This document shows, one piece after another, positions 1-53,533 of a DNA stretch of 53,533 nt; position 1 is the first letter of the stretch; every line of letters begins with the position of its first letter. Where the stretch lies: contig JABSQZ010000005.1 of assembly GCA_013215505.1 (NCBI GenBank), positions 62,242-115,774 of the forward strand, written 5' to 3'. The position numbers and the translations under genes were made by a program. This DNA comes from Oceanospirillaceae bacterium. Lineage in GTDB: Bacteria; Pseudomonadota; Gammaproteobacteria; Pseudomonadales; Balneatricaceae. Under the pieces are notes generated by a model. It worked only from the letters and a program-made list of their open reading frames with translations. It was not told the DNA's origin and searched no databases.

Positions 1-2
1 AA

Positions 3-78
3 GGGCCGTTAGCTCAGTTGGTAGAGCAGTTGGCTTTTAACCAATTGGTCGTAGGTTCGAATCCTACACGGCCCACCA
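3..78 (+). tRNA. tRNA-Lys (anticodon TTT)
   Basis: A complete 76-nt cloverleaf with an encoded 3' CCA. The acceptor stem GGGCCGT pairs with ACGGCCC, the D-loop has AGCTCAGTTGGTAGAGC, and the T-arm has GGTTCGAATCC. The anticodon loop CTTTTAA places TTT at 36-38, which decodes lysine codons AAA and AAG. The promoter lies outside the window, so it could be the last member of a tRNA operon. No attachment-site duplication or integrase is seen beside it. Confidence 0.97.
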
Positions 79-216
79 CTTCCAGTGGATTTGATGTACA
101 AGTCTGGCATCTCTATACGAGTTGCTATTGAAAAGGTTATTTCAAATACATCCCCCGCCCTTTTTTTACTCATTATATTCTCAATGCATTTAATAACTGA
201 AGTTGTCTCCGGCACA

Positions 217-723
217 TCAATATTTACTGTATTCAATTTTTAGAACTTCAAAATAACTTACTGAGCCGTCCGGTTTGTGTAACTCTATCTCATCGCCCAG
301 TTGTTTTTTGAACAGCGCTTTTGCCAGTGGCGAATCCATACTTACCAATACACCAGAGCCATCGATTTCATCGGGGCCGATAATGCGGATTTTGCGCTCA
401 GTGTCATCTTCAGCGAGTAGTGTTACCCAGGCGCCAAAGACAATAATCTGTCTATTTTCCGGGATCTGCTCTATGACGTTGATGTCTTCCAGGCGCTTGG
501 CTAAAAAACGCACCCTGCGATCAATTTCACGCAGTAATCTCTTGCCTTCAGTGTACTCAGCGTTATCTGACCGGTCTCCCTGGGCAGCGGCCTCACGAAC
601 CGACTGGGTGATCATGGGGCGTTTTTCTTTCCATAAATAGCGCAGCTCGGCATTAAGTTTGTCGAAGCCGTTCCGGGTTATGTACTTAGAGCTTGGAGCT
701 GCTGGTGCGCGCCATCGTCCCAT
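217..723 (-). CDS. greB: Transcription elongation factor GreB
   Basis: GreB binds the secondary channel of RNA polymerase and stimulates cleavage of backtracked transcripts. The 168-residue product has the N-terminal coiled coil, with the conserved tip GDRSDNAEYTEGKRLLREIDRR near residues 49-70. The C-terminal FKBP-like domain carries the family signature DSPLAKALFKKQLGDEIEL. The YLWKEKRP stretch and the DINVIEQIP segment favour GreB over GreA. The N-terminus MGRWRAPAAPSS is a few residues longer than in E. coli GreB, as in Pseudomonas-type proteins. The gene stands alone and runs towards the tRNA; no clear terminator was found between them. Confidence 0.95.
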   Translation of the reverse strand: MGRWRAPAAPSSKYITRNGFDKLNAELRYLWKEKRPMITQSVREAAAQGDRSDNAEYTEGKRLLREIDRRVRFLAKRLEDINVIEQIPENRQIIVFGAWVTLLAEDDTERKIRIIGPDEIDGSGVLVSMDSPLAKALFKKQLGDEIELHKPDGSVSYFEVLKIEYSKY

Positions 724-903
724 ATTAGTTTTCCTGTTAATTGTGCCGATCCACTAGTTTAATCAGCTGTTGCAAAAAAAGGCAGCATTAGTGATAGAAA
801 GTGAATAAAATAGTTAAGTTTTATAAAGCGCGGCCGATAACCTAGGAACTGCCAAGAAAATAATGTTTTGGCAGTTGATGATAGGCCCTTTAATAGTGAA
901 GCG

Positions 904-1335
904 ATGATGCAGACAGATCAGATACAGCTTGAGCGAATTGAGACTTACACTGCGAGCCTGCCTGGTGCTATTCAGGGAGCTAATGGTGCCCAGTTCGCGA
1001 TGTTGTTGTCACTGATTACTGCCAATCAAGAAATGCCTTCCAGCTTTAATCTTCCCACTGCTGTGCAGCAAGTTGAAGTACCGGCTCAGTCAGTATATCC
1101 CTCAGTTGTAGAAGTGAATAAACCACAGTTAGTAGAGCGTTTAAATAATGCTGTGCATCAGCTGCGCTTTGGTGACTTTGCCTTTGTGAATTCTTTTATC
1201 GAAACCATGGCGCAGACCCCTCGTCCCTATAAGGGAGCGGTGGATGAGTTTGAAAAGATAGCTTTGATGTCTTCGGGTAAGCTGATGTTAGATCACATCG
1301 GCGTGGCTCGGGGTTCGGTAAACCTCGCTGCATAG
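904..1335 (+). CDS. Hypothetical protein, about 143 residues
   Basis: I do not recognise this family. From the ATG at 904 (a second ATG follows at once) the product is about 143 residues, mainly helical, with no signal peptide, membrane segment or cysteine cluster. The frame is open upstream to a TTG at 868, but neither start has a good ribosome-binding site. Its codon use matches its neighbours and the sequence is not low complexity, so it is probably real. Its stop lies only 4 bases before the decayed gene tail on the other strand (1339-1455), with which it converges. Confidence 0.7.
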   Translation: MMQTDQIQLERIETYTASLPGAIQGANGAQFAMLLSLITANQEMPSSFNLPTAVQQVEVPAQSVYPSVVEVNKPQLVERLNNAVHQLRFGDFAFVNSFIETMAQTPRPYKGAVDEFEKIALMSSGKLMLDHIGVARGSVNLAA

Positions 1336-1338
1336 TTG

Positions 1339-1455
1339 TTAGCTATGCCAGCTAATGCCCTTCACCGCGCCGCCACTGTTCCAGGCTCTGATCTTTTTTA
1401 TCGCTATCTTCCCAATTGGGCTTAATGAAGCGAATTTATGTTGCCATTTACTCGG
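1339..1455 (-). pseudogene. Decayed duplicate of the 3' end of the 1477-1995 gene
   Basis: This stretch repeats the last ~40 codons of the neighbouring minus-strand gene, including the TTAGCTATGCCAGCT end and the stop position. Read on the minus strand it gives MAT*IRFIKPNWED then DQSLEQWRRGEGH, against MATQIRCIKASWED then DQSEEQWWRVEER in the intact gene. A CAA codon has become TAA, and about 10 bases are missing near the end. The repeat offset is 138 bases (1339 against 1477), so it is a direct tandem copy lying past the real stop. It is not expected to be translated. Confidence 0.85.
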
Positions 1456-1476
1456 TTATCCTCGTAGCATGCTGCG

Positions 1477-1995
1477 TTAGCTATGCCAGCTGATTAACTG
1501 CTGTTCACGCTCTTCAACGCGCCACCACTGTTCTTCGCTCTGATCATCTTGCTCATTATCTTCCCAGCTAGCTTTAATGCAGCGAATTTGCGTTGCCATA
1601 TGCTCGGAGGCCACCAGTGCGCAGTCAAGGTCGGTATTCCAGGGGGTTGGGTTGCTTTTGAACCATAAGCTGCTCCAGGCCTTTCCGGACACTTTTTGCT
1701 GCAGTGAGGCGCTCATGTACTGCTCGCCAAATTGTAATTCCAGTTCGCAGGAAGTGGCTGTTTTAGTTAATACTTGTACGCTATCGCATACCTTCTCTAG
1801 CCATTCAATCACTTGTTCTGCGCTGCGGCTTTTAATGTATATCTCTAAATCTGGGTGGCGAAGCTCTGACATGAAAAATTCCAATCTGCTCAGCTGCTGT
1901 CCGCTAGCGGCTGAGGTGTTGTAGTGGCTTAGGGTTAGTTGGGCTAAGGATAGCAATTTAACCATTCCCTGTCTGTATTGCTCGCTGCTAATCAC
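1477..1995 (-). CDS. Hypothetical protein, 172 residues
   Basis: I do not recognise this family. The 172-residue product is soluble and mostly helical at the N-terminus, and its C-terminus is rich in acidic residues, Gln and Trp (SEEQWWRVEEREQQL). There is no signal peptide. It starts at ATG 1995, divergent from the DUF945 gene at 2143, so both promoters must lie in the 147-base gap. The last ~40 codons are duplicated and decaying directly downstream (1339-1455), which suggests that this end of the gene has been rearranged. Confidence 0.75.
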   Translation of the reverse strand: MISSEQYRQGMVKLLSLAQLTLSHYNTSAASGQQLSRLEFFMSELRHPDLEIYIKSRSAEQVIEWLEKVCDSVQVLTKTATSCELELQFGEQYMSASLQQKVSGKAWSSLWFKSNPTPWNTDLDCALVASEHMATQIRCIKASWEDNEQDDQSEEQWWRVEEREQQLISWHS

Positions 1996-2142
1996 CGTTG
2001 AATATGCTGCTTTACCCTGCCTTGCAGCGGATGCAATGAGTAAGCTGGATAGTTTAAGGCTTTAGCATAGATCAGTTTAGCGGGTTCGCATGATCCCCTG
2101 GCAAGTGCTAGAATTGCCGCTATTTTATATTTAAGGGATGGG

Positions 2143-3456
2143 ATGATGGGTAAAGGTTTGTTGGCTGCTGTTGCTGCTTCTGTGGTGGTTGGTGCAGGTT
2201 ACATTGCGGGTGTTATCCTTACCGGGCAACAAGTGGATGAACAGTTTCAGCGAGAAGTTGCCGCCGCACAGGAGCATTTCCGCGCAGTGGCAAAAATATC
2301 ATCTGCTGTTAAATCTACAATTTTTTCATCGTCTAATACTCTAAGCATAGAATATTTGCAGCCGCCCGAAGCTATCGCTGCCTGGGCGGGCACTAACACT
2401 GTTCATTTTGATGTTGATTTTAAGCACGGCTTCCTGAATAGCCAAAGTGTGATGCAGCTCTCTGCTGGTAGTCTTTTGGATAAGCTGAAAAGCTATCAAG
2501 TTAACTCTCAGTTGTCGCCAGTTGTTTTCAACAGTGAATATCGTTTTGATCCTGCTAATGGCTCAGTGGTGATGAGCGGTAACCTTGCACTGGACAGCTT
2601 TGAGATAAATGAAGGGGGGGGCGTGTTTAAATTGGGTGCTACTAACGGCCCTATTTCTACCAGCTATGATGGCTATCAGATAGATCTGGTCACGGTCGAA
2701 AGTCGATTTGATTCTGCTGATGGCAGCATTGAAATCGGGCCAGTGAGTTGGTCGCAGACCGCAGAGTCCCGCAGTGGGGATCTATTGGCTGCTGAATCGG
2801 CAGATAGTGTGACTATGTCTGTCAAAGTACAGCGGATCAAGCTGGATTCACAAGGCGCTGCTGTTGATCTCAAGGCGCTGTCTGTGGCTGTTCAGCAGAA
2901 ACTTAAAGGCGATAGAGTTGTTTTGGGGGTGCAGTATGGCGCAGAGCGTATAATTGTTAAAAATGCCGATGACAGCTTTCAGTTGGATCAGCCGGATTTA
3001 CAGCTCAGCTTTGACTTAGATCATGATTCAGTCTTGAGTCTGGTTGAGCGCCTGCAGCAGATGCAGCAGGCTAATGCGGGGCAGATAGAGAACCCTATGC
3101 TGCTAGTACCACTGTTGAGTGAAGTTACTCAAAAAGGGGTTAGCTTTAATGTAGACAGGTTATCCGCCATTGCCAATGGAGAGACTTTAGAGGCACTGGC
3201 TAAATTAAAAGTGGCTCCTTTCTCTGTCGAAGAGCTGATGCTAGATCCTCAGGTGCTGTTGTCGAAAGTCGATTTAGATGCGCAGTTGAGCGTGCCTAAA
3301 AAGTTTCTGCAAGCCATGCCGGGTTATGACCCGCAGCAGTTAGGTTTTTTTGTCGCCATGGGCTTTATAGTTGATACCGGGGACAGCTATGACTTTGAGC
3401 TCGCGGTTGAAAATGGTGTATTAATGCTCAATGGCGAGGAGATGCCGGGACTTTAA
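2143..3456 (+). CDS. DUF945 (YdgA-like) family protein
   Basis: The 437-residue protein matches the YdgA/DUF945 family of Gammaproteobacteria, whose molecular role is poorly known. One N-terminal hydrophobic segment (about residues 4-28, Ala/Val/Gly rich) should anchor it in the inner membrane, with the rest in the periplasm. The body alternates predicted strands (FKHGFLNSQS, EYRFDPANGSVVMSGNLAL) and ends with the family-like YDFELAVENGVLMLNGEEM. A clear AAGGGA ribosome-binding site precedes tandem ATGs at 2143 and 2146; the second is slightly better spaced. The call rests on overall pattern, so the family assignment is likely but not certain. Confidence 0.8.
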   Translation: MMGKGLLAAVAASVVVGAGYIAGVILTGQQVDEQFQREVAAAQEHFRAVAKISSAVKSTIFSSSNTLSIEYLQPPEAIAAWAGTNTVHFDVDFKHGFLNSQSVMQLSAGSLLDKLKSYQVNSQLSPVVFNSEYRFDPANGSVVMSGNLALDSFEINEGGGVFKLGATNGPISTSYDGYQIDLVTVESRFDSADGSIEIGPVSWSQTAESRSGDLLAAESADSVTMSVKVQRIKLDSQGAAVDLKALSVAVQQKLKGDRVVLGVQYGAERIIVKNADDSFQLDQPDLQLSFDLDHDSVLSLVERLQQMQQANAGQIENPMLLVPLLSEVTQKGVSFNVDRLSAIANGETLEALAKLKVAPFSVEELMLDPQVLLSKVDLDAQLSVPKKFLQAMPGYDPQQLGFFVAMGFIVDTGDSYDFELAVENGVLMLNGEEMPGL

Positions 3457-3529
3457 AGTAGGGCTGCAGTGCCGGGGGTTGTACCCTCAGCACTACCGCT
3501 CTGCCTGTCGGGCCTGTTTTCAGGCTGTG

Positions 3530-3826
3530 CTAGTTTGAGTTCTTTTCACTGAGATTGCTGGTGCTGACATCAGCACTGCCGCCAGTCGTTGGCAAGCTCT
3601 TTTTGCTGGTTATTCTTCCTTTGGCTTTGGACCTGCAATAAGCTTTTATTACCGCCCCGTTTTTTCTTTTATGAGTGTCTATCCAGCTGCAGCTAGCGCG
3701 TTGCAGGCAGCTGCTCTGCGGTTCTCCTTTGCACTCAGATACAGTTGCTGAGGTGCTGTAAGTTGCTGTCATCGAAAATAACAACGTGGAAAAGATCTTA
3801 AGTAAGATGTTGTTTTTAATAGTCAT
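3530..3826 (-). CDS. Small secreted Cys-rich protein
   Basis: The 98-residue product has an N-terminal signal peptide (MTIKNN followed by a hydrophobic stretch to about residue 27, cleavage near TSA-TVS). The mature part holds four cysteines in the pattern CKGEPQSSC, CSW and YCRSK, which looks like a small disulfide-stabilised module. Similar CKG...C...CSW...YCR modules occur in short proteins of marine bacteria and phages, but I know of no assigned function. The Ser/Thr-rich C-terminus is probably flexible. It converges with the DUF945 gene. Confidence 0.7.
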   Translation of the reverse strand: MTIKNNILLKIFSTLLFSMTATYSTSATVSECKGEPQSSCLQRASCSWIDTHKRKNGAVIKAYCRSKAKGRITSKKSLPTTGGSADVSTSNLSEKNSN

Positions 3827-4283
3827 GATGCCACCATTGAGGTTGTGTTGGATTGGGAATCATCAGTTTCTTAGAGTTAAGTACAACATTTGTGATATTG
3901 AGCTTGCCGCCAAAGGCATTAAGCAGGCCTAGTATATAGCAGGATAAAGCACTAATCCAATATATTAAGTTTCAGTTAATATAAAGCTCTTCATCTCCCC
4001 CTCTACAGAGTCCGCTGTCAAAATGAAGCAGAAAAATTCATCCATTGACCCAGTCAATACTTCAATACCCAATTAGCTTTCGTTAAACTATGGCCTTAGT
4101 TCGGCTGCTTGTGCCCGGCTGGCTCTGCTGGCTTGAGTTCGAGGCTGCTTTTGGTGTCTCTGCGTTAGCGATTGCAGTTAACGGCATAGAGTGAGGGTAG
4201 TGCCGGGGAATTCCTGCAATTTTGTGATTTTTTAATTTGACGCCCATGGTTCTCTCTAGTTGGGCTTAGTAAGGTAAACGTTT
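3827..4283. other. Intergenic region with coding-like remnants
   Basis: The gap lies between divergent genes. On the minus strand a stop-to-stop frame from about 3971 down to 3817 reads like real protein (pieces such as FGGKLNITNVVLNSKKL and IPNPTQPQWWHHDY). It has no usable start and its stop overlaps the start of the Cys-rich gene. A second minus-strand frame of 26 codons lies just upstream. These could be a decayed gene. No terminator or RNA was recognised here. Confidence 0.35.
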
Positions 4284-5255
4284 TTGAAACAGGCAGCGCA
4301 TAATCTAGTTATTCTATTACTGCTGTTTAGCAGCTGTGTAAGTGCGCTCGAGTGGAAGATGCCATTGGCAAACCCGGCAGCTAACTTACATTCGAAAATA
4401 GCCCAGAGCTTTGCAGCTCAAGTAAAAAAAATCAGTGGCGGGCAGTTATCCATAAAGACATATCCCGCGGGGAGTCTGTTCAAAGCTGAGCAAATTTTTG
4501 GGGCGGTTAAAAATGATCTGGTACCTATCGGTGCTCGCTTAATGTCGGGGCTGTCTCATGAGGATCCATTTCTGGGTGTCGATGCAATTCCCTTTTTGGC
4601 CACTAGCTATCGACAGGCGTTTCGATTGTACCGCTCCAGTAAACCTGAAATAGACAAAGTGTTGCAGGGCAAGGGGGTAAAGTTGCTTTATACTCTGCCC
4701 TGGCCCGCACAGGGGATGTACAGCCGCAGCAAGCTAGAATCTGTTGCCGATCTGAAGGGTTTGCGATTTCGGCCCTATAGCGCTGTTACAGAGGCATTTG
4801 GGGCTGAGTTAGGCTTTACTGCCGTGACTATACCGGCGGCAAAATTATCTAAAGCGTTAAAGAAAAAGCAGCTGGATGTCTTATTTGGCTCGCCTCTGAC
4901 GGCAACTGAGCTGCAATTACATAAACGCTTTCGCTATTGGTATGAATTACGCGCCTGGTTGCCCAAAGAAATGGTCGTCGTTAACCTTAAGCAGTGGCAT
5001 TCACTGCCTGTCGCTCAGCGGCAGCAGTTGTTAGCGGTGGCGAAAAAGGTCGAAACTATGGGCTGGGTTAGGTCAAAGAGGCTGGCGGAAAAGTCCAAGC
5101 TGGCCCTGGTTGATGCGGGGCTGCAGATAGAGCAGCTGAATAGTCAGCTGCAGCAAAGGTTTGAATCTGCCGGTGAGCTATTGTTGCGGCAATGGCTAGT
5201 AGAAGTGGGTGACAGGGGGCGTTATCTGCTGGAAAAATATGCCCGCAAAAATTGA
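4284..5255 (+). CDS. TRAP-type substrate-binding protein (DctP family)
   Basis: A 323-residue periplasmic binding protein. A signal peptide (LVILLLLFSSCVSA) is followed by the DctP fold: MPLANPAANLHSKIAQSFA at the start, the GGQLSIKTYPAGSLF strand-loop, and the segment DLKGLRFRPYSAVTEAF carrying the conserved Arg expected to bind the carboxylate of organic-acid ligands. The start is TTG at 4284 with an AAGGT ribosome site. No DctQ or DctM membrane subunit is adjacent, so it is either an orphan serving a transporter elsewhere or a ligand sensor. The ligand cannot be told from the sequence. Confidence 0.88.
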   Translation: MKQAAHNLVILLLLFSSCVSALEWKMPLANPAANLHSKIAQSFAAQVKKISGGQLSIKTYPAGSLFKAEQIFGAVKNDLVPIGARLMSGLSHEDPFLGVDAIPFLATSYRQAFRLYRSSKPEIDKVLQGKGVKLLYTLPWPAQGMYSRSKLESVADLKGLRFRPYSAVTEAFGAELGFTAVTIPAAKLSKALKKKQLDVLFGSPLTATELQLHKRFRYWYELRAWLPKEMVVVNLKQWHSLPVAQRQQLLAVAKKVETMGWVRSKRLAEKSKLALVDAGLQIEQLNSQLQQRFESAGELLLRQWLVEVGDRGRYLLEKYARKN

Positions 5256-5336
5256 TTTAGTGCCTGGCTGAGGTCCCAGTCAGATAATGATTGGCGGCCT
5301 AAGATGAGCGTCTGAAGTAAGCTGCGAGTATGCAGT

Positions 5337-6044
5337 TTAAATAGGCAGTAGTGTTGTTGAGGCAATGCCATGGACAAATTTGTTGATAGTACGATTGTTT
5401 CTGTTGGCGATAATGTCGGCCAGAATATCTTGCCCTGCAATCATCTTGCCAAATAGTCGGGCAAAACTGAGATTGGCGATAGTACCATCTGTGTAGCTGT
5501 TACTGAGAATGTAGCGGGTGCTATTGAGATCTTTCTCACTGTTGAGTAGCCAGCTAGCGGTTTCTAAGTTACGGGCAGAGTTATAAACTTTTTGCTCGTT
5601 TATTGGGTCGAGCATAAAAAATTCGTCTTGATAATTGTAAGAGCTGTGTAATATGCCTGCAATTCCCGTCATAAATGCAAACACTCTGTCTCCCTGAAAA
5701 TCGTTGGAAAATGCTAATAACAGTGCACTGTTGGCGTATTTGTCGCCGAGCTCGGAAAATTGTATTTGCCTGGGATAGCTGAATAATTGTTTTATTCTGC
5801 TGTTGATATCAGTGCCTGCTGGGGCTTTTTTTAACTCTTTAGGATTGCGTTTGTAGAGCTTTTTCAGCAGAGCGATAGCCTGTTGGTTGCTCTGGATTAG
5901 GTGGGTGTCTATTACCATATCCAATTCTGATTTTGCCAGGGATTCAATTCTAAAACTTTTATTATTGTTGCTAACACAGCCGCTAATAAGACTCAGTAGG
6001 CACAGTGAGGCAAATAATTTTAAAAGAGAGTGTATCTTTGGCAA
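5337..6044 (-). CDS. Predicted lipoprotein, unknown family
   Basis: The 235-residue product carries a signal peptide and a clear lipobox, LISGC, with the lipidated Cys at residue 23. The residue after it is Val, which favours outer-membrane delivery under the Lol rule. The mature protein is helical, with FSNDFQGDRVFAFMTGIAGI and DILADIIANRNNRTINKF as its most distinctive parts. I do not recognise the family. It converges with the TRAP binding protein and is divergent from pdxH. Confidence 0.8.
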   Translation of the reverse strand: MPKIHSLLKLFASLCLLSLISGCVSNNNKSFRIESLAKSELDMVIDTHLIQSNQQAIALLKKLYKRNPKELKKAPAGTDINSRIKQLFSYPRQIQFSELGDKYANSALLLAFSNDFQGDRVFAFMTGIAGILHSSYNYQDEFFMLDPINEQKVYNSARNLETASWLLNSEKDLNSTRYILSNSYTDGTIANLSFARLFGKMIAGQDILADIIANRNNRTINKFVHGIASTTLLPI

Positions 6045-6200
6045 AGTCGACTATCTCCGTTTGGCAGATTAATGGATAATTGGCAGTGTACACTAGTTAG
6101 TGCCTGAGTTAATTACAAACTAAGGGTGTGGTAGGCACTTTCAGCGAGCTATTTCTGTCTGGGAGCGTTTTTTCCAAAGCTAAAATTAGGGAATTGATAA

Positions 6201-6851
6201 TTGGAAAATCAAACGAAAGACTTAACAGCGATTAGACGTGAATACTGCGGTGTGGATTTTTTAAGTTCTGAGCTGGCAGTCAGTCCGGTACAGCAGTTTT
6301 CCAAATGGTTTGATCAGGCGCGGCAAGTGCGGCCAGATGATGTGTCTTCCATGACTTTGGCCACCGCCAGCGCAACCGGGATGCCCTCGGCGAGAATCGT
6401 CCTGCTAAAGCACTATGATGAACGTGGTTTTTGTTGGTACACAGATTATGAAAGCAACAAAGGCCAGGACCTGGCAGCCAACCCGCAAGCTGAGTTGATG
6501 TTTTATTGGAATACATTGGAGCGGCAGATTCGAATTCAGGGCACCGTGCACAAGTTGGATGAACAGAGTGCTCAGCGTTATTTCTCGCAGCGACCAAGAG
6601 CGAGTCAGCTGAGCGCAGCGGCCAGTTTTCAGAGTCAGCCTATAAGTTCAAGAACAGAGCTGCAAGCGGTAGTCACAGAGCTGGAAACTCGCTCTCAGGG
6701 TGCACAAATTAAAAAGCCGTCGCGCTGGGGAGGTTATTGCCTGCTACCCAGTCGATTTGAATTTTGGCAAGGGCGTGAAGGTAGGTTACATGACCGTTTG
6801 GTTTATGTACTATCAGGCGATCAGTGGCATATACAGCGTCTGCAGCCTTAG
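6201..6851 (+). CDS. pdxH: Pyridoxamine 5'-phosphate oxidase PdxH
   Basis: PdxH is an FMN enzyme that oxidises pyridoxine or pyridoxamine 5'-phosphate to pyridoxal 5'-phosphate, the last step of vitamin B6 synthesis and salvage. The 216 residues are normal length. Family hallmarks are MTLATASATGMPSARIVLLK (FMN and substrate contacts), FYWNTLERQIRIQG, the SRPRASQLSA-like QRPRASQLSAAAS, and the C-terminal WGGYCLLPSRFEFWQG plus RLHDR. The start is a TTG at 6201 with an AGGG ribosome site 9 bases upstream. The esterase gene follows closely in the same direction and may be co-transcribed. Confidence 0.96.
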   Translation: MENQTKDLTAIRREYCGVDFLSSELAVSPVQQFSKWFDQARQVRPDDVSSMTLATASATGMPSARIVLLKHYDERGFCWYTDYESNKGQDLAANPQAELMFYWNTLERQIRIQGTVHKLDEQSAQRYFSQRPRASQLSAAASFQSQPISSRTELQAVVTELETRSQGAQIKKPSRWGGYCLLPSRFEFWQGREGRLHDRLVYVLSGDQWHIQRLQP

Positions 6852-6908
6852 ACTATTACTATTCTTTAGCAGTGGTGTTGTGCTGCTCAACAAGTTTTGG
6901 AGTATAGA

Positions 6909-7562
6909 TTGCAAACAATAATACAAGATACCAGTAGCGCACCCGATGCGGCGGTGATATGGCTGCATGGGCTGGGAGCAGATGGCAGCGATTTTGTCGA
7001 CGCAGTTCCCTATCTAAATTTGCCTCAAAGCATAAAAATACGCTTTGTATTTCCCAGTGCTCCGGTGCGGGCTGTGACGATTAATAATGGCCTGGAGATG
7101 CGCTCTTGGTATGACATTAAGGCGATGTTGCCAAAGCGAGTAACAGATGAGCAGCAGTTGCAGGAATCGGTGCAGCAAGTGTCGCAACTGGTTACAGGGT
7201 TGGTTGAAGAGGGTATCAGTGCCTCGCGAATCATACTGGTTGGGTTTTCTCAGGGCGGGGCCGTTGCCTATGAATTAGCGCTGACATCCGGGTTGCAAAT
7301 TTCAGGAGTCGCGGCCATGTCGACCTATATGCCGCGAGAGCTGACCGCGCAGCGCTGTACGGCAGAGTTGGGCTTAAAGATACTGGCCATTCATGGAGAC
7401 AGAGATGATGTTGTGCCCTGTTCTTTGGGAGAGAGCGCGGTCGCAGCGTTGCAACAACAAGGACTTACGGTGCAGTGGCACACTTATCCGATGGCTCATG
7501 AAGTAAGCTTACCTTCACTAACCTTATTAGGCGACTGGATCGCCGAGCAATTAACGAGTTAA
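6909..7562 (+). CDS. Alpha/beta hydrolase, carboxylesterase/phospholipase family
   Basis: A 217-residue member of the YpfH / acyl-protein-thioesterase-like esterases (phospholipase/carboxylesterase family). It has the oxyanion segment VIWLHGLGADGSDF, the nucleophile elbow GFSQGG, the Asp in HGDRDDVVP and the His in MAHEV, so the triad is complete. The frame is open from TTG 6897, but a GGAG box at 6899-6902 lies 6 bases before the TTG at 6909, which decides the start. It is 4 bases upstream of the FKBP gene, so the two are probably co-translated. The substrate is unknown. Confidence 0.9.
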   Translation: MQTIIQDTSSAPDAAVIWLHGLGADGSDFVDAVPYLNLPQSIKIRFVFPSAPVRAVTINNGLEMRSWYDIKAMLPKRVTDEQQLQESVQQVSQLVTGLVEEGISASRIILVGFSQGGAVAYELALTSGLQISGVAAMSTYMPRELTAQRCTAELGLKILAIHGDRDDVVPCSLGESAVAALQQQGLTVQWHTYPMAHEVSLPSLTLLGDWIAEQLTS

Positions 7563-7566
7563 AATC

Positions 7567-8031
7567 ATGCAAGTTACAAAAGACAATGTTGTGTATTTCC
7601 ACTATTCGCTACTGGATGATAAAGGAGCAGTCGTTGAAACATCCAGAGATCAGTCGGCGATGGCTTTTATCGTCGGTAAGAAACAAATAGTACCGGGTTT
7701 AGAGCAAGCTATGCTCGGAAGATCGGCGGGTGATAAGTTCCAGGTTAAAATAAAGCCTGAGCAGGGGTACGGTGTCTGGGATGAGGCCAAAGTGTATGAC
7801 ATTGAAGCCAGTGTTTTTGCGCAAATGGCAGATTTTGAGGTGGGTTTTATGTGTCATGTAACTAGCCCGGAGGGGGAACAACAGCTGGTTACAGTAATGG
7901 AAATTACCCCAGAGCTTATCACTGTAGATGCCAATCACGCCTATGCTGGATTGGATTTGAAATTTTCGGTGGAAATAACTGAGGTTAGAAAAGCCAGTAA
8001 TGTAGAGTTGCAAAGCTCGAGTGTTGCATAA
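7567..8031 (+). CDS. FKBP-type peptidyl-prolyl isomerase, SlyD/FkpB-like
   Basis: The 154-residue protein has the SlyD/FkpB architecture. An FKBP half (VVYFHYSLLDDKGAVVETS, then IVGKKQIVPGLEQAMLG) is interrupted by the insert-in-flap domain that gives chaperone activity (KIKPEQGYGVWDE onward) and ends in VDANHAYAGLDLKFSVEITEV. No His-rich metal-binding tail is present, so it is closer to FkpB or short SlyD forms. It probably acts in the cytoplasm on nascent or stressed proteins. It closes the pdxH-esterase-FKBP run. Confidence 0.9.
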   Translation: MQVTKDNVVYFHYSLLDDKGAVVETSRDQSAMAFIVGKKQIVPGLEQAMLGRSAGDKFQVKIKPEQGYGVWDEAKVYDIEASVFAQMADFEVGFMCHVTSPEGEQQLVTVMEITPELITVDANHAYAGLDLKFSVEITEVRKASNVELQSSSVA

Positions 8032-8397
8032 GGTATAGAGAAATTAGTGGTAGTCAGATCTGGCTACCCTCATCTAGCAGCTGCTTTTAAACGCTGAATC
8101 AACCTGCAAAACTTTCTGTTTATTGGCTTGCTCTAACAACTTGAATCCGTCGCTACTATTTTACCTTAAGTCTGGTTCCTGCTGTCAGCAGCTTGCTGCA
8201 ACAAGGCGCAGTGCGCTATTTCTGAATCTATATCATGCAGGTATCGCCAGGCCATTTTGAGTGACCAGCTGAGAGGTTTAAGCACTTAGCTGTGGGTTGC
8301 AGTGGCAAAAATATGACCATGATTTGTGCCATCATTTTGCATAACAATAGCGCTGTTAAAAATGAACAGTGAGTTTTTCTGCACCCGTTGCTAACTA
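8032..8397. other. Intergenic region with an imperfect palindrome
   Basis: Just after the FKBP stop, 8049-8068 forms a near-perfect 10-bp hairpin (GGTAGTCAGA against TCTGGCTACC, one GT pair). It has no T-run, so it is a weak terminator candidate at best. On the minus strand two short frames (about 8275-8171 and 8155-8075) read protein-like, for example MAWRYLHDIDSEIAHCALL, but are broken by stops and lack ribosome sites. They may be remnants of a decayed gene. Confidence 0.3.
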
Positions 8398-8655
8398 TTA
8401 CATCTTTTCCTGCCATTCCAAATCTCCGATATGAACATTTAGCCATTCAAAGCCAATGCGTTTCGCAACAGCTGAGGCGCCATCCAGGCTTTTAAATTCT
8501 CGCTCTTTGTTGCCTCGCTGCAAATCCAGAGTCATCACATTGTCGTCCTTAGTGACGAATTTTAAGGTCCAGCCGCGCGACATTGAGATAGGTATCGCCT
8601 GGCAAGACTGGAATACGCTGGCGTTGAAAAGTAACTTAATCTCTTTTTCTTGCAT
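8398..8655 (-). CDS. Hypothetical small protein, 85 residues
   Basis: An 85-residue soluble protein with a good GAGG ribosome site 8 bases before its ATG at 8655. The core (FQSCQAIPISMSRGWTLKFV, then LDLQRGNKEREFKSLDGASAVAKRIGFEWLNVHI) has a strand-strand-helix look. It resembles short proteins with a WTL...RG..R.FKS.D.A pattern seen in Pseudomonas and on plasmids, whose role I cannot name. It is next to the very AT-rich stretch at 8656-9240, which would hold its promoter. Confidence 0.7.
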   Translation of the reverse strand: MQEKEIKLLFNASVFQSCQAIPISMSRGWTLKFVTKDDNVMTLDLQRGNKEREFKSLDGASAVAKRIGFEWLNVHIGDLEWQEKM

Positions 8656-9243
8656 TGTCTAAACCTCATTATGATAGATCTAAATTCGATATAGATAATT
8701 ATATAATTTTATGTTCATATATGCAACTTATATTGAAGCAAAATATCGATATAAATCATTGAATTTATAGGATTATATAATTAAATGTAAATAATTATTT
8801 CATATCCAGATAGGACTCTAATATCTTGTAATATATGAATTAATATTTAGTATACAGAATATTAATTACCAATCAAAAATAGCTTATGAGCAATCAAAAT
8901 AATAAATAAGACGCATTGTGGGTATGTTTGGGAATTACTGCTGTATGGCTAGTTAGGCAGGTATTTTGGCTGTCAGATTTATGCCAAGAAGAACTTGCAA
9001 CAGACAGATTTTTTCTTCCGCATCTGAATCTGTGATTTGAACTGGACTAGCAGTGGATGTAGGAGTTGCTGTAAAGCAAAAACACAGCGGCTAAAAAAGA
9101 TGCTGTTCATCGCTGTGGGTAATGCCGCTTAATTGAGGCAATAATTGAATCCGGGGGATAACCTAAAGAGTGCTTGGTACTCGCTATATATCGATATTAT
9201 GTGATCAGACCAATGTAGCTAATAGAGGGGTTACAAATATAAA
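8656..9243. other. AT-rich gene-free region
   Basis: About 590 bases without a credible gene. The part 8680-8900 is extremely AT-rich, with many TATA/ATAT words and runs such as TTATATAATTTTATG, well below the GC of the surrounding genes. It should contain the promoter of the 8398-8655 gene. No hairpin RNA, tRNA or insertion-sequence end was recognised. It could be bent, silencer-bound DNA or the scar of a lost element. Confidence 0.5.
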
Positions 9244-9275
9244 AAAAGGCAATTTCATGACTGAAATTACCTTTT
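9244..9275 (-). terminator. Rho-independent terminator of rapA
   Basis: A 14-bp stem with one mismatch: AAAAGGCAATTTCA (9244-9257) pairs with TGAAATTACCTTTT (9262-9275) around the loop TGAC. On the minus strand the stem is followed by a run of seven or more T. It lies about 90 bases past the rapA stop. Confidence 0.85.
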
Positions 9276-9366
9276 GTTTGGTTTGTTAATTAACCGCTAG
9301 CGGGCATTGATATGAGCATTGTCTGTTGACAAGCTCTCAGTGCATGCTAAGACTGTCGAAGACGGT

Positions 9367-12282
9367 TTAAGCCGTCACTATAATAACGCGGATAGCCTCA
9401 AGCTTAAGCTGCAGGCTAGATGCATACTGCTGCAGTTGAGCGAGCGCTTCACGCTGATACTGGATTTCTGAATCCCGGATGTTGGGGTTGATACTCGCCA
9501 GAGCTTGCAGCCTGGAAATTTCAATCTCCATGTGACTGTTGATGTTCGCCATCGCTTTGTCGATCATTGCCGGCTGTTGGGTTTTGGCGATCTTTTCAAT
9601 TTTTACAATCTGTTGCTCAATTTGATCTCGGGCGTGTTTAATTAAGTTTTGCGCGCTTTTATTGGGAACCCGCTGCGCCAGAGTATCAATGTTTTCTGAG
9701 CTGATAATAGTAGATAGGTCAGTGTCATTGGAGTCTAACAAAATGCGGTGTGTTCCCTGTTCAATATACCTGTTCAGCTGCAGCGATTTCGGGGCTGCGC
9801 AATGTGGTGTGAAAATTGCTTCAATCAGTAGCGAGCCCTCTTGCAGTGGCGGTAACTTAAGCGTGCAAAAGGCAGTATTGCCATAATCGCCACTGAGCAT
9901 CATGTCCATAGCGCCAATGACCAGTGGGTGCTCCCAGCTGAGAAATTGCAAGTCATCGCGCGACAGGGCGTGATCTCTGTCCCATGTGGTAGTAATTCCA
10001 TCCTCTGGTAGTCCGGGGAAGTGGTGGGTACGCATGTGATCACCCGGGTGCAAGGTAAAACTGTAGGCATCGTAAGGTTGCACATCTACACCAAAATAGT
10101 CACACAGCCGCTCGATGTACTTAGCAAGTACTTTAGGGCTACTGGCCTGCTCAACTTGCTCTAATATTTTCTCAGCAGGTAACTTTCTGCAAGAGTTAAG
10201 TTCGAGCATTTGGTCCCGACCCAAGTGCAATTGCTGTTCGAGTACTTTGCGGCGGTTGCGGGTAAGTTCTAATAATTCGTCAACTTCTTGTTGTTCTGTG
10301 CTGTCAAAGCAATGAAACAGCCGCTGCTGGTATTTAGCAAACAATTGCATACCAATAGAACAGCTGTGCTCAAAGGCATTGCATCCCTGATGGTACCATT
10401 GCATCAGGACTTGCTGGGCGCTGTCCTGGTAGTAAGGCACATGAATTTGCACATTATTTTCCTGACCAATACGGTCCAGTCTGCCGATGCGTTGCTCCAG
10501 TAAATCCGGGTTTAGTGGGAGGTCAAAGAGGACTATTTTGCTGGCGAACTGAAAATTTCTTCCCTCGCTGCCTATTTCCGAGCAAATTAATATTTGTGCA
10601 TTGTCTTCAAGGTTGGCGAAGTAAGCGGCGGCTCGGTCGCGGTTGATCAGTGACATGCCCTCGTGAAAGGCTGCGGAGCGAACGCCTTCGCGCAATCTTA
10701 AGTGATCTTCTAAAGCGATAGCCGTTTCCGCGTTAGCACAAATCAGTAATATTTTTTCGTAGCGGTATTGTTTTAGCCAATCAACCAACCAGGTAACTCG
10801 GGAGTCATGGTACAGCCAGTCCTGACCTGAGACCAACTCCGGCTGCAGCTTTTCGATATTACTGATCTCGTCGGCAATAGCTTCGTAGAGCTCGGGTTTG
10901 GGCAGTGGGTGGGGGTGCAGTTCTCTCTTTGGGAAACCAGTGATGGCGGCGCGGGTGTTTCTAAAGAGAACTCTACCGGTTCCGTGTTGATCTAGTAATT
11001 GCTCGATAATATTTTCAATGCTATTAGCGGCGTTCTCAGCACTGATTTGCTGTTGAAACTCCTGGAACTGCTGCGCGCCTAGATACTGTTGTAATTGTTG
11101 ATCAAAAACCTTATCAACAATGGCAGTAGCGGCATCTGCTGCCAGTAGTTGCTTGATAAAATCGCTGAGAGGGCGATAGTCTTGCTCTTCCTGCTTAAAT
11201 TTTTGTAAGTCGTAATATCTATCTGGATCTAATAGTCTCAGACGGGCAAAGTGACCTTCAACTCCTAGTTGCTCTGGAGTTGCAGTCAACAGTAATAACC
11301 CGGCAGTGCGTTTGGCTAAAGCTTCTATCAATTGATATTGAGGGCTGGCCTGGGTTTCATTCCACTCTAAGTGGTGCGCTTCATCGACTATCAGCAGGTC
11401 CCACTGGGCCGACTCGGCCTGCACAACTCGGTGTGGGTTTTCAGTCAGAAAATCCAGTGAGCAGAGAATCAGTTGTGAGCTTTCGAAGGGGTTTATTTCT
11501 AACATCTGCTCGGGGATATTATCGTCTTCTAATAAGTCTAAATCTATATCCGGGGTTTTGTGTTCTATAGCCAGGCAGCGGTTTTCATCCAGGATACTGT
11601 ACATAAGATTGAAGCGGCGCAGCATTTCAACTAGCCACTGGTGCACCAGAGAGTCGGGAACAATGATTAGAATTCGCTGGGCTCGATCTGTGATCAGTTG
11701 CTGGTGCAAAATCAATCCGGCTTCTACTGTTTTTCCCAAGCCGACTTCATCTGCGAGCAATACTCGCGGGGCATGTCTGTTGGCAACTTGAGAGGCTATA
11801 TAAAACTGATGGGGTAACAACTGTACTCTGGGGCCCAGCAGGCCGCAGACACCTGACTGTTGATGATTATGCTGATGGGCTAAAGTTTCGACCCGCAGCC
11901 GGAAAGATTTTAGTTTATCTATTTGTCCGGCGAACAGTCTATCTTGCGGCTTGCTAAAGTGCACAAAGCTATCCAGCTCAATTTCTGCAATAGCAACAGT
12001 CTCATGGGTGCCATTGCTGCACTGGTAAATAAAACATCCCTGCTCTTCCAGGCGCTCTTCTATAGTATATAAATTACCTTGCTGATCAGAAATCTGTTCG
12101 CCAATGTTATAAATTACCCGGCTCAGCGGGGCATTATCTGCCGCATAAGTTCTGCGTTCGGCCACTGCGGGATAGCTGACTTCTATGCGTCGGTTTTCAC
12201 TGCTGACGATAATACCTAACCCCAGCTCTGATTCAGTGTTACTAATCCAGCGCTGTCCTGGAACAAATTCTTCAATTCTCAT
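9367..12282 (-). CDS. rapA: RNA polymerase-associated helicase-like ATPase RapA
   Basis: RapA (HepA) is a Swi2/Snf2-type ATPase that binds RNA polymerase and helps recycle it after transcription. The 971 residues match the family length (968 in E. coli). The N-terminal Tudor-like part begins FVPGQRWISNTESELGLGII. Walker A is DEVGLGKT at residues 178-185 and the Walker B box is DEAH at 300-303. The C-terminal helicase lobe carries SEGRNFQFASKIVLFDLPLN and EQRIGRLDRIGQ. All key motifs are present. It is monocistronic and ends at the hairpin 9244-9275. Confidence 0.97.
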   Translation of the reverse strand: MRIEEFVPGQRWISNTESELGLGIIVSSENRRIEVSYPAVAERRTYAADNAPLSRVIYNIGEQISDQQGNLYTIEERLEEQGCFIYQCSNGTHETVAIAEIELDSFVHFSKPQDRLFAGQIDKLKSFRLRVETLAHQHNHQQSGVCGLLGPRVQLLPHQFYIASQVANRHAPRVLLADEVGLGKTVEAGLILHQQLITDRAQRILIIVPDSLVHQWLVEMLRRFNLMYSILDENRCLAIEHKTPDIDLDLLEDDNIPEQMLEINPFESSQLILCSLDFLTENPHRVVQAESAQWDLLIVDEAHHLEWNETQASPQYQLIEALAKRTAGLLLLTATPEQLGVEGHFARLRLLDPDRYYDLQKFKQEEQDYRPLSDFIKQLLAADAATAIVDKVFDQQLQQYLGAQQFQEFQQQISAENAANSIENIIEQLLDQHGTGRVLFRNTRAAITGFPKRELHPHPLPKPELYEAIADEISNIEKLQPELVSGQDWLYHDSRVTWLVDWLKQYRYEKILLICANAETAIALEDHLRLREGVRSAAFHEGMSLINRDRAAAYFANLEDNAQILICSEIGSEGRNFQFASKIVLFDLPLNPDLLEQRIGRLDRIGQENNVQIHVPYYQDSAQQVLMQWYHQGCNAFEHSCSIGMQLFAKYQQRLFHCFDSTEQQEVDELLELTRNRRKVLEQQLHLGRDQMLELNSCRKLPAEKILEQVEQASSPKVLAKYIERLCDYFGVDVQPYDAYSFTLHPGDHMRTHHFPGLPEDGITTTWDRDHALSRDDLQFLSWEHPLVIGAMDMMLSGDYGNTAFCTLKLPPLQEGSLLIEAIFTPHCAAPKSLQLNRYIEQGTHRILLDSNDTDLSTIISSENIDTLAQRVPNKSAQNLIKHARDQIEQQIVKIEKIAKTQQPAMIDKAMANINSHMEIEISRLQALASINPNIRDSEIQYQREALAQLQQYASSLQLKLEAIRVIIVTA

Positions 12283-12459
12283 TCTCTAACCTGTGTGAGT
12301 CTGTTGTTGCAAAAGTATAGATAAAAAGTTACTTGCTTGCTGATTGTTTAAATAAATGTTTAGTCACTCGATCGGATAGGCACTGAATATGCTGACCGTG
12401 GATCGATTAGTCTAGTCCTATTGAGTTAGCTGTGGAAGGTGGAAAAATACTCATATCTG

Positions 12460-13773
12460 CTAAGGTCTTGGTTGGCTATTCTGGTTTTTAGCTTCAATCC
12501 ACTGTGCCATGTATTTAGTGCTCTTGTGCTGATGGTGGCGCAGCATCTGGCCAACGAAATTATCTGACCTAGCGGCAGCTAAGTCGGCTCTTAAGGCATC
12601 GATGGCAGCTCCAAAGCGCTCGGTTAATTGTTGTTTGTTGTAACAGTTCTGGATAATGACGGCTCCATTACTTGCCGCTTGATGCCATTGTAGTGAAGAT
12701 TGATATAACTGGACCGCAGCTATGGCGATGTCATCGCTAGCGTTGGCAATCTGCCCCGGCCAGGGGTAGTTTTTGCTCATCGCCTCGGCGCCGACGTCAG
12801 TGGTGATAATGGGCGTGGCGGCGAGCATGGCGTCAGTGAATTTTCCTTTAATACCCGCACCAAATCGCAACGGTGATAAGCAAATTCTGGCACTGCTTAA
12901 CACCTCAATGGCACTTTCTGCCCAGCCGCGGATATAAAAGCCCTGCTTGGGGTTGTGTAAGTCTGTGACTTTCTTGGCGGGATAGGCGCCGTATATGTGC
13001 AATTGTGCAGAGGGCATCAATTTTCGGATCTTCGGCCAGATACTCTGCTTCAGCCACAGGGTTGAATCCCAGTTTGGGGCGTGCCGGAAATTCCCGATAG
13101 TGACAAAATGCTGTCTTTGAGTAAAAACTGTTGGCTGCTGCTGTAGTGGCTCAAGCATGAATGGCAAGTGCAGTAATAGCTGCGCTGGCAAATTGAAATA
13201 TTTTGTCAGCAAATCGATTTCAAAAGAGGAGATCATCAAACTCAAATCACAGCGAAAAATAGCGGCGATCTCGCGTTGACAACTATCCAGTGTGCTCATC
13301 TGCTGATACAAACTCTGGCTATGGTTGTACTGCAGGTCGATTTCCAGGTTGTTTTTCAGTGCTTGTTTTAGTTGTTGTTGTCTGGCTTCACGCAAGCTGT
13401 GTAAATCTTCTGTGTCGAGAATACGCATGCAATCGGGACACTGCTGCTCTACTCGCCAACCAAATTGTTCCTCCATCATAAACCTGTCGAACAACACGAT
13501 ATCTGGTTGCAACTGTTTGATCCAGTGATCAAAGCTATTGCAATTTAAACTGATAGAATGCTCTTCTATACCGCTGTCGGCAAGGATCTCCCGGTGTTCA
13601 CTGAGCTGCGCCACACTGGCAAAAATAACTCTGTGACTGCGCTGTTTGAAGTAATGCAGTAATTGCATCATCCGGGAGCCGGCGGCCGAAGAATTTGGCT
13701 CGGGCCAGACATAGCCAATAATGACTATGCAGGCTATATCTTTAGTTGCTGAAGAATTTGAAAAATGGGACAT
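12460..13773 (-). CDS. Glycosyltransferase, GT4/GT-B type
   Basis: The 437-residue protein has the GT-B layout. The N-terminal acceptor domain begins YVWPEPNSSAAGSRMMQLLHYF. The C-terminal donor domain has the VTIGNFRHAPNWDSTLWL motif, then LHIYGAYPAKK, and the nucleotide-sugar site PLRFGAGIKGKFTDAMLAATPIITTDVGAE (discontinuous key residues R, G, K, E). This form is common in glycosyltransferases that decorate surface polysaccharides or secreted proteins. No polysaccharide cluster surrounds it, so its acceptor is unknown. The Gln-rich region around residues 135-160 is unusual. Confidence 0.88.
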   Translation of the reverse strand: MSHFSNSSATKDIACIVIIGYVWPEPNSSAAGSRMMQLLHYFKQRSHRVIFASVAQLSEHREILADSGIEEHSISLNCNSFDHWIKQLQPDIVLFDRFMMEEQFGWRVEQQCPDCMRILDTEDLHSLREARQQQLKQALKNNLEIDLQYNHSQSLYQQMSTLDSCQREIAAIFRCDLSLMISSFEIDLLTKYFNLPAQLLLHLPFMLEPLQQQPTVFTQRQHFVTIGNFRHAPNWDSTLWLKQSIWPKIRKLMPSAQLHIYGAYPAKKVTDLHNPKQGFYIRGWAESAIEVLSSARICLSPLRFGAGIKGKFTDAMLAATPIITTDVGAEAMSKNYPWPGQIANASDDIAIAAVQLYQSSLQWHQAASNGAVIIQNCYNKQQLTERFGAAIDALRADLAAARSDNFVGQMLRHHQHKSTKYMAQWIEAKNQNSQPRP

Positions 13774-14166
13774 TTGAACAGTACAGGCCTGTGAATAGTC
13801 GATTGATAGTGTCTTGCCAGGGAGTGTATAAACGCGGCTATTTTTAAGCCAATATCTGGCAATTAAAATTTAACCGCCAATATTTTACTATAATCAATTC
13901 AATGAAGAAAAGATTTATTGTAATTTAAGCACAGCTTGGCCTGCAACTGCTGTCATCAACTGTCTGTGAGGAGTGATAGTGACAGTGGGTAACTGTTAAA
14001 CGTTTAGAGAACGGATCCCGGAGCAAGCCTGATTGAGGTGCACAAGATTACTTTACAGCCAGCCGGGAGGGTCGCCAGTTTATTCGCAGGTCCTTAAATA
14101 TGTTCATTAGAATTTTTATGTGTTATTACTGCTGCAAATAGTTGTATATAAAAATAAGGAAGATAG
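13774..14166. other. Divergent promoter region, no gene seen
   Basis: The 393-base gap separates the glycosyltransferase and the SCP2-like gene, so it carries both promoters. The half near 13870 is AT-rich (TATTTTACTATAATC contains a TATAAT-like -10 at about 13887). The middle (13980-14090) is GC-richer with no open frame of note. A clear AAGGA site sits before ATG 14167. Confidence 0.4.
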
Positions 14167-14517
14167 ATGATTGACTTAGAAAGCTTGTTCGCGATGATGC
14201 AACAGCGATTTAACCCACAAGCGGCACAGAGTATCAATGCGGTGTTCCAATATAATTTATCAGACCAGCAAAGTTTTAGCTGTGAGATAAAAGACGCTGC
14301 CTGTATTTTAAGCCCAGGTAAGCACAGCGCTGCTGATATTGAGTTGTCTCTGGATTCTAGTCTGTTTCTGCAAATAATCTCCGGGCAGGCAGATGCACTG
14401 CAAGCTTTTATGCAGGGCAGTATTCTAGCCAAGGGGGATGTTAGTTTAGCGCCGGTCCTGGTCAGCTTGTTTGCCGAGCAGTCATCCCCAATGCTAGTTG
14501 AATCTTCTGAGCAGTGA
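14167..14517 (+). CDS. SCP2 sterol-binding-domain-like protein
   Basis: A single SCP2-like domain of 116 residues, a lipid-binding alpha/beta fold. The pattern FNPQAAQSINAVFQYNLSD, then FSCEIKDAACILSPGKHSAADIELSLDSSLFLQIISG, and the helix LQAFMQGSILAKGDVSLAPVL fits the family. In bacteria such small SCP2 proteins are thought to bind fatty acyl chains. It lies 86 bases upstream of fadD in the same direction, consistent with a role in acyl-CoA or fatty-acid handling. The ribosome site AAGGA precedes the ATG. Confidence 0.85.
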   Translation: MIDLESLFAMMQQRFNPQAAQSINAVFQYNLSDQQSFSCEIKDAACILSPGKHSAADIELSLDSSLFLQIISGQADALQAFMQGSILAKGDVSLAPVLVSLFAEQSSPMLVESSEQ

Positions 14518-14603
14518 TTTGAGGACGCTATCATCAAGGATTATATTTTGCTTAACTGCTCTGCTGATATTAAAACCAAACAAATACATACAAGGGACAC
14601 ACT

Positions 14604-16247
14604 ATGAGTCAATCTGAGCGCGGATCATGGATCCCCGAAGCGCTAAATAACAATGGTTACAAATCCGTTTTAGATGTCTTTGAGCAGTCCTGTAGTAAAT
14701 TTAAAGACCAGCCGGCTTACAGTAGTTTTGGCAAGAGTATTAGCTTTGCTGAGTTAGATAAGCTAGCTGATGCCTTTGCTTATTATTTGCAAAACAGTAC
14801 TAGCTTACAGCCTGGAGATCGCATTGCGATTCAGCTGCCAAATATTTTACAGTATCCGGTGACATTATTGGGCGCATTGCGAGCGGGGCTGATTGTGGTA
14901 AATACCAACCCACTTTACACTCCCCGTGAATTAAAGCATCAATTCATTGATGCGCAGGTGAAAGCGCTGGTTGTCTATGAGGGGGTCGCAAATAATGTAC
15001 AGCAAGTGCTGGAACACACAGAGATAGAATATGTATTGACCACAAATTTGGCGGATTTGCATGGCTTTGTCTCCCGGCACTTAATCAACAATGTGGTCAA
15101 GTATGTTAAAAAAATGATACCGGAATTTTCTTTACCGGGAGCGATTAGCTTGCGTACCGTCATCATGCAAAATTATGACAAGAAGCCTGTTGCTATTAGC
15201 AAAAGTGCGTCAGATATAGCAGTGTTGCAGTATACCGGTGGGACTACTGGTGTTTCAAAAGGGGTCATGTTAACCCACGGCAACTTAGTGTCGAATATGT
15301 TACAGGCGGCAGAGGTTATCAGTAAGGCGCCAGGGCATTGGAAAGATGTAGTGATCGCGCCGCTGCCTCTGTATCACATTTATGCTTTTACCATCTCGCT
15401 GATAGTGATGGAGGCGGGTGGATTGAGTGTGTTGATAGCCAATCCCAGAGATATCCCAGGCTTTGTTAAAGAATTAAAGAAATGGAAGTTTACTGGCTTT
15501 CTCGGCTTAAATACTTTGTTTGTCGCCCTCTGTAATAAAGAAGCTTTTAAACAATTAGATTTTAGCCACTTCTGCCTGACTATTTCCGGGGGAATGGCAC
15601 TCACTCACGACTGCGCCGAGTTGTGGAGTAAAACCACTGGGCTAGAGATCATGGAGGGATATGGTTTAACTGAGACCTCACCAATAGTTGCAGTCAATCC
15701 AGTTAAAGATATTCAGGTCGGTACTATCGGTATGCCGGTGGCGGAGACTCAAGTACGTATCATTGATAGCCAGGAAGCTGTTTTACCCCCGGGAGAAGCT
15801 GGAGAGCTTTGTGTCTTTGGGCCGCAAGTTATGAAAGGTTACTGGCAGAATGAGCAGGCCAGCAGTGAATCTTTTACCGTAGATGGTTATTTGAAAACCG
15901 GCGATATTGCCACAGTAGATACCAATGGGCGATTAACCATAGTAGACAGAGCTAAAGACTTGATCATTGTCTCGGGTTTTAATGTCTATCCCAATGAGGT
16001 TGAAGATATCGCCTCATCTAACCCTAAAGTGTTGGAGTGCGCGGCCATTGGGGTCAAAGATGATAGCTGTGGAGAGAAAGTAAAATTGTTTGTGGTTGCC
16101 AGTGACCCAAGTCTGCAGGTGGAAGAATTAAGAGACTACTGCAAAATTCAACTGGCTAAGTACAAGGTGCCTAAAGAGGTTGAGTTTGTTAAAGAATTAC
16201 CTAAGTCAAACGTAGGTAAGGTACTGCGAAGAATGCTGCGTGAATAA
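14604..16247 (+). CDS. fadD: Long-chain fatty acid-CoA ligase FadD
   Basis: FadD activates long-chain fatty acids to acyl-CoA at the inner membrane, the entry to beta-oxidation. The 547 residues match the family (about 560). The AMP-binding P-loop is YTGGTTGVSKGVML. Other marks are EGYGLTETSP, the FACS signature region GYLKTGDIATVD and DRAKDLIIVSGFNVYPNEVED, and the C-terminal catalytic Lys in LPKSNVGKVLRR. An AAGGGA ribosome site sits 6 bases before ATG 14604. With the SCP2-like gene it forms a small lipid operon. No fadR-type site was recognised. Confidence 0.95.
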   Translation: MSQSERGSWIPEALNNNGYKSVLDVFEQSCSKFKDQPAYSSFGKSISFAELDKLADAFAYYLQNSTSLQPGDRIAIQLPNILQYPVTLLGALRAGLIVVNTNPLYTPRELKHQFIDAQVKALVVYEGVANNVQQVLEHTEIEYVLTTNLADLHGFVSRHLINNVVKYVKKMIPEFSLPGAISLRTVIMQNYDKKPVAISKSASDIAVLQYTGGTTGVSKGVMLTHGNLVSNMLQAAEVISKAPGHWKDVVIAPLPLYHIYAFTISLIVMEAGGLSVLIANPRDIPGFVKELKKWKFTGFLGLNTLFVALCNKEAFKQLDFSHFCLTISGGMALTHDCAELWSKTTGLEIMEGYGLTETSPIVAVNPVKDIQVGTIGMPVAETQVRIIDSQEAVLPPGEAGELCVFGPQVMKGYWQNEQASSESFTVDGYLKTGDIATVDTNGRLTIVDRAKDLIIVSGFNVYPNEVEDIASSNPKVLECAAIGVKDDSCGEKVKLFVVASDPSLQVEELRDYCKIQLAKYKVPKEVEFVKELPKSNVGKVLRRMLRE

Positions 16248-16350
16248 AAGAGACTAGGTGATTGCACAGGAGGGCAGTTGAGCTGTGGTTGCTGAAGTAC
16301 TGAGGATAATGTTACCAGGCTTGTTGTTGCAGCTAAAATAATGACTTGAT

Positions 16351-16383
16351 CTTAAACTACAAAGTTGCTGTTTGTAGTTTAAG
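16351..16383. repeat. Perfect 13-bp inverted repeat overlapping the holA stop
   Basis: CTTAAACTACAAA (16351-16363) and TTTGTAGTTTAAG (16371-16383) are exact reverse complements with a 7-base loop. The left part includes the holA stop codon (16357-16359). There is no T-run on either side, so it is not a standard terminator. It may stabilise the 3' end of the leuS-lptE-holA mRNA or be a protein-binding site. Confidence 0.6.
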
Positions 16384-17388
16384 TTGAGTGCCGCAGAGGG
16401 CTAGAAGCATATCGCTGATCAATAGCCAGCAATCACCTTGTGCCATGCCTTTAATGATTTGATCCGCCACTGCGCTCTGTCTGAGCATTTGTTCCAAAGT
16501 GGTAAAGTCCTGGGCCATCGCCGCTTGCTTTAAACGCTGCTTTTTCTTTCCCCAAATTCTATGTTTGCCACAGAGTGACTCGTAACTAAGACCTTGGCTG
16601 AGACCGGTTTTTACGCTATGTAATAGACGTATCTCACGACTGATAGCCCATAAGATAATAGTCGCTTCTACCCCTTCTTGTTTTAATACTTGCAGAATTT
16701 TTAAGCTGCGTTCGCTCTGCGCAAAAATGACTGCGTCCATTAAGGCAAATACATCGTACCTGGAGCTGTCCGATACTGAGTTAACTATATCGTCGGCTGT
16801 CAGGCGTTTATTGCTGTGCTGTAGCTGCAGTTTATCTAACTCTTGCTTGGCGGCGAGTAAGTTGCCTTCAATACGCTCACATAAAATGTTGACGGCGTCA
16901 TCGTCCAACTGCAGGTTTAACGTGCTGGCGCGTTTTTTTAACCAACCTGGTAGCTGTTGGTTTTCGATTGGCCAAATTTCGACAATCAGACCTTTTTGTT
17001 CGATGTTTTTATACCAGGCAGATTTTTTAGCCGCTGCATCTAGTTTGTCGGCAATGATTAATAACGTGTTTTCGGCGGGCGCATACTGCAGATACTCCAA
17101 CAGAATTTTTGCCGCTGCTTTATTGATTTTTTGACTGCCTAATCGAATTTCAATTAATCTATTTTCGGCAAACAATGACAGCGCGTTGGCGCATTCTAAT
17201 AGGTATTCCCACTTGAAGCCCGCCTCTACAAATAAGACTTCGCGCTCTTCAAATCCTTGTTGCTTTAGGTGTTGGCGAATGGCATCACTACTCTCTTCAG
17301 CGATAAGCGGCTCGTCGCCACATACCAGGTAGGTTTGAGAAGAGTTTTTATTTAAATAGCCTGCCAGTTGGTCAGGTTTGATTTTCAT
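16357..17388 (-). CDS. holA: DNA polymerase III delta subunit HolA
   Basis: HolA is the clamp-loader subunit that opens the beta sliding clamp. The frame extends upstream to 17445, but the true start is the ATG at 17388 (MKIKPDQLAGYL), which overlaps the lptE stop as ATGA. This gives 343 residues, the normal size. Family marks are YLVCGDEPLIAEESSDAIRQ near the N-terminus, the long AAA+-like core, and the C-terminal collar segment ATIILWAISREIRLL. It ends in a long inverted repeat. leuS-lptE-holA is the standard gammaproteobacterial order. Confidence 0.95.
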   Translation of the reverse strand: MKIKPDQLAGYLNKNSSQTYLVCGDEPLIAEESSDAIRQHLKQQGFEEREVLFVEAGFKWEYLLECANALSLFAENRLIEIRLGSQKINKAAAKILLEYLQYAPAENTLLIIADKLDAAAKKSAWYKNIEQKGLIVEIWPIENQQLPGWLKKRASTLNLQLDDDAVNILCERIEGNLLAAKQELDKLQLQHSNKRLTADDIVNSVSDSSRYDVFALMDAVIFAQSERSLKILQVLKQEGVEATIILWAISREIRLLHSVKTGLSQGLSYESLCGKHRIWGKKKQRLKQAAMAQDFTTLEQMLRQSAVADQIIKGMAQGDCWLLISDMLLALCGTQLKLQTATL

Positions 17389-17915
17389 TTGATTCTTAGG
17401 CGGGCAGCGTATTGTCTGAGAATTTGCTGCGAGAGGTCGCTCCATAATTCAGCGTTCAAGAAGGCTTCTCTGGAGTTGCTGGCGGCCGCATCGTTGGCAT
17501 CATATTGGAAAGTTCGTTCCGAAAATGCCTCCAGATTACTGGCAATGACTTGCTCATCGGGATCGAGGATGTCGAAAGAAAGTTCTCCTCGCAACGTGTA
17601 CTCATCCACTTTTGCATCTGATGTGATAGTGGTGGAGATACGACGGAAATTAACGCTGGTGACTATGATCTGGTAATCGGCGTCACTAGCAATGTGTAGG
17701 TTATTCTGTTCTGCCAGTGCCTTGAAATGTTTTTGTAGTGGGCTGTTCTGAGAGGATGACTGATCTTCTATAACTAGCCATAGGGACTGAGCTTCAACAG
17801 GAATTTCAATGTTACCACGCAAACTAAAACCACAGCCAATTAACAGACTGAAAAATAGGCCCGTTGCCAGCAGGCGGAATTGGCTCCAGCCTATCGTTTT
17901 GCTTAGTGCAAACAT
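17385..17915 (-). CDS. lptE: LPS-assembly lipoprotein LptE
   Basis: LptE is the outer-membrane lipoprotein that plugs the LptD barrel and helps insert lipopolysaccharide. The 176-residue product has a signal peptide and lipobox LIGC (Cys 28), directly followed by the family hallmark GFSLRG. The middle part (TSVNFRRISTTITSDAKVDEY) and TFQYDANDAAASNSREA are typical LptE sequence. Its stop overlaps the holA start by ATGA, so the two are translationally coupled. Confidence 0.94.
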   Translation of the reverse strand: MFALSKTIGWSQFRLLATGLFFSLLIGCGFSLRGNIEIPVEAQSLWLVIEDQSSSQNSPLQKHFKALAEQNNLHIASDADYQIIVTSVNFRRISTTITSDAKVDEYTLRGELSFDILDPDEQVIASNLEAFSERTFQYDANDAAASNSREAFLNAELWSDLSQQILRQYAARLRIK

Positions 17916-17979
17916 TGAATCTCCTTAACGTTATGCCCGTTAGCGATCACTGACGGCAAATCTAAAAATAGTTATAAGC

Positions 17980-18016
17980 TTGCAACAGCCATTTGTATCT
18001 GCACTGGCTGTTGCAA
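17980..18016. repeat. Intercistronic 11-bp inverted repeat between leuS and lptE
   Basis: TTGCAACAGCC (17980-17990) and GGCTGTTGCAA (18006-18016) are exact reverse complements around a 15-base loop. It lies just past the leuS stop on the minus strand. No T-run follows, so it may be a partial terminator, processing site or mRNA stabiliser that separates leuS from lptE-holA expression. Confidence 0.55.
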
Positions 18017-18022
18017 ACTGTG

Positions 18023-20632
<2,610 letters not shown>

Positions 20633-20759
20633 CTAATAGACTTTAACCATAGAGGTGAGCTCTAGGGGATATGTCAGGAAAATTTGATCCATAGCATACC
20701 TTAAACCTAAGGCCATAAATACAGCATAGATAGCAAATTTGTATCTTTTGGAGGTTATT

Positions 20760-21302
20760 ATGCAGCCGAATAAACAAACAGAGAAAAAAACTACAACAGC
20801 CGCTAAAAATAGCTTGGTAGCTGCTTATGATCGCATTGTGCAGCGATTAACAAAATCGGGTTTGAAGACCGCAGATAATTCTGCAACTATGTTGCGGGAA
20901 ATGGTGGATGAAGCGATTGCACTTGAGCAAGCTGCGGTAGAAATGAGCAGCGAGGAAATGCGCTTGTTGGCAGAGTATGTGTACCGGGACTTGAAACTAC
21001 TAGCCTATTATTTGCACGAAACTGAGAGAGGTTTGGCCAGCTGGCTAAGTTTTGATTTAGCTATATTGGAACAATCGGTTAAAGATGAATTTGTGCATTT
21101 GGCTGATCAAACAATTATCGAGAACTTAGCACTGCGAGAAAAGCTGGATTGTTCATCGGTACAGTACCTGAGCGGCGAAGTGTGTACATTGGGAACCTTG
21201 CGCTGTTTAAATTGTGCAACGGAATATCAAGTGTTAAAAACGCAGCTTATTCAGCCCTGTAAAAAATGTGCCAGTGATTGTTTTGAGCGAATTTCGAAAT
21301 AG
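20760..21302 (+). CDS. Zinc-ribbon protein, DUF1451 (YbeL-like)
   Basis: A 180-residue protein of the YbeL/DUF1451 family, often found opposite leuS in Gammaproteobacteria. The N-terminal two-thirds is a helical region (AYDRIVQRLTKSG, then LAEYVYRDLKLLAYYLHETERGL). The C-terminus is a zinc ribbon with two CxxC-type knuckles, LRCLNCATEY and PCKKCASDCF. The frame is open from a TTG at 20739, but a strong GGAGG (20750-20754) five bases before ATG 20760 fixes the start. Its function is unknown. Confidence 0.88.
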   Translation: MQPNKQTEKKTTTAAKNSLVAAYDRIVQRLTKSGLKTADNSATMLREMVDEAIALEQAAVEMSSEEMRLLAEYVYRDLKLLAYYLHETERGLASWLSFDLAILEQSVKDEFVHLADQTIIENLALREKLDCSSVQYLSGEVCTLGTLRCLNCATEYQVLKTQLIQPCKKCASDCFERISK

Positions 21303-21837
21303 TCACAGTGTTAATTTACAGTGGGCCGGCAATCTTAAGTTAAGGGCTGTGATAGAGCCTCTTATGTATAAAAATTAGTCATTTTCTACAGTGATAAAGA
21401 CTGTTAAAAAGCTTGTTTGGCTGGCAGTTAGATGAGCACAAAATAGCTTCACATTCTGGGGCTAATTATACTGTGCAGCACTGCAATAGAGTGATCAACT
21501 ACTAAAAAGATATTGGTATTTTTATCTGCGCACTAACAGCGTTTGGCTGACGGGTAGAACGCTGCTGGGACTAGTCACTACACTCGTTGCCTGTGCATTA
21601 TAGAGTGTGAAAAAGCACAGCTCCCCTCCTTAACAGGAATGCTTCCCGCGCGGTAGCCTGCTCCTTTAACATACGCTTTTGTCCCAGCCTGTATCGGTAG
21701 TGTCATAATTAAGTATTAAAATAAAAAATCTCGATTGTATAGATATTTAACGGGTATTAAGTGTTAGGATTTCCAGCAAACAACGATTGATCGAAGCTAC
21801 AAAATAATAATATTGAGTGGTAATAAGGGAGATAAAA
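21303..21837. other. Long upstream region of the nucleotidase gene
   Basis: About 535 bases without a convincing gene. The last 120 bases are AT-rich (AATTAAGTATTAAAATAAAAAATC) and probably carry the ushA promoter. No obvious PhoB box or riboswitch was recognised. A 24-codon minus-strand frame near 21600-21675 is too short and lacks a ribosome site. Confidence 0.4.
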
Positions 21838-23484
21838 ATGAAAAACAGCGCATTGTTAACATTAGCCGCATTCACAGGTTTAGTTTCGCTTTCTGCGACT
21901 GCTGGTGCCAGCGAACCGCAGTGGCAAAAAGATAAAAGCTACCAGCTGACCATTTTACATACCAATGATAACCACGGTCGCTTCTGGTCAAACCGCCATG
22001 GTGAATACGGCATGGCGGCACGTAAGACATTAATTGATAGCATTCGCGCAGAAGTCGCGGCAGCCGGAGGGCAGCTGCTGTTGTTGTCCGGTGGCGATAT
22101 CAATACCGGAGTGCCAGAATCTGATCTGCAGGATGCAGAGCCAGATTTTAAAGGCATGGGTATGATAGGTTACGATGCTATGGCTATAGGTAATCACGAA
22201 TTCGATAATGAGTTAGCGGTGATTCGCAAGCAGCAGAGCTGGGTCGATTTTCCCTTTCTAGCGGCGAACATTTACGATGAGAAAAGCGGCAAACGTCTTT
22301 TCAAACCTTACCAAATATTCACTAAAGGTGATTTGCGTATCGCGGTAATGGGTTTAACCACTGATGATACCAAAAAGCTCGGCAACCCAGAGTTTATGGG
22401 TAATATCGCTTTCACTAAGCCCGTTGATGAAGCGAAAGCTCTGGTACCTGAGCTGCAAGAAAAAGCAGATGTGATAATTGCCACTACCCATATGGGCCAT
22501 TATCAAGACGCTGCATTTGGTATCAATGCACCGGGTGATGTCACCCTGGCTCGCTCTGTCGCCGGTATTGATATGATCATCGGTGGTCACTCGCAAGACC
22601 CAGTCTGTGCCGATGCCCAGGGACAGATGATCACTAAATACAAAGCAGGTATGGCCTGTATGCCCGATACACAAAATGGCACTTTGATTATGCAGGCGCA
22701 CGAGTGGGGTAAGTACGTTGGTCGTGCAGACTTGGAATTCAAGAATGGTGAGCTTAACTTAGTCAGCTATCAGCTGATCCCAGTGAACCTAAAGAAAAAA
22801 GTAAAAAATGCTGAAGGTAAAAAAGTCCGAGTATTGATTGGCGATGAAATTGCTGAAGATGCGAAGTTGAAAGCGTTTTTGACCCCTTATCAAGAGCAGG
22901 GACAAGAGCAACTGCAGCAAAAAATTGGCTCAGTCGATGGTAAGCTTGAGGGCGATCGTGGCGTAGTCCGTTTCCAGCCTACTAATATGGGGCATCTAAT
23001 AGCTCTGGCGCAGATGGAAAAAGTAGGTGCTGACCTTGCAGTTATGAACTCTGGTGGTATCAGAGACAGTATTGCAGAAGGTGAAATTACTTACAAAGAC
23101 GTATTAAAAGTGCAGCCATTTGCCAATATTGTTAGTTTCGTAGAACTGGACGGTAAGGAGCTTTGGGATTACCTGTCGGTAGTTGCCAGCAAGCCAATAG
23201 ACAGCGGCGCATTTGCACAATTTGCCGGAGTTGACTTAACGATTACCAACGGCGAGTTGAAAACCGCCTCAGTTAATGGTCAGGCAATAGATGCTGGTAA
23301 GACTTATCGGATGGCTATCAATAGCTATATAGCTTCTGGTGGCGATAAGTATCCTGCACTAAATACCCATAGCGGTTATGTGAACAGTGGTTTTGTCGAT
23401 GCAGAAGTGCTTAAAGATTATATCCAGAATAATTCTCCGCTAAGTGCTAGTGCACACGATAAAGGTAATGTCATTCGCAATTAA
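21838..23484 (+). CDS. ushA: Periplasmic 5'-nucleotidase / UDP-sugar hydrolase, UshA type
   Basis: A 548-residue periplasmic metallophosphoesterase that should strip phosphate from nucleotides and UDP-sugars for scavenging. The signal peptide ends near TAGAS-EPQ. Two-metal site motifs are all present: ILHTNDNHGRF, LSGGDINTG, AIGNHEFDN, TTHMGHY and IGGHSQDP. The C-terminal substrate domain has MNSGGIRDSIAEGEITYKDV and QPFANIVSF. The start is ATG 21838 after GGGAG; the frame also runs from 21817. A strong terminator follows at 23511, so it is monocistronic. UshA and NutA are close relatives and cannot be told apart by eye. Confidence 0.92.
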   Translation: MKNSALLTLAAFTGLVSLSATAGASEPQWQKDKSYQLTILHTNDNHGRFWSNRHGEYGMAARKTLIDSIRAEVAAAGGQLLLLSGGDINTGVPESDLQDAEPDFKGMGMIGYDAMAIGNHEFDNELAVIRKQQSWVDFPFLAANIYDEKSGKRLFKPYQIFTKGDLRIAVMGLTTDDTKKLGNPEFMGNIAFTKPVDEAKALVPELQEKADVIIATTHMGHYQDAAFGINAPGDVTLARSVAGIDMIIGGHSQDPVCADAQGQMITKYKAGMACMPDTQNGTLIMQAHEWGKYVGRADLEFKNGELNLVSYQLIPVNLKKKVKNAEGKKVRVLIGDEIAEDAKLKAFLTPYQEQGQEQLQQKIGSVDGKLEGDRGVVRFQPTNMGHLIALAQMEKVGADLAVMNSGGIRDSIAEGEITYKDVLKVQPFANIVSFVELDGKELWDYLSVVASKPIDSGAFAQFAGVDLTITNGELKTASVNGQAIDAGKTYRMAINSYIASGGDKYPALNTHSGYVNSGFVDAEVLKDYIQNNSPLSASAHDKGNVIRN

Positions 23485-23510
23485 TTGTTAGCTGTTAGTG
23501 AGTAATTATA

Positions 23511-23543
23511 AGACGATAGTAGCTTGCTGCTATCGTCTTTTTT
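23511..23543 (+). terminator. Rho-independent terminator after ushA
   Basis: AGACGATAG (23511-23519) pairs with CTATCGTCT (23530-23538). The stem can extend inward to 13 bp, with one GT pair, around TT. It is followed at once by TTTTTT. It lies 27 bases after the ushA stop. Confidence 0.92.
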
Positions 23544-23697
23544 ATGCGCTGCAGATAATTGTTTTAATCTAAAAATATTACTTGTGACTAATTTAAAAAA
23601 TAGGCTATTATATGGCCATCTCAAAATGAGATATATAATCCGATTGCCAGTGATACAACTCTTGGCTACGGCATCTATTAACTACTCAGTGAAAATC

Positions 23698-23814
23698 ATG
23701 AAGCTAACTCAAACTAACTATATTACCCGACAACATTGCTCAGTCGCCCCGGCGCTGAATAATGTAGTAGCGCGTGTATTGAGTTTTGCATTGGTAAATA
23801 AAACCAGCCAATGA
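23698..23814 (+). CDS. Possible 38-residue small protein
   Basis: The frame begins MKLTQTNYITRQHCSVAP and ends FALVNKTSQ. The composition is protein-like and it sits directly before another small gene. The ribosome site is weak (GTGAAAATC before ATG). It could be a genuine small protein, a leader or chance; conservation in relatives would decide. Confidence 0.3.
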   Translation: MKLTQTNYITRQHCSVAPALNNVVARVLSFALVNKTSQ

Positions 23815-23908
23815 TTTGAACTAGATGCCGCGGAAACATTGCGGCATTTAAAGTAAGCTTTATTTTCCGCTCTGTTTTCCCGGCTCAATAAAATTACCGG
23901 AGAAAATA

Positions 23909-24157
23909 ATGACTCTTTTAGCTCTAGTCTATAACGGCTACAAAATTCTTGATAAATTTCTATTTGCCTCTAACAACTATCAGTCTGTTGAACATTTAAG
24001 TGATAGTCTTTTAAACGACGTTGGTCTATACCGCGAAGGTGGCAAAGTGCTTAACTTAAATGCAACTGTGACCAGTGCCAAAAAGCTTAAGGCTGTGAAC
24101 AACGCGGGTGATAGTGTCGTTCTTATTCCTGGCTACCTGGAGGATAGTGGCGGTTAA
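23909..24157 (+). CDS. Small DUF1127-like protein
   Basis: An 82-residue protein with a good CCGGAG ribosome site before ATG 23909. Residues 25-47 (YQSVEHLSDSLLNDVGLYRE) resemble the DUF1127/YjiS signature L-s-D-x-L-L-x-D-I-G-L-x-R. DUF1127 proteins are small, often Arg-rich, and in some bacteria act with RNA or in metabolic regulation. This one has an extra N-terminal helix and a C-terminal strand-like part (LKAVNNAGDSVVLIPGYLED) not in the core motif. The match is by eye and the role is unknown. Confidence 0.65.
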   Translation: MTLLALVYNGYKILDKFLFASNNYQSVEHLSDSLLNDVGLYREGGKVLNLNATVTSAKKLKAVNNAGDSVVLIPGYLEDSGG

Positions 24158-24362
24158 TGTGCAGTAGCGTGTTTAACTGCGTGCAATAAACCGCTACTTA
24201 GATAAAGGCACAAAACGAGGCTTATACTCAACAGATAACAGTGTAAGTTTCGAGGTCGGGTCAATTAAAAAATAATTTCCCCGACAATATATATTGGCAC
24301 TGCGGCCATTAAAGCTGCAGTGCTAATATTTAAAATTTGCAATATTATTAGAAGTTACTTAA

Positions 24363-24809
24363 ATGAGCGATCTGGACAAGTTTGATAAAGCGATCATCCG
24401 CGAATTACAAAAAAACTCTCGAATAAGTGTGACTGACTTAGCTAAAATAGTGGGCCTATCTAAAACTCCCTGTAAAATTCGCATGGATAGACTGGAGCAG
24501 CAAGGCTATATATTGGGCTACAGCTTATTAGTCGACAGGGCCAAGCTCGGAGAATCTCATGTGGCATTTGTGCAAGTGACACTCAGTGATACCAAAACAG
24601 AAGCGCTGCAGGCTTTTAATAAAGCGGTCAGATTGATACCAGAAGTTGAACAGTGCCATATGACCGCCGCCAGCTTCGATTATTTATTAAAAGTGCGTAC
24701 CACAGACATGAGCAGTTATAGAAAATTTTTAGGTGAAACTTTGTCAAATTTGCCATATGTACTGCACAGCAGCACTTATGTGGTCATGGAAAGCATCAAA
24801 GATCAGTAA
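24363..24809 (+). CDS. Lrp/AsnC-family regulator, PutR-like
   Basis: A 148-residue feast/famine regulator. The N-terminal winged helix-turn-helix is DKAIIRELQKNSRISVTDLAKIVG with recognition helix SKTPCKIRMDRLEQQGYI. The RAM ligand domain has HVAFVQVTL, EVEQCHMTAASFDYLLKVRT and ETLSNLPYV. The phrases VGLSKTPC and IPEVEQCHM...SFDYLLKVRT are characteristic of the PutR/BkdR-like subset that controls proline or branched-chain amino acid breakdown. No putA or bkd genes are in the window, so its targets are elsewhere. It follows the DUF1127-like gene after 205 bases. Confidence 0.9.
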   Translation: MSDLDKFDKAIIRELQKNSRISVTDLAKIVGLSKTPCKIRMDRLEQQGYILGYSLLVDRAKLGESHVAFVQVTLSDTKTEALQAFNKAVRLIPEVEQCHMTAASFDYLLKVRTTDMSSYRKFLGETLSNLPYVLHSSTYVVMESIKDQ

Positions 24810-25030
24810 TAGACACTCGATCAGCCCAGGGCTTTACTGCCTGAATATGTTAAAGCCTCTTTAACTTCTAAACCAATGTTCCCTAGGCAATTAATTGAAA
24901 TTCTTTCTGCTGGTATTTGAAAAATGTTATGCTGTATTCTGCTTTGGGGAATAGGCATCCAATTGAGCTAAGCAATACCTGCTGGTGCCGAAATTTTCTC
25001 TGAAATTTAACTCTATAAAGGATATTTGGA

Positions 25031-25981
25031 ATGGAACCTCTCGTTGAATTATTATTAGCTAATGTTTTTAGCTGGCAGTTTATCGGTTTAGTGTTGGTGA
25101 TTGTCATTGCTTTCAGGTCGCTTAAATTTGTCCCGCAAAACCGCGTTTTCGTCATTGAGCGTTTTGGTAAATTTCAGTCTACTCGGGAGGCGGGACTAAA
25201 TTTCTTAATGCCCTTTATTGACAAAGTGGCAGCGGATCGCTCGCTCAAGGAACAGGCCGTTGATGTGCCGAGCCAAGGGGCTATTACCCGCGATAACATC
25301 ACATTAACTGTCGACGGGGTGTTGTATTTCAGAGTATTAGATCCTTTTAAAGCCACTTATGGTGTAGAAGATTACAGTTTTGCCGTAGTGCAGTTAGCCC
25401 AGACGACCATGAGATCAGAGTTGGGAAAAATGGAGTTGGATAAGACTTTTGAGGAGCGGGATAAGCTCAATCATAATATCGTGGAATCTATTAATCAGGC
25501 CGCTGAACCTTGGGGTGTGCAAGTGCTGCGTTACGAGATTAAAGACATAGTTCCCCCTGCGACTATCATGGAGGCTATGGAGGCGCAGATGAAAGCAGAG
25601 CGGGTTAAGCGGGCGCAGATCTTAGAGTCAGAAGGTGACAGGCAGGCGGCAATTAACGTGGCCGAGGGGCAGAAGCAGGCCCAGGTGTTAGCAGCGGAAG
25701 CTGATAAGGCACAGCAAATACTAAAGGCAGAAGGTGAAGCTAAAGCTATTATAGCAGTGGCTGCCGCTCAGGCCGATGCATTGATAACGGTCGGTAATGC
25801 CGCCAAGACCGAAGAGGGGCAAAAGGCCATTCAACTGGATCTGGCAACCAAGGCGATAGAAGCTAAACAGGCAATAGCCAAAGACTCAACAGTGGTATTA
25901 CTGCCAGACTCTAGTACCGATGCTTCCAGTGTGGTCGCTCAGGCCATGACTATTATCAATACCTTAAACCGGGGGAACTGA
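25031..25981 (+). CDS. qmcA: SPFH/stomatin-like membrane protein QmcA
   Basis: A 316-residue paraslipin-type SPFH protein. One N-terminal membrane helix (about residues 15-28, FIGLVLVIVIAF) is followed by the SPFH domain: FVPQNRVFVIERFGKF, then REAGLNFLMPFIDKV, and DIVPPATIMEAMEAQMKAERVKRAQI. A long Ala/Glu-rich coiled coil ends the protein. In E. coli QmcA works with the NfeD-like YbbJ and genetically with membrane protease FtsH/HtpX quality control. Its stop overlaps the next start (TGATG), so the pair is co-translated. Confidence 0.93.
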   Translation: MEPLVELLLANVFSWQFIGLVLVIVIAFRSLKFVPQNRVFVIERFGKFQSTREAGLNFLMPFIDKVAADRSLKEQAVDVPSQGAITRDNITLTVDGVLYFRVLDPFKATYGVEDYSFAVVQLAQTTMRSELGKMELDKTFEERDKLNHNIVESINQAAEPWGVQVLRYEIKDIVPPATIMEAMEAQMKAERVKRAQILESEGDRQAAINVAEGQKQAQVLAAEADKAQQILKAEGEAKAIIAVAAAQADALITVGNAAKTEEGQKAIQLDLATKAIEAKQAIAKDSTVVLLPDSSTDASSVVAQAMTIINTLNRGN

Positions 25982-26439
25982 TGGAGATATTGACGCAAAA
26001 TATGGCTCAATCACTGTTAGTGGCAGGACTGTTGGTATTGGTGCTGGAAGTCTTTGTGTTAGGTTTCTCCACTTTCTTTTTGTTCTTTTTAGCGATTGGT
26101 CTGATCGCTACCGGTCTGGTTTTTTTTACCGGAATTGTGGCGGACACTGGGACCAATGCGCTAATTTTGGTAGCGATCATCAGTAGTATCAGCACTGCAT
26201 TGTTATGGCAGCCACTAAAAAGGATGCAAAACAAAGTGGATCACAAACCGGTTAAAGGCGATCTGATTGGCTACCGCTTCCAGTTACAGCAAGCGCTGGC
26301 TGAAAAAACCAGCATAGATCACCAGTACTCTGGAATTACCTGGAAGGTAAGCAGCGATCAAGCTCTAGCGGTAGGTGATGAAGTGGAAGTGATCCAGATA
26401 GAGGTAGGCAAAATGAAGGTCAGACGCGTTGACGCTTAA
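25981..26439 (+). CDS. ybbJ: NfeD-like membrane protein YbbJ
   Basis: A 152-residue partner of the SPFH protein. Two or three hydrophobic helices (residues 10-70, including LLVLVLEVFVLGFSTFFLFF) are followed by a C-terminal OB-fold domain (residues 85-150, TWKVSSDQALAVGDEVEVIQIEVGKMKVRRV) typical of NfeD proteins. The start ATG overlaps the qmcA stop by one base. The pair is thought to form a membrane scaffold complex. Confidence 0.92.
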   Translation: MEILTQNMAQSLLVAGLLVLVLEVFVLGFSTFFLFFLAIGLIATGLVFFTGIVADTGTNALILVAIISSISTALLWQPLKRMQNKVDHKPVKGDLIGYRFQLQQALAEKTSIDHQYSGITWKVSSDQALAVGDEVEVIQIEVGKMKVRRVDA

Positions 26440-26459
26440 TCAGCGCGTTTGTTGTGCCA

Positions 26460-26660
26460 ATGGCCGCAGATAAAGTTAATGCCAGTCAGGCTATTGGCTC
26501 TCCCTGTATTCGCAATTGCTGCCTGAACGATCAGGATGTTTGTTTAGGCTGCTTTCGCACTATTGAAGAAATCTGTGCTTGGTCGGCTATGGACAGTGCC
26601 AGTAGGCAGCAGGTACTAAATACAGCTAAAGTGCGTAGAAAACACTCCGGTAATAAATAA
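26460..26660 (+). CDS. DUF1289 family protein
   Basis: A 66-residue Cys-rich protein of the DUF1289 family: SPCIRNCCLNDQDVCLGCFRTIEEICAWSAM contains the conserved C-x3-C...C-x2-C...W pattern that should bind a metal or form a small cluster. It starts at ATG 26460 (or GTG 26454), 20 bases after ybbJ, so it is probably the third gene of the qmcA operon. The family function is not known to me. Confidence 0.85.
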   Translation: MAADKVNASQAIGSPCIRNCCLNDQDVCLGCFRTIEEICAWSAMDSASRQQVLNTAKVRRKHSGNK

Positions 26661-26789
26661 TAGTGGCAGTTAATGCAGATGTGGTACTAACTGGATGAGC
26701 ATTAAACTATTTTAAGACGATGGTTTATTTATGTGCTCAGATAGCGATAGATATTTTCAATTAAAACGATAGATACAATTGATTTTATT

Positions 26790-26795
26790 TATAAT
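26790..26795 (+). promoter_or_regulatory. Candidate -10 box of the peroxiredoxin gene
   Basis: A perfect TATAAT stands 60 bases before the start codon, but the -35 position (CGATAG) is poor, as in activator-dependent promoters. ATAG words at 26744 and 26769 hint at an OxyR-type site, but their spacing does not match the known OxyR pattern well, so only the -10 is called. Confidence 0.4.
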
Positions 26796-26854
26796 AGCTT
26801 TTTTTGTAAACTGATCCTATCTTAAATACAGACAGTGGACAAAGGAAAGCCAAC

Positions 26855-27592
26855 ATGCCAAAAAATATTGAAGGTCAGAAAATCCCACAGATCAGCTTTA
26901 ACGTCATCGATAATGATCAATGGATAAAAATTAATACCGAGGAATTATTCAAAGGCCAGAGTGTTATTGTATTCTCACTGCCGGGTGCTTTTACCCCAAC
27001 TTGCTCTAGTACTCACTTACCCAGATATAACGAGCTAGCCAGTGTTTTTGCCGCTAATGGCATCGATAAAATACTCTGCGTCTCAGTTAACGATACTTTT
27101 GTTATGAACTCATGGGCTAAAGATCAACAGGCTGAAAACATTGAATTTATCCCCGATGGAAATGGTGATTTCAGCGCGGCTATGGGTATGCTGGTAGATA
27201 AAAGTGATATTGGCTTTGGCCAGCGTTCGTGGCGCTATTCTATGTTAGTTCGCGATGGCAAGATTGAAAAAATGTTTATCGAAGCGGATCTTCCAGGTGA
27301 TCCTTTTGCAGTATCCGATGCCGATACTATGCTTGATTATTTAAACCCAGAAGCTGAAAAGCCGAAAAATATCAGCATGCTCACTAAGCCTGGTTGTGGT
27401 CACTGTGTCAGGGCAAAAGCAGCATTGCAACAGGGCGGTTACCCATTTGAAGAAATTGAGATAGCCGCAAACGGCATCAGCACTAGCAGCTTAATGGCAA
27501 TTTCAGGAAGCGGTACTACTCCGCAAGTTTTCATTGATGGAGTTGCGATTGGCGGTGCTGATGAGTTACAGCAGTGGCTTGAGCAACAGTAG
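26855..27592 (+). CDS. Peroxiredoxin-glutaredoxin fusion (hybrid Prx5)
   Basis: A 245-residue two-domain antioxidant enzyme. Residues 1-165 are a Prx5-type peroxiredoxin with the peroxidatic Cys 50 in PGAFTPTCSSTH. Residues 172-245 are a glutaredoxin with the dithiol motif CGHC (181-184) and the GSH-binding TTPQVFIDG. Such hybrids reduce peroxides with glutathione as the direct electron source, first described in Haemophilus and Vibrio. The CGHC motif differs from the usual CPYC. It stands alone with its own promoter and a strong terminator at 27609. Confidence 0.94.
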   Translation: MPKNIEGQKIPQISFNVIDNDQWIKINTEELFKGQSVIVFSLPGAFTPTCSSTHLPRYNELASVFAANGIDKILCVSVNDTFVMNSWAKDQQAENIEFIPDGNGDFSAAMGMLVDKSDIGFGQRSWRYSMLVRDGKIEKMFIEADLPGDPFAVSDADTMLDYLNPEAEKPKNISMLTKPGCGHCVRAKAALQQGGYPFEEIEIAANGISTSSLMAISGSGTTPQVFIDGVAIGGADELQQWLEQQ

Positions 27593-27608
27593 TCGTTTGA
27601 GGTTATAG

Positions 27609-27642
27609 CTCGCAACTAGGACTGATTAGTTGCGAGATTTTT
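27609..27642 (+). terminator. Rho-independent terminator after the peroxiredoxin gene
   Basis: CTCGCAACTA (27609-27618) and TAGTTGCGAG (27627-27636) form a perfect 10-bp stem with an 8-base loop, followed by ATTTTT. It lies 17 bases after the stop. Confidence 0.93.
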
Positions 27643-27867
27643 ACACAATAAAAAGTACAAGACTTATAAGTTGTCACTAAAACCAGTCAATATTGAATGA
27701 AGCGGGCATATATTGTCGCATATAGACAGCTAGTGACGAGTATTGGGTGCCTTTATGTCATTAACTTAGTTAACGGCTATTATCTGCAGCTGTAAACTCT
27801 AGAAATGCTATCAAAGGATATTAACACTCTGTTAACATAAGATTTTGCAAAATAAAGAGTTAACTCT

Positions 27868-29265
27868 ATGTCACAGATTGATACTGCTGTAGAAAATCCT
27901 GCAAGTCTTGCCAAGGCGATAACAGAGTTATCTTCTTTACTGGCAGAGAGGTTATCGACTTCTGCCGCTGTTCGCGACCATCACGGTCATGACGAATCTT
28001 TTCACAAAACATACCCACCTGATGCTGTGGCTTTTCCGCAGAGCAATGAAGAAGTAGCAGAGATCGTTAAGATTTGCGCCCGATATCGCTTAGCAGTTAT
28101 TCCCTTCGGTACCGGTACGGCTTTAGAAGGTGGAGTCAGTGCGATACATGGCGGACTGTGTATAGATATGAGTTTGATGGCTGAGATTACCAGAGTCTCA
28201 GCAGAAGATATGGATTGCACTGTGCAGGCAGGTGTTACCCGCAGACAACTGAATGATTACCTTCGTGACACAGGACTGTTTTTTCCTGTAGATCCAGGTG
28301 CTAACGCTTCCATTGGTGGTATGGTCGCGACCCGGGCATCGGGTACCAATGCTGTTCGCTACGGTACTATGCGTGAAGCAGTGCTAAGTTTAACGGTAGT
28401 GACCAGCGATGGTGCAATAGTAACCACCAGTACCAGAGCCAGAAAGTCAGCCGCAGGTTATGATTTGACCCGGTTATTTATTGGCTCGGAAGGTACTTTA
28501 GGGGTCATTTGCGAGATTACTTTGCGTTTACATACTATCCCGGAAAGTATCGCCGCTGCGGTCTGCGGCTTTAAAACCCTCAAGGGTGCGGTTGATACTG
28601 TCATAGAAACGATTCAAATGGGGGTGCCTATCGCCCGTATTGAGCTGTTAGATGAGCAGGCGATCAAAGTTATTAACGATTATAACGATTACGATTATCC
28701 GCATGTCCCACATCTGTTTATGGAGTTTCACGGCAGTCAAGCTTCGACCCAGGAGCAGGCTGAAACAGTGCAAGAGTTGGCTGCTGAACACGGCGGCAAT
28801 GGATTTTCCTGGGCGTTACGCACTGAAGACAGAAACAAGTTATGGCGTGCCAGACACGATTTTGCCTACGCCACTTTAGCGCAGCGGCCCGGTTCTAAAA
28901 TACTGGCAACGGATGTCTGCGTGCCTATTTCCCGCCTGGCAGAATGTATTCTTGAGACCAAAGCAGATATCAGCAGTACCGGCTTTAGTATGCCGATTGT
29001 CGGTCATGTTGGCGATGGTAACTTCCATGTCGCCCCAACTGTCTTCCCAGAAGATAAGCAGGAGATGGCGCTGGTGGATGAATTTCATGACCGGTTAATC
29101 CTCAGAGCGCTGGAGATGGGCGGAACTTGCACAGGTGAACACGGCATCGGCCTGGGGAAAAAACAGTATTTACTACGTGAGCTGCCCTCGGCAGTGCCGC
29201 TGATGAAAGCGCTGAAAAAAGCCCTGGATCCGGATAATATTATGAACCCAGGTAAAGTTATTTGA
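27868..29265 (+). CDS. FAD-linked oxidase, D-lactate dehydrogenase/GlcD type
   Basis: A 465-residue flavoprotein of the FAD_binding_4 family. The PP-loop is VIPFGTGTALEGGVSAI and the FAD-binding segment is VDPGANASIGGMVATRASGTNAVRYG. The C-terminal domain carries the GHVGDGNFHV motif with the catalytic/metal His, then TCTGEHGIGLGKKQYL and ALDPDNIMNPGKV. It most resembles respiratory D-lactate dehydrogenases (cytochrome type) and glycolate oxidase GlcD. No glcEF or lactate permease is adjacent, which favours a stand-alone D-lactate-type enzyme. A sugar-acid substrate remains possible. Confidence 0.88.
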   Translation: MSQIDTAVENPASLAKAITELSSLLAERLSTSAAVRDHHGHDESFHKTYPPDAVAFPQSNEEVAEIVKICARYRLAVIPFGTGTALEGGVSAIHGGLCIDMSLMAEITRVSAEDMDCTVQAGVTRRQLNDYLRDTGLFFPVDPGANASIGGMVATRASGTNAVRYGTMREAVLSLTVVTSDGAIVTTSTRARKSAAGYDLTRLFIGSEGTLGVICEITLRLHTIPESIAAAVCGFKTLKGAVDTVIETIQMGVPIARIELLDEQAIKVINDYNDYDYPHVPHLFMEFHGSQASTQEQAETVQELAAEHGGNGFSWALRTEDRNKLWRARHDFAYATLAQRPGSKILATDVCVPISRLAECILETKADISSTGFSMPIVGHVGDGNFHVAPTVFPEDKQEMALVDEFHDRLILRALEMGGTCTGEHGIGLGKKQYLLRELPSAVPLMKALKKALDPDNIMNPGKVI

Positions 29266-29370
29266 TCGATAAAAAACGGCTGTTGCTCGACTGCAATTTC
29301 CACCTTAGCAGCGCAGTCACTATGGCGAAGAGTATAATAAGATATTGCCAACAAAGTGATATGGATTCCT

Positions 29371-31638
29371 ATGCGAACACAAGAGCGTAGATACATAGGC
29401 TCAGAAAAGATGTTGTCCAGTGGGGCAGCTGGGGCTGGCAACATAGAGAATATGCTGACTAAAGGTTATGGGCCAATGTTCAGTGCCGCTGCCATTGGCG
29501 TTGTACTTATGCTGATTGTCAGCCTGTTTTTATATATCCTCAGTGAGCGGCAAACTGCCATCGCAAAAATGGCTGCGATAGAGCAATCAATGTTGGTGAA
29601 ACAGCAGTTAGTGGATTTAATTGCTGTAAGTAATTCGACCTTACAAGAGTTGCGAATTGCTATTATCAAATCCCAGCCAATCACTGAGCAGAGCTTTGAC
29701 CTGCAAGCGAAGAAGTTACTGGGGCAGCAAAGGTATGCTAAATCGCTGACTTGGTCCCCGGGCGGAATTCCTACCTATACTTATCCGGCCATTGCCGGCA
29801 GATCTATAAGCAATAAAATGGATTGGGAGGTACTGGAAAGGGTTAAAGTCGCAACACAATCTTTGAGTGTTAAATTTATTGCCCAAAGCAGTTCAAAACG
29901 TGGCGGGGTTAACAAGTTAATATTGCATGCGCCACTGTTTCGGCAAGAGATCAGTGACGAAAATAATGGAGTAGTCTCCCTAGAGCTGGATTTATCCGGC
30001 TATTTTAACTCTGCAGTGTTTCAAGGTCATCACTATCAATTGCCATTTGTAGTCAGAGTACCTGGCAGTGGCAAAAGTATCTTTAGAGCCTCTGGAAAAA
30101 AACTGCTAAGTGCTGGACAAGTTAACAGTGTTACCTTGCCGGTAGGCGATATCAACTGGAAAATCCGCACGTTAATCAGCCAAAACAGTGCGTTGAATTC
30201 CAGCCTGATTTGGTTTGTCGCAGCGATACTATCAGCCGCACTCTCTTGGCTAAGCTATCGGATTATCTGCATTTATAAACAGCGTAGTGTCGATGTGAAG
30301 GCGGGCGCTTACCGGGCTAATTTCGACTTGTTAACAGGGCTGCCGAACCGTTATCATTTTTCGCGCCGCCTGCGCGAAGTCATTGAAGAAGCGCAGCGAG
30401 ATCAATCTGATTTTGCTGTTTTCTTTATGGATATTGATTATTTTAAGCAGATGAATGATCAGCTAGGGCAGGGGGCCGGTGATGCCATCTTGACCGAATT
30501 CGCTGCGCGCCTTGAATTTGCCGCGAAAAATTCCGATTTGGTGGCGCGTATTTCCGGAGATGAATTTATCTTCGTCGCCCGCGATGTAGATGATGTAATC
30601 AAGGCCGATTTACTGGCTGAAAAAATAAAAAAACACTTACAACAACCGATAGAGTTCGCCGGACAACAACAGTTTATTACCGTCAGTTTGGGCATCGCTA
30701 TGTATCCTATAGATGGACATGATGTGGCTTCTTTACTGCACCACTCTGATCAGGCCATGTACGCGGCTAAAAGAGCTGGGCGCAACCAGCACTTTTTCTT
30801 CAATGAGGGCATGCGGGAGCAGGCGGAAGAGTATCTGGCGATTCACGCCGATTTAGTTCGCGGCCTGCAACAGCAAGAGTTCGAACTCTACTACCAACCT
30901 GTTTTGAATCTCAAAACTGAGACTATCGACATATGCGAAGCACTGATACGCTGGAATCATCCGCAAAAAGGCCTAGTGATGCCCGATCAATTCATTCCAG
31001 TGGCCGAAAAAACCGGGGTTATCAGGGATATCGGCAACTGGGCCTTTAGCCAGGCGTGTCGTGACATAAGACGGCTCAACGAGGGTGATATTGATGTTAA
31101 AATTGCTATCAATCACTCTATCAGTGAATATTATTCAAGCCAGGCATTTGAGCGTTGGAAAGGCATTCTCAGTGAAAATTATGTCACCGGTGACAAATTT
31201 ATATTTGAGATACCTGAAGCGCTGTTAATGGATAAAAAATCTATACGTATCAGTGTGGTAAACGCAATGCGCGAGATGGGTGTTGAGTTCGCCATCGATG
31301 ATTTTGGTACCGGCCACTCGGCGATTAATTATCTGCGGACTTATCCGGCGGAAATTTTAAAAATTGACTCCAGTTTGATTCAGGGAATGCAGATTAATGA
31401 TAAGGACCGCACTCTGGTAGAAGTAGTGCTAACCCTGGCAAAGTCTTTAGGCAAACTGGTGGTCGCAGAAGGGGTAGAAAACGATATAGTGGCCGAGCAA
31501 CTGAAGCAATTAAATTGTGATTATCTGCAGGGAAACTGGTTGTTAGAGCCTATCCCAATCAAGAGGCTGATCCCGTATTTACATCAACATATGTTTGATC
31601 TGGAAGAACGAAAAGGGTCTAGTCGGAGAGGTAAATAA
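29371..31638 (+). CDS. Membrane GGDEF-EAL cyclic-di-GMP protein
   Basis: About 755 residues. A first membrane helix (MFSAAAIGVVLMLIVSLFL) is followed by a ~220-residue periplasmic sensor, a second helix (LIWFVAAILSAALSWL), then GGDEF and EAL domains. The GGDEF half has FDLLTGLPNR and DIDYFKQMND, but the signature is SGDEF and the inhibitory I-site is KNSD, not RxxD. The EAL half keeps its metal and catalytic residues: CEALIRW, IAINHS, FEIPE, IDDFGTG, ILKID, VVAEGVE and LQG. It probably acts mainly as a phosphodiesterase. The frame is also open from GTG 29356. It shares a terminator with the helicase. Confidence 0.92.
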   Translation: MRTQERRYIGSEKMLSSGAAGAGNIENMLTKGYGPMFSAAAIGVVLMLIVSLFLYILSERQTAIAKMAAIEQSMLVKQQLVDLIAVSNSTLQELRIAIIKSQPITEQSFDLQAKKLLGQQRYAKSLTWSPGGIPTYTYPAIAGRSISNKMDWEVLERVKVATQSLSVKFIAQSSSKRGGVNKLILHAPLFRQEISDENNGVVSLELDLSGYFNSAVFQGHHYQLPFVVRVPGSGKSIFRASGKKLLSAGQVNSVTLPVGDINWKIRTLISQNSALNSSLIWFVAAILSAALSWLSYRIICIYKQRSVDVKAGAYRANFDLLTGLPNRYHFSRRLREVIEEAQRDQSDFAVFFMDIDYFKQMNDQLGQGAGDAILTEFAARLEFAAKNSDLVARISGDEFIFVARDVDDVIKADLLAEKIKKHLQQPIEFAGQQQFITVSLGIAMYPIDGHDVASLLHHSDQAMYAAKRAGRNQHFFFNEGMREQAEEYLAIHADLVRGLQQQEFELYYQPVLNLKTETIDICEALIRWNHPQKGLVMPDQFIPVAEKTGVIRDIGNWAFSQACRDIRRLNEGDIDVKIAINHSISEYYSSQAFERWKGILSENYVTGDKFIFEIPEALLMDKKSIRISVVNAMREMGVEFAIDDFGTGHSAINYLRTYPAEILKIDSSLIQGMQINDKDRTLVEVVLTLAKSLGKLVVAEGVENDIVAEQLKQLNCDYLQGNWLLEPIPIKRLIPYLHQHMFDLEERKGSSRRGK

Positions 31639-31648
31639 ACACCGCAAG

Positions 31649-31680
31649 CCAAAAAGCAGCCTGTGGCTGCTTTGGTTTTT
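31649..31680. terminator. Bidirectional terminator between GGDEF-EAL and the helicase
   Basis: CCAAA (31649-31653) with TTTGG, and GCAGCC with GGCTGC, form a stem with a two-base A bulge and a TGT loop. TTTTT follows on the plus strand and a T-run follows on the minus strand. It sits between two convergent stops (31638 and 31691). Confidence 0.88.
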
Positions 31681-31690
31681 GTTACACAAG

Positions 31691-33016
31691 CTAGGGCTTT
31701 TTTCTGCTAAAGGGCTGCATTCCATCGTCAATAATGACTGGGGCAGTCCTCTTTTTAACTTTCTTTTTGTCTTTAGCTGATTTCTTACCGGGCTTGGCGG
31801 CAAGTTTTTTGGCCAGTTTCTTTTTCTTAGTGCCCGCTGCTTTGCCTGAAGATTTAAGTTTTTTCGGCCCGCTGTAGCTACCCTCCAACCCCTTAATCTG
31901 ACGTTTTTCGAACTTGGTTTTAAGGTAGCGTTCGATGCTGGCCATCAAGTTCCATTCGCTGGGGTCGATCAGTGATATCGCTGTTCCCTGTTCGCCGGCG
32001 CGGCCAGTACGACCAGTGCGGTGGATGTAATCATCGCCACTGCGGGGCATATCACGGTTGATCACTAGGTCTACGCCACGGATATCAATACCGCGTGCTG
32101 CAACATCTGTGGCGATCAATATTTTCAAAGTGCCATTTTTAACTAAATTAACAACGTGTTTGCGTTGCTCTTGAGTCAGATCGCCGTGCAGTATCCCCGC
32201 TCTGATACCGAAACGACGTACATAGCCATTGAGTCTGGCGGCTTCGACTATAGTATTAGTGAAGACGATAGCTTTGTCGTAACTCTGTTTGTGTAGCAGT
32301 GACACCAGCTGCTTATCTTTTAGCTGGTCATCGGTGGCGGTGATTATCTGGTGGGTAATCTTATTGTGTACTTCTCTGTGACTACTCAGCTGATGAACTG
32401 CCGGATCGGTAAGGCTGGAACCGATAAAAGCAGGCATTTCAGATTGCGATAAAGTGGCGGAAAACAGCATAGTTTGACGTTGCTGCGGACAGCATTGAAT
32501 GATACGTGTCACATCTTCTTCAAAGCCCATGTCCAACATGCGATCAGCTTCATCCAGAATGAGTACTTCAATGTCGGATAAGTTGATAGTGGCTCGATCT
32601 AAGTGATCGATAAGCCGTCCGGGTGTGGCGATTAAAATTTCCGGGTTTTTTCGCAAGCGGGCTGCCTGAGGTTTAAATTCTTCTCCGCCGCAGACCGTAT
32701 CCCCTTTTATAAAGGTAAACTGAGCCAGTTGTTCCAAGTGCTGATGTACTTGCAGCGCCAGCTCTCTGGTTGGCGTTAAAATCAGTGCTCTGGCCTCATA
32801 TCCAGGTGCTTTAACGTTTAGCAGTTTATCCAAAAGCGGTATTAAAAAGGCCGCGGTTTTGCCGCTGCCCGTCTCTGAAGTCACCAGTACATCTCTGCCT
32901 TGCAAGGTATCAGCTAAGGTGGCCTGTTGGACTTTAGTGGGGGTATCGAAGTTTAATGCGCGCAACGCCTTATTAAGTCGTTCGTGCAGTTGGTGGTCAT
33001 TAAACACAATTTGCAA
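31691..33016 (-). CDS. DEAD-box RNA helicase, SrmB-like
   Basis: A 441-residue DEAD-box helicase. It has the Q motif (FDTPTKVQQ), motif I ETGSGKT (48-54), PTRELA, TPGRL, DEAD at 155-158, SAT, and the motif VI HRTGRTGR, so all core motifs are present. The C-terminal ~75 residues are very Lys-rich (KKKKLAKKLAAKPGKK), a likely rRNA-binding tail. Length and tail resemble E. coli SrmB and related ribosome-assembly helicases, but RhlE is a close alternative. It is monocistronic. Confidence 0.9.
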   Translation of the reverse strand: MQIVFNDHQLHERLNKALRALNFDTPTKVQQATLADTLQGRDVLVTSETGSGKTAAFLIPLLDKLLNVKAPGYEARALILTPTRELALQVHQHLEQLAQFTFIKGDTVCGGEEFKPQAARLRKNPEILIATPGRLIDHLDRATINLSDIEVLILDEADRMLDMGFEEDVTRIIQCCPQQRQTMLFSATLSQSEMPAFIGSSLTDPAVHQLSSHREVHNKITHQIITATDDQLKDKQLVSLLHKQSYDKAIVFTNTIVEAARLNGYVRRFGIRAGILHGDLTQEQRKHVVNLVKNGTLKILIATDVAARGIDIRGVDLVINRDMPRSGDDYIHRTGRTGRAGEQGTAISLIDPSEWNLMASIERYLKTKFEKRQIKGLEGSYSGPKKLKSSGKAAGTKKKKLAKKLAAKPGKKSAKDKKKVKKRTAPVIIDDGMQPFSRKKP

Positions 33017-33322
33017 TCTCTGATCAAAAAAATATGCGCTATTTTAGCAGAATAGCAGGGTATTTTGTCAGATGCTGGCAGTTAAATATTCACTTAAGGC
33101 AGATGCTACAGATTAGCAGTACTCTGAAGGGTACACAGAAGATACAACAGCTATCGACATATCCAGCCATTCGGTTAATTATTGTCTCTGTTCAGGGGCA
33201 GATAATAACGGCTGCTTTTAATTTCCGGCTTTTTATAATATCCTAGCGTTTTTTCTGTGTTCTCTAAGGTGTTATTTTTCTGTGCCTTAGTGGGATATGT
33301 ACAAGTGTATGGTTAACGATAG
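33017..33322. other. Divergent promoter region, no gene seen
   Basis: The 306-base gap separates the helicase and the NlpC/P60 gene and must carry both promoters. A 70-codon frame at 33034-33246 has no ribosome site and an unlikely composition, so it was not called. No RNA gene was recognised. Confidence 0.4.
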
Positions 33323-33847
33323 ATGCAATTCAGTCCTTTTTCTCGCCTGTTAAAAAACTTCTCGATGCTGTTATTGGCACTGGTGCTGGTTGGCTGTGCC
33401 AGTCAATCGCAAAAAACTTCAACGCAGACAGTCTTTACTGAAGTGCAGCCTAGCCATCCGTTGCAGCAAGTAGAAAAGAAATTATTGGGCTATTTCAGTG
33501 ACTGGCAGGGAACTCCCTATCGTTTGGGCGGCAACAGTCGCAAGGGGATAGACTGCTCAACTTTTGTTAAAAATGCCTACCAATCTGTTTTTGCAGTGAA
33601 AGTGCCGCGCACTACCTTAGGGCTGGCGGCGATAGGGAAAAGTGTTAATAAAGCAGAATTAGTCCCTGGCGATTTAGTGCTGTTTAAAACTTCCCGTTCA
33701 GTGCGTCATGTTGGGGTGGTCGTAAATGGCAATAAGTTTATGCACGTATCAGAGAAAAAAGGGGTGATGATTTCTGCACTGGATAATATTTACTGGCGCA
33801 AAAAATATTGGAAAGCGGTTCGACCTGAAAACGGCATAACCCTTTAA
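33323..33847 (+). CDS. NlpC/P60 family lipoprotein (cell-wall endopeptidase)
   Basis: A 174-residue lipoprotein with lipobox LVGC (Cys 25) and an NlpC/P60 peptidase domain. The triad is Cys 78 in GIDCSTF, His 129 in RHVGVV and His 141 in FMHVSEKKG, with the PGDLVLF motif between. Relatives such as MepS and NlpC cut peptidoglycan cross-links at the outer membrane during wall growth. No partner gene is adjacent. It converges with the spermidine-synthase-like gene. Confidence 0.92.
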   Translation: MQFSPFSRLLKNFSMLLLALVLVGCASQSQKTSTQTVFTEVQPSHPLQQVEKKLLGYFSDWQGTPYRLGGNSRKGIDCSTFVKNAYQSVFAVKVPRTTLGLAAIGKSVNKAELVPGDLVLFKTSRSVRHVGVVVNGNKFMHVSEKKGVMISALDNIYWRKKYWKAVRPENGITL

Positions 33848-33927
33848 CTGCGTTTATTTACATCTTAAATGTGCTGTTTCCAAGTATAAGCTTCGCAGTT
33901 GGCGATGCTATGCGGCGCTAGTGTTAA

Positions 33928-34698
33928 TCAATTTCTAACTTGTAATTGGTTCAATAATCGCTGCAGCGGAATATCTAACTTCTCAGCTAATTTTTTTGCT
34001 TCGCTTTGTAATCTTCTCGGGTGGGGGTCAGCCTGGAAATCTTTGCCGATAATTACGATGATGTTGCCCTCATCAGTTACCACCAGTAGCGACTGTGAAG
34101 TAAAAGTCTGCTCTAGGTAATCCAGATTAAAAGGTAAGTAACCTTTACCTTCATCCCATAAGTTCAATACTAATGTGCCATTAGTATTCAGCACATTGTA
34201 ACAATGGCGGATAAACTTTTTACTGGCCAGTGAGTTTTGCAGCCCGCTATCCAAGTACAAGTCAACAAACAGTAAATCACAGCGCTGTTCTGTGTCTTTA
34301 ATGAACGCAAAGGCATCACCGATTTTTATTTGCAAGCGCTCAGATCTCGGTAAGTCAAACCATTGGTAGGCAATTTCTTTCACTTGTTGGCGTAATTCCA
34401 CCCCGGTTATTTTGATGGTTTCGCTGCTCAGTAACAGTGACTTAGCAATAGACCCGGCTCCTAGTCCTAATAAAATGGCGCTCTGTGCCTTTGGAGTGAA
34501 CAGCAGTGACAGCATCATCGCCTGAGTATATTGAAACAATAGACGATCGGGTTTGCTTATCTGCATGCCGCTTTGCTGGCCACCTGCGCCAAATGTCAGG
34601 TAATAGTTATCAATATCGCTCATGACATGAACATTGCCCCATTCATCGGTGGCACGGAAAATTTCAATAAAATGGTTCATGTTGTAATTAGTCTTCAT
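33928..34698 (-). CDS. Spermidine-synthase-like methyltransferase-fold protein
   Basis: A 256-residue protein with the SpeE-like Rossmann fold. The nucleotide-binding loop is AILLGLGAGSIAKSLL, followed by ITGVELRQQVKEIA and the acidic strand CDLLFVDLYLDSG. Spermidine synthases have DxxYxDG-like polyamine-binding residues, which are not clearly preserved here, so it may be one of the many SpeE-fold proteins without that activity. The start may be the internal ATG seven codons downstream (MNHFIEIF). It is divergent from the Fur-box-like site at 34779, which could also control it. Confidence 0.8.
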   Translation of the reverse strand: MKTNYNMNHFIEIFRATDEWGNVHVMSDIDNYYLTFGAGGQQSGMQISKPDRLLFQYTQAMMLSLLFTPKAQSAILLGLGAGSIAKSLLLSSETIKITGVELRQQVKEIAYQWFDLPRSERLQIKIGDAFAFIKDTEQRCDLLFVDLYLDSGLQNSLASKKFIRHCYNVLNTNGTLVLNLWDEGKGYLPFNLDYLEQTFTSQSLLVVTDEGNIIVIIGKDFQADPHPRRLQSEAKKLAEKLDIPLQRLLNQLQVRN

Positions 34699-34776
34699 TT
34701 GGATTAATTTTTTTGGAACGGGTAATTATGTTCTAAGTCATTAGTATTTAGTAGTATAATATTTTTATAAACAGTG

Positions 34777-34805
34777 TTGCAAATCATTCTCATTAGCGAT
34801 ACTAT
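34777..34805 (+). promoter_or_regulatory. Sigma-70 promoter with a Fur-box-like spacer (locus A)
   Basis: TTGCAA (34777-34782) and TACTAT (34800-34805) are separated by exactly 17 bases. The spacer region 34779-34797 reads on the minus strand GCTAATGAGAATGATTTGC, which matches 14 of 19 positions of the Fur consensus. A bound repressor would block this promoter. Locus B has the same layout at the same distances. Confidence 0.7.
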
Positions 34806-34810
34806 TATCT

Positions 34811-34947
34811 GGCTCGCAAGATAACTCGATAGCTCATATCAAGTTAACTTCACTTTTCCAGATTGATTAAGTATCTATTTAGTCAATAGGGAAGCATACA
34901 CGGTTCTTGTCATTTATAGGCAACCCAGATGGGTTGCCTTTTTTTTT
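34811..34947 (+). ncRNA. Putative Fur-regulated small RNA, copy A
   Basis: The predicted transcript is about 137 nt, from the end of the promoter to the T-run of the terminator. Order: the conserved 5' block GGCTCGCAAGATAAC (34811-34825); TTAACTTCACT (34844-34854); a 9-bp stem-loop ATTGATTAA/TTAGTCAAT (34862-34887); the block GGTTCTTGTCATTT (34902-34915), probably single-stranded; and a GC-rich terminator. Copy B at 37591 has the same parts in the same order. No open frame covers it. The layout is that of an iron-sparing antisense RNA such as PrrF or RyhB. The identification is inferred; no target is known. Confidence 0.7.
34918..34947 (+). terminator. Rho-independent terminator of RNA copy A
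   Basis: AGGCAACCC (34918-34926) and GGGTTGCCT (34931-34939) form a perfect 9-bp stem with loop AGAT, followed by a run of T to 34947. No protein gene on the plus strand precedes it (the upstream gene runs the other way), so it must end an untranslated transcript. Confidence 0.95.
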
Positions 34948-35173
34948 AGGTTTTCTTTTCAGGCACTCAACAGATCTAGTGTGAACCTTGCTAGCCTTAT
35001 TTGGCAAGTTGCAAGCAACTGGCTATTGGGTTTTTCGATCCGCAGTTTTTTGATTTTTTTGCAGAGGGTTGTGAATAGCTAGGTTGATTCGTGCATTGTC
35101 GGTAGTTTTTACTTTGATATTAATTTCTTTTGCTAATAAGCTGAGCGCTCTGCGATTTATTAAGGAGTGAGGC

Positions 35174-35953
35174 TTGAGTATATTAAAGTTGGCCGATGAC
35201 TATCAATTGCACTACCAGCTCATTGAGGGCGACCCGGATAAACCTTATCTGGTGTTTCTCCATGAAGGGCTTGGCTGCACGGCTATGTGGAAGAATTTCC
35301 CGCAGCGGTTATGCAGTTTAACTGCTTGTCCTGGCCTGGTGTACGATCGCTTGGGTTATGGGCAGTCTTCAACGCTGCGCAAGGAGCGCACTGTTCACTA
35401 TATGCATGAATACGCATTACAAGAGTTGCCGCAAATATTGGCTGTGCTGCTAGGAGAGCGCAGCTACATATTAGTTGGACACTCGGACGGTGCGAGCATT
35501 AGTTTGATTTTTGCTGCGCAGCAGCCTCCAATGTTAAAAGGTCTGATTAGCGAAGCGGCGCATGTCTTTGTTGAGCCCGAAACAATTACCGGAATTAAAG
35601 CGGCAGATGCGGCTTACGATGCCGGGAAATTGAGTGCACTGGAAAAATTTCACGGTGATAAAACAGCTGCTATTTTTAAAGCCTGGTCGCAAACCTGGCT
35701 AAAACCGGCGTTTGCAAGTTGGAATATTGAATATTTGCTGCCCAGTATCCAAGTGCCGTTATTGGCGATACAAGGGGTAGATGATCAATATGGATCGCAG
35801 CTCCAAGTCGCCTCTATCGTTGAGAAAACTCTGGGTCCCAGCTTTGCACTGATGATTGAGGATTGCGGCCACAGTCCGCACGCCGAAGCCCAAGAGCGGG
35901 TACTGGCGGAGATGGTTGATTTTATTAGTACTATTACTCTCGCTCAGAAGTGA
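35174..35953 (+). CDS. Alpha/beta hydrolase
   Basis: A 259-residue alpha/beta hydrolase. The oxyanion region is LVFLHEGLGCTAMW, the nucleophile elbow VGHSDGAS holds the Ser, the acid is in IQGVDDQYG, and the His is in DCGHSPH. The fold matches 2-hydroxymuconate-semialdehyde-hydrolase-like and haloperoxidase-like esterases, but the substrate is unknown. It starts at TTG 35174 after AAGGAG. It begins the three-gene run that lies between the two small-RNA loci. Confidence 0.88.
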   Translation: MSILKLADDYQLHYQLIEGDPDKPYLVFLHEGLGCTAMWKNFPQRLCSLTACPGLVYDRLGYGQSSTLRKERTVHYMHEYALQELPQILAVLLGERSYILVGHSDGASISLIFAAQQPPMLKGLISEAAHVFVEPETITGIKAADAAYDAGKLSALEKFHGDKTAAIFKAWSQTWLKPAFASWNIEYLLPSIQVPLLAIQGVDDQYGSQLQVASIVEKTLGPSFALMIEDCGHSPHAEAQERVLAEMVDFISTITLAQK

Positions 35954-36020
35954 GATTAAAGGTCAGCGCAGCGAGTCTCTGAATTCTGCTGTTCTGGCAT
36001 AGAAAATACAGGGAAATACC

Positions 36021-36614
36021 ATGCAAAAACTAGACAGTCAATTAGCATTTATTTTTGAAATTGATCGGCTCAAGGCTATTTATCGCCGCACTATGGTCAA
36101 GAGTGACAACAACCGCCAGGAGAACAGTGCCGAGCACAGTTGGCACATTGCTCTGACGGCGCAAGTATTACAGGAATATGCTGAAGATGAAGTAGATATC
36201 AACAAAGTGGTCAGCATGTTACTGATTCATGACATTGTAGAAATCGATGCCGGAGACTTGTTTGCCTTCGATGACCCGCAGCTATTTGCCGCCCAAGAGC
36301 AGAAAGAAATACAAGCGGCAGAACGTATATTTGGGTTGCTGCCACAGCCGCAATCGCAACAGTTTCTGCAGTTGTGGTTAGAGTTTGAGAGCGCGGAAAC
36401 TACAGATGCACGCTTCGCCAAGGCCATGGATAGAATTCTACCCCTAGTGCAAAACATGGCCAACCAAGGTGGCAGTTGGGCGATCAATAAAGTGACCAGA
36501 CAGCAAGTATTGCAGCGTAATATTTACCTGCAGGGGCTGGCACCTAAGCTCTGGGAGTATGTAAACCAACAGCTAGACCAGGCCTGCGAAAAAGGCTGGC
36601 TAATTGATAACTAA
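36021..36614 (+). CDS. HD-domain phosphohydrolase, HDDC2/YfbR-like
   Basis: A 197-residue HD-domain protein. The metal-binding set is His 39 in SAEHSWH, His 70-Asp 71 in LLIHDIVEIDAGD, and a later Asp in AKAMDRILP. The pattern NSAEHSW...HD.VE.DAGD is that of HDDC2/YfbR-type 5'-deoxynucleotidases, which act on nucleoside monophosphates. It lies 67 bases after the hydrolase and 98 before the next one, so an operon is plausible. Confidence 0.88.
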   Translation: MQKLDSQLAFIFEIDRLKAIYRRTMVKSDNNRQENSAEHSWHIALTAQVLQEYAEDEVDINKVVSMLLIHDIVEIDAGDLFAFDDPQLFAAQEQKEIQAAERIFGLLPQPQSQQFLQLWLEFESAETTDARFAKAMDRILPLVQNMANQGGSWAINKVTRQQVLQRNIYLQGLAPKLWEYVNQQLDQACEKGWLIDN

Positions 36615-36712
36615 GTGGCGAAGGGCAGCCGTTTAATCAACTCTGTGAATCCACAAATTGCCATTGCCCTAAGTCATTCAGGCTGATGTTTTACCCTTAA
36701 GAGGTGTACAAG

Positions 36713-37546
36713 TTGCAGATTGAGAAGTACACAGATAACCGAGCTAGAAAAGTATTCTATTTTCACGGAGTGCCGGGAAGCCCCGCTGAAGTGGCGATGT
36801 TTGATCAAGCGGTGAGCGCACAGTCGCGATGCATTATCAGTTTTAAACGCTTTTCTATAGATCCAGCGATCAGCTCAGAGCGCTATTATCAGCTGCTGGC
36901 GGATCAAGTACTTTCTATCAGTAAAGGACAGAAAATCGATTTGATCGGTTTTTCCATAGGCTGTCATGTCGCGATAGAAGTTGCTCTGCTATTGAAACAA
37001 CAGCTGGCTAGTTTGCATTTAATTTCTGCGGCCGCGCCTTTAGAGGGTGGAAATTTTTTGCCGGGTATGGCCGGTGCCGCTGTGTTTAAACTGGCGCAAA
37101 AGGCTCCCGTGCTATTTACTGTGCTGAGTTACTGGCAGCGATTGCTGGCGAGATTTGTCCCTAAGTTGTTATGCAAAATGTTGTTTGCCAGTGCCCGCGG
37201 CCAAGACCGAATATTGGCGGAAAGCGCAGAGTTCCAAAAATTGTTGCTGCCTATCCTGGCTGAGAGCTTTAGCGCGGATATCAGCGGCTATATCCGTGAT
37301 GTTAAAGCCTATGTAGCACCTTGGAGAGAGCAGCTGGGGAAACTGCAAGTGAATACTTACCTCTATCATGGGCAGTCTGATAATTGGTCTCCACTGGCCA
37401 TGGCCCATTATTTACGGGATGCAATAACCGCTGAATGTCATTTGCAGGAATACCCTGGACTGTCTCACTACTCTTGTTTGCAGGCGGCAATTAAAGATAT
37501 TTTTCAGCAGTTGGAGCGGGATGAAATGCACAGCGCAAAACAATAA
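36713..37546 (+). CDS. Alpha/beta hydrolase, second copy type
   Basis: About 277 residues. The motifs are YFHGVPGSPAEV, nucleophile elbow GFSIGC (the residue after Gly-Ile is Gly, then Cys), acid in HGQSDNWSP and His in GLSHYSC. It is only distantly like the hydrolase at 35174. The frame runs from GTG 36704, but that codon overlaps the AGAGG ribosome site, so the TTG at 36713 is the likelier start. It ends 10 bases before the -35 box of the second RNA locus. The substrate is unknown. Confidence 0.82.
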   Translation: MQIEKYTDNRARKVFYFHGVPGSPAEVAMFDQAVSAQSRCIISFKRFSIDPAISSERYYQLLADQVLSISKGQKIDLIGFSIGCHVAIEVALLLKQQLASLHLISAAAPLEGGNFLPGMAGAAVFKLAQKAPVLFTVLSYWQRLLARFVPKLLCKMLFASARGQDRILAESAEFQKLLLPILAESFSADISGYIRDVKAYVAPWREQLGKLQVNTYLYHGQSDNWSPLAMAHYLRDAITAECHLQEYPGLSHYSCLQAAIKDIFQQLERDEMHSAKQ

Positions 37547-37556
37547 CAGAGCGTTA

Positions 37557-37585
37557 TTGCAATTAGTTCTCATTATCGTTGCTGT
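37557..37585 (+). promoter_or_regulatory. Promoter with a Fur-box-like spacer (locus B)
   Basis: TTGCAA (37557-37562), 17 bases, then TGCTGT (37580-37585). The spacer site 37559-37577 reads on the minus strand GATAATGAGAACTAATTGC, 13 of 19 to the Fur consensus. The distances to the conserved GGCTCG block match locus A exactly (32 bases from the Fur-like site and 11 from the -10). The -10 is weaker than in copy A. Confidence 0.6.
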
Positions 37586-37590
37586 TGGCT

Positions 37591-37711
37591 GGCTCGTAAG
37601 ATAACCCAATAACTTACTTATTTGCTTAACTTCACTCTCTCCTGGGTTGTAAGTGTCACTTAGAACACAGGGGAACAGGGTTCTTGTCATTTTTAAGGGT
37701 AACCTTTTTTT
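37591..37711 (+). ncRNA. Putative Fur-regulated small RNA, copy B
   Basis: Predicted transcript about 121 nt. It shares with copy A the 5' block GGCTCGTAAGATAAC (one base different), TTAACTTCACT (37626-37636) and the identical GGTTCTTGTCATTT (37679-37692). Between them a 13-position stem, CCTGGGTTGTAAG against CTTAGAACACAGG (37641-37671), pairs at 11 positions. It replaces the unrelated stem of copy A at the same place. The 3' end is a short AAGG-GTAA-CCTT hairpin before seven T, weaker than in copy A. No reading frame fits it. Confidence 0.62.
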
Positions 37712-37824
37712 GTTAAAATTTACCCTCAATAGATCTGCCGCTAAATTAAGGTACGCATTTAATGCTTAGCTGCAATAAGCGCAAACGCTCAAGGCTGGCA
37801 GCAGCGAATAGATTACTGGGAATC

Positions 37825-37852
37825 ATATATTTCGATAATTCTAGAAATATAT
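37825..37852. promoter_or_regulatory. ArsR-type operator upstream of arsR
   Basis: ATATATTTC (37825-37833) and GAAATATAT (37844-37852) are perfect inverted arms around a 10-base spacer. The core TTTC-GATAATTCTA-GAAA is matched at 38219-38236 before arsH. It lies 35 bases before the arsR start, fitting self-repression. Confidence 0.72.
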
Positions 37853-37886
37853 TGATTTTTCTTGGCACAGCTTTTAAACTGCAGGC

Positions 37887-38180
37887 ATGAAATTAGAATT
37901 AGCCGCCAGCCAATTGGCAGAATTAGGTCATGTCACCCGCTTGGGAGTTTACCGCATTTTAGTCAAAGCGGGCAGCGGCGGGCAGCCGGTGTCTTCTTTG
38001 CAAGAGCAATTGCAGGTGCCCGGGTCTACCTTGTCGCACCATATCAATAAGCTAGTGCAAGTAGGTCTTGTTAAACAAGTGCGTGAGGGCAGGGTGCTGC
38101 GCTGTTTCGCTCAGTTTGATAAGCTGGATAGACTGATAGATTTTTTACTGGAAGAATGCTGCTCGCAGCAAAGCGATTAG
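37887..38180 (+). CDS. arsR: ArsR-family transcriptional regulator
   Basis: A 97-residue ArsR/SmtB winged-helix protein (HVTRLGVYRILVKAG, recognition helix region QVPGSTLSHHINKLVQVGLV, wing VREGRVLRCF). The classic ELCVCDL metal motif of the alpha-3 helix is missing. Instead it has Cys 73 and a C-terminal Cys 91-Cys 92 pair, the kind of alternative arsenite site seen in other ArsR subclasses. It is followed by arsH and an MFS gene, and two matching operator dyads flank it, so it should be an arsenic-responsive repressor. No strong ribosome site is seen. Confidence 0.88.
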   Translation: MKLELAASQLAELGHVTRLGVYRILVKAGSGGQPVSSLQEQLQVPGSTLSHHINKLVQVGLVKQVREGRVLRCFAQFDKLDRLIDFLLEECCSQQSD

Positions 38181-38218
38181 GGCTGAGCAGAGCATCAGTC
38201 TTTTTTATTATTCAATTG

Positions 38219-38236
38219 ATTCGATAAAACTAGAAT
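38219..38236. promoter_or_regulatory. Second ArsR-type operator, before arsH
   Basis: ATTC-GATAAAACTA-GAAT, with the same 10-base spacer and nearly the same core as the operator at 37825. The shared pattern is TTC-GATAAnnCTA-GAA. It lies 28 bases before ATG 38264, so arsH can be regulated from its own promoter as well as from arsR. Confidence 0.62.
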
Positions 38237-38263
38237 TAACGAATTAAAAACAGAGAGAGTCGT

Positions 38264-38962
38264 ATGAGTATTTATCAATTACCTGAGCACAATCTTAAAA
38301 GTGTTAATGCTGAGATTGCGCTGCTACCAGCAATTAATCATGCGCCGCGAATTTTAGTCCTCTACGGCTCACTCAGAGAAGGGTCTTACAGTAAAAAATT
38401 AGCCTTAGAGAGTGCCGAAATCCTGCGCAGTTTTGGTGCCCAAGTGAAAGTTTTCGACCCCTGCGGTCTGCCGGTGTATCAAAGTACAGCTGTGGATCAT
38501 CTAAAAGTACAGCAGCTGCGCGAGTTGGCAAACTGGTCAGAGGGCATGCTCTGGAGCTCTCCGGAGCTGCATGGCAATATGAGCGCAGTATTTAAAAATC
38601 AAATCGACTGGATTCCGCTCAGTGACGGCTCTCTGCGGCCCACTCAGGGGAGAACGTTAGCATTGATGCAAGTGAATGGCGGCTCTCAATCCTTTAATGT
38701 GTTGAATAACATGCGTATTTTAGGCCGTTGGATGCGCATGTTCACTATTCCCAACCAGTCATCGATCCCCAAAGCTTATCAGCAGTTCGATGCAGCGGGG
38801 AAATTAAAAGAGTCTCCCTATAGAGATAGAGTGATAGATGTATTGGAAGAATTGTTTAGAATGACTATCTTATTGCGTGGCTCATCAGCGATGCTAACCC
38901 ATAGATATTCGGAAAACAAAAGCCAATATACCTTAGCCCGTGAAATTCAAAGTGGTTGTTAA
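38264..38962 (+). CDS. arsH: NADPH-dependent FMN reductase ArsH
   Basis: A 232-residue flavodoxin-fold protein. ArsH oxidises trivalent organoarsenicals or acts as a quinone/metal reductase. The FMN phosphate loop is [17 protein letters not shown]. The family blocks [53 protein letters not shown] and [14 protein letters not shown] are near-diagnostic (given here as separated pieces). It is preceded by its own ArsR-type operator and followed after 47 bases by an MFS transporter. Confidence 0.95.
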
Positions 38963-39009
38963 ACCACTGAGCCTGCAAACTAATTGCTAGGCATAAAGTA
39001 GATAAAATA

Positions 39010-40164
39010 ATGCATACAGCCACAAAACAGACGATTTTAGCCAGCACAACTTTAACCTTGGCACTGGTTTCTGACGCAGTGCTGTATCTATTACTGCCGA
39101 TCTATTTTTCGGATTTTATGCTCACTATTATTTGGGTGGGGATTCTACTATCAGCCAATAGATTTTTGCGCATTCTCTTAAACCCATTGATTGTCTATAG
39201 TTATGCACTATTAGGCGGTCGCAGGGCGGCACTCTTGGCGGTTTTTTTTGCCACTGTAGGCTGCGCCCTGTTTTTATTTCCACTGGGGCCCTGGGTATTG
39301 CTAATAGCGCGGATGTTATGGGGTTTTGCCTACGGATTGTTGAGGCTTAGCTGTTTGTATAGCGCCACTAAAGATCCAGCCCATAGTTTGAAAAATATGG
39401 GTTGGTACGCGGCAGTCCAAGAACTGGGACCACTGTTAGTGCTGTTGGCAGTGCCGCTGATTAATCAGCATTATTCGGCGCAAATGATCATAGCGATATC
39501 ACTGGTACTGTGTTTATTGGCATTTATCCCGGCACTCCTATTGACTGATGAACGCATAGAACAGCGCGGTACTAAGCAAGGATGGTTGCCGAAAGTTAAT
39601 TATCAGCACTTTCTTACTTTTGCTTTTTGTCTGTTGTTTGATGCGGTGTGGATAGTGGTATTGGCACCACTACTGATTAGCGCCGGTAGCTCCGAGCAAC
39701 AGGCGCTGGCGATGGCGGCCATGTTAGTGGTAGCCAAACGCGGCTTCAATTTGTTGCTGGGTTTAGTGGTGGTTAAATATTCACAGATGCAAGACGCTAG
39801 CCGTTGGTTGAACTATAGCGTACTGATGATGTTGCTATCAGCTTGGTTACTGGCGAGTTCCGCACTGCTCAGTGCCAGTTTATTCGCAATAGTCGGCCAG
39901 GGGCTCTTTATGATTTTGATGCCAAAAATATTAACGGATAAACACAGTGACCTGAACTTGAGGAAAGCCAGCTTAAATGACTTCACTTTATGGCGGGATT
40001 TCGCCGCGGCGCTGGGGGCACTGTTGGCCGGAGTACTATTAGCCGCTGAATTAGTGACGTATTTTTATCTGCTGGCTGCAATATTGTTGTCTGCGATTGT
40101 CGGCACTGTAAGCTGGAGGGATAAGAAATCCGCCGTGGTAGCTGTATTGCCGCAGGGCAAATAG
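39010..40164 (+). CDS. MFS transporter in the arsRH operon
   Basis: A 384-residue, 12-helix major facilitator. The loop between helices 2 and 3 reads YSYALLGGRRAAL, an MFS-like A motif, and helix 4 has LIARMLWGFAYGL. Being 47 bases after arsH, it is probably induced with it and may export an arsenical. It does not look like ArsJ or ArsB, and no arsC is linked. The substrate is inferred from position only. Confidence 0.85.
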   Translation: MHTATKQTILASTTLTLALVSDAVLYLLLPIYFSDFMLTIIWVGILLSANRFLRILLNPLIVYSYALLGGRRAALLAVFFATVGCALFLFPLGPWVLLIARMLWGFAYGLLRLSCLYSATKDPAHSLKNMGWYAAVQELGPLLVLLAVPLINQHYSAQMIIAISLVLCLLAFIPALLLTDERIEQRGTKQGWLPKVNYQHFLTFAFCLLFDAVWIVVLAPLLISAGSSEQQALAMAAMLVVAKRGFNLLLGLVVVKYSQMQDASRWLNYSVLMMLLSAWLLASSALLSASLFAIVGQGLFMILMPKILTDKHSDLNLRKASLNDFTLWRDFAAALGALLAGVLLAAELVTYFYLLAAILLSAIVGTVSWRDKKSAVVAVLPQGK

Positions 40165-40219
40165 GCATTGTTAACAGCGCAGTCTTTCGATGACAGCAGA
40201 GGGTGCAGTTAGCGCAAGG

Positions 40220-40522
40220 TTATTTTTTAGGGGGTTGATCATCTTTAGTAATGACGTAAAAAATTTTCAACAGACTCATGCTCAAATAGCCTACCAGCGC
40301 CAACAGACAGCCAATGCCAATGATGATGACACCGGCTAGCGCCACCAGCTCGCGGTGCAGTATGTTATAGACTAAAAACTCGCCGCCCATCACCAGACCA
40401 ATCCCCAGCAGCGACATAAAAAAACCGATCAGAATTAAACTCAAATTCTGCTGAGTTTTCACTGCTTGTTGCTGCAGTCGAAAGGTTAGTCGCTGGCGAA
40501 ATGTCTTGTTGTGTTTCATCAT
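40220..40522 (-). CDS. Small two-helix membrane protein
   Basis: A 100-residue protein with a basic N-terminus (MMKHNKTFRQRLTFRLQQQ), two hydrophobic segments (LSLILIGFFMSLLGIGLVMGG and VALAGVIIIGIGCLLALVGYL, about residues 27-47 and 59-82) and a charged tail. Unknown family. It starts 10 bases after the rlmA stop and is the last gene of the dap-rlmA run. Confidence 0.75.
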   Translation of the reverse strand: MMKHNKTFRQRLTFRLQQQAVKTQQNLSLILIGFFMSLLGIGLVMGGEFLVYNILHRELVALAGVIIIGIGCLLALVGYLSMSLLKIFYVITKDDQPPKK

Positions 40523-40532
40523 TTTTAGCTAC

Positions 40533-42556
<2,024 letters not shown>

Positions 42557-42563
42557 TTAAACA

Positions 42564-42589
42564 GGCAGCCCAATTTCGGTTGGGCCGCC
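42564..42589 (-). terminator. Hairpin between dapD and dapE
   Basis: GGC-GCCCAA-type arms (42564-42573 with 42580-42589, one mismatch, loop TTTCGG) followed on the minus strand by TGTTTAATTTT. It may partly terminate after dapD or act as an mRNA processing point inside the dap operon. The T-run is broken, so efficiency is doubtful. Confidence 0.6.
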
Positions 42590-42600
42590 GCCGCTACAGC

Positions 42601-43635
42601 TTAGTTATGCTTGTGCAGTGCTTCGTTTAGTTCGATAGCCGACTTATTGGTTTTTACTTCAATGCGACCAGATTGTGAATTGCGGCGGAACAGTAAGTCT
42701 GACTTACCGGCCAGCTCTGACGCTTTAACGGTAGAAACTTCGACATTGTTTTCATCGAGAATCGTGACTTTGGCACCACCGGTAACATACAGGCCCGCTT
42801 CAATAGTACATCTGTCGCCCAGTGGAATCCCCAAACCTGAATTGGCTCCTAGCAGGCAGTTTTCACCTATAGAGATAACCACAGAGTTGCCACCGGAGAG
42901 AGTACCCATGGTTGAGGCGCTACCACCAATGTCAGTACCGTTACCGACTACTACTCCAGCGGAGACCCGGCCCTCGATCATGCCCACTCCCAAAGTGCCG
43001 GCATTGAAGTTTATGAAGCCCTCGTGCATTACGGTAGTGCCGTCACCAACGTGAGCACCTAAACGCACTCGGGATGCATCGCCAATGCGTATTCCACTAG
43101 GCACAACGTAGTTGGTCATTTTCGGAAATTTATCCACGGATATAACATCCAGAACGCGCCCTTGAGCGCGTGCAGACAGCTGCCGTCTAGGTAGATCTTC
43201 CAGGGAAATCGCCCCCTCATTGGTCCAGGCGACGTTAGGTAAAAGTGCAAACTGGCCGGTCAGATCAATATGGTGAGGTTGTACCAGGCGGGAAGATAAC
43301 ATGCTCAGTTTTAAATAGGCTTCAGGCGTCGATGCCGGTGCACTGTCAGTGGCCAAAATAGTAATCACTAGTGGCTCAGCGGTGCCTTTTAAAATTTCCA
43401 CAACTTCCGCCTGTGACTCTTCACCGATGCTCAATAGTGCCACTTCAATGTCTTTGAGTTGTTCATGGCAGATCTCGATAGCAGCATCTTCGCCCGCTTC
43501 GTAGCCGACGCATTCTCCGACCGCTTTAATCAGCTGCTCAGACGGATTTAACAGTGGTTTGTTGTAGTAAACTTCCAGCCAATCGCCACTTGAAGACTGG
43601 GTGCCGATACCTATGCCAAATGCAAAAAAACTCAT
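42601..43635 (-). CDS. dapD: Tetrahydrodipicolinate N-succinyltransferase DapD (long type)
   Basis: DapD transfers succinate from succinyl-CoA to tetrahydrodipicolinate. The 344-residue length is that of the Pseudomonas/actinobacterial type, not the 274-residue E. coli type. The left-handed beta-helix with hexapeptide repeats is clear (IRIGDASRVRLGAHVGDGTTV, AGVVVGNGTDIGGSASTMGTL, then ENCLLGANSGLGIPLGDRC). It starts 17 bases after yffB, in the same operon. Confidence 0.96.
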   Translation of the reverse strand: MSFFAFGIGIGTQSSSGDWLEVYYNKPLLNPSEQLIKAVGECVGYEAGEDAAIEICHEQLKDIEVALLSIGEESQAEVVEILKGTAEPLVITILATDSAPASTPEAYLKLSMLSSRLVQPHHIDLTGQFALLPNVAWTNEGAISLEDLPRRQLSARAQGRVLDVISVDKFPKMTNYVVPSGIRIGDASRVRLGAHVGDGTTVMHEGFINFNAGTLGVGMIEGRVSAGVVVGNGTDIGGSASTMGTLSGGNSVVISIGENCLLGANSGLGIPLGDRCTIEAGLYVTGGAKVTILDENNVEVSTVKASELAGKSDLLFRRNSQSGRIEVKTNKSAIELNEALHKHN

Positions 43636-43652
43636 ATTACTCTCCGGTTGAT

Positions 43653-44009
43653 CTACTTCTCAGCAGAAAAAATGTCTCGGTATTGATCGGCTTTAAAACC
43701 GACCAGCACTGTTGTTGGGGTGACTAAAACGGGGCGTTTGATCATGGCCGGGTGCTCCAGCATCAGATCGATCGCAGATTTTTGGTCAATGTTGTTCTTT
43801 ATTTCGTCGCTCTGTTGACGCCAGGTGGTACCGCGCTTATTGAGCAGCAGATCCCAGGCCTGGGTCTGCAAAAAGCCGTTCAGTAAGTCTCTGTCTATGC
43901 CGTCGCTGCGATAGTCGTGAAACTTATATTCAATGTTCTGTTGCTCCAGCCACTTTTTGGCCTTTTTAATGGTGTCGCAATTCTTAATGCCATACAGCTT
44001 GACGCTCAT
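43653..44009 (-). CDS. yffB: ArsC/Spx-like protein YffB
   Basis: A 118-residue thioredoxin-fold protein of the ArsC/YffB type. The single active-site Cys 11 lies in YGIKNCDTIKKAKKWL, followed by YKFHDYRSDGID and the HPAMIKRPVLV segment. YffB proteins are probably glutathione-linked thiol reductases, not arsenate reductases. It lies inside the dapC-dapD pair, as in Pseudomonas, and begins one base after the dapC stop, so it is unrelated to the ars operon upstream. Confidence 0.93.
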   Translation of the reverse strand: MSVKLYGIKNCDTIKKAKKWLEQQNIEYKFHDYRSDGIDRDLLNGFLQTQAWDLLLNKRGTTWRQQSDEIKNNIDQKSAIDLMLEHPAMIKRPVLVTPTTVLVGFKADQYRDIFSAEK

Positions 44010-45218
44010 TTAATCAGACTCCAAATTGAGTGATTCTACAAAACTGCGAATTCTCATCGCACCTTCTAAACATTCATCCATCGTTGCCACCAGCGCCATG
44101 CGCACATAGTTCTTGCCGGGGATTTGACCGGCAATCTCTCGGCTGAGATAACTGCCCGGTAGCAAGGTCAGGTTTTGCTGGGCAAACAATTGTCGGGCAA
44201 ATACTTCGTCATCAATCGGCGTTTTGGCCCATAGATAAAAGCTTGCATCGGGCTGTTGAACGTCTAATACCGGACCCAAAATTTCCAGTACTGCAGTAAA
44301 TTTCTGACGGTAGATCTGACGATTTTGTTGTACGTGCTGCTCGTCGCCCCAGGCGGCAATCGAGGCGTGCTGATGCTGCACCGGCATCGCCGAACCGTGG
44401 TAAGTGCGGTACTGCATGAAAGGTTGCAGCAGTTTTTTATCACCGGCGACAAACCCTGATCTGAGTCCGGGTAAGTTAGAGCGTTTAGATAAACTGTGCA
44501 TGACCACGCAGCGGGCATAATCGTTGCGGCCGAGAATCGCGCAGGCCTGTAACAAACCCACCGGAGGCTGGGCTTCATCGAAGTAAATTTCTGAGTAGCA
44601 CTCATCGCTGGCGATAATAAAATCGTACTTGTCAGCGAGTTTAATTAACTTCTTTAAGGTCTCTAAATCGGTAACGGCGCCGGTCGGATTACTCGGTGAA
44701 CAGATAAACAGCAGCTGACAGCGGTGCCAGATATCAGCGGGTACAGCATCGTAATCGGCAATGAAATTATTTTTTGCCAGGCAATTTAAGTAGTGCGGTT
44801 GCGCTCCGGCCAGATAGGCGGCGCCCTCGTAAATCTGATAAAAAGGGTTAGGGCAGACGACTAAGGCATCATCGCTACGACTGACTGCGGCTTGCACAAA
44901 GGAAAAAATAGCTTCGCGGGTGCCATTCACTGGTACCACATTGACCGCCGGGTCTAAGCTGGCGGGTTTTAAATGAAACCTTTTCTGGCACCAGTTGGCG
45001 ATAACCTGACTGAGCTCAGGTATACCTTTGGTGGAGGGATAAACCCCCAAACCACCAATGTTATCGTTAATTGCGGCAGCGACGAAAGTGGGTGATGGGT
45101 GTTTGGGCTCGCCAATGGAAAATGCAATGTGTTTAAGCGCCACTGGAGTCACAGAAGCTTTTAAGGCCGCCAACCTTTCAAAAGGATAGGGCTGTAACTT
45201 TAATAACTCTGGGTTCAT
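44010..45218 (-). CDS. dapC: Succinyldiaminopimelate transaminase DapC
   Basis: A PLP-dependent aminotransferase that makes N-succinyl-LL-diaminopimelate. The frame extends to 45278, but the likely start is ATG 45218 (MNPELLKLQPYPFERL), giving 402 residues. Family marks are IAFSIGEPKHPSP, NGTREAIFSF, the PLP loop FICSPSNPTGAV, the catalytic Lys in VMHSLSKRSNLPGLRSG, and the C-terminal YVRMALVATMDEC. It heads the operon dapC-yffB-dapD-dapE-rlmA-(40220). An AAGGA site lies upstream. Confidence 0.95.
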   Translation of the reverse strand: MNPELLKLQPYPFERLAALKASVTPVALKHIAFSIGEPKHPSPTFVAAAINDNIGGLGVYPSTKGIPELSQVIANWCQKRFHLKPASLDPAVNVVPVNGTREAIFSFVQAAVSRSDDALVVCPNPFYQIYEGAAYLAGAQPHYLNCLAKNNFIADYDAVPADIWHRCQLLFICSPSNPTGAVTDLETLKKLIKLADKYDFIIASDECYSEIYFDEAQPPVGLLQACAILGRNDYARCVVMHSLSKRSNLPGLRSGFVAGDKKLLQPFMQYRTYHGSAMPVQHQHASIAAWGDEQHVQQNRQIYRQKFTAVLEILGPVLDVQQPDASFYLWAKTPIDDEVFARQLFAQQNLTLLPGSYLSREIAGQIPGKNYVRMALVATMDECLEGAMRIRSFVESLNLESD

Positions 45219-45340
45219 AGCGTTACTGTTTTCCTTGTATGGGAGCTTGTTATTAGCAGCATGGCAATAAGGCCGCACATTATAGCTCAGTAGTCGGTAG
45301 CTGAATACTGCGCATTCACTGATAATGTTTGTTGCACTGC

Positions 45341-45464
45341 TTAACTGTCTAATGTTTTTAATGCCAGGCTCAGCATAAGGTAGATCACTGCTGATCAGGA
45401 TAAAGATCAGCGCAGCAAATAACAGTTCTGGGGCTGCTCAAGATCATAGTGCTTAAAAACAGTG
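45341..45464 (-). pseudogene. Decayed duplicate of the 3' end of the M50 protease gene
   Basis: This stretch repeats the last ~40 codons of the neighbouring minus-strand protease, including the TTAACT stop end and the block GGCAGGCTCAGCATA (as CCAGGCTCAGCATAA). Read on the minus strand it gives LLFAALIFILISSD, against LLLAVIFIVASSDD in the intact gene, then a one-base insertion shifts the frame before the shared end. The repeat offset is 127 bases (45341 against 45468). It is not expected to be expressed. Confidence 0.85.
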
Positions 45465-45467
45465 AGT

Positions 45468-46550
45468 TTAACTATTTAATATTTTCAACGGCAGGCTCAG
45501 CATAGGGTCATCGCTGCTGGCCACGATGAAGATCACTGCTAATAAAAGTCCGACCGTTGCCAGATACCAGAGCGTAGAAAATATTTGCCCGTATCTGTCC
45601 AGAGGTAACAAGTGGGTAAAGTGCCTGGAGCGCCACTCAAACAGTATTTCGGCACTACCGATCAACAACATGATCGCCAGTAAACTTAAATGGAAGGTAA
45701 AACTTAGGTATATGCCCAGTGCTGCAGCCAATGCACATAGCGCAATGCCCACTTTTGAATTAAAGGAAAAGCTGATGCTTTTCAGGATATGTCCGCCATC
45801 TAAGGGCAGTATCGGCAATAAATTGAACAGATTCAGCAATGCATTGAAAGAGGCGAGGGCGGCAAAAAAGGGCAGCTCTGTCAGCCAGTAGGCAAACAGC
45901 GCTAATACAGACAGCAACAGGCCAAAGGTTGGCCCCATAATAGAGATAACGACATCTTGCCAGCGGGTGTTGATTTTGCTGTCGCTCATGGCCAAGCCCC
46001 CGAGGAAGGGAATCAAATAAATCCCCTTGGTCGGCATCTTAAAATACTTCATAGCGCGGATGTGGCCGTATTCGTGAAACACCAGGCAGCCAATTAACGC
46101 CAGCGCAAATTCAAAGGAAAACAGCCAGCTGTATGCGGCTAAACTGGCACCGGCAAACAGGACTTTAACCGCCTTGGCGCTTTTTAGTAACTTAAATCCC
46201 AGTGATGCCAGGCCGACTAAGCTGAATTTTTGTTTTACCACTGGCTTGACCACTGGGGTTTGCATTTCAATATCAGCAGTATTGCGCTCACCTGTGCCAA
46301 TCACTTGGTCATCGATTAATAACTGGTAGCTGATCAAAAATGGTTGCCATTGCAAATTCACCTGCAACTGACAATCGATTTGTTGCTCACCGGATTGCAA
46401 TTGAAACTGGTGGCTGTGAGTTTCATTATCATCGCTGCTGGCGGCTTGTTGCGCCACTAGTTGGTTATCCCAATATAATTGTTGCCAGCCGGCCATAGAC
46501 CCCTCCAGCCGCAATGGTTTCCCCAAACATTCTGTTACTAATAATTCCAC
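45468..46550 (-). CDS. Site-2-type membrane protease (peptidase M50)
   Basis: A 360-residue intramembrane metalloprotease. The zinc motif HEYGH is at residues 159-163 and the second motif NLLPILPLDGGH ends at 254, with Asp 251 as the third ligand. Six or more hydrophobic helices span 125-345. The N-terminal ~100 residues are soluble and Gln-rich. Unlike RseP there is no PDZ domain, so it resembles the SpoIVFB-like or YdiL-type group. The substrate is unknown. Its 3' end is duplicated downstream. Confidence 0.88.
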   Translation of the reverse strand: MELLVTECLGKPLRLEGSMAGWQQLYWDNQLVAQQAASSDDNETHSHQFQLQSGEQQIDCQLQVNLQWQPFLISYQLLIDDQVIGTGERNTADIEMQTPVVKPVVKQKFSLVGLASLGFKLLKSAKAVKVLFAGASLAAYSWLFSFEFALALIGCLVFHEYGHIRAMKYFKMPTKGIYLIPFLGGLAMSDSKINTRWQDVVISIMGPTFGLLLSVLALFAYWLTELPFFAALASFNALLNLFNLLPILPLDGGHILKSISFSFNSKVGIALCALAAALGIYLSFTFHLSLLAIMLLIGSAEILFEWRSRHFTHLLPLDRYGQIFSTLWYLATVGLLLAVIFIVASSDDPMLSLPLKILNS

Positions 46551-46776
46551 TGCTGATCCTTAATGATGATAAAAAAAGTCGCTATAATTTTAAATATCTC
46601 TTTTAGCTTAGCTGCGACTAAAATCGAGCACAGATTGTAGCGCATTTACGTCCTTTTGCGTCGTTTTTTGCTCATTGTCGCAGAGTTAGATTTACTATTA
46701 ATAAAGTTCATATATTATCGGCTTTATCTAGGGAACTGCTTGCCTGTATCTACTGTGTAACCGACTGGATTTCAGC

Positions 46777-49410
46777 TTGCAGAATATTCATCAAAATATT
46801 GAGATCAATGCCATGGGCACAACTTTCCTCTCGCTAATATCACTTTTTGTCAGTTGCTTTATCTTAATGTTAGGCAATGGTTTAGTGAACGTATTACTGC
46901 CGGTAAAAATGGAAATCCAGGGTCTGAGTACCGATACTATAGGTTTAGTATTATCTCTCTACTTTGTCGGCATGTTGCTGGGTGCTATCTACAGCAAATA
47001 CTTAATAATACGCGCCGGCCATATCCGGGTTTTTGCCGGCTGTGTAGCACTGGGTGCCATCAGTATCTTACTCTGCAGCTTCGACACTGACCCTATCCTA
47101 TGGGGGGCGATGCGTATCGCCCTTGGTTTTTGTAATGCCTGCGCCTACTCGGCGATGGAGAGTTGGCTCAGTGATAGCTCGACTAAAGAGAGTCGCGGAA
47201 AAATTCTGGCGACCTACAATGCGGTTGTACTCGGAGGCTTATTTGGCGGCCAGTTCCTGATGAACTTTGCAGCGCCTGGCGAGAATACTTTATTTGTTAT
47301 GGGCGGAATCTTGCTCTGTCTGGCAATTATCCCTATCGCATTGAGTAAAAATGTTGGGCCGGTAATCGAAGAAGTCGCGGCCATGTCTATTGTTTCGCTG
47401 TTTAAAAAATCTCCCCTGGGAGTGGTTTGCTGTATTACGGGTGGTTTGGTATTTGCCGCACTGTTAAATATGTTACCGGTATTTGCCAAGGCCAACAGCA
47501 TCGTTGATTTTCAACTGACTTTATATATGGGCGCGGCGATTTTCGGCGCTTTTATACTGCAATTCCCGGTCGGTTATTTGTCCGATAAATTCGATAGGCG
47601 CTCGGTTCTTTTAGTGCTGTTGCTGATCTCTGCGACGGTCGGAGTGATGGCCACTGTGGTCGCGTCATTGCAGGTAGAGTGGCCGCTGTTTGTCGCCACT
47701 AGTGTTACTACCGGTATTATTGCCTGTCTGTATCCGCTGAGTATTTCTGAAGCTTTTGACCGGTTGCGCCAGAATGAAATGGTTGCTGCCATGGGCAGTA
47801 TGATCCTGGCTTTTTCTATAGGTGGGATCATAGGTCCCTACTCAGCGGCACTAGTGATGGACCTTTTTGGCAACAACTCACTGTTCTATTATCTGGCGGT
47901 CATCCAGTTGCTACTGGCTGGTTTTGTCGTTTATCGGATGAGCGCCAGAGACTCGCTGCCGGTAGCAAAGCAGGAGAACTTTGTCATGCAGGGGTCGACG
48001 ATCGCGGCGATGGTCGATTTAGATCCGCGTACTGAATACCAGCCAGTTGTGCAGCACTTGTCGCAAGAGGCACAGACTGCCATTAGTATCGCCGCCACCG
48101 ATCAGGGCGCCGCGGTGAAAATGGCGTGTGCAATCGTGGTGGCGCAACCGCAGCGGGCGGTGGAAATGGCCAGTGCCCTGGCGTCAGTTGAAGGTATCGA
48201 TGTGTTGCGCTTATACGAAGTAATGCAGCAAGTGCTGCCTTATCGAATTATGGAAATAGCTTTAGCGATAGTCTCAACTAAGCCAGATTTAGCTTATGAG
48301 TTAGTACAACAATTGGCGCAATCGCACCCGGATCAGGTTGTCTCGGTGGCTGCTGAAATTGGTCAGGCCTATCCGGATTTGCGGGTAGCAATGGCTAAAG
48401 TCGCCGTTGAATCCGCTCCTGAATCGGCACTGCAAGTGGCAGAGTATTACGCCCAAGTAGTTGCCGAAGAGCGCGAGGCGTTGCGTCCGGCAGACGAAGC
48501 GGACGATACCAGTGAACAAGATGTATTGGAAATTGCAGCAGAACTTTGGGAAGTGGCACCTGAGCACGCATTGGCAGTGGCAGTGACTATGGCCGAGGCA
48601 GTACCGGAGACGGTGGTGTCATTTGCCACCGAGCTGGCAGAAAACATTATTGACAGCGACACTGAAGCTTATGTGCAGCCAGAGTCTGCTAATAGCGATG
48701 CAACAACGGCAACTGGCCTTGAAGAGAGTGAGTTTGAAACCGATGCGGCGTTGCATCTGGTGCAGAGCTTAACCCAGGCGGTGCCGGAAAGCGCCGTAGA
48801 ATTGGCGGTCGCGGTAGTAGAAACTATCCCGGAGGCAGCGGCGGTAGTCGCAGCAGAAGTGGCGGCGACTTTTACCGAGGAGAGTGAACCTGAAGATAAG
48901 CTGCAATTGGCAGTACCTGTCAGTGCAGAGGCTGAGGCGAGCCTGGAATTAGATCAGTTACATCAAGAGGCGTTGGAAACCGATGCGGCCGTCGATTTAG
49001 TACAGCGCCTGACGGAAGTTGCTCCCGATAATGCTTTGGATGTAGCAGTGGCGATCGTTGAAGCGCTACCAGAGAGTGCCGTAGCCATCGCCACAGAAGT
49101 GATGGGTAGTATTGCCGAGAGTTTAGAAGAGCAAAGCCAGCCTATGTCGAAGATAGCAGAGGCCCACCAGGCCGCCATCGAAACCGATACAGCGCTGGAC
49201 TTAGTGCAACGTCTTGCTGAAGTGGCGCCAGAAAATACCATCGACGTAGCGGCGGCGATGGTAGATGTCGTGCCTCAGTCAGCATCCCAGCTGATCGATA
49301 TCATCAGCGAGGGATCAGAGTCTATCGAGGGCGAGTGGGTGAATGCCCTGGATGCAGATCCCAGGGGGACATTGGGCTCTACAGAGACAGATAAGGATCA
49401 GCGGGGATAA
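46777..49410 (+). CDS. MFS transporter with a C-terminal 15-residue helical-repeat domain
   Basis: An 877-residue fusion. Residues 14-390 are a 12-helix MFS transporter of the YcaD-like group (IRVFAGCVALGAISILLCS, ALGFCNACAYSAMESWLS, then ILQFPVGYLSDKFDRRSVL). Residues about 400-877 are cytoplasmic and contain Pro-led 15-residue units such as PDLAYELVQQLAQSH, PEHALAVAVTMAEAV and PESAVELAVAVVETI. Most fall in four 45-residue three-unit modules split by acidic linkers. The start is TTG 46777 or, more likely, ATG 46813. I know of no characterised protein with this layout; the tail may sense or bind a partner. Confidence 0.88.
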   Translation: MQNIHQNIEINAMGTTFLSLISLFVSCFILMLGNGLVNVLLPVKMEIQGLSTDTIGLVLSLYFVGMLLGAIYSKYLIIRAGHIRVFAGCVALGAISILLCSFDTDPILWGAMRIALGFCNACAYSAMESWLSDSSTKESRGKILATYNAVVLGGLFGGQFLMNFAAPGENTLFVMGGILLCLAIIPIALSKNVGPVIEEVAAMSIVSLFKKSPLGVVCCITGGLVFAALLNMLPVFAKANSIVDFQLTLYMGAAIFGAFILQFPVGYLSDKFDRRSVLLVLLLISATVGVMATVVASLQVEWPLFVATSVTTGIIACLYPLSISEAFDRLRQNEMVAAMGSMILAFSIGGIIGPYSAALVMDLFGNNSLFYYLAVIQLLLAGFVVYRMSARDSLPVAKQENFVMQGSTIAAMVDLDPRTEYQPVVQHLSQEAQTAISIAATDQGAAVKMACAIVVAQPQRAVEMASALASVEGIDVLRLYEVMQQVLPYRIMEIALAIVSTKPDLAYELVQQLAQSHPDQVVSVAAEIGQAYPDLRVAMAKVAVESAPESALQVAEYYAQVVAEEREALRPADEADDTSEQDVLEIAAELWEVAPEHALAVAVTMAEAVPETVVSFATELAENIIDSDTEAYVQPESANSDATTATGLEESEFETDAALHLVQSLTQAVPESAVELAVAVVETIPEAAAVVAAEVAATFTEESEPEDKLQLAVPVSAEAEASLELDQLHQEALETDAAVDLVQRLTEVAPDNALDVAVAIVEALPESAVAIATEVMGSIAESLEEQSQPMSKIAEAHQAAIETDTALDLVQRLAEVAPENTIDVAAAMVDVVPQSASQLIDIISEGSESIEGEWVNALDADPRGTLGSTETDKDQRG
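48238..49317 (+). repeat. Array of 15-residue Pro-led helical repeats (protein level)
   Basis: About 13 degenerate units of the form P-[E/D]-x-A-x-x-[V/A]-A-x-x-[V/A]-x-x-[A/V]-x lie in residues 488-847 of the transporter tail. Units 488-560 run without a break, each 15 residues long. Later they appear in modules beginning ETDAALHLVQ (654), ETDAAVDLVQ (734) and ETDTALDLVQ (802), separated by Glu-rich linkers of 20-34 residues. The DNA itself is diverged, so the repeats are old. Confidence 0.85.
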
Positions 49411-49869
49411 CGCTGCAAGTCATAAGATAATGCTGTTGTCGAATAAACTAAGGCATGTTTTGCGGTTGGCCAAAATAGTGGGTTGATTGGGCAGTCGAAC
49501 CTGTTCGGTGCAACAGCAAACTGCTTGGCAGGCCGTCACATATTGAATGGAGAATATTTCACCGATTATCTGAAATATATAAAATATAATATCCATATAG
49601 CAACAGTTTGTTAATTTTATCATCATGATAGTCGTCTGATTTGTATAGTATTATTTCTTTGTTAAGTTTGTATATATTATTCTCACCTAATATGGGGTGA
49701 TCACCCCATATCATAAAGCACTATCTTGATCTAAAATCGCGAGATCAGGCAGAGGTGCATTCTCATCTTGATAACCAAACCTAGCAATTTGTTACCTTAT
49801 CCATTGGTTTTTCCCATTATAAAATCTAAGCACCAGCCATGATAAAGTATGCGAACATGAGAAAAGTAC
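49411..49869. other. AT-rich regulatory region before the autotransporter
   Basis: The 459 bases hold no convincing gene. Two palindromes stand out: TATCATCATGATA (49618-49630) and the 22-bp one at 49690-49711. Around 49580-49690 the sequence is AT-rich with several TATAAT-like words, a likely promoter. A 10-codon frame MRKVHVCCKK overlaps the start of the autotransporter. Confidence 0.45.
49690..49711. promoter_or_regulatory. 22-bp perfect palindrome, likely operator
   Basis: The half ATATGGGGTGA is followed directly by its exact complement TCACCCCATAT, with no spacer. Such a perfect dyad 160 bases before the autotransporter start is best explained as a dimeric regulator site, since no gene ends nearby to need a terminator. 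The regulator is not identified. Confidence 0.6.
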
Positions 49870-52800
49870 ATGTCTGTTGTAAAAAATAATAAGTCACCTT
49901 GTCGATTAGTTCTATCTATTGCTGTGGCCTCGGCCACCCTAGCAAGTTATAGCAGCCAGCAAGCCTTTGCCGGTAGTTGTACAGGCACTGGAGGTGTATA
50001 CACTTGCTCTGGCGCAGCCAGTACTGATAGCACGCAAAACTTAACCGGCTCGCCAATACAAGCAACCACTGAATCAGGGTTCGGCATAATCACGACTATC
50101 GGTGATGCGCTGAATTTAATTGGCACTCATGGGGTTAGCTTTGTTGATGATTTTTTGTCGGCGATTACTGCTAAAAACGATGCGATTAATGCGCATAACA
50201 GTGCAACAGGCGGCATAGAGATTAGTACTAGTGGTACGTTGGATGCCGAAAATGATGCTATTAGTGTTCTAAATTTAGGCACTGGTGCCGTCTCTATTAC
50301 AGCGACGGGTGTGATTAACGCAGCTGATGATGGCATTCAAGCTGAGAATCAGATTGCAGGAACAGACTTAATCATCACTACTACCGCTGCAATTACTGGA
50401 GCGGATGAAGCGATAGTCGCCGAAAACTATGGTACAGGGGCGCTGACGGTCAATGCCAGCGGCACTTTAACAGGTAATGGGGATGAAGGGCTGCAAGCAA
50501 GAAACTACCATGGTACGGATTTAATTGTTAATACAGCGAGTGTTATAGGAGATGATACAGGTATCTGGGCTGAAAACTTAGGTACAGGCAAGTTGTCTCT
50601 TACAGCGACAGGAGCGGTAACTGGCGCGCGCTTCGACGGCATAGATGTAGAAAACCATGGTACTGACCTGACCGTTGTCGCGACAACCGTGACCGGAAAA
50701 GATGATGGGATTCAAGCGGACAACCAAGGTAGTGGCGCACTATCCATTACCACAACAGGGACAGTCACTGGCATCGACGATTACGGAATTACGGCGATAA
50801 ACAGTGTTAATGGTACTAATCTGATCATTAATACAGCTGCTATCATTGCGCAAGATCACGGCATTAATGCAGATAATGACGGTACTGGTGCAATAAATAT
50901 TACTTCGTCGGGCACTATTACCTCAGCCGATGTCGGTATATTTGCCAACAACAGTGCCGCGGGTACCGATTTGATAATCATCAGCACTGCAGTAACGGGT
51001 GATGATGAAGGCATTGGCGCGGATAACTATGGTTCGGGTGCACTCACTATCACAGCGACAGGTGCCATAATCGGCAAAAGCGATGAAGGCATAGATGCAG
51101 AGAATAACGGTACCAATTTAACCATTATTACAACAGCAGTTACCGGTAGCGATGACGGCATTGCTGCTGTTAACTATGGTAACGGCACGCTTTCTATCAC
51201 CACAACAGGAACGGTAACCGGTGGTGACGACGCGATTTATGTTGAGAACACTGGTACCGATACAACGCTAGTTACCGCAGAAATTAAAGGCGGTGATGAC
51301 GGTATTGCCATCACCCACGACGGTAGCGGTCAACTCAATATCACCACTAACGGTCTGGTAGAGGGAGGCACCGGTAGCGCCTTGCGTTTAGACCGTGATA
51401 CCGCTGGTAACTTCGCCGGCACGATTAACAACAATGCTGGATGGAGCTCAACCAGCGCCAGTGCTGTTAATATGATAAGCGGATTTAACTTTACCGGCAC
51501 ACTCAATACTTCTGCAGCTATTAGCGCAGGTAACGGTACCGCGATCGATGCCAGTGCAACTACAACCGATTTTACTATCAATCAAACGGCAGGTAACATC
51601 ACTGGTGATATCCTGTTAGGTACGGGCGATACTGTGCTGAACATCAGCGGCGGCACACTCAACGGTGATATTATTGGCCAGGGTAAAGGTACAGTGAATG
51701 CCAATGCCGGTGCCGGTAATACTTTGACATTCTACGCAATCACTAATGTTGAAGACTTTAACATCCTCAGCGGTACCGTTAACCAGCTCGGTGACTTTAG
51801 CACCGCAGGTACCACTACAACCATTGCCCAAGGCGCAACACTGTTATTCAGCAGCGTTATTAACGGTACAGGCGCGCTGGTATCCAACGGTAACCTCGCC
51901 TTTACCCCAGGGGCTCAGTTAAACCAGACAGGCACTGTCACTCTGGGTACTGGCAGTACCATCACTGCAAATTTGCAGGGGACTGTCGCGACACTAAATC
52001 AACAGCAGCAGTACATTAGCGCTACTTCATTAGTCAATAATGGCGCCTCATTTGAAAGTAATAGTTTGCTATATGATGCTCAGGGAACATTTGTCGGTAA
52101 TACACTGCGGCTCGAATCAGTTGTCGCTGACCTGGAAAATATTTCCAACCAAAACAACCCCTCCGCGTTTGGCGCGGCTATGAAAACATATATAGAAGCC
52201 GGGGCCAATAATGACGTAGTGAGTCAGTTAGCAGCACTATTTGCAGGCGATGTGTCCGGGTTTGAGCATGTAGCAAATACTTTTAGCCCCTCTGTTAGTG
52301 GCATGCTCATGCATGGCTCCCGCTTACTCTATAACCAAAACTGGCGTGCTATCTCCAAGCGTTTGTTGGAACCCCAAGCAGATACTCGCCAGGGAACATG
52401 GGTACAAGTCCTCGGCGGCAGGGTCAACCATGGAGAAATCGACGACATTGCAGGATTTACGAGCAGCTCCGCTGGTTTATCAGTAGGCTTTGATCAGCAA
52501 TTCGGCGCATGGCGAAGCGGTGTTTCACTTAGCCACGGCGAAGTATCTGCAAATAATAAGCGCTCCGCTAACGATGACAGTGATATCAGCAGCTCACAGC
52601 TATCGCTTTATACCAACTACAATGCAAAAAATTGGTTCGCTCAGTTTAACGTCAGTGCAGCGATGCTGGATTATAAGTTAGAGAGAGATAACTCCATCAG
52701 CAGTGAGGGACGTATCACGGGTAAATCGAAGGGAGATTTGTTTGGTTTAGATTTCAGTGTGGGTCTCAATGAAATGCACTTTTCTGATGTTTCCTTCAAG

Positions 52801-53205
52801 CCAATAGCGAGCCTGAGATACAGCCATTTATCAGTAGATGACTACACTGAAAACGGCGGGCTAGATTTGCAAGTCAGCTACGAAAATACCGAGACACTCT
52901 CCTCTGAAATAGGCCTGCATGCGCAACTGAATAATTTTGCAGCTGGTGCCTGGAAAATCACACCTGTTGCTGATTTCAGTTGGAGTCATGAATTTATTGG
53001 CGATACAGAGCAAGCCGTTGCGTCTTTTGCCGGGCAATCTTTCTCCCAAAGCGGTGCATCTCAGCAGAAAAACAACTTTCATCTGGGGTTTGGTTTAATG
53101 GCTGAACGTAAAAATGGGCTTAATATTGGCTTTCAATTATCTGGCACACTAAGCAGTGACACTTTCCAGCCAAGCGCAGTGTTTAATATGCAGTATGCGT
53201 TTTAG
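49870..53205 (+). CDS. Autotransporter (type V secretion) with a repetitive passenger
   Basis: A 1111-residue surface protein. A signal peptide (to about residue 34, SSQQAFA) is followed by a long passenger of ~23-residue repeats with the pattern DDGIxAxNxGTGxLxITTTGTVTG, often alternating with a GTNLIINTAxI form. This fits a right-handed beta-helix. Residues about 845-1111 are a C-terminal beta-barrel (WVQVLGGRVNHG, then FSWSHEF) ending in the typical aromatic FNMQYAF. It probably mediates adhesion or aggregation. There is no protease motif. The repeats could vary in copy number between strains. Confidence 0.93.
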   Translation: MSVVKNNKSPCRLVLSIAVASATLASYSSQQAFAGSCTGTGGVYTCSGAASTDSTQNLTGSPIQATTESGFGIITTIGDALNLIGTHGVSFVDDFLSAITAKNDAINAHNSATGGIEISTSGTLDAENDAISVLNLGTGAVSITATGVINAADDGIQAENQIAGTDLIITTTAAITGADEAIVAENYGTGALTVNASGTLTGNGDEGLQARNYHGTDLIVNTASVIGDDTGIWAENLGTGKLSLTATGAVTGARFDGIDVENHGTDLTVVATTVTGKDDGIQADNQGSGALSITTTGTVTGIDDYGITAINSVNGTNLIINTAAIIAQDHGINADNDGTGAINITSSGTITSADVGIFANNSAAGTDLIIISTAVTGDDEGIGADNYGSGALTITATGAIIGKSDEGIDAENNGTNLTIITTAVTGSDDGIAAVNYGNGTLSITTTGTVTGGDDAIYVENTGTDTTLVTAEIKGGDDGIAITHDGSGQLNITTNGLVEGGTGSALRLDRDTAGNFAGTINNNAGWSSTSASAVNMISGFNFTGTLNTSAAISAGNGTAIDASATTTDFTINQTAGNITGDILLGTGDTVLNISGGTLNGDIIGQGKGTVNANAGAGNTLTFYAITNVEDFNILSGTVNQLGDFSTAGTTTTIAQGATLLFSSVINGTGALVSNGNLAFTPGAQLNQTGTVTLGTGSTITANLQGTVATLNQQQQYISATSLVNNGASFESNSLLYDAQGTFVGNTLRLESVVADLENISNQNNPSAFGAAMKTYIEAGANNDVVSQLAALFAGDVSGFEHVANTFSPSVSGMLMHGSRLLYNQNWRAISKRLLEPQADTRQGTWVQVLGGRVNHGEIDDIAGFTSSSAGLSVGFDQQFGAWRSGVSLSHGEVSANNKRSANDDSDISSSQLSLYTNYNAKNWFAQFNVSAAMLDYKLERDNSISSEGRITGKSKGDLFGLDFSVGLNEMHFSDVSFKPIASLRYSHLSVDDYTENGGLDLQVSYENTETLSSEIGLHAQLNNFAAGAWKITPVADFSWSHEFIGDTEQAVASFAGQSFSQSGASQQKNNFHLGFGLMAERKNGLNIGFQLSGTLSSDTFQPSAVFNMQYAF

Positions 53206-53271
53206 CGAGCAGCGATCTCACTAGAACCACTGAACAGGTATATCGGCTATCTATAACTGTTCTTGGTAGTA

Positions 53272-53305
53272 AATACACACTTTGAAGGAACTCAAAGTGT
53301 GTATT
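53272..53305. repeat. Perfect 14-bp inverted repeat after the autotransporter
   Basis: AATACACACTTTGA (53272-53285) and TCAAAGTGTGTATT (53292-53305) are exact complements with a 6-base loop AGGAAC. There is no T-run on the plus strand (CTGTCC follows), so a terminator role is only partial. Confidence 0.7.
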
Positions 53306-53310
53306 CTGTC

Positions 53311-53370
53311 CAACTTCCAACTTCCAACTTCCAACTTCCAACTTCCAACTTCCAACTTCCAACTTCCAAC
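53311..53370 (+). repeat. Heptanucleotide tandem repeat, 8.6 copies of CAACTTC
   Basis: Eight exact copies of CAACTTC plus CAAC, with no variant. Perfect simple repeats of this kind change length by slippage. It lies outside any intact gene, between the autotransporter and the MerR remnant. Confidence 0.97.
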
Positions 53371-53484
53371 TAGACTATGTTTGTCTTAATCCCCTGCAAA
53401 CTCATGCCGGTAGATTTTAATCTTTTGATCCAGACCAGCCAATCCAGATCCGTCTCAGCCCTCTGTGTCAGGATTGTTGTCACC
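53370..53484 (-). pseudogene. Remnant of a MerR-family regulator
   Basis: Read on the minus strand this gives VTTILTQRAETDLDWLVWIK, then RLKSTGMSLQGIKTNIV and a stop at the edge of the repeat array. The segment DLDWLVWIKRLKSTGMSLQ is the typical MerR region just after the winged helix (compare E-DL-WL-FIKRL-TGMSLEEI). The helix-turn-helix upstream and the coiled coil downstream are both missing, so it is a broken fragment. A second frame (GDNNPDTEG) upstream hints at a frameshift. Confidence 0.65.
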
Positions 53485-53533
53485 CCTTAAAATTATCTAT
53501 TAACCAATTATTGGGGGCGGTAAAAAGAGATCT

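Follow-up and report, generated by a model that had tools for sequence, protein, structure and literature searches.

A candidate family of duplicated, Fur-controlled small RNAs, new to Rfam and predicted to pair with the sdhC translation start

RyhB (RF00057), known from enterobacteria and Vibrio, is a Fur-repressed RNA that acts on iron proteins, and Fe-SOD is a usual target. One study describes RyhB as a Fur-repressed RNA on iron proteins, and presents BrrF of Burkholderia as an iron-responsive RNA that lowers sdh genes, follows hemP and is there said to have no Fur box of its own (PMC7377471). Sibling PrrF RNAs are reported in a review for nearly all sequenced Pseudomonas, and a title in its reference list presents NrrF of Neisseria as an iron-responsive RNA lowering sdh genes (PMC4211561).

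Within the window, i.e., the whole stretch of 53,533 nucleotides analysed here, loci A (34777-34947) and B (37557-37711) had been read as members of a duplicated iron-response small RNA family, and our results favor this as the best reading, because two to three copies occur in all seven genus genomes and because the Fur-like site, the architecture and a block complementary to sdhC appear conserved, the latter in five genera. We consider it highly probable that A, B and a third locus, C, are copies of one Fur-repressed, trans-acting small-RNA gene whose block would pair with the sdhC start and, less certainly, with acnB. As judged from sequence, these loci form a small-RNA family that is uncatalogued and new to Rfam, and that belongs with RyhB and PrrF to a well-known type of regulator. 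It shares with PrrF1/PrrF2 (RF00444, Pseudomonas) a Fur-type promoter, duplicated copies, a terminator, CACGGUU before the terminator and a presumed iron-sparing role, whereas it lacks the UCAUCAGGCUAAU core, has different hairpins and lies below the Rfam cut-off everywhere tested. With RyhB it shares the kind of regulator, i.e., a Fur-repressed RNA on iron proteins; in contrast, RyhB has no Rfam match in the window or in 17 loci, and the gene for Fe-SOD is absent from the genus (0/7 genomes), for which reason Fe-SOD was rejected as a target here. BrrF and NrrF resemble the present RNA as iron-responsive RNAs lowering sdh genes and are unrelated to it, and we know of no sequence likeness to either; our literature search listed no paper on a Fur-controlled small RNA in these bacteria. 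When all Rfam families were run over the window and 17 loci, no small-RNA family matched the loci, and the check proposed with the original prediction came out negative, since neither PrrF (RF00444) nor RyhB matches A or B. For RF00444, no match was found in the window, nor in eight loci at E values up to 5, and its gathering cut-off (90 bits) was reached in none of the 116 family genomes, the window's own genome having no match, in a run without positive control (0/14 control genomes match).

It could be argued that the present RNA is a divergent PrrF, i.e., that a PrrF ancestor retained its Fur promoter, the CACGGUU(C/U)UU before the terminator and its duplication while the rest was rewritten, and we regard this as possible but rather doubtful. 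In the same family, sub-threshold PrrF-like RNAs (39-60 bits, at most 59.9) occur in two of the 116 genomes, at three tandem places in G019 (genus g14) and at two in G011 (genus g6); they carry AUCACGGUUCUU just before the terminator, which is close to AUACACGGUUCUUGUCAUU of the present RNA, and are predicted to pair with the sdhC start of the same genome over 14 bases in g14 and 11 in g6, G-U allowed. In the comparison with the PrrF core UCUCCUCAUCA-GGCUAAUCACGGUUUUUGA before the terminator, only the CACGGUU(C/U)UU part is alike. However, besides the RF00444 results given above, the core UCAUCA-GGCUAAU is absent from the present RNA, the PrrF-like locus L094 scores no more than 16 bits under our model R1 (E 0.13), and the ten-base likeness may be convergent because both RNAs are predicted to pair with the same start. 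Descent from PrrF is possible and unproven. A tentative interpretation, which we hold almost as readily as we would doubt it, is that within one family the same start-codon-directed anti-sdhC element lies beside the terminator in two Fur-controlled small RNAs of different build, one PrrF-like (g14 and g6) and the other the present RNA (g1, g8, g9, g12 and g16); either an ancestral module was kept while the rest was replaced, or the sdhC start drew two RNAs to the same solution. The neighboring genera with PrrF-like RNAs provide a natural series for how such RNAs get replaced or rebuilt while target pairing persists.

Returning to the duplicated small-RNA gene, A and B are two of three related copies in the window's genome. 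Using the A region, blastn recovers B with 72% identity (E 2.5e-10), and the same genome yields C on another contig beside aroA (G000:C1:470425-470594), with 73% identity to A (E 1.2e-17). Common to A and B are a promoter overlapping a Fur-like site, three blocks (GGCTCG(C/T)AAGATAAC, TTAACTTCACT and GGTTCTTGTCATTT) and a 3′ hairpin (Table 1). Much of the original prediction was thereby recovered: the relatedness and the three blocks are as described, the two TTGCAA elements (34777-34782 and 37557-37562) are each followed by the 17-base spacer up to the -10 position, and the Fur-like scores gave the same values on recounting. What did not hold concerns B, i.e., its -10, its 3′ hairpin with T-run (the terminator scan reports that of A and not that of B, where most of the stem is lost) and the claim that no open frame covers either locus, as a 105-codon minus-strand ORF (37412-37729), with no sign of being a gene, spans B. 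Note that a strict promoter scan listed no plus-strand promoter at the position of that of A.

Table 1. Positions in the window of the features observed or predicted at loci A and B
Feature	Position	Strand	Remarks
Promoter of A: TTGCAA, 17-base spacer, TACTAT	34777..34805	+	-10 matches 4/6; by eye and script
Fur-like site of A, inside promoter spacer	34779..34797	-	14/19 to consensus; same place in other genus copies
Putative small RNA A, ~137 nt	34811..34947	+	Start site inferred from -10
SL1 of RNA A	~34818-34850	+	Fold prediction
SL2 of RNA A	~34855-34894	+	Fold prediction
Conserved TTAACTTCACT of A	34844..34854	+	3′ arm of SL1 and linker
Predicted pairing block of A, ACACGGTTCTTGTCATTT	34898..34915	+	Complementary to sdhC start, partly to acnB ribosome-binding site
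Intrinsic terminator of A	34918..34947	+	9-bp stem and T-run
Promoter position of B: TTGCAA, 17 bases, degenerate -10 TGCTGT	37557..37585	+	
Fur-like site of B	37559..37577	-	13/19
Copy B, probably decayed	37591..37711	+	Fold z-score -0.62
Block of B, reading ACAGGGTTCTTGTCATTT	37675-37692	+	
Terminator of B, reduced to ~4 pairs	within 37591..37711	+	

A Fur-like score of 13-14/19 is weak taken alone, as such sites are common: matches of at least 13/19 number 28 on the two strands of the window (palindromic sites may count twice) and 417 among the 1.6 million positions of 800 kb sampled from this genome. The site gains its support from its fixed place inside the promoter spacer, which recurs in relatives, and not from the score alone. 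Indeed, at least 13/19 is reached at the same promoter position in 15 of the 16 genus copies, and the 21 copies examined of the 27 listed from other genera score 12-16/19, with at least 14 in 19 of them. A putative Fur site overlapping the promoter, as expected of a Fur-repressed iron-sparing small RNA, is found in the sequence, from which control by iron and Fur is judged very likely.

The seven genus genomes searched each hold two to three copies, 16 in all by our own count, in which one G004 copy appears as two pieces; every genome thus has at least two sibling copies with Fur-type promoters, as in PrrF-type RNAs. The original prediction had named absence of the shared blocks from all close relatives as evidence against it, and the blocks occur in all seven. 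Over the family, the pattern CGGYTCTTGTCATT gave 45 matches in 30 of the 116 genomes versus 4 for a reversed control. Of these, 29 matches at 23 loci lie outside the genus; a Fur-type promoter precedes 21 of them (15 loci), and a hairpin resembling a terminator, with a T-run, follows, a count read by eye, with the promoter by script, that includes loci where a contig end cuts the terminator and leaves out G001:C64. The other 8 of the 23 loci, at which no such promoter was seen by eye, were taken as chance. Matches with the full promoter-terminator plan come from g8, g9 and g12, and g16 follows this plan too, although its lead-in differs slightly; by their sequence plan, diverged relatives of the RNA are thus present in four further genera of the family. 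Tandem pairs are common, with two copies each in 9 of the 17 loci listed. In the order-wide search, a covariance model matched 15 of 390 genomes at E values up to 0.01, three of them in the family; of the 13 model-matched places outside the family, 11 were read, and these look like Fur-type promoters without the block, none of them showing the RNA, and, as the model misses diverged family members (e.g., g16 genomes carrying the RNA), its absence outside the family is not proven. The nearest named relatives of the window's genome are MAGs of the Osedax symbionts Rs1 and Rs2, whose loci give blast values identical to G003, G004 and G006 and which are apparently the same genomes. In these bone-worm symbionts and their free-living relatives, the RNA is likely an iron-sparing switch missing from Rfam, with a directly testable predicted site at the sdhC start.

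The surroundings of the copies bear on two further explanations. Since A and B lie upstream of same-strand genes (an alpha/beta hydrolase at 35174 and an ArsR-like regulator at 37887, respectively), each could instead be a Fur-controlled leader or attenuator acting in cis on the gene that follows, but this is very improbable given that the neighbors differ, C lying beside aroA and the g9 copies having CRISPR-like repeats or a group II intron next to them, that a strong terminator follows A and that the block is complementary to sdhC, which is located elsewhere. Several copies at unlike places, one of them apparently decayed, would also suit a dispersed repeat or a mobile element that has no regulatory role; we give this even less credit, because promoter, Fur-like site, hairpins, block and terminator follow one another in a conserved order across five genera, because A and C have matching neighborhoods in relatives and because the pairing block is the most conserved stretch of the RNA, ACACGGTTCTTGTCATTT being unchanged in 15 of the 16 genus copies.

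Concerning its architecture, the small RNA would run from a predicted start at GGCUCG through SL1 (closed by AAG/CUU), an unpaired CUUCAC, SL2 and the block ACACGGUUCUUGUCAUUU to the terminator. Six copies were folded against shuffles, five of which gave z-scores between -3.6 and -6.2 (A, -5.94; C, -5.7), B being the sixth with about -0.6. The two hairpins, with unlike sequences, appear in the copies folded individually; SL2 is too divergent between copies and was judged by folding each of them. In SL1, standard pairs fill 84% of the cells over 23 sequences, and three pairs are changed on both sides. However, the covariation support is limited, because SL1 shifted by one column scores higher (0.181 vs 0.124 for the proposed structure) and because RNAalifold, run on the aligned genus copies, finds almost nothing (-2.29 kcal/mol, with one compensatory pair among 12). 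A short frame through the block, ending in TRFLSF-type residues, is open in a few copies and would suit a small protein gene; this is the least credible reading of all, since no frame of at least eight codons is common to the 16 genus copies, and 7 of the 16 have none.

The block of this RNA, (C)ACGG(C/U)UCUUGUCAUU, likely pairs with the sdhC translation start and probably, with less certainty, with acnB. In all seven genus genomes, the predicted sdhC pairing covers -12 to +2, with an interrupted match and a hybrid energy of -17.1. Among the relatives in g8, g9, g12 and g16, 15 of 15 genomes show an uninterrupted complementarity of 9-14 bases at the sdhC start when G-U is allowed, including 13 Watson-Crick pairs in G027, G136 and G013, perfect over UGACAAGAGCCGU, 11 in G014, G082, G134 and G028, 9 bases in g16 and, with G-U, 9-12 in g12. 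The corresponding hybrid energies range from -17.7 to -25.5 kcal/mol; as a rough yardstick, in which the window's own-genome genes are scored with blocks of other genera, 664 genes reach -21.9 once for g8 and g9 and never for g12. The complementarity to iron-protein mRNA starts is thus conserved for sdhC (7/7 and 15/15) and weaker for acnB, where at least 9 contiguous bases (G-U allowed) are found in 12 of the 14 other-genus genomes whose start was found, these 14 including two PrrF-like genomes. Note that this search was made in 17 genomes, the RNA-carrying G083 and G135 not being among them, that it excluded second-type aconitases (L176, L177, L222-L226) and second sdhC genes (L105, L106, L195, L196) from the counts, and that the sdhC comparison covers the family genera carrying these small RNAs. 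Strict co-evolution of block and sdhC is unproven, because the block of one genus often pairs in prediction with another genus's sdhC as strongly as with its own.

Taken by itself, the window's genome gives modest evidence for the targets, because of 2000 dinucleotide-shuffled versions of block A, 28 equal it on both, 214 on sdhC and 261 on acnB. In a sample of 664 genes, whose starts were set by a simple rule and are in some cases wrong, four score near the start at least as well as sdhC with block A, by hybrid energy and after opening costs, while sdhC falls to 14 of 664 when everything from -150 to +80 is scored; acnB, with its ribosome-binding region and GUG start in the predicted duplex, comes about 15th-16th (16/664 genes, counting acnB, have a value as low or lower). 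The opening cost of the block within the RNA is ~2 kcal/mol. Bacterioferritin is a weak and unconvincing candidate, with unremarkable ranks of 60 and 84 of 664 for block A; against the 5′ block, the bfrA ribosome-binding site gave -15.05 for B, -11.85 for A and -8.0 for C, the best value belonging to the decayed copy B. Long matches to the complement of the 14-base GGTTCTTGTCATTT in the own genome (at most two mismatches) were discarded, as 45 versus 74 for the reversed control is no excess; few of the 28 examined lie at a gene start, and one is the antisense of copy C. Long-duplex scoring produced meaningless full-length duplexes and was dropped.

The analysis shows the copies, the Fur-like site, the predicted fold, and the complementarity with its conservation; we infer transcription, Fur repression, the actual pairing, its outcome and any need for Hfq, and the proposed course would be as follows. 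Iron-loaded Fur would occupy its site in the spacer that separates -35 from -10 and so prevent transcription; when iron is scarce, an RNA of ~135 nt would be made and end at the intrinsic terminator, folding into two hairpins plus the terminator and leaving CUUCAC and ACACGGUUCUUGUCAUUU mostly unpaired. Of these two stretches, ACACGGUUCUUGUCAUUU would then pair with the sdhC translation start (GAGCC-GUG), and probably also with the acnB ribosome-binding region and start, and this pairing would block translation of iron-rich metabolic enzymes and thereby spare iron. As for Hfq, no hfq motif was found in the 15% of the genome searched, which says little.

This function would be carried by A and C, probably the working copies, whereas B is probably decaying and no longer functional. 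The -10 of B (TGCTGT) matches 2/6 at best over spacers of 16-18, against 4-5/6 in the other 15 genus copies, and B alone of the 16 reads CAGGG where the others read CACGG. In addition, its block ranks poorly on the predicted targets (100 for sdhC and 160 for acnB, of 664 genes). The counterpart of B in G006 retains the -10, CACGG and the terminator.

Copy B of the putative Fur-controlled small RNA carries defects at three separate places (the -10, a CACGG that has become CAGGG, and the terminator), and its counterpart from G006, a genome of the same genus, has none of them. Copy B is probably a small-RNA gene in the course of decay. The FMN-reductase gene downstream of it is presumably ArsH-like, and the top named relatives of the HD-domain gene (window and L009-L012) come from Osedax symbionts, Colwellia and Vibrio.

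Features around the small-RNA copies and at related loci
Feature	Location	Strand	Remarks
Copy B	window 37557-37711
ArsR-type regulator, then FMN-reductase gene	window 37887-38962		directly downstream of B
HD-domain gene	window 36021-36611		between A and B; also L009-L012
DUF2797 gene (PF10977)	L145:11765-12595	minus	domain match
CRISPR-type repeats	L022 ~1700-2250 (genome G014)		by eye
Group II intron RNA domains	L066:573-859 (genome G082)	minus	Rfam matches

In g16, another genus of the family, the first of the two tandem Fur-type loci, in L020 as in L021, has CCTCACCTCAC and lacks CTCTTGTCATT, a sequence pattern suggesting that targets may be divided between the tandem copies. Elsewhere, two small-RNA copies are separated by CRISPR-type repeats (G014) or adjoined by group II intron RNA domains (G082).

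Among candidate targets, the DUF2797 gene ranks with the best predicted matches of the block, the conserved stretch before the terminator; ACAAGAACC, exactly complementary to it, immediately precedes the gene start.

Additional sdhC genes with ATG starts were observed in genomes G002 (L105) and G004 (L106). A Fur-like site matching 15/19 consensus positions lies upstream of the L106 gene; upstream of the L105 gene the top score is only 12/19. Both second sdhC genes possibly belong to alternative, iron-controlled succinate dehydrogenases.
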